Of a DNA stretch of 34,563 nt, positions 1 through 34,563 are shown in pieces (within the stretch, counting starts at the first letter, position 1; each line of letters starts with the position of its first letter). The position numbers and the translations under genes were made by a program. The DNA comes from Candidatus Omnitrophota bacterium (GTDB lineage Bacteria > Omnitrophota > Gorgyraeia > Gorgyraeales > Gorgyraeaceae). The stretch covers positions 1-34,563 of the forward strand of contig JAHIPS010000083.1 in assembly GCA_018902915.1 (NCBI GenBank), given 5' to 3'. The notes under the pieces are model-generated. The model did not search any database. It was not told where the DNA came from and was given only the letters and a program-made list of their open reading frames with translations.

Positions 1-1
1 G

Positions 2-241
2 CAGGATCTAAAGACTTATTTTGAAAAAATAGCGCCTAAATCCGGGAAATACGAACATAATGCGAGATGGCACGACGGGAATGGCTATGCTCATGTAAGG
101 GCTTCTTTTCTCGGACCTAGCCTTTCAGTGCCATTTAACAATGCGGAATTACAGCTTGGCACATGGCAACAGATTATATTTATAGATTTTGACAACCGGC
201 CAAGATCAAGAGAGCTGCTCGTCCAGATCTTAGGAGACTGA
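2..241 (+). CDS. YjbQ / UPF0047 family protein, C-terminal part (5' truncated by window edge)
   Basis: This open frame enters from the left edge and stops at 239-241. The 79 visible residues show the family's C-terminal hallmarks: ARWHDGNGYAHVRASFLGPS, followed by ELQLGTWQQIIFIDFDNRPR. This fits the YjbQ/UPF0047 family, small trimeric proteins of about 140 residues for which a weak thiamin-phosphate synthase-like activity has been reported; the true role is uncertain. The conserved His and Asp of WHDGNG and the second His of YAHVRAS are present. Roughly the first 60 residues lie outside the window. The HPS-RraA start codon follows one base after the stop, so the two are probably co-transcribed. 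Confidence 0.87.
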   Translation, partial: QDLKTYFEKIAPKSGKYEHNARWHDGNGYAHVRASFLGPSLSVPFNNAELQLGTWQQIIFIDFDNRPRSRELLVQILGD

Positions 242-242
242 T

Positions 243-1529
243 ATGAAACCAGTACTGCAGGTGGCATTGGATTTTGTAGATATGAGTCGCGCGATAAAAT
301 GCGCTGAGGAAGCGGTAAAGGGCGGCGCGGACTGGATAGAAGCAGGCACGCCTCTCATAAAAAGCGAAGGCCTGGATGCTGTCAGGGAGCTGCGCAAAAG
401 ATTCCCTAAAAAAACAATCGTGGCTGACATGAAGATAATGGACGCTGGCCGCACAGAAGTAGAGATCGCGGCAAAGGCAGGCGCGGACGTCGTGTGCGTT
501 CTCGGCGCTGCCAGCGACTCGACGATAAAGGAATGCGTCGAAGCGGCGCATAATTACGGGGCAAAGATCCAGGCAGACCTGATTGCAGTAAAAAATATAA
601 AGAAGCGGGCTAGTCAGATAGAAAAGCTCGGGGTCGATTATATAGGTATCCATTGCGCGATCGACGAGCAGATGCAGGCAAAAGACGCGTTCGGCCAGTT
701 AAAAGAGGTTTCAAAAAATATAAAAATACCCATAGCAGTCGCGGGCGGCATAAATTCTGAAACAGCACCTGATGCTGTAAGATCAGGCGCTAGCATTGTC
801 ATAGTGGGCGGCGCGATCAATAAAGCAAAAGACGCGCAAAAGGCAACATCTGATATAAAACGCTCCATGGTCACGCTAAAGAAAGTAAAGACCGATCTAT
901 TCAAGCGCGGCTCTGAAAAAGATATTGAAAAAATTTTAAAAAAGGTCTCCACCGCGAATATCTCTGACGCCATGCATAGAAGCGGGGAGTTAAAAGGTCT
1001 GCAGCCGATTACGCCAGGCGTAAAAATTGTCGGCAGGGCATTAACAGTAAGGACATACCCTGGCGACTGGGCAAAGACTGTGCAGGCTGTAGACGCGGCT
1101 GAGCCAGGGCAGGTAATAGTTATTGACGCAGGAGGCGTAGGGCCTGCGGTCTGGGGTGAACTCGCGACGCACGGCGCAGTGCAGAAAAAAATAGCAGGCG
1201 TTGTAATTGACGGCGCGATAAGGGACGTGGTTGAAATAAAAAAACTTGGTTTTCCCGCATTCGCTAAGCTCGTTACCCCGACAGCTGGCGAGCCAAAAGG
1301 TTTTGGCGAGATAGGCGTACCTGTAACCGTGGGCGGCACAAAGGTATTTTCAGGCGATTATATAGTGGCTGACGACGACGGCGTAATCTGTATCCCTGCC
1401 CAGAAGGCGGCAGAGGTCGCGAACAGGGCAATGAGCGTAATGGAGATGGAAAACCGCCTCAGGGGAGAAATAGACAAAGGCAGCACGCTGGCAAAGGTAG
1501 TGGATCTACTAAAATGGGAAAAGCAATAA
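243..1529 (+). CDS. Bifunctional 3-hexulose-6-phosphate synthase / RraA-like (HMG aldolase-type) fusion protein
   Basis: A 428-residue two-domain fusion. Residues 1-210 are an OMP-decarboxylase-superfamily (beta/alpha)8 barrel of 3-hexulose-6-phosphate synthase type. It has the DxKxxD signature (D62, K64, D67) and a phosphate-binding loop region around AVAGGI (166-170) and VGG (188-190). HPS interconverts ribulose 5-phosphate plus formaldehyde with hexulose 6-phosphate; run backwards it can supply pentose phosphates. Residues 215-428 are an RraA/demethylmenaquinone-methyltransferase-like domain with DAGGVGPAVWGE and the GAIRD motif (R327, D328) that marks aldolase-competent members of this fold, so it may be an aldolase rather than an RNase E regulator. 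Similar fusions are known mainly from archaea. No 6-phospho-3-hexuloisomerase partner is in the window. The ATG sits one base after the previous stop, and the 3' end overlaps the next gene by 16 bases. Confidence 0.88.
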   Translation: MKPVLQVALDFVDMSRAIKCAEEAVKGGADWIEAGTPLIKSEGLDAVRELRKRFPKKTIVADMKIMDAGRTEVEIAAKAGADVVCVLGAASDSTIKECVEAAHNYGAKIQADLIAVKNIKKRASQIEKLGVDYIGIHCAIDEQMQAKDAFGQLKEVSKNIKIPIAVAGGINSETAPDAVRSGASIVIVGGAINKAKDAQKATSDIKRSMVTLKKVKTDLFKRGSEKDIEKILKKVSTANISDAMHRSGELKGLQPITPGVKIVGRALTVRTYPGDWAKTVQAVDAAEPGQVIVIDAGGVGPAVWGELATHGAVQKKIAGVVIDGAIRDVVEIKKLGFPAFAKLVTPTAGEPKGFGEIGVPVTVGGTKVFSGDYIVADDDGVICIPAQKAAEVANRAMSVMEMENRLRGEIDKGSTLAKVVDLLKWEKQ

Positions 1530-2617
1530 CACGACGGAAAATATTCATAGCAGCGACAAGGCAGAATGATGGGAAGACCACCATATCATTAGGGCTCATC
1601 AACGCGTTTAAAAAAAGGTTTAAGAATGTCGGTTTTATAAAACCTGTCGGCCAGAGGTACGTCATTGAGGATGGTTACAAGGTAGACGAGGATTCAGTGC
1701 TCATTGAAAAGGTCTGCGGGATAAGCTCTTGCCTGAAAGACATGAGCCCCATAGCGATTGAAAAGGGATTTACGGAAAAATATATAAAAATAGGCGGCCA
1801 TGACAAATTAGTCAGCGATATCACTGATTCCTTCGAGCGCATATGCAAGCGAAAAAAGCTCGTGGTGATCGAGGGCACAGGTCATGCAGGGGTTGGCTCT
1901 GTATTTGACCTCTCGAACGCAAGGGTGGCAAATCTTTTAGGCGCGAAGGTAATACTGGTTACTGCCGGAGGAATAGGCAAACCCATAGACGAGATAGAGC
2001 TGAACATGGCATTGTTCGAGAAAGAAGGCGTTGACGTGATCGGCGTTATTGTAAACAAGGTCCTGCCGTCAAAATACAAAAAAATAAAAAGAGTGGTAAA
2101 GATGGCGCTCAAGAAGAAAGGTATCGAACTTTTTGGGCTTATACCATATACCCCGCAACTTTCGATGCCTACAATACAGCATGTTCTCGAAGAGGCGGAT
2201 ATCAAATTAATCTCAAAAAACAAGGCGGGCGCCAGGAATAAGATACGAAAGATACTTGTGGGCGCAATGGAACCGCAAGAAGCCCTGAGCTATATTGAAG
2301 ACGGATCCCTGCTCATAACGCCTGGCGACAGGGAAGATATATTCATGGCGCTATTAAACAAAAAATCTAAAAAAAAGGTCTCGATAGCAGGCATTGTCCT
2401 GACAGGCGGCATAGTGCCTAACAAAAAGATAATGTCTCTTATGAAAAAGGCAAGGATCCCTGTGCTTTTAAGCAAAAAACACACATATGCAGCAGCTGCC
2501 GAGATACACGATATTGCAATAAAGATAAGGCCGGATGATAAGGAAAAAACCAAGATAGCCACGAAATTAGTGGAGAAATACGTGGACGTGAACAGGATAC
2601 TGGCAAAGATTAGGTGA
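1514..2617 (+). CDS. BioD-like P-loop (AAA_26) protein with DRTGG domain, phosphotransacetylase N-terminal-like
   Basis: A 367-residue cytoplasmic protein. The N-terminal ~220 residues are a dethiobiotin-synthetase-like P-loop domain: an atypical Walker A, AATRQNDGKTT (about 13-23), then VIEGTGHAG as the switch/Walker B region and VILVTAGGIGKP further on. The C-terminal part, about 225-335, fits a DRTGG domain (LLITPGDREDIFMAL, then GIVLTGG). The same two domains form the regulatory N-terminus of long-form phosphate acetyltransferases, but the catalytic PTA_PTB domain is absent, so this is a stand-alone regulatory or nucleotide-sensing version. The ATG overlaps the HPS-RraA stop by 16 bases, so the pair is translationally coupled. 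The substrate is unknown. Confidence 0.8.
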   Translation: MGKAITRRKIFIAATRQNDGKTTISLGLINAFKKRFKNVGFIKPVGQRYVIEDGYKVDEDSVLIEKVCGISSCLKDMSPIAIEKGFTEKYIKIGGHDKLVSDITDSFERICKRKKLVVIEGTGHAGVGSVFDLSNARVANLLGAKVILVTAGGIGKPIDEIELNMALFEKEGVDVIGVIVNKVLPSKYKKIKRVVKMALKKKGIELFGLIPYTPQLSMPTIQHVLEEADIKLISKNKAGARNKIRKILVGAMEPQEALSYIEDGSLLITPGDREDIFMALLNKKSKKKVSIAGIVLTGGIVPNKKIMSLMKKARIPVLLSKKHTYAAAAEIHDIAIKIRPDDKEKTKIATKLVEKYVDVNRILAKIR

Positions 2618-2621
2618 GGAC

Positions 2622-2656
2622 ATAACTTAAGTCAATCAAAGATTGACTTAAGTTAT
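2622..2656. repeat. Perfect hairpin, 16-bp arms, after the DRTGG gene
   Basis: ATAACTTAAGTCAATC, a 3-nt AAA loop, then its exact reverse complement. It starts four bases after the upstream stop codon. There is no downstream T-run, so if it ends transcription it is not a classic intrinsic terminator. It is the first of three palindromes in the 250-bp gap before tatA. Confidence 0.75.
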
Positions 2657-2668
2657 AAGTCCGAACTA

Positions 2669-2770
2669 ACCCCGTTCCAAATTCTAATCGATAATCGATT
2701 AATTATTTGGAATTGATTGCGTGCAATTCTGATAGATTGTTTGATAATATTTAAGAATTTGGAACGGGGT
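2669..2770. repeat. 102-bp foldback element with perfect 17-bp terminal inverted repeats
   Basis: The left arm ACCCCGTTCCAAATTCT (2669-2685) is matched exactly by its reverse complement at 2754-2770. The ~68 bases between are AT-rich and contain a small internal palindrome (ATCGATAATCGAT). There is no ORF inside. The structure fits a miniature inverted-repeat element or a large non-coding hairpin; no clear target-site duplication is visible at the edges. Confidence 0.65.
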
Positions 2771-2806
2771 CAAATTCGCACCTTTACGGTAGCGAAACAA
2801 AGAAGA

Positions 2807-2846
2807 TTGTCCAGCACTAATTTAAATGTCTAATAGTGCTGGACAA
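2807..2846. repeat. Hairpin with 13-bp perfect arms upstream of tatA
   Basis: TTGTCCAGCACTA (2807-2819) and its exact complement TAGTGCTGGACAA (2834-2846) flank a 14-nt loop. It ends about ten bases before the tatA ribosome-binding site, so it could affect mRNA stability or translation of tatA, or be a remnant of a dispersed palindromic repeat. Confidence 0.65.
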
Positions 2847-2867
2847 GTGCTCATTTGAGGAGGTCAT

Positions 2868-3017
2868 ATGTTTGGTATCGGCATGCCGGAATTAATCTTA
2901 ATACTGGTAATCTGCCTGCTTATTTTTGGAGCGGCTAAGCTCCCGGAAATAGCCAGGAACCTAGGAAAAGGCATCAAGGCGTTTAAAAAAGAGATCAAGG
3001 ACGACAAAAAGCCCTAA
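2868..3017 (+). CDS. tatA: Sec-independent translocase subunit TatA/TatE
   Basis: A 49-residue ORF. It begins [20 protein letters not shown], with the short N-terminal membrane helix and the conserved Pro-Glu just before it. [20 protein letters not shown] follows: the hinge and amphipathic helix that define TatA. The C-terminal tail (KEIKDDKKP) is short, so this is a minimal TatA near the lower end of the family's length range. It would oligomerise in the inner membrane and, with TatC, export folded twin-arginine precursors; no tatC lies in the window. A strong ribosome-binding site (GAGGAGG, 2857-2863) sits five bases before the ATG. Palindromes on both sides separate it from its neighbours, so it may be a single-gene transcript. 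Confidence 0.93.
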
Positions 3018-3052
3018 GTTGACAAAACTGACAATGTCAAAATTGTCAACTT
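3016..3052. terminator. Hairpin overlapping the tatA stop codon
   Basis: AAGTTGACAA (3016-3025) pairs with TTGTCAACTT (3043-3052), and a smaller TGACA/TGTCA hairpin nests inside. The left arm starts within the tatA stop codon. No U-tract follows. The rpsU promoter starts five bases later, so it may insulate tatA from rpsU. Confidence 0.5.
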
Positions 3053-3056
3053 GAGC

Positions 3057-3085
3057 TTGACAAGGGGCGGAATTTTACATAAAAT
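3057..3085 (+). promoter_or_regulatory. Sigma70-type promoter of rpsU
   Basis: A consensus -35 TTGACA (3057-3062), a 17-bp spacer and TAAAAT (3080-3085), one mismatch from TATAAT. It lies about 30 bases upstream of the rpsU start and directly after the tatA hairpin. It is one of the best promoter matches in the window and suits a highly expressed ribosomal protein gene. Confidence 0.65.
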
Positions 3086-3117
3086 ACAACTCGATATTAG
3101 AAAAGAGGTGAATCCAG

Positions 3118-3297
3118 ATGTCAAGAATAGAGATCGCACCAGGCGAACCATTGGAAAAAGCGCTCAGGCGTTTTAAAAAGAAGATAGAGCGGGAGGGCGT
3201 ATTAAAGCAACTAAAGACCCGCAAGCACTATGAAAAGCCGAGTGAGAAGAAGAGAAGAAAACTAAGAAGCTCCAAGAGTTCAAAAAACAGGTTCTAG
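3118..3297 (+). CDS. rpsU: Small ribosomal subunit protein bS21
   Basis: A 59-residue, highly basic ORF. It opens MSRIEIAPGEPLEKALRRFK and continues KKIEREGVLKQLKTRKHYEK, then a Lys/Arg/Ser-rich tail. The GEPLEKALRRFKKKIEREG core and the RKHYEKPSEKKRRK stretch are standard for bS21, which binds the 30S head/platform near the mRNA exit channel and helps translation initiation. A GAGGTG ribosome-binding site lies eight bases before the ATG. It has its own promoter and is followed 16 bases later by the M16 peptidase gene. Confidence 0.92.
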   Translation: MSRIEIAPGEPLEKALRRFKKKIEREGVLKQLKTRKHYEKPSEKKRRKLRSSKSSKNRF

Positions 3298-3313
3298 AAA
3301 GATAAAGGATCAT

Positions 3314-5893
3314 GTGTCCAAGATAACAAAAACCATCCTAATTTCTGTCTTGGCATTTTTTATTTCAGGCTCTACGGCGGCGCATGCCCAGGACATAAAG
3401 ACATTTGACAATGGCTTCAGGGTCATTGTAAAGGAAGACCACAGGAACCCTCTTGTGGTCTTTTCTGCTTTAATAGAAGTCGGCTCTGCTTACGAGGGTA
3501 AATACGCGGGAAGCGGAATAAGCCACCTGATAGAGCACATGCTCTTCAAGGGCACGAAGAAATACGGGCCGGGAGACATAGAGAATATATTACATACATA
3601 TGGGGGCAGGATAAACGCCTTTACTTCCTATGATTACACCGGCTTCAGGATAGTCATCCTGAAAGAGCATAAAGACATAGCGCTGGATATACTAAAAGAA
3701 ATCCTGACCTCGCCCTCGTTTAACGCAAAAGAATTAGAAAAGGAGATGCAGGTAATAGAAAGGGAGATGGATCTAAACAAAGACGATCCTTCCCGCAGGC
3801 TTTCCAGAATAACATTTTCATCTGCTTACTCGCGCCACCCGTACAGGTTACCCGTAATAGGCTACAAGGATAACTTTAAAAGATTAAAAAGGGATGACCT
3901 TCTGGAATTCTTTAGATCAAAATACACGCCCGAGAAGATTATAATAGCGATAGTCGGCGACATAGACAAGGAAGATGTATTTGATTCAGTGGAAAGGCTT
4001 TTTGGTGAAATGCCAAGGGGCAACAACATCATCCCTGCCTTACCCGCAGAACCAGACCAAATCGCGCAAAAGATCATCGAGGAAAAACTGGATATAGACG
4101 GCGCGTATCTCAATATCGCGTTTCGCTCAACAGGGCTCCTGGATAAAGACCTGTACGCCTTTGACCTTTTATCCTTTATACTCGGAGACGGTGAAGACTC
4201 GATATTAAACAAGGAGTTACGCATAGAAAAAGAACTGGTCCTGTCTATCAGCGCCTATAACTACACGCCCAGATATCCCGGCCTTTTTGTCATATCGAGC
4301 GTTTTAAAAGAAGAGAATGTGAAAAGTGCCGTGGACGGGATAATCCAGGAACTCGAGAATGTTAAGGAAAAAGGCGTTACGGGCGAGGATCTCCAAAAGG
4401 CAAAAAATAATTTCGTTGCCTGGTATATATATCAAAAGGAGACCATAGAATCGCAGGCCAGTGACCTGGCAACAGCAGAACTATTGACAGGCGACCTTGA
4501 TTTCTCTGACAAGTACATTGAAAAAATAAAGGGCGTGTCTTTAAAGGAAATACAGGGTGTCGCGAAAAAATATCTGGATAGAGATGCCATGACCGTAGCC
4601 GTGGTAAGCAAATCGGGAGATCTTTTAAAATCCAATAAAGAAACAGCGGCTCAGGAGTTAAAAAGGGGGATAAAAAAAATAACGCTCCCGAACAAACTAA
4701 CGATACTTATTTCTAGAGATGCGTCTATCCCGATAGTCTCTATTTCTTTGTTATTTAAAGGCGGGGTAAGGGCTGAGACAAAAGAAAATAATGGCATTGC
4801 AAAACTGACAAGCCTCATGCTCATGGATTCTACAGACACGATGAGGAGGGAAGAAATCGCCAGGTTCTACGAGTCAAAAGGCATGTCAGTGAGCGCGTAT
4901 TCCGGAAACAACAGCATGGGTATCCTGGCAAAATGCCTGGTCGAGCATACTGAGGACGCGCTGGGGCTTGTATCGCGATTATGCATGAAGTCGATATTCC
5001 CGGAAAATGAACTGGAGAGGGAAAGGCGCGAACTCATATCCGCAATAGAGATGCAGGACAACAGCGTCTTTAACCATGGCCACAGGCTTTTAAAAGAAAC
5101 TATCTTCAAGACGCACCCCTACAGGTTTCAGGGCATAGGGACGGTTGAAAGCGTTAAGAAACTGACCAGGCAGGATGTAATGAGTTTTTATGAAAATATC
5201 CTTTCCGCGGATAACGCGGTCCTGGGCATAGCAGGTGATTTAGACATAGCGGAGACAGAAAACCTTGTTAAAAAATATTTCTCTGACCTGCCATTAAAGA
5301 AACTGGAACTGCCGGTCCCTGAAAAAGAGCCCCCTATAAATAAACTCAGGGATCTCTCGATAGAAAGGGACAAAGAGCAATCCCTGGTCATGATAGGTTT
5401 CCAGGGAATTGATATATATGACAGGGATAGATATGCGCTCGAGGTCATGGCGAACATGCTCTCAAGCGAGTCAGGTATAATATTTAAAAGCATAAGGGAG
5501 AAAAGCGGACTTTCATACGCTGCTGGCGCGTTCCACGTCCCGGGCATTGATCCCGGATATATCGCGACATACACTTTGACATCCAGAGAAAACATTGAAA
5601 AGGTCAAGACCATTATATTTAAAGAATTGAGGTCGTTTATAAAAAAGGGCTCATCTTCCGAAGAGCTACAGAAGGCAAAGAATCATCTAAAGGCAATGCG
5701 GCAGATGGAGCTCCAGACGAGCTCGGGTTTTATGTTCATGAGCGGCCTGGATGAATTATACGGCCTCGGCTATGAAAACTATAAAGATTACGAAAAAAAT
5801 ATAGATAGCGTTACCGGGGAAGACATAAAAAGAGTGGCCGCCAAATTCCTGACTCTAGACAGGTGCGCCATCGTGATATTGGAGGGCAAGTGA
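3314..5893 (+). CDS. Secreted M16 family zinc metallopeptidase, two fused M16 halves
   Basis: An 859-residue protein with a GTG start; the ATG two bases upstream is in another frame that stops at once. Residues 1-26 are a Sec signal peptide with cleavage likely after AHA. The N-terminal half holds the inverted zinc motif HLIEH (H71, E74, H75) and the distal ligand E151 in VIEREM, so it should be catalytically active. A second M16 half starts near residue 450 (ITLPNKLTILISRDASIP). It lacks the zinc motif, as is normal for the non-catalytic half of two-domain members, but keeps the late substrate-binding Arg/Tyr region (EKSGLSYAAGAFH). It probably degrades peptides in the periplasm. The stop overlaps the next start codon by four bases (GTGA). 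Confidence 0.92.
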   Translation: MSKITKTILISVLAFFISGSTAAHAQDIKTFDNGFRVIVKEDHRNPLVVFSALIEVGSAYEGKYAGSGISHLIEHMLFKGTKKYGPGDIENILHTYGGRINAFTSYDYTGFRIVILKEHKDIALDILKEILTSPSFNAKELEKEMQVIEREMDLNKDDPSRRLSRITFSSAYSRHPYRLPVIGYKDNFKRLKRDDLLEFFRSKYTPEKIIIAIVGDIDKEDVFDSVERLFGEMPRGNNIIPALPAEPDQIAQKIIEEKLDIDGAYLNIAFRSTGLLDKDLYAFDLLSFILGDGEDSILNKELRIEKELVLSISAYNYTPRYPGLFVISSVLKEENVKSAVDGIIQELENVKEKGVTGEDLQKAKNNFVAWYIYQKETIESQASDLATAELLTGDLDFSDKYIEKIKGVSLKEIQGVAKKYLDRDAMTVAVVSKSGDLLKSNKETAAQELKRGIKKITLPNKLTILISRDASIPIVSISLLFKGGVRAETKENNGIAKLTSLMLMDSTDTMRREEIARFYESKGMSVSAYSGNNSMGILAKCLVEHTEDALGLVSRLCMKSIFPENELERERRELISAIEMQDNSVFNHGHRLLKETIFKTHPYRFQGIGTVESVKKLTRQDVMSFYENILSADNAVLGIAGDLDIAETENLVKKYFSDLPLKKLELPVPEKEPPINKLRDLSIERDKEQSLVMIGFQGIDIYDRDRYALEVMANMLSSESGIIFKSIREKSGLSYAAGAFHVPGIDPGYIATYTLTSRENIEKVKTIIFKELRSFIKKGSSSEELQKAKNHLKAMRQMELQTSSGFMFMSGLDELYGLGYENYKDYEKNIDSVTGEDIKRVAAKFLTLDRCAIVILEGK

Positions 5894-6693
5894 TAAGAAA
5901 ACCTGTGGTGGCTGGACAATTTTATCCGCAGACTGAGACAGGCATGATCAAGATGCTCTCCAAGATGGTGGAGGTCGTGCCGGAAAAACAAGACGTAAAA
6001 GGCGTGATCATGCCTCATGCCGGGTATGTTTACTCAGGCTATGTAGCAGGCGCGACCATATCAAAGGTAGACGTTAAAAAGACAGCCATTATCCTGGGCA
6101 CGAACCACACTGGCGCTGGCAAACCATTCAGCATAATGACAAAAGGGAGCTGGGAGACCCCGCTCGGCGAGGTAAAGATAGACACTGAAATCTCGGAATC
6201 GATATTAAAGGAAAGTTCTCTGCTGGAAGAAGACTCACTCTCGCATTTACGCGAACATTCAATAGAGGTAGAAGTACCTTTCTTACAGTATCTAAGAAAA
6301 GACGTGAAGATAGTGCCTATTGTTATTTCGAGCGGCAATATAAAAAACTACCAACAGCTCGGCAAAGAAATAGCAGACGGTTTTAAAAAAATAGGTCGCG
6401 CCGCTCTTTTTATCGCGAGCACTGATTTCACGCATTACGAATCAAAGGACAGCGCGGAAGAAAAGGACAGGCTCGCGATAAACGCGATACTGGCGCTCGA
6501 CGAAGAAAGACTGCTTCAGGTTGTAAGAGAGCTCAGCATATCAATGTGCGGTGTCGCGCCCACGTGCACGCTCATAAGCGTGTGCAAAAATCTTGGCGCG
6601 CAAAAGGCAGGGCTTGTAAAATACCAGACAAGCGGCGATGTATCAGGCGACTACACATCTGTAGTGGGATACGCGGGAATGGTGATATGGTAA
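5890..6693 (+). CDS. MEMO1 family protein (AmmeMemoRadiSam system protein B)
   Basis: 267 residues. I place the start at GTG 5890 rather than at an in-frame ATG further upstream, because the family begins IRKPVVAGQFYP at residue 2, there is a GGAGG about five bases before, and the GTGA overlap with the M16 stop is typical of this operon. The fold is dioxygenase-like. Conserved metal-site-type residues are visible: H43 in MPHAGYVYSG, H73 in GTNHTG, and the Cys of SMCGVAPTC. In many microbes MEMO occurs with an AMMECR1 and a radical-SAM gene; neither is here. The biochemical role of bacterial MEMO is not established. Confidence 0.9.
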   Translation: MIRKPVVAGQFYPQTETGMIKMLSKMVEVVPEKQDVKGVIMPHAGYVYSGYVAGATISKVDVKKTAIILGTNHTGAGKPFSIMTKGSWETPLGEVKIDTEISESILKESSLLEEDSLSHLREHSIEVEVPFLQYLRKDVKIVPIVISSGNIKNYQQLGKEIADGFKKIGRAALFIASTDFTHYESKDSAEEKDRLAINAILALDEERLLQVVRELSISMCGVAPTCTLISVCKNLGAQKAGLVKYQTSGDVSGDYTSVVGYAGMVIW

Positions 6694-7664
6694 ATAAAAA
6701 TAGACTCTTATTCGGATTAAGATTTTTGATAAGCTTTGGATTGCTCTCCGCTCTATTATGGATGATGCGAAACGACATAGGCAACATCGTTGATATACTA
6801 AGGTACTCTGACAAGAAGTTTTTCATTTTGGCGCTATGCGTCAGCATGCCCATGACACTTCTTTTAGCCTTTCGGTTAAAACTCCTGATGCTGGGCCAAA
6901 AGATACGCTTGTCGATGAAGGATTTCATCTCTCTTACATACATAGGATACTTTTTCAACAACTTCTTGCCAACCGCGGTAGGGGGAGATCTGGCAAAGGC
7001 CTATTACGCGTCTAAAAGGACGGGAAATAAATTTGGTTCATATGCCGCGGTGTTGACTGACAGGCTATGCGGCGTAATCGCGATCCTGTTCATCGCATTG
7101 ATAGGTATTATATTTATGGGGGGCAAACTAAAAGAGGATAAAATAGCATGGGCTGTTGCCGGCATGTCTTTTATTTTGATACTACTGGTGACTGTCTTAC
7201 TGAGCAAAAAAGACCTGGTGGGTAAGATAGTGGTGGCGAGACCGGGAATACTGGGAAATATTTTAGCAAAGATATCCAAACTGCATACCGCAATAAATCT
7301 TTACAGGCATTCTCCCCGGATCCTGACAATGGCCGTGTTAATATCCCTTGTCAGCCAAAGCGGGGCAATACTAAGTGTTTACTTTTTTATATTATTTTTA
7401 GGAGGGGACATGCACCTGGTCAAGCTGTTCCTGATAATACCCCTGGTATGGGCCATAAGCATGCTGCCTTCGCTTAATGGATTGGGCGTGAGGGAAGGCG
7501 CCTTTGTCTATTTTCTAAAGGCGGACCTGGGCACGGACACAGCATTCACTATTTCGCTTCTATGGCTCAGCGTGATTATCCTATACAGCATAATAGGCGG
7601 CGTGATCAATCTGTTTTATCACGTGAATATAAAAAATACAGGAGAGGTGGATGATGATAGATAA
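6687..7664 (+). CDS. Flippase-like / LPG-synthase TM-domain integral membrane protein (UPF0104)
   Basis: 325 residues. I set the start at ATG 6687 (MVNKNRLLFGLRFLISFGL), overlapping the MEMO stop by seven bases; the longer upstream frame is only a shadow of the MEMO gene. There are about seven hydrophobic helices from residue 8 onwards. Family features include the FNNFLPTAVGGDLAKAYYASK loop region, the SYAAVLTDRLCGV segment and, near the C-terminus, LPSLNGLGVREGAFVYFL. These are typical of the LPG_synthase_TM/YbhN/AglD superfamily, thought to move or modify lipid-linked head groups. No catalytic domain is attached, so its substrate cannot be inferred. The next gene overlaps its 3' end. Confidence 0.85.
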   Translation: MVNKNRLLFGLRFLISFGLLSALLWMMRNDIGNIVDILRYSDKKFFILALCVSMPMTLLLAFRLKLLMLGQKIRLSMKDFISLTYIGYFFNNFLPTAVGGDLAKAYYASKRTGNKFGSYAAVLTDRLCGVIAILFIALIGIIFMGGKLKEDKIAWAVAGMSFILILLVTVLLSKKDLVGKIVVARPGILGNILAKISKLHTAINLYRHSPRILTMAVLISLVSQSGAILSVYFFILFLGGDMHLVKLFLIIPLVWAISMLPSLNGLGVREGAFVYFLKADLGTDTAFTISLLWLSVIILYSIIGGVINLFYHVNIKNTGEVDDDR

Positions 7665-7809
7665 AGAACTCTTGGAAATACTGGCATGTCCTGTGTGCAA
7701 ATCAGGCGTTGAGTTAAAAGAGGGCAAGATCTGCTGCATGAATTGCAAGAAAAAATATCCTATTAAAGACGGCATCCCCGTGATGCTGATCGAAGAAGCT
7801 GAATCTTAA
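7651..7809 (+). CDS. Trm112-like small zinc-ribbon protein (UPF0434/YcaR family)
   Basis: 52 residues (51 if the second of two adjacent ATG codons, 7654, is used). ELLEILACPVCKSGVELKEG, then CCMNCKKKYPIKDGIPVML, gives the two Cys pairs of the zinc ribbon and the signature YPIKDGIPVML ending. Trm112-type proteins are small partners that stabilise methyltransferases in eukaryotes and archaea; the role of bacterial YcaR is less clear. It overlaps the end of the flippase-like gene by 14 bases and uses a GGAGAGG ribosome-binding site (7641-7647). A palindromic repeat follows. Confidence 0.88.
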   Translation: MMIDKELLEILACPVCKSGVELKEGKICCMNCKKKYPIKDGIPVMLIEEAES

Positions 7810-7819
7810 TCGTGCCATA

Positions 7820-7875
7820 CATGTTCAAGGCTTAGCCTTGAACATGCAACTGTTCAAGGCTAAGCCTTGAACATG
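7820..7875. repeat. Double palindrome, AAGGCTTAGCCTT family, copy 1
   Basis: Two near-identical palindromes: CATGTTCAAGGCT/T/AGCCTTGAACATG (7820-7846) and TGTTCAAGGCT/A/AGCCTTGAACA (7851-7873). They are reverse complements of each other, so the block can also fold as one long hairpin with about 25-bp arms. It fills the gap between the Trm112-like gene and aroQ and touches the aroQ ribosome-binding site. A second copy lies at 11755-11812. Confidence 0.8.
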
Positions 7876-7888
7876 CAAGGAGGCTATG

Positions 7889-8329
7889 ATGGCGGCAAAG
7901 ATACTAGTGATACACGGTCCCAATCTAAATCTGCTTGGCAAAAGAGAACCTGATATCTATGGAAATATTACAATTGACGAGATAAATAAAAAACTTAAGG
8001 CGCTCGCAAAGAAAAAAAATGTTACTTTGGACGTGTTTCAATCCAACCATGAGGGTGAAATCGTAGATAAGATAGGTAAGGCCAAGAACAAGTACAAGTC
8101 TCTGCTTATTAATCCGGCAGCATATACCCATACGAGCGTAGCAATACGCGATGCCATCATGGCCACAGGCATACCTACGATAGAGGTGCACCTCTCAAAT
8201 ATATACTCCCGAGAGGATTTCAGACATACATCTCTAGTCGCATCTGTAGCAAAGGGCCAGATATCAGGTTTTGGAATAGATAGTTATATTTATGGCCTTG
8301 AGGCAGCGATTAAACTCGCCAAAACATGA
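7889..8329 (+). CDS. aroQ: Type II 3-dehydroquinate dehydratase
   Basis: 146 residues. Of two adjacent ATGs (7886, 7889) I prefer 7889, five bases after AAGGAGG (7877-7883). It catalyses 3-dehydroquinate to 3-dehydroshikimate in the shikimate pathway as a dodecamer. Visible motifs: [19 protein letters not shown] with the catalytic Tyr, [27 protein letters not shown], and [17 protein letters not shown] with the catalytic His. Length matches the family. It begins a five-gene run, aroQ-M24 peptidase-efp-accB-accC, seen in this order in many bacteria. aroB lies 17 kb downstream. Confidence 0.96.
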
Positions 8330-9390
8330 ATTACTTCAATAGAACACGTAGGCTGATAGGGGCTCTGAAAGCAAAGAAAGTAGATGCCCTGCTTGTAAGA
8401 AAAAAACAAAATATCGCTTACCTCACAGGGACAAAAGGCGAGGACGCGCTGCTTTTTGTCTCAAAAGGCGGGAATTTCCTCGTCACTGACTCGAGATACA
8501 GGGAAGAATACGCAAGGTCGCCTAAAAACTACCAGCTCATAATAACTAAAGATAAAAATATATACAGTCTTATCGACGAGGCCTGCAGGAAGACCCACTC
8601 GAGGCGTATAGGATTTGAATCAAACAGCATTTCGCATGCGGGCTACACTGCCTTAAAAAAGAAATTGAAAAACAAAAAGCTCGTACCCATAAGCCGTGTC
8701 GTGGAAGACCTCCGCATGATTAAAGATAGCGAGGAGGTCAGGCGTATCAAAAAGGCTTGTAAAGACGGCTCTAGCATAATGGATTATGCGATCAAATGCG
8801 TGAAGCCAGGCCTTACTGAAAAACAGGTGAAATCCAGGATAGAGGAGCGCGTTATGAAAAAGGGTATGAAGACCGCGGATTTCGATATAATAGTCGCTTC
8901 TGGTAGAAATGCGTCCATGCCTCACGCCTCCAGTTCGAATAAAAAGATCAAAGGCGGCGAAATGGTCGTAATAGATTTAGGTATAATGAATTACGGGTAT
9001 AATTCTGACTTGACAAGGACTGTTTTCTTAGGTAGAATTGACCGCAAGTCTTTGGCTATATACAACACTGTCAGAGAGGCGCAGACGCGGGCGATTGGAA
9101 AAATCAGGCCATGTATCCGATCCAGCTATATAGATAATATATCCAGGCAATATATAAAGAGTGAGGGGTTTGGAAAATACTTCATACACAGCCTTGGCCA
9201 CGGCCTGGGCATGGAAACGCATGAAAGACCAGGCATCTCCGCTAGCAGCAAAACGATCCTCCAGAAGAACATGGTCATAACAATAGAGCCTGGCATTTAT
9301 ATCCCTGGGTGGGGAGGCGTGAGGATAGAGGACGTGGTGCTGGTAACTAAAAACGGCCGCGAGATATTGACAAGATGCAGATATCGCTAA
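8326..9390 (+). CDS. M24 family Xaa-Pro aminopeptidase/dipeptidase
   Basis: 354 residues with an ATGA overlap with aroQ. Residues 1-125 form the creatinase-like N-terminal domain; residues 135-354 are the pita-bread catalytic domain. All five dinuclear-metal ligands are present: D217 (VIDLG), D228 (NSDLTR), H292 (SLGHGLG), E321 (TIEPG) and E335 (RIED). It probably removes N-terminal residues ahead of proline in the cytoplasm. The position directly upstream of efp is common and has led to frequent co-annotation with EF-P. The last 16 bases overlap efp. Confidence 0.93.
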
Positions 9391-9935
9391 ATCAAATAAA
9401 AAACGGCCTGAGCATAGAATTAAATAGCGAGATCTACTTTGTCGTGGACTCTAAACATGTGAAACCCGGCAAGGGCGGCGCGTTTATGCGCGTCAAATTA
9501 AGAAACATCCGGCTCGGGACCGTAGTGGATAAGACCTTCAGACCCAACGAAAAGTTTGAAGTCGCCTACATAGAAAAGAAAAAAATCCAATTCATGTACC
9601 ACTCCAAGGATATCTATGAATTCATGGACCAGGAGACATATGAACACGTAAGTCTGCACAAGGATCAGCTCGGCGACGTCGTCAATTATTTGAAAGAAAA
9701 TTTAGAGGTCGCGGCCCTTACATATAAAAACAAGATCCTGTCTTTGGAACCGCCTATCTTTATTGATATGGGAATAGTTTCTACTGAACCCGGGATAAGA
9801 GGGGATACCTCAAGGGCAGGGACAAAACCTGCGAAAACCGAAACAGGCATGACCATCCTGGTGCCGCTTTTCGTAAACGAAGGCGATGTTATACGAGTCG
9901 ATACCAGGACGAAGGAATACGTGAGTCGCGCCTAA
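9375..9935 (+). CDS. efp: Translation elongation factor P
   Basis: 186 residues, the usual length, with three beta-barrel domains. EF-P binds between the P and E sites and relieves stalling at polyproline. The domain I loop reads HVKPGKGGAF, with Lys33 at the tip where other bacteria modify Lys or Arg. The PGKG context with Lys suggests either beta-lysylation (EpmA/EpmB type), another lysine modification, or none; no modification gene is seen nearby. The C-terminal signature GDTSRAGTKPAKTETG is intact. The ATG lies inside the upstream peptidase gene (16-base overlap), so translation is coupled. Confidence 0.96.
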   Translation: MQISLNQIKNGLSIELNSEIYFVVDSKHVKPGKGGAFMRVKLRNIRLGTVVDKTFRPNEKFEVAYIEKKKIQFMYHSKDIYEFMDQETYEHVSLHKDQLGDVVNYLKENLEVAALTYKNKILSLEPPIFIDMGIVSTEPGIRGDTSRAGTKPAKTETGMTILVPLFVNEGDVIRVDTRTKEYVSRA

Positions 9936-9950
9936 GCGAGGGGTAAGGTT

Positions 9951-10397
9951 ATGAATCTAAAAGAGATCAAGGAACTTATCAATCTGATGAACGAGAACGA
10001 CCTTAATGAACTCGAGATCGAACGCGAGGGCGGAAAGATAAGGATCAAGAAGTCCGCCTTCGGCCAATTCGAGGCCACTAGCGAAGAAGGACCTGGCCAG
10101 AGGATTGTGCAGACAATAAGGCCAGCTGAAAAAAAGGCAGAGGCGGACGGGAAAAACCTCGTGGCAATAAAGGCTCCCATGGTAGGCACATTTTACAGGG
10201 CAGCCTCGTCGGACACGAAACCATACGCGGAGATCGGCAAGGTCGTGGACGCGGGTCAGGTGGTCTGCATAATCGAGGCCATGAAGCTCATGAACGAGAT
10301 AAAATCAGAGGTAAAAGGAAAGGTCGTAGAGGTGCTTGTCGAAAACGCGAACTCTGTTGAATACGGGCAAGCGCTTTTTATGGTAGAGACGGCATAG
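9951..10397 (+). CDS. accB: Acetyl-CoA carboxylase biotin carboxyl carrier protein
   Basis: 148 residues. An N-terminal region of about 35 residues (LKEIKELINLMNENDLNELE) is followed by a charged/Ala-Pro linker and the biotinyl domain (70-148). The biotin-accepting Lys is K112 in IIEAMKLMNEI. It carries carboxybiotin between AccC and the carboxyltransferase in the first step of fatty acid synthesis. It starts 15 bases after efp and ends nine bases before accC. The carboxyltransferase genes accA and accD are not in this window. Confidence 0.96.
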   Translation: MNLKEIKELINLMNENDLNELEIEREGGKIRIKKSAFGQFEATSEEGPGQRIVQTIRPAEKKAEADGKNLVAIKAPMVGTFYRAASSDTKPYAEIGKVVDAGQVVCIIEAMKLMNEIKSEVKGKVVEVLVENANSVEYGQALFMVETA

Positions 10398-10406
10398 GCC
10401 AAATAT

Positions 10407-11753
10407 ATGTTCTCTAAAATACTGATAGCAAATCGCGGAGAAATAGCAGTAAGGATAATACGGGCGTGCAAGGAAATGGACATCAGGACAGTGGCCGTGT
10501 ATTCAGAAGCTGACGTGGAGTCTTTACACACGCGAATAGCAGACGAGGCAGTGTGCATAGGTTCTGCCGCACCTTCTGAAAGCTACCTTAATATCCCTGC
10601 CATAATAAGCGCCGCAGAAATAACCGACGTGGACGCGATACACCCGGGTTACGGCTTTTTAGCGGAAAACGCGCATTTCGCGGAGATATGCGAGTCTTGC
10701 GACATTGCCTTTATAGGGCCTTCGCCGCAAAACATGAGGCTTCTCGGCGACAAGATGACAGCCCGCCACACCATGCAAAAAGTAGGCATCCCTGTCATAC
10801 CCGGCAGCAAGGCAATTGTAAAAACAAAAGAAGACGCGGTAAAGATAGCGAAAAAATTACAATACCCTGTAATAATCAAGGCATCGGCAGGCGGCGGCGG
10901 CAGGGGTATGAGGGTATGCCATAATGACGTGCGGCTCATAAGCTCGCTCATAACCGCTCAGCAGGAGGCAGAAGCATCTTTCGGAAATCCAGATGTGTAT
11001 CTTGAAAAATATATAGAAAGGCCGAGGCATATAGAGGTCCAGATTTTAGCGGATAAGCGCGGCCATATCATACATCTTGGCGAAAGAGACTGCACTATTC
11101 AAAGGCGGCATCAAAAACTGGTAGAGGAATCGCCGTCGCCAGCCATTAATTCAAAGCTGCGCAAAAAAGTGGGCGAGATGGCTATCAAGGCAGCCAAGGC
11201 CTGCAATTACACAAACGCCGGCACTGTGGAATTTTTGCTTGATAGGTATGAAAACTTTTATTTTCTGGAGGTAAACACGAGGATCCAGGTCGAGCATCCT
11301 GTAACAGAAATGGTGACAGGCGTGGACCTGGTGAAGGAGCAGATAAAGCTCGCCGCGGGCATAAAACTTTCCTATAAACAGGATGATATCGAGATAAAAG
11401 GCTCTTCCATTGAATGCAGGATAAACGCGGAGGATAGCGAAAATGGATTTCTGCCCTGCCCTGGAAAGATAGAGATGTTTTTGCCTCCAGGCGGCGGAGG
11501 AGTAAGGGTTGACTCGCACGCATATCCCGGCTACACAATGCCGCCTTATTATGACTCGATGATAGCCAAGCTAATCGTCCACGGAAACAACAGGCAGGAG
11601 GCAATAAGGATAATGAAAAGGGCGCTGGATGAGTTTGTCGTATCTCCGATAAAGACGACCCTACCTTTTCACAGGCACGTAATGAGCGATACGCTTTTCA
11701 GGCGCGGCGACTTCGCGACTGACTATGTTGAAAAACTAAATCTATCTACTTGA
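10407..11753 (+). CDS. accC: Acetyl-CoA carboxylase biotin carboxylase subunit
   Basis: 448 residues, full length. The N-terminal preATP-grasp domain begins [20 protein letters not shown]. The ATP-grasp domain has the glycine-rich lid [13 protein letters not shown], the catalytic-site stretch [14 protein letters not shown] and, in the C-terminal domain, the conserved [18 protein letters not shown]. It carboxylates biotin on AccB with ATP and bicarbonate. It is the last gene of the aroQ-efp-accBC run; its stop is followed within two bases by a large palindromic repeat that probably closes the operon. Confidence 0.96.
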
Positions 11754-11754
11754 A

Positions 11755-11812
11755 CCAAAGTCCAAGGCTAAGCCTTGAACAGGCCTGTCCAAGGCTTAGC
11801 CTTGGACTTTGG
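11755..11812. repeat. Long hairpin, AAGGCTTAGCCTT family, copy 2 (23-bp perfect arms)
   Basis: The left arm 11755-11777 and right arm 11790-11812 are exact reverse complements. Each arm contains its own inner palindrome (CCAAGGCTAAGCCTTG), and the 12-nt loop is itself palindromic (ACAGGCCTGT). The arrangement repeats the paired palindromes at 7820-7875. It starts right after the accC stop and ends nine bases before the GGAGGTGG ribosome-binding site of the next gene. It could terminate transcription, but the lack of a T-run and the presence of another copy favour a dispersed repeat. Confidence 0.8.
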
Positions 11813-11833
11813 CCGGGATCGGAGGTGGCTGGT

Positions 11834-12463
11834 ATGAGAATTTTTAATATAATAGCCATATTCATATACACGCTGATTTTTTCTATAATCGGGGCTGTCC
11901 TAATAGCGCTTTCGCTTCGCGCGGCGTCCTTTGATTCGACATTGCAGATGATAAACTATGCGGCTCATACGAGTAATATAAAAATGTGGCTGGCGCTTAC
12001 AGGATTTCTGCTGATATTTATAAACATATCCATTGCGCAGCTTTCCATAGGAAAACTGCGCAAGCAAAGGACTATTGCGTTTGAGAATCCGCAGGGAGAA
12101 GTGACCCTGGCCCTGTCAGCGATCGAGGACTACATAATAAAACTGGCAAGCAAGATGCCAGAGATAAGAGATATCAAATCAAAGATACAGGTCACTAAAG
12201 CCGGGATTGAAATCATAGCGAAGGTCGCTCTTTATTCAGAGGTAAATATCCCTGAAGTCACTGAAAAGATACAGAGCGCGATACACATACGGCTGCAGGA
12301 GATGCTGGGCATAGAGGAAAAAGTCACTATAAAGATCAACGTGACAAAGATAGTGCAGAAAGACAAGCGGGCAGAGAAAAAACGACTGAAAGAAGCCCCG
12401 AGCGAAGTCGAGGGGCAGGCAAAACAAGGCGGTTTCAAAGGCGAAATCGAGTACGGGAGGTAA
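11834..12463 (+). CDS. AmaP-like alkaline shock response membrane anchor protein
   Basis: 209 residues from ATG 11834, chosen because a GGAGGTGG lies about five bases before it and because the longer in-frame extension would be encoded by the palindromic repeat. Two transmembrane helices (about 4-30 and 52-75) surround a short loop. A cytoplasmic Asp23/Gls24-like domain follows (about 90-185: QGEVTLALSAIEDYIIKLAS ... VTKAGIEIIAKVALY). This is the AmaP architecture: a membrane anchor for Asp23-type envelope stress proteins. The basic C-terminal tail contains EAPSEVEGQ, encoded by a palindromic repeat inserted in frame. It is followed by pfp after one base. Confidence 0.75.
   Translation: MRIFNIIAIFIYTLIFSIIGAVLIALSLRAASFDSTLQMINYAAHTSNIKMWLALTGFLLIFINISIAQLSIGKLRKQRTIAFENPQGEVTLALSAIEDYIIKLASKMPEIRDIKSKIQVTKAGIEIIAKVALYSEVNIPEVTEKIQSAIHIRLQEMLGIEEKVTIKINVTKIVQKDKRAEKKRLKEAPSEVEGQAKQGGFKGEIEYGR
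12395..12416. repeat. Palindromic GAGCGAAGTCGAGG-type element inside amaP
   Basis: GCCCC-GAGCGAAGTCGA-GGGGC, an imperfect palindrome with 5-bp outer arms. It has the common CCnnGAGCGAAGTCGAnGG form of a dispersed repeat and is translated in frame as APSEVEG within the disordered basic tail of the AmaP-like protein. A related TTCGAC/GTCGAAG element sits at 14961-15001. Confidence 0.65.
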
Positions 12464-12464
12464 C

Positions 12465-13496
12465 GTGGCAAAAAAGGTCGGTGCATTAACGGGTGGCGGT
12501 GATTGCCCTGGTCTGAATTCAGTAATAAGGGCTGTTGTGCGGTACGCGCTTAAAGAGGGCTACGAGGTTGTCGGGATAAAAAACGGCTGGAAGGGGCTTA
12601 TCGAATGCGCCACGATGGGTTTAAACCTCGAGTCTGTGTCAGGGATCCTGCCAAAAGGCGGGACTATTCTCGGGACCTCCAGGACAAATCCTTACAAAAA
12701 AGAAGGCGACGTGGAAAAGGTAAAGAAAAATTTTAAGAAATTGGGGCTGGACGCGCTGATAGTCATTGGCGGAGAAGATACACTCGGCGTGGCATCAAAG
12801 CTCTACAAGGAAGGCCTGAATGTTGTTGGCGCGCCAAAGACCATTGACAATGATCTGTCATGCACTGATGTTACTTTTGGATTTGATACAGCTATAAATA
12901 TCGCGACTGAAGCAATCGATAGACTTCACACTACTGCAGAATCGCATCACAGGATCATGGTCGTCGAGGTAATGGGAAGACATGCTGGCTGGATCGCCAT
13001 AGAATCCGGCATAGCAGGCGGCGCAGATATCATTTTAATACCAGAGATCCCGATTGACATAAACGAGGTGTGCGAGCTTTTAAAGAAACGGCACTCGAGA
13101 GGAAAAAGCTTTAGCATTATCGTGGTTGCAGAAGGCGCAAAGTTTAAAGAAGGTGATCTGGTTAAACAAGAAGAAAAATTAGACGCGTTTGGCCACATCA
13201 GACTGGGTGGCATAGGTCATGCGCTTGGAGACATCATAGAGAAGAAGACTGGATTTGAAACAAGGGTAACAGTGCTTGGCTACTTACAAAGGGGAGGCAC
13301 GCCAACTGCCTTTGACAGGGTGCTCGGGACGCGGTTCGGCATAAAGGCAATGGAGCTCGTGCTTAAGAAGGATTATGGAAAAATGGCTGCCCTGCAGGGC
13401 AATGAGGTAAAGGCAGTGCCTTTGGAAGATGCTGTTAAAGAACTTAAGACCGTTGACATGGAACTCTACAACATAGCCAAAATATTCTTTGGCTAA
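12465..13496 (+). CDS. 6-phosphofructokinase, probably pyrophosphate-dependent
   Basis: 343 residues, GTG start with a GGGAGG ribosome-binding site. It phosphorylates fructose 6-phosphate in glycolysis. The phosphate-donor site reads GGEDT (102-106), with Asp105 where ATP enzymes have Gly, and PKTIDND (124-130), with Lys125 where typical ATP enzymes have Gly. These two residues mark PPi-dependent enzymes, which are reversible. TIDND carries the catalytic Asp; MGRHAGWIA and the fructose-6-phosphate-site region around YLQRGGTPTAFDR are present. The single ~340-residue length fits the short PFK group. It is directly downstream of the amaP-like gene and nine bases upstream of gmhA. Confidence 0.9.
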   Translation: MAKKVGALTGGGDCPGLNSVIRAVVRYALKEGYEVVGIKNGWKGLIECATMGLNLESVSGILPKGGTILGTSRTNPYKKEGDVEKVKKNFKKLGLDALIVIGGEDTLGVASKLYKEGLNVVGAPKTIDNDLSCTDVTFGFDTAINIATEAIDRLHTTAESHHRIMVVEVMGRHAGWIAIESGIAGGADIILIPEIPIDINEVCELLKKRHSRGKSFSIIVVAEGAKFKEGDLVKQEEKLDAFGHIRLGGIGHALGDIIEKKTGFETRVTVLGYLQRGGTPTAFDRVLGTRFGIKAMELVLKKDYGKMAALQGNEVKAVPLEDAVKELKTVDMELYNIAKIFFG

Positions 13497-13505
13497 CCCC
13501 TTATT

Positions 13506-14069
13506 ATGCGAAAAAAAATAGAGCGATTGATTAAAGAAGATATCTCGGTAAAAAACGCGCTTGCTAAAACACAGCTCGGCGCCATTGAAACACTTGCGAA
13601 GATGATGCTCTCCACCATAAAATCCGGAAACAAGATTCTTCTTTTCGGAAATGGCGGCAGCGCCTCTGACAGCATCCATATAGCAGCGGAGCTCGTGGGT
13701 AGATTCCGCAAAGAAAGAAAGGCGATCCCGGCCATTGCCCTTGCGTCTAATGTATCCATACTAACCGCTATTAGCAACGATTACAGCTTTGAGCGCATAT
13801 TTGAAAGACAGATAGAGGCGCTGGGAAAAAAAGGCGACATGGCCATTGGCATATCAACAAGCGGTAAATCAAAGAACGTGATACTGGGAATACAAAAGGC
13901 CTCTAAAATGAAACTGAAAACAGCAGTATTGATTGGTAAACGCAAAACCAGACTCTCGCAAATAGCCGATGTATCTATAAACGTGCCATCAAATAGCACA
14001 CCACGTATACAAGAATCCCACATTATAGTAGGACACATTGTCTGCGAAATCATAGAAGATGCATTGTAA
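13506..14069 (+). CDS. gmhA: D-sedoheptulose-7-phosphate isomerase (SIS domain)
   Basis: 187 residues, one SIS domain. It converts sedoheptulose 7-phosphate to D-glycero-D-manno-heptose 7-phosphate, the first step to ADP-heptose for LPS core. Motifs: LLFGNGGSASDSIHIAAEL (phosphate-binding SIS loop), GISTSGKSKN, and a C-terminal His in QESHIIVGHIVCEIIED. No clear ribosome-binding site precedes the ATG, which lies nine bases after pfp, so coupling to the upstream gene is likely. The next gene, an hldE-type adenylyltransferase, overlaps its 3' end by 11 bases and acts in the same pathway. Confidence 0.92.
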   Translation: MRKKIERLIKEDISVKNALAKTQLGAIETLAKMMLSTIKSGNKILLFGNGGSASDSIHIAAELVGRFRKERKAIPAIALASNVSILTAISNDYSFERIFERQIEALGKKGDMAIGISTSGKSKNVILGIQKASKMKLKTAVLIGKRKTRLSQIADVSINVPSNSTPRIQESHIIVGHIVCEIIEDAL

Positions 14070-14538
14070 CAAATTAAAAAACCTGCCTGAACTGAAAAAG
14101 GCCCTGACGAAAATCAAGGCCAAAAATGCAACCGTTGTATTCACGAATGGCTGCTTTGATCTCGTTCATGCGGGCCATATAAATTATTTGCAAAAGGCAA
14201 AGTCGTTGGGTGATATTCTGGTTGTGGGCCTTAACAGTGACGGATCTGTCCGCAAATTAAAAGGTAAGAAAAGGCCGTTTGTCGCGCAAAAAAACAGGGC
14301 AATGGTGCTTTCGGCATTGGCTTGCGTAGATTTTATCGTCATATTTAACTCCCTGACGCCCCTTGATCTAATAAAAGCAATAAAACCCGGAGTCCTTGTA
14401 AAAGGCGGGGATTGGAAAACAAAAGATATTGTAGGTAGCAGGTTTGTTCGATCTTATGGCGGTAGCGCAAAAAGCCTGCCTTACGTAAAGGGATTTTCAA
14501 CAAGCAAGCTAATCCGCAAAATAAAATCCTTAAGTTAG
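14059..14538 (+). CDS. D-glycero-beta-D-manno-heptose 1-phosphate adenylyltransferase (RfaE2/HldE C-terminal type)
   Basis: 159 residues, a stand-alone nucleotidyltransferase domain. VVFTNGCFDLVHAGHINYLQ holds the HxGH motif, followed by LGDILVVGLNSDGSVRKLKG and the C-terminal GFSTSKLIRKI (ISSTxxI-type). It transfers AMP to heptose 1-phosphate to give ADP-heptose. The kinase half found in fused HldE is absent, so a separate HldA-type kinase and a GmhB phosphatase must be encoded elsewhere; the pfkB-like gene at 16282 is not an obvious HldA. It overlaps gmhA by 11 bases. Confidence 0.92.
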   Translation: MHCNKLKNLPELKKALTKIKAKNATVVFTNGCFDLVHAGHINYLQKAKSLGDILVVGLNSDGSVRKLKGKKRPFVAQKNRAMVLSALACVDFIVIFNSLTPLDLIKAIKPGVLVKGGDWKTKDIVGSRFVRSYGGSAKSLPYVKGFSTSKLIRKIKSLS

Positions 14539-14545
14539 GGGAGAG

Positions 14546-14989
14546 ATGGGACGAGATCTTCTGCAGATTATAGATGCGAATTTGAACAGGCTGCGCGAAG
14601 GCTTGAGGGTATGCGAGGACATCGCGAGGTTTAGCGCGGGTGAGAAAGACATTGCCAGGTCACTGAAAACACTGAGGCACGGCGCGACCAATGCTATTCT
14701 TCTTTCAAAAAAGATACCTCTTGGAAAACTGGTGCAAACAAGGGATACCAAAAACGACCGGCTCAAATTTATTGATTTTGAAAAAGGCAAAAATGTCAGC
14801 ATGACTGATATATTCATGTCCAATATCGAGCGGGCAAAAGAATCTCTACGGGTGCTGGAGGAATGCTGCAAGCTCGTAGACGCGGAGACGAGCCGTAAGT
14901 ACAGGAGGCTAAGGTTTAACGCGTACGACATTGAAAAAAAATCCATTAAAAAAATAAACCCTTCGACAAAAGCTCAGGGTTTATGCTGA
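14546..14989 (+). CDS. ThiD2-like protein (domain found N-terminal to ThiE in cyanobacteria)
   Basis: 147 residues, helical. It contains IIDANLNRLREGLRVCEDIARF, then SLKTLRHG and NIERAKESLRVLEECCKL. This is the small domain fused to the N-terminus of thiamin-phosphate synthase in some bacteria, which has been proposed as an alternative hydroxymethylpyrimidine-phosphate kinase (ThiD2). Its place four bases before thiC, which makes HMP-phosphate, supports a thiamin role. The last eight residues (STKAQGLC) and the stop codon are encoded by a palindromic repeat, so the native C-terminus may have been replaced. A GGGGAGA ribosome-binding site precedes the ATG. Confidence 0.8.
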   Translation: MGRDLLQIIDANLNRLREGLRVCEDIARFSAGEKDIARSLKTLRHGATNAILLSKKIPLGKLVQTRDTKNDRLKFIDFEKGKNVSMTDIFMSNIERAKESLRVLEECCKLVDAETSRKYRRLRFNAYDIEKKSIKKINPSTKAQGLC

Positions 14990-15001
14990 GCTATGTCGAA
15001 G
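14961..15001. repeat. TTCGACA/AGCTCAG palindromic element bridging thiD2 and thiC
   Basis: CTTCGACA (14961) and AGCTCAG (14971) pair with CTGAGCT (14986) and TGTCGAAG (14994-15001), giving an imperfect hairpin with ~15 bp of stem. This is a widespread bacterial dispersed-repeat motif. It supplies the thiD2 stop codon and the first possible thiC start codon, so it was inserted exactly at the gene junction. Confidence 0.7.
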
Positions 15002-16285
15002 CATAAAATGACACAGATAGAATTTGCAAAATCGAATAAAATATCCCCTGAGATGCGCCAGGTCTTCAGGCACGAAGGCATCGCAATGGACCTGCTAAAA
15101 GAACGCATCAAGGAAGGCGCCATTGTCATTATCAAAAACAAAAAAAGAAAGGTAAAGCCCTGCGCGGTGGGCGAGGGGCTTCGCACAAAAATAAACGCGA
15201 ACCTTGGCTCGTCGCAGGATAAGATAGACGTTAATGAAGAAGCGAGCAAGGCGCGTACTGCTATAAAATACGGCGCAGACTCTGTAATGGACCTCTCAAC
15301 GGGCGGGGATATAAAAAAGCTGCGAAGGGCAATATTAAAGGCCTCGAGCGTCGTCGTGGGAACCGTACCTATATATCAGGCAGCGATAAAAGCGCAAAAA
15401 GAAAAAGGCCATATATCTCGGATGTCAAAAAAAGACATCCTGGAGGTCTTTGAGGAGCAGGCCTCGGATGGCGTGGATTTTTTTACAGTGCATTGCGGGG
15501 TAACGCAAGATACGGTCTCGCGTCTAAAGAAACAAAAAAGACTCATAAGCGTGGTTTCGAGAGGCGGCTCTTTTTTAGTGGAATGGATGGCATTAAATAA
15601 AAAAGAGAACCCGCTGTACGAATTTTTTGACGACATCCTCATGATCGCAAAAAAATATGACATAACCTTGAGTCTCGGGGACGGCATGCGACCTGGTTCG
15701 TTAGTAGACGCGACTGACAGGCCGCAGATCCAGGAGCTTATTGTCCTGGGCGAACTCGCTGAACGCGCAAGAAAAAATAACGTGCAGGTGATCATCGAAG
15801 GTCCTGGCCACATACCGATAGACCAGATAGAAGCAAATGTCCTTATACAAAAGAAGTTGTGCAGAAACGCGCCTTTTTATGTATTGGGTCCGCTCGTAAC
15901 AGATGTCGCGCCAGGTTACGACCATATAGTGGGCGCCATAGGCGGGGCAATGGCCGCGTTTTACGGCGCGGATTTTTTGTGTTACGTGACGCCGTCCGAG
16001 CATCTAAGGATACCTGATAAAAACGACATAAAAGAAGGGGTCATAGCCTCGAGGATAGCTGCCCACGCAGCCGATATAGCAAAGCGGGTCCCTGGCGCGC
16101 TGGACTGGGACAGAAAAATGTCAAGGTGCCGCTCTGTCAGGGACTGGAACGGGCAGATAAAAAATTCCATAGATCCCGAAAAATCAAGGCGCTACAGAAA
16201 ATCAACCATGCCTAAAGATAAAAATGTATGCACGATGTGCAGCAATTATTGCTCGATGAAAATAGCGGAGAAATATTTTAAATGA
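14993..16285 (+). CDS. thiC: Phosphomethylpyrimidine synthase
   Basis: 430 residues from ATG 14993; a second ATG at 15008 (MTQIEFAKSNKIS) is the more likely ancestral start, since the first five codons lie partly in a palindromic repeat. It rearranges aminoimidazole ribotide to HMP phosphate by radical SAM chemistry. Signature stretches: KYGADSVMDLSTGGD, VGTVPIYQA, FFTVHCGVT, SRGGSFLVEW, EGPGHIPIDQIEANV and GPLVTDVAPGYDHI. The C-terminal cluster motif is CTMCSNYC, the compact spacing rather than the CxxCxxxxC of E. coli ThiC. Length fits the short anaerobe/archaeal-type ThiC without the long N-terminal extension. No TPP riboswitch is visible upstream. Confidence 0.95.
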   Translation: MSKHKMTQIEFAKSNKISPEMRQVFRHEGIAMDLLKERIKEGAIVIIKNKKRKVKPCAVGEGLRTKINANLGSSQDKIDVNEEASKARTAIKYGADSVMDLSTGGDIKKLRRAILKASSVVVGTVPIYQAAIKAQKEKGHISRMSKKDILEVFEEQASDGVDFFTVHCGVTQDTVSRLKKQKRLISVVSRGGSFLVEWMALNKKENPLYEFFDDILMIAKKYDITLSLGDGMRPGSLVDATDRPQIQELIVLGELAERARKNNVQVIIEGPGHIPIDQIEANVLIQKKLCRNAPFYVLGPLVTDVAPGYDHIVGAIGGAMAAFYGADFLCYVTPSEHLRIPDKNDIKEGVIASRIAAHAADIAKRVPGALDWDRKMSRCRSVRDWNGQIKNSIDPEKSRRYRKSTMPKDKNVCTMCSNYCSMKIAEKYFK

Positions 16286-17187
16286 GTAAAATCCTCGTGA
16301 TCGGATCAGTCGCGCTTGATAGCATTACCACGCCGAGTGGGTGCACAAAAGAAATACTCGGAGGTTCGGCCACTTATTTTTCAATAGGCGCGAGCTTTTT
16401 TACAGCTGTGAACCTGGTCGCAACCGTTGGGACCGATTTTCCAGCCGAGCATAAATCTCTTATAAAATCCTTTGGCGTCGATATATCTGGCCTGGAGACA
16501 AAGCAGGGCAAGACATTTCGCTGGGCAGGTTCTTACGTGGATGATTTAAATTGCGCTAAGACCATAGATACGCAGCTCAATGTATTTGCTGAATTCAAAC
16601 CAAACATACCCGAATCTTACAGGGACAGCGACTTTATCTTTCTTGCCAACATCGATCCTGATCTGCAACTCTATATACTTAAAAATCTTAAGGGCGATAA
16701 GGTAGTGGGCTGCGATTCCATGAACTACTGGATCCAGACAAAAGGCGAGGCGCTAAAAAAATTGATGAAAAACGTCTCGTTCGTATTTTTAAACGACTCT
16801 GAGGCAAGACTCTTTTCAGGCGAGTCAAACATTATCAAGGCAGGAAAGTTCCTGCTGTCGCTCGGCCCGAAATTTGCAATAATAAAAAGAGGGGAGTACG
16901 GCGCTATTTTATTTACAGAAGACAGGGTACTTCTTTTAACGCCCGCGTTTTTATTGGAAGATGTCTCTGACCCTACGGGCGCAGGTGATACGTTTGCCGG
17001 CGGTTTTATGGGTTATTTGGCAAAGACAGGCAAGATAGATACTGACAGCGTGCGAAAGGCGCTTTTGTACGGTTCTGTAATGGCGTCATTCACCGTGGAA
17101 GACTCCAGCGTCAATAGATTCAAAAAGCTAAAAAAAGAAGATATAGAAACGAGGTATCGCAAGTTTAGAGAACTAACAATGGCATGA
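16282..17187 (+). CDS. PfkB family carbohydrate/nucleoside kinase
   Basis: 301 residues with an ATGA overlap with thiC. It is a ribokinase-fold enzyme. An N-terminal VIGSVALDSI and GGSATYFSIGAS region lead to the C-terminal PfkB signature DPTGAGDTFAGGFMGYL, with the catalytic Asp of GAGD. The substrate is not clear: the GG-SATYFSIGA motif and the short lid resemble sugar or nucleoside kinases of the adenosine kinase branch. Coupling to thiC raises the possibility of a salvage kinase for a thiamin precursor, but this is only contextual. tRNA-Gly follows eight bases downstream. Confidence 0.87.
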   Translation: MSKILVIGSVALDSITTPSGCTKEILGGSATYFSIGASFFTAVNLVATVGTDFPAEHKSLIKSFGVDISGLETKQGKTFRWAGSYVDDLNCAKTIDTQLNVFAEFKPNIPESYRDSDFIFLANIDPDLQLYILKNLKGDKVVGCDSMNYWIQTKGEALKKLMKNVSFVFLNDSEARLFSGESNIIKAGKFLLSLGPKFAIIKRGEYGAILFTEDRVLLLTPAFLLEDVSDPTGAGDTFAGGFMGYLAKTGKIDTDSVRKALLYGSVMASFTVEDSSVNRFKKLKKEDIETRYRKFRELTMA

Positions 17188-17194
17188 CGGGTCT

Positions 17195-17268
17195 GCGGGT
17201 GTGGTTCAATGGTAGAACACGAGCTTCCCAAGCTCGGAGCGGGGGTTCGATTCCCCTCACCCGCTCCA
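17195..17268 (+). tRNA. tRNA-Gly (CCC anticodon), CCA encoded
   Basis: All four arms fold. Acceptor GCGGGTG pairs with CACCCGC; the D-arm is GTTC/GAAC around AATGGTA; the anticodon stem CGAGC/GCTCG carries loop TTCCCAA, anticodon CCC at 17227-17229; the T-arm GGGGG/CCCCT (one G-T wobble) has loop TTCGATT. The discriminator is T and the CCA end is encoded. Total length is 74 nt. It is on the same strand as, and tightly between, the pfkB-like gene and the Cys-motif small protein, so it may be co-transcribed. Confidence 0.96.
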
Positions 17269-17277
17269 GTATAAAGA

Positions 17278-17577
17278 ATGAAAGAGATAAAGAGGTTTAT
17301 TAAAAATCTGGTTCCTGGGGCTCCGAAAAAGGCATTTTATGTAGCTGTAAAATGCTCTGATTGCGGGGAAGAAGTAAAGGTACGGATAAATCGTTCCTCG
17401 GATTTTCAGATAGAATACAATGCCCAGAATCCAGAGCATTATTACACGATAAAAAAAGAGATAATAGGAAAGAACTGCTTTAACCTCATGGGGTTAAAAC
17501 TGGCCCTTACAAAAAATTTAAAGGTATTGTTTGATGATGTCTCTGGTTGCAAATTCATAGAGTTTGAAAGAGAATAA
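17278..17577 (+). CDS. Conserved small protein with a CxxC motif, unknown function
   Basis: 99 residues. Visible features: a basic start (MKEIKRFIKNLVPG), then YVAVKCSDCGEEVKVRINRS with one CxxC pair, then TIKKEIIGKNCFNLMGLKLALT. Two further Cys residues (in GKNCFNL and SGCKF) could complete a metal site. I recognise a loosely conserved family of bacterial small proteins with this CxxC-GxxV-R-R layout but no assigned function. It lies ten bases after tRNA-Gly and two bases before the AAA ATPase gene, so the two form a likely unit. Confidence 0.7.
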   Translation: MKEIKRFIKNLVPGAPKKAFYVAVKCSDCGEEVKVRINRSSDFQIEYNAQNPEHYYTIKKEIIGKNCFNLMGLKLALTKNLKVLFDDVSGCKFIEFERE

Positions 17578-17579
17578 AG

Positions 17580-19199
17580 ATGTCATACGCTCGAGCCGAG
17601 ATACTTAATACGTTAATGCGCAGGGTAAATTCTCTTGCAGATGGCTACAGGCAGAATATAGCTGTAATCGGAGAATCGTCTATAGGTAAGACCCGGTTGA
17701 TGAAAAACCTCTTATCCTCGGATAAAATCAAAAACGACGCGATCATACCAATATACCTCGAGATAAAAATAGAGCCTTTTGAGTTTTGCGCAAAGAGATT
17801 CATAAAGGCGGCCCTGTACCAGCTGCTCCATTCAGACCCGCTTTTAACAACGCCCCCTGACACAATACTCCTGCTGGAGGACATGAAAAGAAATTATCCT
17901 AAAACCGCCCAGACATGCATGCGCGTACTCCAGGACATAGAAAGAAACAGGTTCGACGACGCGTATTCCTTTATGATGGACATACCCGCTGTAATCTTCG
18001 AAGAGAGCAAAAAACGCTGCGTGCTCATACTGGACGAGTTCCACAATATAGGTAATTTTTCGCTGAAGCACCCATTTGCAACCCTTGCCAAAAAGATCAT
18101 GATACAAAAAGACACCATGTATCTTCTATTGAGCTCGAAGAGCACCATATCCCAGCGCATCCTTAATGAAAAGCTATCGCTCCTCTTTGGCAATTTCGAG
18201 AAGATAATCCTCCTGCCTTTTGATATCAACATGAGCCGCTCTTTTCTTCAGGACAATATATCCAGCGCGACACTGCCGCAGGTCTACCTTGATTTCATCG
18301 CGTCCTTTACCGGAAACAAGCCTTTCTACATGAAGGTCTTATGCGACGAGCTGGAAAGGAGCGTCTTTTCAGGAAAGATCCAGGCTGACGATTACGCTAA
18401 ATTAATAGACTCGGCGCTTCTAGAGACGATATTCAAAAAAACCGGCATAATAAACCAATATTTTTTAAACCTCTTCTACGGGATCTCCGACGGCAAGCTA
18501 TTGTCAAAGACAGCGTCCATCCTTATCACGCTTTCTTCCGGGAGCAATAAACAGCTCGACATCGCAAAATCGTCCAGGATGCAGGCGCGCGACGCCTCAA
18601 AGATCCTGAACAGGCTCGTGGAAATGGATATTATCGCGCGTAACGGCTCGTTTTACAGGTTCAAGGATAAGCTATTCTGTTTCTGGGTCCAGTCCGCGTA
18701 TCTAAAAAGGATCCTGTCTTTCAGCCTGGACGAGACACTGGAACAAGAGCTATTCAAAAAAGACGTGAGCAAAAAACTTGATCTATTCCTGCAGGAATTT
18801 GAAAAAGGGTTATCCTCAAGGATAGTAGAGCTCTTTAGATTGTTTAAAAACGATGTGATACAGCTAAATGGAAGAAGACATAAATTTATCTCTTTTGACG
18901 AGGTGCAAAAAATCGATGAAGATTCATCCAGCGATACAAACATCATGGCAAAGAGCGGCAGGTTAAAATGGCTATGCACTGTCAGGAGAGAGCACGTGAC
19001 AGAAAATGACATCACTGAGATAGTGAAAGATATCAAAAGAAAATCTCGCAACAACAAAATAAACAGAAACATACTTATCTCGCTTGCAGGTATAAACGAA
19101 AACGCGTATCTCATGGCAAAAGAGGCAAGATTCTGGGTGTGGGACCTTGAGAGCCTCAATGTGCTCATGGAGTTATACGGCAAGCCACAGGTATCTTAA
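17580..19199 (+). CDS. AAA/STAND-type ATPase (archaeal ATPase_2-like)
   Basis: 539 residues. Walker A is GESSIGKT (31-38) and Walker B CVLILDEFH (147-155). A sensor-type LLLSSKST follows, and a winged-helix segment around 305-355 (MQARDASKILNRLVEMDII) leads to YRFKDKLFCFWVQSAYLKR, which matches the YRIxDPxxxFW element of ATPase_2 proteins. In that family a C-terminal nuclease-like domain often follows; here residues 380-539 keep a segment with LKWLCTVRREHVTEND and ARFWVWDLESLNVLMELYG, plausibly a degenerate or divergent restriction-like fold. Function unknown; candidates are a regulatory switch or defence ATPase. Neighbours are ordinary housekeeping genes. Confidence 0.8.
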   Translation: MSYARAEILNTLMRRVNSLADGYRQNIAVIGESSIGKTRLMKNLLSSDKIKNDAIIPIYLEIKIEPFEFCAKRFIKAALYQLLHSDPLLTTPPDTILLLEDMKRNYPKTAQTCMRVLQDIERNRFDDAYSFMMDIPAVIFEESKKRCVLILDEFHNIGNFSLKHPFATLAKKIMIQKDTMYLLLSSKSTISQRILNEKLSLLFGNFEKIILLPFDINMSRSFLQDNISSATLPQVYLDFIASFTGNKPFYMKVLCDELERSVFSGKIQADDYAKLIDSALLETIFKKTGIINQYFLNLFYGISDGKLLSKTASILITLSSGSNKQLDIAKSSRMQARDASKILNRLVEMDIIARNGSFYRFKDKLFCFWVQSAYLKRILSFSLDETLEQELFKKDVSKKLDLFLQEFEKGLSSRIVELFRLFKNDVIQLNGRRHKFISFDEVQKIDEDSSSDTNIMAKSGRLKWLCTVRREHVTENDITEIVKDIKRKSRNNKINRNILISLAGINENAYLMAKEARFWVWDLESLNVLMELYGKPQVS

Positions 19200-19203
19200 T
19201 AAA

Positions 19204-19692
19204 ATGAAAATAGGCGTTATATCTGATACCCATATTCCTGTGACCGTATCCGAGGTGCCCGGCAAACTAATAAAGGCGCTCGAGGGCTGCGACCTGATAC
19301 TTCACGCAGGGGATCTGATCGAGCTCTCCGTGATAGAATCTCTTGAAAAGATATCAAAGGTAGAAGCGGTCTATGGAAACATGGATTCAGCAAAGGTATG
19401 TTCCAAGCTGAAGGATAAAAAAATAATAAACGCCGGCAATAAAAAAATAGGCCTTATGCACGGCTATGGCGACCCGGACAACCTGGTAAGCATATTAAAA
19501 CAAGAGTTCTCCGCGCAAAAACCTGACATCATAGTGTTTGGTCATTCACACAGGCCAATGAATGAATACATAGACGACGTGTTATTCTTTAATCCTGGAA
19601 GCGCTACAGATACTGTGTTCGCGCCGTACAGGTCATACGGCATCATAGAGATCTCGGGCAACAAGATCAAAGCAAGGATACATAAATTATAA
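19204..19692 (+). CDS. YfcE/MJ0936-type metallophosphoesterase
   Basis: 162 residues from ATG 19204; the longer upstream frame is a shadow of the ATPase gene. The calcineurin-like metal-binding motifs are complete: SDTH (7-10), HAGDL, YGNMD, MHGYGD and GHSHRPM. The family cleaves phosphodiesters such as cyclic nucleotides or bis-pNPP in vitro; the natural substrate is unknown. It follows the ATPase gene after four bases and precedes the HIT gene after 12 bases with a good GGGAG ribosome-binding site for the latter. Confidence 0.92.
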   Translation: MKIGVISDTHIPVTVSEVPGKLIKALEGCDLILHAGDLIELSVIESLEKISKVEAVYGNMDSAKVCSKLKDKKIINAGNKKIGLMHGYGDPDNLVSILKQEFSAQKPDIIVFGHSHRPMNEYIDDVLFFNPGSATDTVFAPYRSYGIIEISGNKIKARIHKL

Positions 19693-19704
19693 AAGGGAGC
19701 AAAC

Positions 19705-20166
19705 ATGGACAAGTTATGGGCGCCGTGGAGGAGTAGATTCGTGAAGGCGAGGAAAAAGAAGGGGTGCATATTCTGCATGGGAAAGAGAAAGGACAAAAAC
19801 GCCTTTATCGTGAAGAAAACCAAATTCTCGTTTGCCTTATTAAATATATACCCCTATAATAATGGCCATGTAATGGTCTCGCCTTGCAGGCACGTGAAGG
19901 ATTTAAAAGGGCTGACAGATAAGGAATTATTAGATATAATGAAGTTGGTGCGGGACATGCAGGTCCTGCTGGAGAAGAGGCTAAAACCGCACGGCTTTAA
20001 CATAGGCATCAACATGGGCAAGGTGGCGGGCGCCGGCTACAAAGACCACGTGCACATACATATCGTGCCTCGCTGGAGGGGTGATGTGAATTTTATGCCC
20101 GTTACCGGGAATACAAAGGTAATCCCGCAATCGCTGGAAGAACTACGCAAACTGCTTACAAAATAG
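19705..20166 (+). CDS. HIT family hydrolase, AP4A phosphorylase-like
   Basis: 153 residues. It begins MDKLWAPWRSRFVKARKKKG and continues CIFC, the typical N-terminus of bacterial HIT proteins with a zinc-type Cys pair. The catalytic histidine triad is HVHIHIVPRW, and NIYPYNNGHVMVSPCRHV is the preceding conserved block. It probably hydrolyses or phosphorolyses nucleotide substrates such as diadenosine polyphosphates or adenylated compounds. Four bases separate it from the dGTPase-like gene; the pairing of two nucleotide-cleaning enzymes suggests a shared housekeeping role. Confidence 0.93.
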   Translation: MDKLWAPWRSRFVKARKKKGCIFCMGKRKDKNAFIVKKTKFSFALLNIYPYNNGHVMVSPCRHVKDLKGLTDKELLDIMKLVRDMQVLLEKRLKPHGFNIGINMGKVAGAGYKDHVHIHIVPRWRGDVNFMPVTGNTKVIPQSLEELRKLLTK

Positions 20167-20169
20167 GCC

Positions 20170-21324
20170 ATGCTTACGCGCAAAGACATTGAGCAAAGAG
20201 AGAACAAAAACCTGGCGCCTTATGCAATGCGCTCCAGCTCCACAAAGGGCCGGAAGTATCCTGAAAAAGAGCCGGAATACAGGTCCTGTTACCAGAGAGA
20301 CAGGGACAGGATCATACACTCGACCGCGTTTCGCAGGCTTGAATACAAAACCCAGGTCTTTGTAAATCACGAGGGCGACTACTACAGGACAAGGCTCACG
20401 CACACGCTTGAAGCAAGCCAGATCGCGAGATCGATCGCGAGGGAACTGGCGTTGAACGAGGACCTGGTAGAGGCGATTGTTCTTTCGCATGACATAGGGC
20501 ACCCGCCTTTTGGCCATGCTGGCGAAGACACGTTAAGCGTCCTGATGAAAGACAATGGCGGGTTTGACCATAACCTGCAAGGCCTGAGAGTCGTGGACGA
20601 GCTGGAGCAAAGATATCCGACATTCCCGGGCTTGAATTTGACATGGGAGGTGCGTGAAGGCATTAACAAGCACACTACGATGTTTGACGGCCCGGAACGG
20701 CTGATAGAACTTGACCCGACCTCGTCGCCGACGCTCGAGACGCAGATCGTGGACATTGCCGACGAGATCGCGTATGACAATCATGATATAGATGACGGCA
20801 TCGCCTCTGGCCTAATAGACGAAAAAGGCCTCTCAAAACTAAGGCTGTGGAAAGAGGCCTCAGCAGGCATTAAAAAGAATTATTCGAAACGCTCTAATAA
20901 AATACGGAGATACCAGATAATACGGTCCCTTATAGACAGAAACATAAAAGACCTTGTAAAAAACTCTGAAAAAAAGATAAAGGCCAATGAAATTAGAAGC
21001 GTGGCTGATGTCAGGAAGCATCCGAAGAAACTGATATCTTTCTCCGGCGCCATGCAGGAAAAAAGGATGGAGCTTCGCAAATTCCTGACAAACAACCTGT
21101 ATAAAAATTTCAGGGTCGTCAGGATGTCCAACAAGGCAAAAAGGTTTATCACAGAGCTTTTCAATATATACCTTGAAAAGCCGGAACAGCTTCCGCCGAC
21201 TGACCAGGAAAAGATAAAAAAATACGGTCTTCACAGGGTCGTCTGCGATCATATAGCAGGCATGACTGACAGGTACGCCCTGGACGAATACAAAAAACTA
21301 TTCGAGCCATATGAGCGAGTCTAA
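20170..21324 (+). CDS. Deoxyguanosinetriphosphate triphosphohydrolase-like protein
   Basis: 384 residues, HD-domain dNTPase. Conserved blocks: YRSCYQRDRDRIIHSTAFRR, RTRLTHTLEASQIAR with the first metal-binding His, AIVLSHDIGHPPFGHAGED with the HD pair, GFDHNLQGLRVVDELE, and ADEIAYDNHDIDDG. These are the standard Dgt short-type signatures. It removes triphosphate from dNTPs and thereby adjusts nucleotide pools. Its 3' end overlaps the HD-GYP gene by 14 bases. I leave the symbol empty because the short forms are usually labelled 'Dgt-like'. Confidence 0.92.
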   Translation: MLTRKDIEQRENKNLAPYAMRSSSTKGRKYPEKEPEYRSCYQRDRDRIIHSTAFRRLEYKTQVFVNHEGDYYRTRLTHTLEASQIARSIARELALNEDLVEAIVLSHDIGHPPFGHAGEDTLSVLMKDNGGFDHNLQGLRVVDELEQRYPTFPGLNLTWEVREGINKHTTMFDGPERLIELDPTSSPTLETQIVDIADEIAYDNHDIDDGIASGLIDEKGLSKLRLWKEASAGIKKNYSKRSNKIRRYQIIRSLIDRNIKDLVKNSEKKIKANEIRSVADVRKHPKKLISFSGAMQEKRMELRKFLTNNLYKNFRVVRMSNKAKRFITELFNIYLEKPEQLPPTDQEKIKKYGLHRVVCDHIAGMTDRYALDEYKKLFEPYERV

Positions 21325-22780
21325 CGCGAAAGAAAAAAAGGATTTTCTATTAAACTTCTGCAAGGGCGTGTCCATGACGCAATTCAAGCAGACGTTTTCA
21401 GATATCATGGGGAAAAACGTCCAGTGTGCATTCTTTGACGCCGGCTGCGAGCCTATTCAAAACAGTAAAAAGCACAGTCAGCATGTGACACGGTTCCTGA
21501 AGCACCTCAAGCCAGGCTCTCTAAAACAGCTACACGTATTCGGGTGTTCATGCGATAAACACTGCCTGGCCGTGCCTATAATCCAGGGCAACAATGTTTA
21601 CGGGTTCGTAATAGCGGTGCATCTCAAGCGCGACCCGGAGAAAAAAGAGCTCGACTTCATGAAGATATTCATAGATGTCGCCTTAAAGGATTTCCAGAAA
21701 GAACAGGAGCTGACCAGGCTTTACGATACCATAAGGCCCAGGGCCATAGCGCTGTCAACGATCCATACCATACACCGGCTCCTCAGTTCAACGCTTGACA
21801 TGGATGAATTGATAGAAAGGATCACCAGGCTCACGCTGCAGGTAATGAGGGCCAGGCATTGCTCCATAATGCTCCTTGACGAGACAAAAAACTATTTAAT
21901 ACCAAAGGCCATTATCGACTTAAAAAACAACCCGGGGAAAACCGAGAAAGGCTACAAAAAGAAAAAAATAGACTCGCAGACCATGATAAGCGTAGCCAGA
22001 AACGGCAAGATCAGCCTTACCCGCAACGCATTATGCGTGCCGCTCGTTGAAGAGGACATAATCGGCGTGATCTGCGCGAAACACAAGACCAGCGGCGCAC
22101 CTTTCAGCAGGTTTGATTCAGAGATACTTATAACTCTTGCGGAGCAGGCGGTAATAGCTATTAAAAACGCGCAGCTATACGAGGAGCAGAAGAAGATGTC
22201 GTACGGCAGTATTAAATCGCTGGCCGCGCTATTGGACGCGAAATCGCCCCACACATACACGCATTCTGACAAGTTCGTGAAGATTGTGCTCGCGGTGGCG
22301 GAAGAGATGCGGCTCCCGAGAGAAGAGATAAGGAACCTGCGCTACGCGGCGCTCCTCCCGGATACTGGAAAATTCAGCATACCAGATGAGATATTAAGAA
22401 AACGCGGCGGCCTTTCAAAAAAAGAATTCAGGGTCATAAAAAAACAGCACCTTGAAAGCCTGAAGATACTGGAGCCTCTGGATTTTCTAAAACCGGTCAT
22501 TCCTATAATAATGCACCACCACGAAAGGTATGACGGCACAGGCTATCCAAAAGGACTGAAGGGCAGGCAGATACCGATAGGCGCGAGGGTCATGGCAGTG
22601 GCTGACGCGTTCGAGGCAATGGTCTCGGCAAGACCTTATAAAGACGCCAAGGCCAGCATGCAACAGGCGCTGAAAGAGATAGAAAACAATAAAGGCAGGC
22701 AATTCGACCCTGAGGTCGTAGAGGCCTTTGTGTCAGCGTCGAAAAATCCAGGTTTCAGGGGGATCCTGGAAAAATCCTGA
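21311..22780 (+). CDS. PocR-like/GAF/HD-GYP protein with a degenerate HD motif
   Basis: 489 residues. Residues 20-105 resemble a PocR-type sensory domain (GCSCDKHCLAVPI with clustered Cys). Residues 150-290 are a GAF domain (SSTLDMDELIERI ... VIAIKNAQLYEEQ). Residues 295-475 are an HD-GYP domain. The C-terminal signature HHERYDGTGYPKGLKG (403-418) and ADAFEAM are intact, but the catalytic HD pair of HDxGK is PDTGK: His is replaced by Pro350. c-di-GMP hydrolysis is therefore doubtful, and the protein may bind c-di-GMP as a sensor. There are no membrane segments, so it is cytoplasmic. It overlaps the dGTPase-like gene by 14 bases. Confidence 0.88.
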   Translation: MSESNAKEKKDFLLNFCKGVSMTQFKQTFSDIMGKNVQCAFFDAGCEPIQNSKKHSQHVTRFLKHLKPGSLKQLHVFGCSCDKHCLAVPIIQGNNVYGFVIAVHLKRDPEKKELDFMKIFIDVALKDFQKEQELTRLYDTIRPRAIALSTIHTIHRLLSSTLDMDELIERITRLTLQVMRARHCSIMLLDETKNYLIPKAIIDLKNNPGKTEKGYKKKKIDSQTMISVARNGKISLTRNALCVPLVEEDIIGVICAKHKTSGAPFSRFDSEILITLAEQAVIAIKNAQLYEEQKKMSYGSIKSLAALLDAKSPHTYTHSDKFVKIVLAVAEEMRLPREEIRNLRYAALLPDTGKFSIPDEILRKRGGLSKKEFRVIKKQHLESLKILEPLDFLKPVIPIIMHHHERYDGTGYPKGLKGRQIPIGARVMAVADAFEAMVSARPYKDAKASMQQALKEIENNKGRQFDPEVVEAFVSASKNPGFRGILEKS

Positions 22781-22784
22781 TAAA

Positions 22785-23051
22785 ATGAAAAAGATAGAGC
22801 GTCTTTTTAAAAATGAACTGGCCAGGAAGATACTGCTTTTCTTCAACGAAAACCCGCAGTGTATCGATACTGCAAAAGGGATATCTGTGTGGGTGGGGTG
22901 CGGTGCGGACAACGCCCAGAAGATCCTTAACAAGCTCGTAAAAGAAGGCGTGCTCGTAAATCATAAAAGCATGTCCATGGACGCCTATTCGTATACGACC
23001 CAGAGGGATATAATTAAAAAGGTAGAGAGACGTATAAAAAACGCAACATAA
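22785..23051 (+). CDS. Small winged-helix DNA-binding-type protein
   Basis: 88 residues from ATG 22785, one codon after the HD-GYP stop. ELARKILLFFNENPQCIDTA, then DNAQKILNKLVKEGVLVNHK and YSYTTQRDIIKKVE, gives the helix-turn-helix plus wing pattern of small winged-helix regulators. Two Cys (QCIDT, VGCGA) are present but do not form a clear metal motif. The upstream in-frame extension overlaps the HD-GYP gene and is not supported. It may regulate, or be coupled to, the signalling gene just upstream. Target unknown. Confidence 0.65.
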   Translation: MKKIERLFKNELARKILLFFNENPQCIDTAKGISVWVGCGADNAQKILNKLVKEGVLVNHKSMSMDAYSYTTQRDIIKKVERRIKNAT

Positions 23052-23054
23052 GTT

Positions 23055-23564
23055 ATGGCGGCGCGATTCCACGATAGAAGCGAAAAAGACCTCTTCGACC
23101 AATTTCAGGTCGGCGAAAAAAAAATAAGAAAAAAGACAAGGGACTTTCTGCCTCAACTAAAAAAGAACCTGAGTCTTTCTTATGAAAATTCGATCTTTCT
23201 TATAATCGGTTTTGCAATGGCGTGTATCATATGTTTTTCGCTGGGGGTCGAGAAGGGAAGGCGCGAGGCCGGCATTACAAGCAACATGCAGCAAGAGGCA
23301 AGCGACAAGGGCGCGGAGATAAAACAGCAGGCTATAGATACACCTGTTGATAAATATATTATACAGCTGGCTGCATTTAAAAAAAGAGGGCCGGCTGAAG
23401 AAGAACTAAAAAAACTAAAAAGAGAGGGTTATATCGGCAACATAAAAAGATCAGGGGATTACTATCAGCTTTTTATTGGCAGCTTTGAGACAAAAAGTGA
23501 AGCAGAACGCTTGCGTAAAAAACTGGCAGGAAAATACCCGGACTGTTACGTTAAAAAATACTAG
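23055..23564 (+). CDS. Membrane-anchored SPOR domain protein
   Basis: 169 residues. A basic cytoplasmic N-terminus (1-43) leads to one transmembrane helix (about 45-64: IFLIIGFAMACIICFSLGVE), a short Gln/Glu/Lys-rich linker (65-96), and a C-terminal SPOR domain (about 97-169) with YIIQLAAFKKRGPAEEELKK and YYQLFIGSFETKSEAERLRK. SPOR domains bind glycan strands stripped of stem peptides at division septa. A single-pass SPOR protein fits a cell-division or envelope role in a peptidoglycan-bearing diderm. It starts three bases after the winged-helix gene. Confidence 0.86.
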   Translation: MAARFHDRSEKDLFDQFQVGEKKIRKKTRDFLPQLKKNLSLSYENSIFLIIGFAMACIICFSLGVEKGRREAGITSNMQQEASDKGAEIKQQAIDTPVDKYIIQLAAFKKRGPAEEELKKLKREGYIGNIKRSGDYYQLFIGSFETKSEAERLRKKLAGKYPDCYVKKY

Positions 23565-23580
23565 GAGGGGGAATAAAAAA

Positions 23581-23886
23581 ATGTCACAACACCCGAGTTT
23601 AAAGACATCAAAGGCGGGAAAGAAACACAGGACAGTATTGAAGAGGTTTGAGAAATTCTTTGCCCTGAAGGAAAAAGGCATTATAAAGGATGGGGACTCT
23701 GTCTTCGGGATGCCAAAGCTTAAGATCGTAAGGGCTAAGATAAAGAAGGAAAAGGCGGAAGAAAAGCCTGAGGAAGGCGCGGTAGCGGCAGAAGGCGCGG
23801 CGCCAGCAGCTGGAGGAGCGACTCCTGAAAAAAAGGGGACCCCGGCAAAACCCGCTGCCAAACAGGACAAAAAAGAAAAAAAATAA
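23581..23886 (+). CDS. PVC-type 'small basic protein' with Ala/Pro/Lys-rich tail
   Basis: 101 residues from ATG 23581, preceded by AGGAGGGGG. The first ~55 residues, MSQHPSLKTSKAGKKHRTVL then KRFEKFFALKEKGIIKDGDS and VFGMPKLK, match the short, very basic protein family known from Chlamydiae, Verrucomicrobia, Planctomycetes and relatives, which usually has about 50-60 residues. Here a low-complexity extension (58-101) of Glu, Ala, Pro and Lys is added. Function unknown; a ribosome- or RNA-associated role is plausible from charge alone. The gene is the best taxonomic marker in the window. A strong hairpin follows the stop codon. Confidence 0.85.
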   Translation: MSQHPSLKTSKAGKKHRTVLKRFEKFFALKEKGIIKDGDSVFGMPKLKIVRAKIKKEKAEEKPEEGAVAAEGAAPAAGGATPEKKGTPAKPAAKQDKKEKK

Positions 23887-23887
23887 C

Positions 23888-23927
23888 CTTATTTGACAAA
23901 TCGTACGTGTCGGATTTGTCAAATAAG
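23888..23927. terminator. Hairpin with 15-bp perfect arms after the small basic protein gene
   Basis: CTTATTTGACAAATC (23888-23902) and its exact complement (23913-23927) flank a 10-nt loop. It starts one base after the stop codon and ends just before the GGGGAGGGG ribosome-binding site of the next gene. It shares the TTGACAA/TTGTCAA core with the hairpin at 3016-3052. There is no T-run. Confidence 0.55.
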
Positions 23928-23948
23928 CATAGTGGGGAGGGGATGGAT

Positions 23949-24602
23949 ATGAAGCTCGCCAGGATAAGCGCTTTACTATTAGCGATGGTGTTTCTATTGC
24001 AGGGTCTTTGTTTTTCTGACACAAAAGAGGAGTTTCCCAAAATAGGCTTTGCGAAAAATAGCGGGTCTAATGTGAGGGCGGGCGACAACATAAACTTTGA
24101 AAGCCTGTGCAAATTAAGAAAGGGCGACCCTGTCAAGATTATTGACGAGCGCTATAGCTGGTTTAATATCATGCTGCCAAAAATGGCGCATGTCTATATT
24201 AAAAATGACTTTGTGGACGCGGATCTCGACGAGAACTCAGGAGAGGTCAATGCCGCGCGCGTAAACCTGAGGGCAGGCCCTGACACAAAATACTCCATCA
24301 TAGGCCAGGTCTCTAAGCCGCAGGAACTCAGGATCGTATCAGAAATAGACGGCTGGTACGAGATCGAGCCGCCTGAAGAAATTGCAGGCTGGATACACGC
24401 CAGTCAGGTAAGCTTTAAGTTTGTTGATATGGATGAAATCGGGGAAGAAAAAGAAGAAAAGGAAATCGAGGCAGAGGAAAGGATGGAAATAAAAAAAGCT
24501 CCTCTTGCGCTAAAGACCAGGAAAGGCGAGAGCGTAAAATTAATGCTCAAAGAGCCGCCTAAAACAAAAGGCAACCTGGTATTTTCGACACAGGCTGACT
24601 AA
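23949..24602 (+). CDS. Exported protein with two bacterial SH3 domains
   Basis: 217 residues. Of two close ATGs (23943, 23949) I prefer 23949, eight bases after GGAGG and giving a clean signal peptide (MKLARISALLLAMVFLLQGLCFS, a possible lipobox-like LCFS but without a canonical LxGC). Two SH3_3-like repeats follow: about 25-85 (VRAGDNINFESLCKLRKGDP) and 90-148 (ARVNLRAGPDTKYSIIGQVS, GWYEIEPPEEIAGWIHASQV). The C-terminal region is Glu/Lys-rich and probably unstructured. Bacterial SH3 domains bind cell-wall peptides or partner proteins, so a periplasmic role is likely. The site-2 protease gene follows after seven bases. Confidence 0.85.
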   Translation: MKLARISALLLAMVFLLQGLCFSDTKEEFPKIGFAKNSGSNVRAGDNINFESLCKLRKGDPVKIIDERYSWFNIMLPKMAHVYIKNDFVDADLDENSGEVNAARVNLRAGPDTKYSIIGQVSKPQELRIVSEIDGWYEIEPPEEIAGWIHASQVSFKFVDMDEIGEEKEEKEIEAEERMEIKKAPLALKTRKGESVKLMLKEPPKTKGNLVFSTQAD

Positions 24603-24609
24603 ATCCGTT

Positions 24610-25218
24610 ATGGCCATACTAACGATCATCTTATTTTTTCTTGCCCTGACAGTCCACGAATTCTCGCATGGCTGGGTCGCGTGGAAACTGGGCGACTCGA
24701 CGGCAAAAAACGCTGGAAGGCTCACGCTTAACCCCCTGGCGCACATCGATCCGATAGGCACCATATTTCTGCCGCTGATGCTGCTTATGACACATTCCCG
24801 ATTCCTCTTTGGCTGGGCAAAACCAGTGCCAGTGGATTTCAGCAGCCTGAATAATCCAAAAAAAGACATGGTATGGGTGGGCATAGCCGGGCCTGCGGCG
24901 AATATAGCGCTGGCTGTCCTTTTATCTTTTTTCTTAAGGTTCTTCACGCTGGCAGGAGGGAACGCGTTTTCAGCGATTTTAAGTTACGCCATAATAATAA
25001 ATCTTATTTTAGCGACATTCAATGCGCTGCCAATACCGCCTCTTGACGGGTCCAGGGTGCTGATGGGCCTGTTGCCGAGAGATCTGGCAATACGATACGC
25101 GAGGCTCGAGCCATATGGTTTTATTATTATAATCGGACTTCTATGGTTAGGGTTGATAGGCAGCGTGATCTGGCCTATTGTAATGCGCATGGCCAGACTA
25201 TTAGGTGTGACTATATGA
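24610..25218 (+). CDS. M50 (site-2 protease-like) intramembrane metallopeptidase, short form
   Basis: 202 residues, almost entirely hydrophobic, about five to six helices. The zinc motif HEFSH is at H16-H20 in the first helix (LTVHEFSHGWVAWKLGD), and the third ligand is D146 in FNALPIPPLDGSRVL. There is no PDZ domain. This matches the small Rip/MJ0392-like branch of M50 proteases, which cleave substrates within the membrane; many short members have no known target. It overlaps aroB by four bases (ATGA). Confidence 0.92.
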   Translation: MAILTIILFFLALTVHEFSHGWVAWKLGDSTAKNAGRLTLNPLAHIDPIGTIFLPLMLLMTHSRFLFGWAKPVPVDFSSLNNPKKDMVWVGIAGPAANIALAVLLSFFLRFFTLAGGNAFSAILSYAIIINLILATFNALPIPPLDGSRVLMGLLPRDLAIRYARLEPYGFIIIIGLLWLGLIGSVIWPIVMRMARLLGVTI

Positions 25219-26306
25219 GAAAAATAAAAGTAAGACTTGGCAAAAGAAGTTATGATATCGCGGTGTGCTCCAATGAAATCACGCGTCTCGGCAGCGTTGT
25301 CAAAAAACTCAAGATAGGCACAGACGCTATTGTAATAACAAACTCTACCATAAAACGCCTTTTTGGCAGCAAGGTAAAAAAATCCCTGGAGTCGGCGGGG
25401 TTCAGCGTCAACATAAAAATCGTTCCGGATAGCGAAACAGCCAAATCAGAAACGCGCTGCATCGAGCTTTTAAACTATTTGTCAAAATCTGACGGCTCGC
25501 GAAAAAAATTATTTATCGTGGCGCTGGGCGGCGGTGTAGTGGGAGACCTCGCTGGATTTGTCGCCAGCATATATAGACGCGGTATCCCGTATATACAGGT
25601 CCCTACAACGCTTCTCGCGCAGGTAGACTCTGCGATAGGCGGCAAGGTGGCAATAGACCTGAAGGTGGGCAAGAATCTTGCAGGATCGTTCTATCAGCCA
25701 AGGCTTGTTTTCAGTGACACAGGGCTCTTACGAACTTTGGGCAAAAAAGACCTGGCTTCAGGCATGGCAGAGGTCATCAAGTACGGCATTATAAAATCTC
25801 CGCCGCTTTTTAAGTTTCTTGAAAAAAATTACAAAAAGGTGCTCAGGGGCGATAAAAGATCCCTGCAATACATAGTGGGTGTGGCGAGCGCGATAAAAGC
25901 AAATATAGTGGCAAAAGATGAATACGACGGGAAAAATGTGCGCGTCATACTTAACCTGGGCCATACCATCGGTCATGCTATTGAGGCTGCCGCGCAGTAT
26001 AAAAAAAGTTACAGCCATGGCCAGGCAGTGGCGCTGGGCATGATAGCTGCCTCGCGCATATCAATGCAGCTAGGATTACTGGATAAGAGCGCTTATTCCA
26101 GAATAAAAAAGCTCATCAAAAATGCGGGGCTCCCGAGTGTTATAAAAGGGCTCGATACAGGCAATATATTCTCGGCGCAGGAACATGACAAAAAATTCAT
26201 CCACGGGAAAAACAGGTTTGTTTTGCCTGTAAAAATAGGTAAGGTCGTTGTAAAAGAAGGCATACCGCGTTCGCTAATAAAAGATTCTATTGCCAGCCTT
26301 TTATGA
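25215..26306 (+). CDS. aroB: 3-dehydroquinate synthase
   Basis: 363 residues from ATG 25215; the longer in-frame start is a shadow of the M50 gene. It cyclises DAHP to 3-dehydroquinate, using NAD and a metal ion, two steps before or at the entry to the step done by AroQ (7889-8329). Signatures: VALGGGVVGDLAGFVASIYRRG, VPTTLLAQVDSAIGGKVAID, KNLAGSFYQP and the metal-binding NLGHTIGHAIE and SHGQAVALGM. Length is normal. It is translationally coupled at both ends (ATGA with the M50 gene and with rnc). Confidence 0.96.
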   Translation: MRKIKVRLGKRSYDIAVCSNEITRLGSVVKKLKIGTDAIVITNSTIKRLFGSKVKKSLESAGFSVNIKIVPDSETAKSETRCIELLNYLSKSDGSRKKLFIVALGGGVVGDLAGFVASIYRRGIPYIQVPTTLLAQVDSAIGGKVAIDLKVGKNLAGSFYQPRLVFSDTGLLRTLGKKDLASGMAEVIKYGIIKSPPLFKFLEKNYKKVLRGDKRSLQYIVGVASAIKANIVAKDEYDGKNVRVILNLGHTIGHAIEAAAQYKKSYSHGQAVALGMIAASRISMQLGLLDKSAYSRIKKLIKNAGLPSVIKGLDTGNIFSAQEHDKKFIHGKNRFVLPVKIGKVVVKEGIPRSLIKDSIASLL

Positions 26307-27022
26307 ATTTAAGAAAAGACAGGGAGAGATTAAAGAAACTTAAACATCTGGAAAAAGTCATAGGCTACCGCTTCAGAAACAAGACACTCCTGAACCAGTC
26401 GCTCACCCACAAATCCTATGCCAATGAAAAGCACAAATCAAGCCTCGAGGACAATGAAAGGCTGGAGTTTTTAGGCGATTCAGTGCTTGGCATAGTGGCA
26501 AGCAGACTCCTCTACGATGATTTTCCTGATCAGGACGAGGGCGTTTTAACGCGCTACAAGTCACAGCTCGTGAGCGGCTCTACGCTCGGCCGCATTGCAA
26601 AAAAACTCCAGATCGGTCAGTTCCTTCTTTTAGGAAAAGGCGAGGAGTCATCGGGCGGGAGAAAGCATGCCTCGAATCTTTTGTGCGCGCTGGAAGCGCT
26701 CATAGGCGCGATATATATGGACAGCGACCTGCGGGCATCTGTTAAATTCATAAATAAGATCTTCGAACCAGAGATACAACTGGTAAAAGAAGGTAAGGGT
26801 TCAAAGGATTACAAATCAGCGCTGCAGCAGATCGTGCTGAAAAAATTCAAAAGCATCCCTTCCTATAAGATCATATCTGAGATAGGACCTGATCATAAAA
26901 AGCATTTTATTGTAGAGGCGCTGGTGCTGGGAAAGAGATACGGCATCGGGTCTGGCTCCAACAAGAAAACCGCTGAACAGGCTGCTGCCAAAGAAGCCCT
27001 CGCCGCAATCGAAACAACTTAG
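26303..27022 (+). CDS. rnc: Ribonuclease III, with Cys replacing a conserved catalytic Asp
   Basis: 239 residues with an N-terminal RNase III domain and a C-terminal dsRNA-binding domain (about 165-238: DYKSALQQIVLKKF ... GSNKKTAEQAAAKEALAAIE). It processes double-stranded RNA such as pre-rRNA. The signature NERLEFLGDS (51-60) carries E52, E55 and D59, and E131 matches E117 of the E. coli enzyme. The residue aligned with E. coli D114, three before E131, is Cys128 (LLCALEALIGAIYMD) where Asp is usual. Activity may be altered; other lineages are known to have substitutions here. The gene ends by overlapping the convergent gspB-like gene by four bases. Confidence 0.93.
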   Translation: MNLRKDRERLKKLKHLEKVIGYRFRNKTLLNQSLTHKSYANEKHKSSLEDNERLEFLGDSVLGIVASRLLYDDFPDQDEGVLTRYKSQLVSGSTLGRIAKKLQIGQFLLLGKGEESSGGRKHASNLLCALEALIGAIYMDSDLRASVKFINKIFEPEIQLVKEGKGSKDYKSALQQIVLKKFKSIPSYKIISEIGPDHKKHFIVEALVLGKRYGIGSGSNKKTAEQAAAKEALAAIETT

Positions 27023-27516
27023 CGGAGGTCGAGGACGAGTTCGTCGCCTGAATCCTTTTTAATCTTCACGAAATCTTTTGCTATGTGGGTAAGTTTGCCG
27101 CCCAGGAGAGAATCGCCTTCCCTGACTATCCTGTCATTTATAATAGCCCACTTGTCTTCAGGGCCATGGACAATGCCGTTAAGCTCCAGGACAGCTTCTG
27201 CTTTTGGAGCGGGGAGAGAGACTCTTTGGCGGACATAAGGCGCAGGAGAAAATTCCTGTGGCTGTGCCGCAGAAGTAACCGTGGTTTCGTAAGGCGCATT
27301 TAATCTAACTATGTGTTTATACAGGGCCAGGGATCCAAAGAGAGACGCTACAATCACCAGGGATACAACAACCGCTGTCATCCACCTGGTTTCAGAAGTA
27401 GAGGAGACAGGTGCGATCTTCTTCTCCGGGATAGCAACACCGTCTATAACAATGGGCCGCTCTTCTATGCCGGATTCTTTTCTTGCCTTCTTAATAGCGT
27501 CATTTATTATACTCAT
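27019..27516 (-). CDS. GspB-like general secretion / pilus-assembly accessory protein
   Basis: 165 residues. A short cytoplasmic N-terminus (MSIINDAIKKARKE) leads to one transmembrane helix (about 46-67), a Pro/Ala-rich linker and a C-terminal periplasmic domain (about 110-165: LNGIVHGPEDKWAIINDRIV ... KIKKDSGDELVLDLR). The C-terminal domain matches the type II secretion GspB family, which works with GspA to insert or assemble the secretin. It overlaps the upstream gspA-like gene by four bases (ATGA on the minus strand) and forms a two-gene operon. No other secretion genes lie in the window. Confidence 0.82.
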   Translation of the reverse strand: MSIINDAIKKARKESGIEERPIVIDGVAIPEKKIAPVSSTSETRWMTAVVVSLVIVASLFGSLALYKHIVRLNAPYETTVTSAAQPQEFSPAPYVRQRVSLPAPKAEAVLELNGIVHGPEDKWAIINDRIVREGDSLLGGKLTHIAKDFVKIKKDSGDELVLDLR

Positions 27517-28325
27517 TCAAATATGCCCTCAATCTCTTTGGCGCATTTTTTTATCATATTGTTGTCTATAGATTTTTTCTCAGCCACATAGCCTGAAAGA
27601 AGGGCCTTGTCACATATAATATTTATCAATCTCGGCACACCCCTGGAAAATTTGAAAATCGAATCTATCGCGTCGTGCTTAAAAAAATTACCGTTGTGAT
27701 TGCCCGCGACTTCGAGCCTATGAGATATGTAGCCTCCGACCTCATCTCTATCGAGAGGGAGGATGTGGTACCTGATCGCGATCCTTTGCCGCAGCTGTTC
27801 CAGTTCTTTGGACGCGAGCTTTTCTTTTAATTCAGGCTGGCCCACGAGGATTATCTGCAGGAGTTTTTCTTTTTCTGTTTCAAGATTGGACAAGAGGCGG
27901 ATCTGTTCCAGAAGGGAAGGTTTTAGATTCTGCGCCTCGTCTATGATAAGGACCGCGTTATTATTTTGCTTCAATTGGTCGAGGAGAAATTTGTTGAGCT
28001 CGTTCAACATGGTGAGCTTGTTCTTGTTCTTAAGCCTTATGCCAAAGTCCTCGACAATCGCCTGCAGGATCTGGATCTCGGAAAGATTGGAATTAAGGAT
28101 AAACGCGGTCTTGATGTGTTCGTCGAGCGTGTTTAAAAGGCCTTTGCAGATCGTGGTCTTGCCCGTGCCTATCTCACCCGTGATCTCCAGAAACCCCATG
28201 CGCTCCTCTATACCATACCGCATATGAGAAATCGCCTCGCGGTGATGTCTGCTGAGATAGAGAAAATTCGGGTCTGCTGTTACGCTGAACGGCTTTTCTT
28301 TTAATCCGTAGAATTTAAGATACAT
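27513..28325 (-). CDS. GspA/ExeA-like AAA ATPase
   Basis: 270 residues from the ATG whose first base is 28325 (MYLKFYGLKEKPFSVTADPN). The in-frame upstream extension is AT-rich and lacks the family's start motif, so I exclude it. Walker A is GEIGTGKT (50-57) and Walker B VLIIDEAQ (125-132). The ADPNFLYLS start and the arginine-containing QIRLLSNLETEKEKLLQIIL and GQPEL sensor region are standard for ExeA-like ATPases. There is no C-terminal membrane or peptidoglycan-binding domain; that part is provided by the coupled gspB-like gene. A role in outer-membrane secretin assembly is likely. Confidence 0.88.
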   Translation of the reverse strand: MYLKFYGLKEKPFSVTADPNFLYLSRHHREAISHMRYGIEERMGFLEITGEIGTGKTTICKGLLNTLDEHIKTAFILNSNLSEIQILQAIVEDFGIRLKNKNKLTMLNELNKFLLDQLKQNNNAVLIIDEAQNLKPSLLEQIRLLSNLETEKEKLLQIILVGQPELKEKLASKELEQLRQRIAIRYHILPLDRDEVGGYISHRLEVAGNHNGNFFKHDAIDSIFKFSRGVPRLINIICDKALLSGYVAEKKSIDNNMIKKCAKEIEGIFE

Positions 28326-28334
28326 ACCGGTTGA

Positions 28335-28363
28335 ATTATAGCACCTTTGCGCAAGGTAGGCAA
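28335..28363 (-). promoter_or_regulatory. Probable promoter of the gspA-gspB operon
   Basis: On the minus strand: -35 TTGCCT (28358-28363), a 17-bp spacer and a perfect TATAAT (28335-28340). The expected start of transcription falls only a few bases before the ATG at 28325, and no Shine-Dalgarno sequence precedes it, so the transcript may be nearly leaderless. Confidence 0.5.
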
Positions 28364-28386
28364 AGGAAAAGTTTTTCACAATTTTA

Positions 28387-28560
28387 TCAGGCAGGCGCTG
28401 GGGTCATTCGGCACTGAAATAATTTTGCCGTGCGCTACGGTTTACGACTCGCTTTTACTGCCCCACTATCGCTGGCTAGCACGTTCAAAGCTCGCCGTAA
28501 ATCCTTGCGCACATTTGCCAAAATTTTTCTAATGTGCTTCAGGCTCCAGCGCCTGCCTGA
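28387..28560. repeat. 174-bp foldback (MITE-like) element
   Basis: The termini TCAGGCAGGCGCTGG (28387-28401) and its exact complement (28546-28560) are 15-bp inverted repeats. Similarity continues imperfectly inward (for example AATTTTGCCGTGCGC against AATTTTGGCAAATGTGCGC when inverted, and TTTACG-CTCGCTTT against TTTACGGCGAGCTTT), so most of the element could fold as one long, bulged hairpin. No ORF of its own. It marks the border between the core genes and the AT-rich accessory zone. Confidence 0.6.
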
Positions 28561-28570
28561 ATCAAAGACC

Positions 28571-28876
28571 ATGAAAATATTGACATATGATCAATTTATT
28601 AGCCTATGGAATGCGGTTTATGGCGAACCCATGGAAGAAAATATCCTTCTTTTCAAGACCTTGTTAGACAAAGGTTATGCTGTCAGGATACTTTCCGACA
28701 GCAACCCTATTCATAAAAAATTAGCGCTGTCTTTGCTCAAAAAAGAAGGGAACAGGTGCTTCTTCCCAGATCTTACCAGAGTTAGCCACAGTTTACCCGA
28801 TTTACCCTTCTGCGCCTACAATATGACTACAGTAAAATTACCAAAAATTATTCTAATAAAAATACTTGACAAATAG
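28571..28876 (+). CDS. Small ORF, possible fragment of a HAD-like hydrolase
   Basis: 101 residues from ATG 28571, ten bases after the foldback element; the in-frame extension through that element is not believable as protein. YAVRILSDSNPIHKKLALSL recalls motif II of HAD phosphatases (a Ser following a hydrophobic strand), preceded by a helix (EENILLFKTLLDKG). The nucleophile motif DxDxT is absent, and no domain is complete. It could be a truncated gene. The ORF ends inside the promoter/operator of the XRE gene. No clear ribosome-binding site. Confidence 0.4.
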   Translation: MKILTYDQFISLWNAVYGEPMEENILLFKTLLDKGYAVRILSDSNPIHKKLALSLLKKEGNRCFFPDLTRVSHSLPDLPFCAYNMTTVKLPKIILIKILDK

Positions 28877-28894
28877 GTTAAGCTATGATATACT
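28865..28894 (+). promoter_or_regulatory. Promoter and overlapping 18-bp operator of the XRE-MNT-HEPN cassette
   Basis: Consensus TTGACA (28866-28871), 17-bp spacer, TATACT (28889-28894). The -35 lies inside CTTGAC-AAATAG-GTTAAG (28865-28882), an imperfect palindrome that recurs exactly at 29805-29822 and in variant form at 29763-29780. A repressor bound here would block RNA polymerase, and the XRE protein encoded next is the obvious candidate. Confidence 0.65.
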
Positions 28895-28917
28895 TCTTTT
28901 AGAATTGAGGATAGAAT

Positions 28918-29109
28918 ATGGTCGTAAATTTAAGCAGTAAATTGAAGTTGAAGAGGAAACAAAAGGGTCTAACTCAATTGGAGTTAGCCAGGAAGGTTGG
29001 CGTTAGTGAAAGCTATATCTGTCAGATAGAGAATGGTAAGATGATTTCGATTAAGAAACTCGATAAAATGGCAAAGGCATTAGGGTGTGAACCAAAAGAT
29101 ATGCTATAA
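28918..29109 (+). CDS. XRE/Cro-CI family helix-turn-helix regulator
   Basis: 63 residues, a single HTH domain: SKLKLKRKQKGLTQLELARK, then VGVSESYICQIENGKMISIK and KLDKMAKALGCEPKDML. The five-helix Cro/C1 pattern is complete. A TGAGGA ribosome-binding site lies six bases before the ATG. It is the first gene of a three-gene cassette with an MNT nucleotidyltransferase and a HEPN protein, and probably represses that operon through the palindromic operator upstream. It is AT-rich compared with the genes before 28.3 kb. A transmissible toxin-antitoxin setting is likely. Confidence 0.85.
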   Translation: MVVNLSSKLKLKRKQKGLTQLELARKVGVSESYICQIENGKMISIKKLDKMAKALGCEPKDML

Positions 29110-29124
29110 TAGAAGGGCAAATTT

Positions 29125-29418
29125 ATGCTTACAAAAAATGATATCGTAAAGACAATTCAAGAAAATATGAAAGAGATAAAAAGCTATGGCATCAAAAAGA
29201 TAGGGATTTTTGGTTCTATAGCAACAGCTTCTCAGACTGAGCAAAGTGATATTGATATCCTTGTTGAATTCCAAAAGGACAAAAAGGCATTCGATAATTA
29301 TATGGAGCTCAAATTCTTTTTAGAAAAGTTATTTAATTGCAAGGTTGATCTTGTGATTGAAGAAGCATTAAAATCAAGAATCAGAGATAGCGTGCTAAAG
29401 GAAGTTTCCTATGCGTGA
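29125..29418 (+). CDS. MNT-domain nucleotidyltransferase (MntA-type antitoxin)
   Basis: 97 residues, minimal nucleotidyltransferase. GIFGSIATASQTEQSDIDIL contains the GS (G30-S31) plus DxD (D42, D44) signature of polymerase-beta-fold NTases. In MntA-HepT systems the antitoxin AMPylates a tyrosine of the HEPN toxin to silence it. The partner gene overlaps by eight bases, as is usual for this pair. An AGAAGG ribosome-binding site is present. Confidence 0.92.
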   Translation: MLTKNDIVKTIQENMKEIKSYGIKKIGIFGSIATASQTEQSDIDILVEFQKDKKAFDNYMELKFFLEKLFNCKVDLVIEEALKSRIRDSVLKEVSYA

Positions 29419-29740
29419 TTATAAACTTTACTTAGAGGATATATTACAGGCGATTGATAAAATAGAGAAATATACTAAAGGTTTGAATGCTGACAGGTTG
29501 AAGAAGGAAGACTTGATAGTCGATGGAGTTGTTAGAAACTTAGAGATCATTGGCGAAGCTGCAAAGAATATACCCCAGGATATAAAGAAGAAACACCCTG
29601 ACATTGAATGGAAAAAGATCGCTGGCCTGAGAGATATATTAGCACATGAATATTTTGGCATAGATCTACAAATACTGTGGGATATTATTAAGAATAAACT
29701 CCCGGAATTAAAAACCAAAGTTACTCCTTTAATGAAATGA
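29411..29740 (+). CDS. HEPN domain ribonuclease toxin (HepT/DUF86 family)
   Basis: 109 residues, all helical. The RNase motif RX4HXY is intact: R74, H79 and Y81 in GLRDILAHEYFGID. IIGEAAKNIPQDIKKKHPDI is another DUF86 hallmark. HepT toxins cleave RNA (some act on tRNA) until AMPylated by the MNT partner at the motif Tyr. Overlap with the MNT gene by eight bases ensures coupled expression. All catalytic residues of both partners are kept, so this cassette appears functional. Confidence 0.92.
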   Translation: MRDYKLYLEDILQAIDKIEKYTKGLNADRLKKEDLIVDGVVRNLEIIGEAAKNIPQDIKKKHPDIEWKKIAGLRDILAHEYFGIDLQILWDIIKNKLPELKTKVTPLMK

Positions 29741-29762
29741 GTAAAAAATTTTTACGTATATA

Positions 29763-29822
29763 CTTTACAAATAAGTTAAGTAGGATATATTTTTTAATCT
29801 AAAACTTGACAAATAGGTTAAG
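29763..29822 (+). promoter_or_regulatory. Second promoter region with two more copies of the XRE-type operator
   Basis: CTTTAC-AAATAA-GTTAAG (29763-29780) overlaps a -35-like TTTACA (29764-29769), followed 16 bp later by TATATT (29786-29791). A further exact copy of the operator, CTTGAC-AAATAG-GTTAAG, lies at 29805-29822, between the predicted transcription start and the AAGGAGG ribosome-binding site of the next ORF. This arrangement suggests that the integrase-like gene downstream was under the same repressor as the toxin-antitoxin cassette. Confidence 0.55.
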
Positions 29823-29836
29823 TAAGGAGGCTGGCC

Positions 29837-30264
29837 ATGAATCTTATGACTCCAGTGGAAACAGCAGGGGTATTGCACCCGGTTAAACTTGGCGGTATCA
29901 AATATTGCAGGGAAGATTTGGATAAGCTGATAGAGGACAGGAGGGTTTACTTATTCATGATGAAAAGACCATTGATGAGTTTATCCCAGCCTTCATTGAC
30001 TATACGGCTAAACGCACTAGCCATGGAACTGTAGATAGATATTCTCGCAGTATTAAGATATTCAATGATTACCTTAAACAGAGCTACCCAAATCTCGTAG
30101 TATTAACAAGCATATGTACATCTCATATTGAGAACATAACCTATCGCAGAGAGACAGTTAGTATTAAGACTGTCAATAATGAACTCAGAGCCATTAAGAG
30201 GTTCTTAAATGTAGCTATATTCAACATGGAGAGAACCCACGCCAACCTGATATATTTAGCATGA
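29837..30264 (+). pseudogene. Remnant of a helix-turn-helix / tyrosine recombinase gene (frameshifted, no catalytic domain)
   Basis: The first part, from ATG 29837 behind a strong AAGGAGG, reads MNLMTPVETAGVLHPVKLGG then IKYCREDLDKLIEDRR, a shortened HTH_17/excisionase-like domain. Around 29935-29960 the frame shifts (+2/-1) and continues as DEKTIDEFIPAFIDYTAKRT, then RYSRSIKIFNDYLKQ, LTSICTSHIENI and VNNELRAIKRFLNVA. This is the N-terminal core-binding (SAM-like) domain of phage-type tyrosine recombinases. It stops at 30262-30264 without any catalytic domain (no R-H-x-x-R/Y region). It is probably the decayed integrase that brought in the cassette. Confidence 0.7.
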
Positions 30265-30791
30265 AGGAAATTGATTTATTTGAGAATATTATAGAAAATA
30301 AAGAGATTTTTTTATTTCCAATAAAAATCAGTACTTTTTCAAAGCCTCAGAGATTCTATAGCGGGTATGATTTACTAACAGCTGCAAATTATAACAGCAT
30401 TACTAAAGCAATGGAGATCTTGGATTATGAAGGTTGTGTATTCTTTGAAGGTAATAAACTTCTTGCATTTGGTGATTTACCATACATAGTCCGATTGGCA
30501 ATCCATATATATCATGAATTATGGCATGAGCAAGTTTATTCCTTCACAAAAACTGAACTAGTTACTTTAGCAAAGGCAGGGGGGTGGTACGGAAATATAA
30601 ACAATAAACTTACAACAGTCCAGAATTTAACTCTACGACAATTACATGGCAAAGAAAATATGGATTTGTTGCGCATAGATAATAATGGCGAAATTCGAAA
30701 GGAATCTATGCAAAAAGAGCAAGATTTTATTGAATATATAGTATGGACTTTGACTGACATTTCAATGTACTCCAAAATTAGAAATAGATAA
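30261..30791 (+). CDS. Unrecognised AT-rich ORF in the accessory zone
   Basis: 176 residues. I do not recognise a family. Visible features: many aromatic and charged residues, GYDLLTAANYNSITKAMEIL, a stretch VRLAIHIYHELWHEQVYSFT that superficially resembles HExxH but reads HELWHE (His-Glu-Leu-Trp-His), and EQDFIEYIVWTLTDISMY near the end. The HELWH pattern is compatible with a zinc site but unsupported by other context. No ribosome-binding site precedes the ATG, which overlaps the recombinase remnant. The true protein may differ at both ends, since a second frame with good coding character begins at 30754. Confidence 0.45.
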   Translation: MKEIDLFENIIENKEIFLFPIKISTFSKPQRFYSGYDLLTAANYNSITKAMEILDYEGCVFFEGNKLLAFGDLPYIVRLAIHIYHELWHEQVYSFTKTELVTLAKAGGWYGNINNKLTTVQNLTLRQLHGKENMDLLRIDNNGEIRKESMQKEQDFIEYIVWTLTDISMYSKIRNR

Positions 30792-30951
30792 AAAAGACCC
30801 TGTTTTGTTAGCACTAATAGACATTTTTCTAAAAAGAAATAAAACAAATGCAATATTAAAGGTTGTTGAAGAACTGGGAATAAATATATCACTGGAAGAG
30901 GTGCTATCGGGGAGCAAGGCGATGCAGGAAGTATTGGATGAAAGTCTATAA
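30754..30951 (+). pseudogene. Out-of-frame C-terminal continuation of the preceding ORF
   Basis: In another frame, overlapping the end of the previous ORF, there are 65 residues without a stop: PKLEIDKKDPVLLALIDIFL, then KRNKTNAILKVVEELGINIS and LEEVLSGSKAMQEVLDESL. The composition is protein-like (two amphipathic helices), with no start codon of its own. I infer a frameshift in the region 30750-30790 that split one ancestral gene, so the parent protein was probably about 230 residues. Ends 20 bases before the first attachment-like block. Confidence 0.4.
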
Positions 30952-30972
30952 GAGTGTTCTGATTTCCAAAAA

Positions 30973-30994
30973 ATGCCTACAATATGCCTGCAAT
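30973..30994. repeat. 11-bp tandem repeat left of block A
   Basis: ATGCCTACAAT followed directly by ATGCCTGCAAT (one mismatch). It lies 20 bases left of the tRNA-end-like core of block A. Tandem 11-mers also close blocks A, B and C, which is the layout expected of recombinase arm-type binding sites. Confidence 0.5.
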
Positions 30995-31010
30995 GGAGTC
31001 GATTTCGTGC

Positions 31011-31185
31011 TCAATGGTGCGGAAGGTGGGAGTTTATTTGGCCCTTTTTACGCATCCCAATACAAATCAACAAAATAGACGTAATTTGCTTAATTTTCAA
31101 TAAGTTACGTCTCTTGCCAAGACTTACCTCTATCTACCGCTAACTACCTATTACAAGCAATCTATAGTGGAAATATAGTGGAAAT
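31011..31185. mobile_element. Attachment-like block A (copy 1 of a 175-bp direct repeat)
   Basis: Starts with TCAATGGTGCGGAAGGTGGG, which on the minus strand reads as the 3' end of a tRNA: T-stem end, acceptor strand CTTCCGC, discriminator A and CCA. Next come a conserved hairpin AGACGTAA/TTACGTCT (31077-31084, 31105-31112) and a run of degenerate TTACCTCTA/CTACC motifs, then a perfect tandem 11-mer ATAGTGGAAAT (31164-31185). It matches 34098-34272 over its whole length without gaps, with 13 mismatches by hand count. The tRNA end plus arm-like repeats fit an att site of a tyrosine recombinase; a whole tRNA cannot be folded here. Confidence 0.65.
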
Positions 31186-31274
31186 TTTTTAATCCGAAAA
31201 TTAGGAAGTGATATTATACGAAATCTTATATAGTTAATAATGAAGAATATTGACAGGGAGACTAATTTTTATCC

Positions 31275-31334
31275 TTGACATATTAGAGAATATATTGTAT
31301 ACTTTAATACAGAGAATTGTATAGATATATACAA
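31275..31334 (+). promoter_or_regulatory. Promoter and palindromic operator of the DUF6036-like nucleotidyltransferase operon
   Basis: TTGACA (31275-31280), an exact 17-bp spacer, TATACT (31298-31303). Just downstream of the expected start site lies the palindrome TTGTATA-GATA-TATACAA (31317-31334). No Shine-Dalgarno sequence precedes the ATG at 31343, so the leader is short. The operator beside a strong promoter is typical of self-repressing toxin-antitoxin operons. Confidence 0.65.
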
Positions 31335-31342
31335 ATAATTGT

Positions 31343-31915
31343 ATGAATAAGTACAGAATAGATAGACAGGAATTGTTGAATACGATTAGCGGATGGGATG
31401 GCTTTCTTAAGAGAAAAGTCCATTTGATTGCTTGTGGCGGCACGGCTTTGACACTTTTAGGAATAAAACCATCAACTAAGGATATTGATTTAATTGTGCC
31501 GAATTTAAGCGAATACAAATATCTTATGTCTACTTTAGAACAACTAGGATATAAACCCGCAACTGGCTCAGGATGGAGGAGAGGAGATGGTTTTGTTTTT
31601 GAATTCTTTAGGGGCAAGGCAGTCCATACTACAGAATTATTAGAGTCGCCGTTAGATAACAGAAACCACAGTTTGATTAAGGAATTAAGCTATATCTATT
31701 TAGGAGTTCTTAATTATTACGACCTAATTGTTAGTAAATTGTTTAGGGGAAGCAGTGTAGACATAGAGGATTGTCTTGCTTTAATAAAGGCAAAGAAGAA
31801 AGACATAGACTTGAAATTATTGGAAAAGCGGTTTAGGGAAACAGCTTCTTTCGATGTTTCAGAAGACAGGGTAAATAAAAACTTAGAGCATTTTTTGAGA
31901 ATTATTAAAGAATGA
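31343..31915 (+). CDS. DUF6036-like nucleotidyltransferase (AbiEii/MNT superfamily)
   Basis: 190 residues. LIACGGTALTLLGIKPSTKD then IDLIVPNL gives GG (32-33) plus DxD (D47, D49) of the polymerase-beta nucleotidyltransferase fold, in the GGTAL...TKDIDL form seen in AbiEii-like and DUF6036 proteins. A conserved ELSYIYLGVLNYYDLIVSKL and DIEDCLALIKA follow, also typical of that group. It is not an MntA of the small type. The next gene starts ten bases downstream, behind a GGACAGGA ribosome-binding site, and probably encodes its partner. Function inferred from family: a toxin, or an antitoxin that modifies its partner, or a tRNA-modifying abortive-infection enzyme. Confidence 0.8.
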   Translation: MNKYRIDRQELLNTISGWDGFLKRKVHLIACGGTALTLLGIKPSTKDIDLIVPNLSEYKYLMSTLEQLGYKPATGSGWRRGDGFVFEFFRGKAVHTTELLESPLDNRNHSLIKELSYIYLGVLNYYDLIVSKLFRGSSVDIEDCLALIKAKKKDIDLKLLEKRFRETASFDVSEDRVNKNLEHFLRIIKE

Positions 31916-31925
31916 GGACAGGATA

Positions 31926-32594
31926 ATGGTTAATAAGAGCCTTTTGAAGAGATTGGGAAAGCTTGGCTATCCCTTATTTGAAACAGAAGAGGCGCAGGAT
32001 GCTAATACTACATTGGCCGAAGTAGTTCAGAGCAAGGATCTTCGTCTATGGGAGGGATTTCCTGTTGTATTGGCTAATAGTGCTGAGAGAGGGCTTTTTG
32101 ATTATGAGATGGTTAAATGGCACCTTAAAAAGCCATTTGATAAACTTAATTTAGGTCCATTATTGGTAATGTCCCTTGCGCTTTACAAGGTAATAAATCT
32201 AAGGTTTTCATGGGCGGATAAATTTTATAAAAATTTGAATAGAGATGACAAAAAACGGTTTAGTAGTCTTTTGAAAAAATTAAAAAAGAATGAGGATTTT
32301 AAGGTTTCAGGACGTCTTATGTCCAGTCAAAGATTGAAAGTTACATTTGATAATTATTTTAACCAGGAGCGTTCAAAACTTAATGACCTGCTTTCTGTAA
32401 AGGAAGAATTAGGGCTTGAGTACGCATTATCTCAGGTTTTTTCGCCAAAACAAAAGGAATTGTTTTTAAAGAAACTTAGACATGAAAAATTGACCAAGAC
32501 CGAAAAGGAATATTTTTCAAGGGTTGTAAAAAAGAAGGCCTTAGCACTGGCCAATTCAGAATTACATCGTTTATCTCAGAGATTGTTAGAATAA
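31926..32594 (+). CDS. Uncharacterised partner of the nucleotidyltransferase, C-terminal HTH-like
   Basis: 222 residues, mostly helical, Lys-rich, no membrane segment. The N-terminal ~70 residues contain LGKLGYPLFETEEAQDANTT and LRLWEGFPVVLANSAERGLF. The C-terminal 50 (FSPKQKELFLKKLRHEKLTK, TEKEYFSRVVKKKALALANS, ELHRLSQRLL) have the spacing of a sigma-70 region-4-like helix-turn-helix, a segment I associate with MNT-linked proteins, but I cannot name a family for the whole. It may bind DNA (the operator upstream) and be the antitoxin/regulator, or be the target of the nucleotidyltransferase. Ten bases from the upstream gene and closed by block B, so the pair is self-contained. Confidence 0.6.
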   Translation: MVNKSLLKRLGKLGYPLFETEEAQDANTTLAEVVQSKDLRLWEGFPVVLANSAERGLFDYEMVKWHLKKPFDKLNLGPLLVMSLALYKVINLRFSWADKFYKNLNRDDKKRFSSLLKKLKKNEDFKVSGRLMSSQRLKVTFDNYFNQERSKLNDLLSVKEELGLEYALSQVFSPKQKELFLKKLRHEKLTKTEKEYFSRVVKKKALALANSELHRLSQRLLE

Positions 32595-32657
32595 TGAACC
32601 TTAAGAGCATGACCTGTCTAACCTAGTTAGATTTGGCAGGTTAGACGTACAGATTTC

Positions 32658-32825
32658 TGGTGCGGAAGACGGGATGGAATACGTAAAATCCCTGATTTAC
32701 GCACAAATTCCCTAACCCCTTAAAACATCAATAGTTAATTACCTTCAGTTGCCTCAAGTTAACTTCCGTTAAATAGCCATTTTGGACAGGATTTTGGCAA
32801 TTTGCGTGCCAAAAGCGTGCCAGAA
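32658..32825. mobile_element. Attachment-like block B
   Basis: Begins TGGTGCGGAAGACGGGAT, the reverse complement of a tRNA 3' end (ATCCCGTCTTCCGCACCA), sharing the 11-base core TGGTGCGGAAG with blocks A and C. It then diverges: there is a CGTAAA...TTTACG hairpin (32681-32697 region), short TTACCTTCA/TTAACTTCC repeats and, at its end, a tandem 11-mer GCGTGCCAAAA + GCGTGCCAGAA (32804-32825). The architecture equals that of blocks A and C although most of the sequence differs. It separates the nucleotidyltransferase cassette from the PhoU-like cassette. Confidence 0.55.
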
Positions 32826-32851
32826 TTACCATTTAAATTTATATTTTCATC

Positions 32852-32880
32852 TTGCCTATATCACCCCACAGTAGTATCAT
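32852..32880 (+). promoter_or_regulatory. Probable promoter of the zinc-ribbon/PhoU-like cassette
   Basis: TTGCCT (32852-32857), 17-bp spacer, TATCAT (32875-32880), about 40 bases before the ATG at 32923. It stands at the right end of block B. It is weaker than the promoters at 28866 and 31275. Confidence 0.4.
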
Positions 32881-32922
32881 AATACGTAGCTTAATTACAC
32901 ATAAACCACGAAGGTGCAGGAT

Positions 32923-33270
32923 ATGTTCTGCCCAAAGTGTAAAGCTGAATATAGAGAAGGATTTGATACATGCGTTGATTGTAATTTACCATTGGTAGAT
33001 TACAATCCAGAAGAACCTCCTGCGGAGTATATAAAGTTTAAAGAGCTGTTGCACACATTTAACCCAGCAGATATTGCCTTTATAAAATCAATATTAGATT
33101 CGCATAATATTACATATTACGTCCAAGGCGAAAATTTTCTACAGCTAAGGCCTTTGGTTCAACCTGTGGGCATTATGGTTGATGAGGAACAGTTTGAAGA
33201 AGCGAAAGAGCTACTGAAGGATTTCAGAGGAAGATTTACTGGTTTATCTTTGCGAGAAGGTGGGCACTAA
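32923..33270 (+). CDS. Zinc-ribbon plus DUF2007-like signalling domain protein
   Basis: 115 residues from ATG 32923 (an in-frame GTG lies three codons earlier; AGGTG sits six bases before the ATG). The N-terminus has a four-Cys zinc ribbon: MFCPKCKAEYREGFDTCVDC. From about 40 on the sequence (ELLHTFNPADIAFIKSILDS, HNITYYVQGENF, VGIMVDEEQFEEAKELLKDF) matches the DUF2007/putative signal-transducing fold, a PII-like or ferredoxin-like domain. Such proteins occur widely without known ligands. The PhoU-like gene follows 59 bases later, and the two sit alone between blocks B and C. Confidence 0.75.
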   Translation: MFCPKCKAEYREGFDTCVDCNLPLVDYNPEEPPAEYIKFKELLHTFNPADIAFIKSILDSHNITYYVQGENFLQLRPLVQPVGIMVDEEQFEEAKELLKDFRGRFTGLSLREGGH

Positions 33271-33328
33271 TATAAGGCAATCTTGGCATAACGCTGGATT
33301 GTTTTTTATTTTAAGGGGGATTAAAGTT

Positions 33329-33967
33329 ATGACAAATTTAAATAAAGCTGAGTTAAGAGAAATTGTTTCATTGAGGCAAGAGACTATAGAAATGTTAAAG
33401 CGGGTTCAGATAATGTTTCGTACCAGCTTCGATGGTTTAATGAAAAACGATATTGATATCTTAAAACAAGTGCTTAAGGATGAGACAAAGATTAATAAGG
33501 CTTACAGTAACCTGACTACCTCAGCAATAGAAAGTTCTAAAAAAAAGTTATCAGCTGAAGCCAAGAACATAGTTGTAGATTTAGTGAACATTATCTCTGC
33601 AATTGAGAGAATGGGAGATTTGTGCATAAGCCTAGTAGAACGAATTGAGTATAAAATTAGCGAAAAGTTATTATTTAGTGAAGCGGCAGTACAAGAATAC
33701 AAGGAGTTGTGTAATAATATAGACAAGATTTTATCAAATACAATTGAGGCGATAAACACTAACGATAAGAAACTCGGCAAAAAGATTATAGAGAATAAAT
33801 CACGCCTCTATGTATTAATAAAAAAGAGTCGAGCTAACCATATTGATAGGTCAGCAAAAGGAATTTGCGATGAATGGGCAAAAATTCGGTATCTTGATAT
33901 GTTAGATTTTATTAAAGAGATTGTAGACCATTGCGTAGAGACAGTAGGTAAGCTGATAGGGAAATAA
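33329..33967 (+). CDS. PhoU-like domain protein
   Basis: 212 residues from ATG 33329, eight bases after AAGGGGGA; the upstream in-frame extension is not supported. The protein is all-helical with one or two three-helix PhoU-type repeats: MKNDIDILKQVLKDETKINK, then IISAIERMGDLCISLVERIE, which matches the E/D-rich metal-binding signature ERxGD of PhoU and the C-terminal tails of Na/Pi cotransporters. PhoU proteins link phosphate transport to the phosphate-starvation sensor kinase. No pst, pho or Na/Pi transporter gene is nearby. A terminator follows its stop. Confidence 0.8.
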   Translation: MTNLNKAELREIVSLRQETIEMLKRVQIMFRTSFDGLMKNDIDILKQVLKDETKINKAYSNLTTSAIESSKKKLSAEAKNIVVDLVNIISAIERMGDLCISLVERIEYKISEKLLFSEAAVQEYKELCNNIDKILSNTIEAINTNDKKLGKKIIENKSRLYVLIKKSRANHIDRSAKGICDEWAKIRYLDMLDFIKEIVDHCVETVGKLIGK

Positions 33968-34011
33968 TTCCCGTAACGTGGCTGCTAAAAAGAGATTTGG
34001 TATATTAATTT

Positions 34012-34050
34012 AAGGGCAATCTGGAGCTATAGCTTTGGGTTGCCTTTTTT
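34012..34050 (+). terminator. Intrinsic terminator after the PhoU-like gene
   Basis: AAGGGCAA (34012-34019) pairs with TTGCCTTT (34040-34047, one mismatch), with an AGCTATAGCT palindrome at the tip, followed by a run of six T (34045-34050). It is the clearest classical rho-independent terminator in the window. Confidence 0.75.
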
Positions 34051-34097
34051 GGTTTAGTGAAGGATTAACTATGGTTATGGTCAAGTAGATTTTGTAT

Positions 34098-34272
34098 TCA
34101 ATGGTGCGGAAGGTGGGAGTTTATTTGGCCCTTTTCCCGCATCCCAATACAAATCAACAAAATAGACGTAATTTGCTTTGTTTTCAATAAGTTACGTCTC
34201 TTACCAAGACTTACCTCCATTTACCCCTAACTACCCATCACAATAAATCCATAGTGGAAATATAGTGGAAAT
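34098..34272. mobile_element. Attachment-like block C (copy 2 of the 175-bp direct repeat)
   Basis: Aligns base for base with 31011-31185, no gaps, with 13 mismatches by hand count. The tRNA-3'-end core TGGTGCGGAAG (34102-34112), the AGACGTAA/TTACGTCT hairpin and the tandem ATAGTGGAAAT (34251-34272) are all kept. Together with block A it brackets the two cassettes between 31.2 and 34.1 kb. Confidence 0.68.
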
Positions 34273-34284
34273 CCCTACCTCCCT

Positions 34285-34356
34285 GTCATTGCGAGGCCAC
34301 GAATCGGCCGCGTGCCCCGTACCTGAGCGAAGCGAATGGTACGGGGAAGCAATCTC
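34285..34356. repeat. GTCATTGCGAG...GAAGCAATCTC dispersed palindromic element
   Basis: Starts GTCATTGCGAGG and ends GAAGCAATCTC, common ends of a dispersed bacterial repeat. An internal hairpin with 9-bp arms, CCCCGTACC (34315-34323) / GGTACGGGG (34338-34346), surrounds GAGCGAAGCG. A second copy begins at 34545. Confidence 0.6.
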
Positions 34357-34369
34357 AAAAGGAGGGGCC

Positions 34370-34563
34370 ATGTTCAGTCCAAGATCCTTACTAAACTTCG
34401 CCATAGGTTTTCATACGTATATCTGGCTAGACGTCTACATCCTCAAAGAAACCCCGAAGGCCATTCTAATCATGTTCGACAACAGAAAAATCTGGCTTCC
34501 TAAATCGTGGATCGTGAGAATAAGACGAAGCAAAGGCGCCCTTTGTCATTGCGAGCGAAGCGA
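34370..34563 (+). CDS. Small hypothetical protein, 3' end outside the window
   Basis: 64 full codons are visible from ATG 34370, behind AAAAGGAGGGG. The product reads MFSPRSLLNFAIGFHTYIWL, then KAILIMFDNRKIWLPKSWIV, then RIRRSKGALCHCERS. KAILIMFDNRKIWLPKSWIV suggests a small conserved beta-rich protein with no function assigned. The last residues (CHCERS) come from a copy of the GTCATTGCGAG repeat at 34545, so the native C-terminus is probably just before it. It may be one of the small 'hitchhiker' genes of the accessory zone. Confidence 0.55.
   Translation, partial: MFSPRSLLNFAIGFHTYIWLDVYILKETPKAILIMFDNRKIWLPKSWIVRIRRSKGALCHCERS
34545..34563. repeat. Second GTCATTGCGAG element, cut by the window edge
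   Basis: GTCATTGCGAGCGAAGCGA, the start of the same element type as at 34285-34356. It is read in frame by the small ORF at 34370. Confidence 0.6.

Follow-up and report, generated by a model that had tools for sequence, protein, structure and literature searches.

Genes and Putative Operator Sites at the xre Locus

The analyzed window, a stretch of 34,563 nucleotides from a Candidatus Omnitrophota bacterium, encodes a small HTH protein (XRE), which is followed by a minimal nucleotidyltransferase (MNT)-HEPN gene pair and by the remnants of two mobility genes. Three copies of an 18-bp motif, already reported at 28865, 29763, and 29805 in an earlier note on this DNA, were confirmed around these genes. 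The locus consists of the following features:

28865-28882, plus strand: operator O1, CTTGACAAATAGGTTAAG; contains the -35 element of the xre promoter (28866-28871), with the -10 element TATACT at 28889-28894
28918-29109, plus strand: xre, 63-aa Cro/C1-type HTH protein (HTH_3), presumed repressor; PF01381, E 2.6e-17
29094-29110, plus strand: junction AAAAGATATGCTATAAT; AAAAGAT as in xre 3' ends, ATGCTATAAT as upstream of an MNT-HepT locus from the same family
29125-29418, plus strand: mntA, minimal nucleotidyltransferase antitoxin with the GSX10DXD motif
29411-29740, plus strand: hepT, HEPN RNase toxin with the RX4HXY motif; PF01934, E 4.9e-32
29763-29780, plus strand: operator O2, CTTTACAAATAAGTTAAG; contains the -35-like TTTACA (29764-29769) of the recombinase promoter, with the -10 element TATATT at 29786-29791
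29805-29822, plus strand: operator O3, CTTGACAAATAGGTTAAG; located just 3' of the expected transcript start and followed by the Shine-Dalgarno sequence AAGGAGG (29824-29830)
29837-29956, plus strand: remnant of a xis-like HTH_17 gene, in which the first half of the domain is missing (profile positions 24-51 only); an intact counterpart is present in a related locus, L035
29947-30264, plus strand: remnant of a tyrosine recombinase, reduced to the N-terminal SAM-like part, which lies in another frame; the catalytic domain is missing

O1 is located at a near-consensus promoter of xre (TTGACA-17-TATACT, 11 of 12 consensus bases) and O2 at the recombinase promoter (TTTACA-16-TATATT, 10 of 12), while O3 spans approximately +8 to +25 of the recombinase transcript, whose start codon follows at 29837. 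The earlier placement of the three copies on the xre -35 element, on a -35-like hexamer, and near a transcript start was therefore right. The description of the site as a palindrome applies to its half-sites, CTTNAC/GTTAAG, which are symmetric except for column 4, but not to the AAATAR center, which is asymmetric; thus the dyad symmetry is imperfect. The suspicion that such a motif may be common at random was not borne out: the window contains four matches at three or fewer mismatches versus 0.11 expected (the fourth, at 25469, is weak), and none of 100 shuffles reached four. The pattern CTTNACNNNNNNGTTAAG (CTTNAC-N6-GTTAAG) occurs four times in the 1.8-Mb assembly to which the window belongs, namely at O1, O2, O3, and one place with an unrelated center. 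A position matrix trained on the sites of relatives alone, the window sites being left out, puts the three operators on top (27.0, 27.0, and 25.3 bits), with the next best match at 11.4 bits. As a separate observation, O2 and O3 with their spacers (29763-29822) resemble a tandem duplication of a unit of about 42 bp, and the O2/O3 spacer (TAGGATAT-T-run-AAT..AAA) is similar to the one between xre and O2 in relatives.

The XRE Protein

The HTH_3 domain covers residues 9-60, which is most of XRE and places the protein in the Cro/C1-type repressor family. Its nearest solved relatives are structures of the phage 434 repressor (best match E 6.9e-11). A search of a phage collection returned only repressors that are less than 60% identical, mostly of the 434 type, as is the best of them; a search of a plasmid collection gave no match. 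The segment SESYICQIE is invariant in six aligned XRE proteins and also in the ortholog from locus L085; from the alignment to the 434 repressor, we take it to be the recognition helix. XRE ends at residue 63, matches HTH-type families only, and has no LexA-like C-terminal self-cleavage domain, thus no SOS-type induction is apparent. An AlphaFold model built from six sequences is of low confidence (pLDDT 57) and played no part in the conclusions.

Conservation of the xre-Operator Architecture

When the proteins of 384 genomes from the phylum were searched, close orthologs of xre with 67-71% identity were found in four other genomes, and a scan of 84,980 species revealed one further ortholog (L085, 65%). 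Altogether, the relatives constitute six loci in five other genomes, which include Candidatus Omnitrophota bacteria, one of them Candidatus Zapsychrus exili. At all six loci, O1 is located about 60 bp upstream of xre; downstream of the gene, at a distance of 15-25 bp, an O2/O3 pair lies over the -35 element and the start region of the recombinase promoter. The distance between O2 and O3 varies from 38 to 42 bp, which does not support a fixed cooperative geometry. The motif and the order O1-xre-O2-O3-recombinase are thus kept in seven loci of six genomes, the window included, so the earlier reading withstands the comparison with orthologous loci in this respect. O1 has the identical 18 bp at the same position in all seven loci. 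Among the 22 sites compared, variation is confined to columns 4 and 12, with the exception of a single G-to-C change at column 18. All O2 sites have A at column 12, where all O1 and O3 sites have G; at column 4, O1 always has G and O2/O3 are variable. This position-specific variation suggests graded affinity of the sites, in a modest sample of seven loci where the low-complexity A/T spacers around O2/O3 are themselves partly conserved.

The exact motif is present in 5 of the 384 genomes, and these are precisely the five genomes with an xre ortholog; by counting, such co-occurrence has one chance in about 7e10 if relatedness is ignored. The five genomes fall in four families, in which searches detected the element in 1 of 19, 2 of 4, 1 of 12, and 1 of 32 genomes and no further copies; such sporadic presence is expected of a mobile element. 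Eleven viral stretches with a single motif match each and no xre relative were attributed to chance, and the distant XRE loci L010-L034 were kept out of the family, as they have no significant match to the integrases, xis, MNT, or HEPN of the elements.

The perfect co-occurrence of motif and gene and the layout of the seven loci are the grounds on which we assign the sites to XRE. As an alternative, the sites might be operators of another protein, with XRE unrelated to them. In the relatives, the O2/O3 pair is followed by a small ORF, a xis-like gene, and a Phage_integrase gene, and in several loci a conserved ORF of about 45-53 aa and an HTH protein are found just 3' of O3, which makes both of them candidates, as would be a host regulator. 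However, the small ORF is absent in L085, and the xis-like proteins differ by subgroup: the one of L035 is an intact HTH_17 protein, that of L085 matches no Pfam family, and that of the window is degraded. Only xre is constant wherever the sites are constant. A host regulator would not be confined to 5 of 384 genomes. We therefore regard an unrelated regulator as a most improbable owner of these sites.

Integrative Elements at tRNA-Ser Genes

The Phage_integrase gene of the relatives is intact wherever the contig extends far enough, and the same xre-operator switch is paired with two different integrase types. Three of the loci, L082 (11.7 kb), L085 (7.4 kb), and L080 (16.2 kb), are bounded by 27-bp direct repeats that correspond to the 3' end of tRNA-Ser and enclose the integrase, as in tRNA-targeting tyrosine-recombinase elements. 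They are complete tRNA-Ser islands with defense cargo. Among the genes carried by the family are those for DNA methyltransferases, an OLD-like nuclease, a DndB/DpdB-like protein, a DUF2326 ATPase, and a Panacea-like and proteasome-like gene pair.

In L082, a fourth operator with a good promoter is located 2.06 kb upstream of O1 (L082:2529-4593), and the two operator copies, as a 22-bp repeat, bracket the block with the Panacea-like and proteasome-like genes; possibly, the operator became duplicated upon entry of the block. The Panacea-like gene adjoins the proteasome-fold (Ntn-hydrolase-like) gene at L082:3224-4455, and a similar-looking pair is found at L035:12381-13598; possibly, they constitute an undescribed TA or defense pair.

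Instead of operators, repeats that bracket cargo could also be recombination or insertion seams, that is, direct repeats that the XRE-TA segment left behind or used when it inserted. Such a reading would fit the bracketed 2.06-kb block of L082 and the window, where the XRE-TA segment is flanked by O1 and O3 as an exact direct repeat of 19 bp, the copies being at a distance of 940 bp. Nevertheless, we consider it very unlikely, since at six loci the repeats surround xre alone and always at promoters, the true attachment repeats of the elements are the tRNA-Ser 3' ends, and site identity is far above flank identity. The interpretation of O1 and O3 as target-site duplications was dropped because both sites are present in relatives without the insertion.

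A Probably Captured Toxin-Antitoxin Pair

In HepT-MntA systems of type VII, the toxicity of an RNase is neutralized by AMPylation. The adjacent PF01934 and PF01909 genes of the window, with their RX4HXY and GSX10DXD motifs, correspond to a HepT-MntA pair of type VII, which is defined by an RX4HXY toxin and a GSX10DXD adenylyltransferase antitoxin encoded by overlapping genes (PMC7641770). The earlier note had treated XRE-MNT-HEPN as one cassette. We found no MNT-HEPN genes between xre and O2 in any of the six xre relatives; as no toxin gene of any kind lies there, XRE does not qualify as a type II antitoxin of the HipB/HigA kind either. HepT relatives are present in 78 of the 384 genomes, and all 29 inspected MNT-HepT loci outside the window (both genes present) lack both xre and the operator within about 1.5 kb of flank, or less at some contig ends. 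The palindrome was thus not found at other MNT-HEPN loci, and the cassette does not hold as a conserved unit. Because the pair is absent from the relatives of xre and xre and its sites from the other pairs, the comparison presents the TA pair as a passenger in the window copy only.

The junction suggests a source of the passenger. The closest relative of the window HepT (81% identity) is encoded in locus L088 of the same family, where the 17 bp AAAAGATATGCTATAAT is located 5' of mntA; in the window, the same 17 bp constitute the last codons and the stop of xre, in place of which most xre relatives have AAAAGATCTTCTCTAG. No match longer than 14 bp was obtained in 2000 shuffles, and with other MNT loci the shared stretch is just 5-7 bp long. 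The simplest reading, based on this one relative, is a join at the shared AAAAGAT, with xre on the left and the MNT upstream region on the right; a right-hand junction of the insertion was looked for and not found. The -10 element of the pair is retained only 14 bp before the mntA start, thus a Shine-Dalgarno sequence would fall 5' of the transcript start, and the pair probably relies on the xre transcript and is co-expressed with the repressor. The extended -10 (TGCTATAAT) before mntA might provide the TA pair with a weak start of its own.

A true tripartite TA system, in which XRE is the dedicated regulator and the relatives lost the pair, would account for window genes that are 15 bp apart or overlap behind one strong promoter. 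Its probability is nonetheless very low, given that the pair is found with 0 of 6 xre relatives, that xre or the site is found at 0 of 29 MNT-HepT loci, and that the junction looks like xre fused to the upstream region of a foreign MNT gene.

Decay of the Mobility Genes and the Island in the Window

No intact integrase and no tRNA-Ser repeat were found near xre in the window, whose only tRNA gene is tRNA-Gly at 17195; the window copy therefore falls outside the tRNA-targeting elements described above. As its xis and int are broken, the coupling of TA expression to movement of the element that the earlier note put forward is not supported as a present-day property of this copy, and control of movement in it is a relic.

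Several other features of this region were observed. In most same-family genomes with enough flank, the ExeA-type ATPase gene (27513-28379) is followed by PilZ-like genes; in the window an island (28380-34563) starts there instead, and the end of the ATPase gene is probably its insertion point. A 14-bp perfect inverted repeat (28388-28401/28546-28559) marks the left edge of the island. Three copies of TGGTGCGGAAG(GT/AC)GGGA, which looks like the reverse complement of a tRNA-Leu 3' end with CCA, are located at 31015-31031, 32658-32674, and 34102-34118, with no others in the assembly. The first and third copies, 3087 bp apart, are each followed by about 170 bp of near-identical sequence, which suggests that these repeats are tandem att sites of accreted islets. 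Between two of the att-like cores, a DUF6036 nucleotidyltransferase and a partner gene (31343-32594) possibly constitute a second, AbiE-like TA islet. A small protein encoded at 34370-34561 (...LDVYILKETPKAILIMFDNRKIWLPKSWIV...) is 61% identical over 51 aa to the product of L085:4593-4745, an early ORF past the tRNA-Ser att site of that element.

A Proposed Repressor-Operator Circuit

Taking these comparisons together, we consider it very likely that the 63-aa XRE recognizes the 18-bp sites as its operators and represses its own gene and the recombinase, and that in the window a TA pair was fused in and the recombinase decayed. More generally, we propose that xre and its operators form the switch that governs mobility in a family of integrative elements located at tRNA-Ser genes of Omnitrophota. 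We infer from the DNA alone that XRE binds these sites, that it represses rather than activates, and that the TA pair is co-transcribed. In the proposed mechanism, an XRE dimer on O1 would cover the -35 element and spacer of the xre promoter, resulting in autorepression, and dimers on O2 (at the -35 element) and O3 (just past the start site) would silence the xis-int operon and thereby keep the element integrated. A HepT-MntA pair would have recombined onto the xre 3' end in the window and thereby probably joined the autorepressed xre transcript as its distal portion; the later decay of xis and int would leave the switch over xre and the TA pair, so that autorepression limits the expression of the pair while the recombinase branch is dead. 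The earlier suggestion that XRE represses both the cassette and the mobility gene is thus retained in part: comparative evidence assigns the sites to XRE and to the xre and recombinase promoters, but the TA pair is not ancestral to the circuit. A bolder reading, which we put forward tentatively and hold to be somewhat doubtful, is that a selfish switch was re-purposed: the type VII pair would have been captured into an autorepressed transcript where the repressor level sets the TA dose, the circuit would have persisted beyond the loss of its integrase, as a three-gene TA locus under operator control, and the operators would also have served as seams for cargo entry in the window and L082.

The circuit resembles those of SetR from SXT/R391 ICEs and of CI/434-type repressors: all are HTH_3 proteins, XRE would likewise be autoregulated and keep its element integrated, and several dyad operators with AT-rich spacers, putative in the case of XRE, are located around their own and an early promoter (PMC4542580). 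SetR of SXT has four operators around these two promoters (PMC4542580), whereas the XRE layout comprises one operator 5' of xre and two 3' of it. Unlike SetR and CI, XRE is 63 aa long and has no LexA-like cleavage domain; moreover, SetR works via SetCD, whereas XRE apparently targets the xis-int promoter itself. Another of the closest analogues is ImmR of ICEBs1, an element-encoded repressor whose inactivation derepresses ICE genes and the excisionase (PMC2978689). Either a cell sensory protein or the SOS response inactivates ImmR, and no counterpart of these was identified for XRE. The window HepT-MntA pair lies behind an element repressor gene, whereas the 29 other pairs examined do not. For a TA pair under mobility control, the analogue is MosAT of SXT, where expression of the pair is coupled to regulators that govern the mobility of the integrative element (PMC2654960). 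MosAT is of a different TA type, and its expression rises with Xis and SetCD, whereas the window pair would follow expression of the repressor in an element whose int is broken.

No earlier description of an xre-operator circuit from Omnitrophota was found in the literature searched. The sequence suffices to define a complete repressor-operator circuit (a protein, an 18-bp site, and two promoters), which belongs to a scattered family of defense-carrying integrative elements in this little-studied phylum. While the circuit is of a familiar kind, the captured TA pair is instructive: the window provides an example of a TA pair brought under a mobile-element repressor by a single fusion, and such a fusion offers a concrete way for XRE-plus-TA gene sets to arise, which can easily be taken for tripartite TA systems.

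Follow-up and report, generated by a model that had tools for sequence, protein, structure and literature searches.

Small attachment-bounded cassettes behind tRNA-Leu(CAG) in Omnitrophota: a candidate tandem array served by integrases in trans

The locus described here raises the question of whether integrase-free cassettes can last and spread as a lineage, and not as decay products. The analyzed contig (hereafter the window, the whole stretch of 34,563 nt) carries near its right end three attachment-like blocks, A, B and C, which bound two small units, cassette 1 (1.64 kb) and cassette 2 (1.44 kb; Table 1). We propose that these units belong to a series of non-autonomous integrative cassettes, arranged in tandem, moved by trans-supplied integrases and partly decayed, an explanation that we consider probable, with considerable room for doubt. 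If so, a little-studied, uncultured phylum would gain accessory genes, such as toxin-antitoxin and defence-type pairs, secreted proteins and PhoU/DUF2007 proteins, by means of very small att-bounded cassettes at a single tRNA-smpB hotspot.

Blocks and cassettes in the window

As the first-pass annotation had stated, the 11-mer TGGTGCGGAAG occurs exactly at 31015, 32658 and 34102, and a search of the window that tolerated one mismatch gave no further site; shuffled sequences give on average 0.55 sites with one mismatch, and about 0.01 exact matches are expected. A genome-wide search for TGGTGCGGAAGNNGGGA, again allowing one mismatch, recovered the three window sites and C10:2074 and nothing more, and the reversed control gave zero matches at the same setting. 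Our recount of the alignment between A (31011-31185) and C (34098-34272) returned the same 13 mismatches over 175 gap-free bp that had been counted by hand, and the repeat reaches 189 bp at 91% identity. The tandem 11-mer reported at the end of each block is likewise present, as two copies of ATAGTGGAAAT in A and C and as the pair GCGTGCCAAAA GCGTGCCAGAA in B, and we also found B to be similar to A and C in layout and different in sequence.

Inspection of open reading frames and Pfam matches revealed no integrase gene in cassettes 1 and 2, so that they do not qualify as autonomous elements; they possess att sites at both ends and carry neither integration nor transfer genes, as is the case for cis-mobilizable elements (CIMEs). 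The 222-aa product of the second gene of cassette 1 is a probable partner of the DUF6036 nucleotidyltransferase, and no conjugation genes were seen in any unit listed here. The idea of att-bounded cassettes without their own recombinase holds for cassettes 1 and 2, but the array has not been free of a recombinase throughout its history, since a decayed fourth unit (28.76-31.0 kb), missed by the first-pass annotation, precedes block A and contains an integrase fragment. The MNT/HepT-type pair of this unit is found in G001 (relatives are cited by genome handles) inside a B cassette adjoining tRNA-Leu(CAG), and in G018 an intact HTH_17 excisionase-like gene precedes the integrase.

Table 1. Features of the decayed unit, cassettes 1 and 2 and the attachment blocks in the window
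Feature	Position	Strand	Evidence
Truncated A'-type attachment block; core end lost, arm pair CGCCTACAATATGACTACAG at 28813 kept	28759..28835	+	80-83% identity over 76-77 bp to A' blocks of G015, G010
HTH_3 regulator, cargo of decayed unit	28918..29109	+	Pfam HTH_3, E=2.6e-17
MNT/HepT-type nucleotidyltransferase-HEPN toxin-antitoxin pair	29125..29740	+	Pfam NTP_transf_2, HepT-like; 84% nt, 83% aa identity to G001
Remnant of excisionase-like HTH_17 gene	29837..30034	+	86% nt identity to G018 over 29530-29867 and 29870-29942
Tyrosine integrase remnant; core-binding SAM-like domain only, catalytic domain absent	29935..30260	+	Pfam Phage_int_SAM_1; 61% aa identity over 95 aa to intact G018 integrase
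Core of block A	31015..31031	+	Complement of tRNA-Leu(CAG) 3' end
Block A: core, spacer, repeats, tandem 11-mer arm pair (31164-31185)	31015..31185	+	91% repeat of block C; arms common to G006 right end beside intact integrase
Cassette 1 gene 1, DUF6036 nucleotidyltransferase	31343..31915	+	Pfam DUF6036, E=5e-11
Cassette 1 gene 2, 222-aa protein	31926..32594	+	No Pfam match
Core of block B	32658..32674	+	Core search
Block B: core, four AGTTACCTTC-like repeats, tandem arm pair (32804-32825)	32658..32825	+	Homologues in relatives and own contig C10
Cassette 2 gene 1, DUF2007 protein	32914..33270	+	Pfam, E=3.5e-11
Cassette 2 gene 2, PhoU-like protein	33260..33967	+	Pfam PhoU; 85% nt, 81% aa identity to B cassette of G038 (another family)
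A-type right end GATTTTGTATTCAA, abuts core C	34084..34101	+	97% over 37 bp (G006) and 33 bp (G018), both beside tRNA-Leu
Block C: core and A-like block, arm pair (34251-34272); unit continues toward contig end	34102..34272	+	Repeat of block A

The tRNA-Leu(CAG)-smpB locus as integration target

The core is identical to the 3' end of tRNA-Leu(CAG) at 17 of 17 positions (G001, G006), which points to this tRNA as the target and bears out the Leu part of the earlier guess at a Leu- or Ser-type gene. In relatives, the tRNA-Leu(CAG) gene with the 17-mer 3' end lies upstream of smpB; an intact copy stands at the end of the array in G001, G004, G015, G277 and others, with the blocks located 1.3-7 kb from it, on the same strand and upstream of it (G001, G004, G015). 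Our search for a tRNA near the blocks in the window found none. Since tRNA-Leu(CAG) and the adjoining smpB are both missing from the source assembly, an 86%-complete MAG, the intact target is probably situated beyond the right end of the contig. The first-pass annotation had regarded a core absent from every tRNA 3' end of the genome as evidence against its proposal; this is literally the situation in the assembly, but only because of the two missing genes.

Congeneric genomes show 85-93% identity on the tRNA-smpB side and are unalignable to the left of the core. Between species, sequence similarity ends exactly at the core and the cassette content differs, which answers the earlier question about cassette variation among relatives. 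The match of the core to the tRNA, the common orientation of the blocks, the variable cassettes and the similarity break at the core collectively support the suggestion that a tRNA gene served as a serial integration site. The genomes G240 and G277, considered as an empty-site pair, align on the tRNA side from the core onwards, and their left flanks do not match, so the pair provides no clean empty site.

From what is directly supported, namely the cores, the arms, the locus, the variable cassettes, the shared cassette and the absence of integrases, we infer trans supply, a circular intermediate and the roles of the arms and internal repeats. Each of the three blocks would mark the left attachment end of a small integrative element, and these elements would be stacked behind the tRNA-Leu(CAG) 3' end. 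A block would comprise a crossover core (the tRNA 3' end), repeats that putatively bind the recombinase or accessory proteins, and two 11-bp arm sites. Through a tyrosine integrase, the core carried by an excised circle would recombine with that of the tRNA gene; the tRNA 3' end would thereby be restored and the old core would remain as left end of the newly inserted cassette, with the result that cassettes accumulate away from smpB. Cassettes 1 and 2, which contain no integrase, would most likely have relied on an enzyme acting in trans: a G006-like integrase for the A/C type, and some further integrase for the B type. Later deletions and recombination between cores may have given rise to truncated and hybrid units.

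Mobile cassettes, relics or other repeats

Genomes of relatives link the arms to integrases. In G006 and G018, an intact tyrosine integrase gene ends at arms and a core beside the tRNA, and the A/C arms match the arm situated between the integrase and tRNA-Leu(CAG) in G006. Moreover, arm-type sites flank the core on both sides, as seen for A in the left blocks of the window together with the right end in G006, and for B at both ends of the integrase-less cassettes of G004 and G277. Elsewhere in the source and sister genomes, the search for A or B arms downstream of tyrosine integrases returned only the already known G006 enzyme. No intact A/A' integrase was found in the source genome, in line with the proposed trans supply; none was found for the B type, a point against the proposal that leaves trans supply putative. 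Viral contigs searched for the 17-mer core and for the exact A and B arms yielded no helper virus: the core occurs in 28 of them, nearly always in tRNA genes and otherwise in unrelated contexts, and each arm string in two, all of them unrelated coding or low-complexity contexts.

Homologues of block B are present in G001, G004, G013, G015, G038, G048 and G277 and on contig C10 of the source genome, and the B type is represented in at least three families, a count that leaves out contig C109 of G048 (which has a smpB similar to that of genus g3 and belongs to a bin with 8% contamination). The genome-wide scan with the B arm had matches in Omnitrophota and in other phyla and gave recognized blocks only among the former, which were the matches followed up; the core together with the 11-bp arm pair constitutes a precise, sequence-testable module for finding such cassettes in metagenomes. 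An A'-AbiE cassette is common to G015 and G002 from core to core, at different array positions.

These data have to be weighed against the possibility that the array is a stack of immobile fossils, in which complete elements inserted at tRNA-Leu(CAG) and each lost its own integrase by deletion. In the literature, such tandems are usually explained as decayed elements (PMC5704250), and several observations agree with it and count against the trans-mobilized array that we favor: the broken integrase and truncated A' block of the left unit (the only window unit with visible decay), further truncated blocks in G015, G048 and contig C102 of the source genome, including B blocks, and the hybrid ends of cassette 2 (B on the left, A-type on the right). 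At the right end of cassette 1 no recognizable arms were found, which likewise counts against the favored array. However, none of the six complete B cassettes, from at least three families, has an integrase, although the block is retained in all of them and the right arm in most. Furthermore, the B-PhoU cassette shares 85% nt identity with its copy in another family (G038), whose MurI is only 57% identical at the aa level, and neither copy has an integrase; separate loss in every B copy would be the less economical account. Hence, we consider the relic explanation rather unlikely. A further, tentative reading of the B-type data, possible though doubtful, is that the block is the hallmark of a dedicated family of non-autonomous cassettes for tyrosine integrases. 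In such a family, an attachment module of about 170 bp would take up a single gene or several, but never an integrase, and would pass from one Omnitrophota family to another as a parasite of the integrases of resident elements; it might be likened to MITEs or CALINs, as their equivalent at a tRNA site.

Alternatively, the blocks could be regulatory or transposable repeats that are dispersed, serve as promoter or leader of the next genes and match the tRNA end by coincidence. This would account for their always lying directly upstream of same-strand genes and, in the case of B, for the signal peptide and LRVP motif often encoded by the ORF that follows. We regard it as very improbable, given that 17 nt agree with the local tRNA where synteny breaks off in many species, that the arms recur at the opposite end beside the tRNA, together with integrase genes, and that the cargo behind the same block type is unrelated. 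An integron-like array, in which the blocks would be attC-like sites folding as single strands for an IntI-type integrase, is disfavored and in our view hardly credible, even though one- or two-gene units in one orientation, with a conserved recombination site at the start of each, and toxin-antitoxin cargo are reminiscent of integrons. The core is identical to a tRNA 3' end, the 11-bp arm sites come in pairs, DNA folding shows nothing unusual (z-scores -1.9 to 0.05), and the locus integrases are not IntI-type but phage-type, with SAM-like and arm-binding domains; their best solved relatives are Xer-like, and an IntI4 chain is a weak, partial match.

Comparison with known systems

The first-pass annotation considered such an array an unusual vehicle. 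Recombinase-less tandem islands bounded by att sites are known (CIMEs, ssrA islands, additive tRNA-repeat islands), and what remains unusual is the small form. CIMEs are decayed ICEs or IMEs that are flanked by att sites, lack integration and transfer genes, and undergo tandem accretion with ICEs/IMEs, for example in streptococci (PMC5704250). The units described here resemble them in having flanking att sites but no integration or transfer genes, in their tandem arrangement at a tRNA 3' end and, presumably, in being mobilizable by a neighbor (PMC5704250), but they are only 1-2 kb long and contain a single gene or a pair, and in no B-type unit has an integrase or a transfer gene been seen. Similarly, 15 of the 31 ssrA-specific genomic islands of Dehalococcoides have no integration module, and these islands form tandems delimited by directly repeated 3' ends of a small-RNA gene (PMC3146451); their target is tmRNA and their recombinase of the serine family, whereas we observe tRNA-Leu(CAG), tyrosine integrase features and 11-bp arm pairs. 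Borrowing of integrases, probable for the cassettes described here, is an already known lifestyle, and the difference lies in the small size and in a conserved attachment module that has in no case been seen with an integrase.

In the additive flexible genomic islands of Methylophilaceae, variable units from 330 bp upwards are likewise separated by recurring 20-bp tRNA-Lys 3' ends; phylum and tRNA differ, and the available part of that account describes no attachment module with arms (PMC10872708). CALINs, integrase-less integron cassette arrays, are alike in their working, as small cassettes dependent on an integrase encoded elsewhere, but they are not homologous, since attC sites, which fold as single-stranded DNA, are not the 3' ends of tRNA genes (PMC11389934). 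The tycheposons of Prochlorococcus, as summarized in PMC10872708, are also tRNA-targeted, cargo-carrying elements with a tyrosine recombinase, but measure 4-200 kb and are described there as carrying the recombinase gene.

Attachment blocks and their probable tRNA-Leu(CAG) target

The 11-mer TGGTGCGGAAG, which the first-pass annotation placed at the start of blocks A, B and C, was recovered exactly at all three sites, and a string search of the window, in which ~0.01 exact copies would be expected by chance, revealed no other copy. Alignment likewise bore out A and C as direct repeats without gaps, with 13 mismatches in 175 bp (91% identity over 189 bp), and each block closes, as claimed, in a tandem 11-mer: two copies of ATAGTGGAAAT in A and C, and GCGTGCCAAAA GCGTGCCAGAA in B. 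Across the 1.8-Mb genome, the core extended to a 17-mer occurs at these sites and at C10:2074 (on another contig, in a second B block), and nowhere else.

Features of the array and of the decayed unit to its left
Feature	Position	Content
Truncated A'-type block	28759	left unit
MNT-HepT pair		left unit
HTH_17 gene remnants		left unit
Integrase fragment	29935-30260	left unit; core-binding domain alone kept; 61% identical to G018 integrase
Block A	31015..31185	
Cassette 1	31343..32594 (genes)	DUF6036 nucleotidyltransferase and 222-aa protein
Block B	32658..32825	
Cassette 2	32914..33967 (genes)	DUF2007 protein and PhoU-like protein
Block C	34102..34272	

The core had been taken for a tRNA 3' end, likely of Leu or Ser type; the 17-mer is identical to the 3' end of tRNA-Leu(CAG) in Omnitrophota relatives, where this gene is found immediately upstream of smpB, on the other strand. 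A tRNA scan of the window revealed none close to the blocks, the core pattern matched no tRNA in the window's own genome, and neither tRNA-Leu(CAG), by anticodon, nor smpB was found in that assembly. The window is a complete contig (C63) with the array extending to its repetitive right end; the terminus (34285-34563) consists of CATTGCGAG...GCGAAGCGA-type repeats, which likely caused the assembly break. Most simply, the gap in the assembly right of the window would contain both the intact tRNA-Leu(CAG) and smpB.

In the related genomes G001, G004 and G015, core-block copies share the strand of an intact tRNA-Leu(CAG) and are 1.3-7 kb away from it. Moreover, in the congeners compared, the tRNA-smpB side is 85-93% identical, similarity ends at the core (e.g., stretch L100 at 7726 versus L101 at 1541) and the sequences to its left are unrelated, the pattern that site-specific replacement at the tRNA 3' end leaves. 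Both observations uphold the proposal that the tRNA gene served as a serial integration site.

B units and cassette transfer

Of the 384 genomes of the class, 9 were found to have B blocks, with families f1, f21 and f50 among those represented; the f31 contig carrying one, L092 (G048:C109), is probably misbinned and would come from g3, a genus in the window's family, since the smpB on it almost matches that of G015 and the bin shows 8% contamination. Nine B blocks, when aligned, share invariant core positions and a stretch resembling ACGCACAAAT; they also share the arm pair and four direct repeats similar to AGTTACCTTC. Six complete B units (G001, 1.3 kb; G004, 2.3 kb; G015, 4.6 kb; the G048 contig, 2.3 kb; G038, ~1.05 kb; G277, 7.3 kb) end at tRNA-Leu or its core, and none of the six contains an integrase gene; B arms are kept at both ends in G004 and G277.

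The cassette combining block B with the PhoU-like gene is also present in G038, which belongs to another family, upstream of that genome's own tRNA-Leu(CAG) and smpB. The two copies are 85% identical in nucleotides over 716 bp (block, 83%), while MurI of the two genomes is 57% identical, and the SmpB proteins of G038 and of a member of the window's family share 48% identity. At that similarity the PhoU gene occurs in only 3 of the 384 genomes, the third carrier (G183) having it away from any tRNA core. Here a cassette with no integrase has been transferred laterally. Additionally, the MNT-HepT pair of the left unit was found in the B cassette of G001 (84% in nucleotides). The genes of the A' cassette in G015 are an AbiEi/AbiEii pair; this cassette is homologous to that of G002 from core to core (72% over 2 kb) at a different array position, and the A' gene pairs of G002 and G010 are similar to the G015 pair as judged by length and sequence resemblance only.

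Genes behind B blocks often open with a signal peptide and, after it, an LRVP-like motif; their downstream parts are unrelated, one of them being a Pro_dh plus TIM fusion (L087, reverse strand, 7741-8586; L090, 4065-6083; L091, 13247 and 15979; L092, 1574).

Integrases and a putative mechanism

Two relatives, G006 and G018, each encode an intact tyrosine integrase (Pfam Phage_integrase and SAM-like domains) ending at an arm pair followed by core and tRNA. Blocks A and C have the arms of G006, AGTGGAAATATAGTGGAAAT; the G018 arms, two copies of TTTCCTACAAT, resemble A' arms, and G018 also carries an HTH_17 excisionase-like gene. The left unit is a decayed relative of the G018-type element. The window's own genome encodes a 376-aa integrase on contig C94, two integrase fragments and two recombinases that appear, from length and score, to be Xer-type; none has A- or B-type arms beside it, and the G006 integrase as query retrieved no relative there at E < 1e-15.

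The block anatomy fits a tyrosine integrase system, in which exchange would take place within the tRNA 3' end, integrase arm domains would occupy the paired 11-mers, and excisionase or additional integrase would probably occupy the internal direct repeats. At each insertion the old core would become the left end of the new unit, and units would hence stack away from smpB. Given that integrase-less B units retain their attachment modules and move between families, the B type is best explained by an integrase supplied in trans. Such supply is likely for A and C as well, for which loss of the integrase through decay is a possible alternative. Cassette 2 has hybrid ends, B on the left and A-type on the right, and this, together with the truncated blocks, shows that recombination between units and erosion are also ongoing.

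Precedents exist for tandem islands lacking integration genes, namely CIMEs (PMC5704250), the Dehalococcoides ssrA islands, of which 15 of 31 have no integration module (PMC3146451), and additive islands with repeated tRNA-Lys ends (PMC10872708). Compared with these, the array in the window is a variant whose cassettes are very small and whose conserved B module was never found here with an integrase. Integron-like folding of the blocks was tested and not found, and within the incomplete literature covered, no array of this kind had been described for Omnitrophota.

Further tRNA-associated sites

Two integrase fragments of the window's genome (L188, 570-640; L189, 4230-4262; both oriented on the integrase) end in two tandem copies of ATGGACACCAT, immediately upstream of the tRNA-Met and tRNA-Phe 5' ends; this pair is a further arm type, on tRNA 5' sides. 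B blocks are also situated close to accA and tRNA-Leu(CAA), a tRNA with a core-like 3' end (L087, from contig C10 of the window's genome, 2574-7354; L093, 6336-6712; coordinates of both on the reverse complement). They may mark a second hotspot or else, as in G015, the far end of the same array. In other Omnitrophota families, L144 (1501-1665), L146 (minus strand), L103 (G057) and G091:C35:3610-3807 each hold the tRNA-Leu 3' end once more, ~150-180 bp away from the tRNA; the insert between the two is GC-rich, REP-like and gene-free. In G038 (L108, 1732-2460), a LAGLIDADG-like ORF comes after tRNA-Leu(CAG), and beyond it lies an apparent 5' part of another tRNA-Leu, adjoining smpB; the arrangement looks like replacement of the tRNA gene in connection with a homing-endonuclease-like gene.
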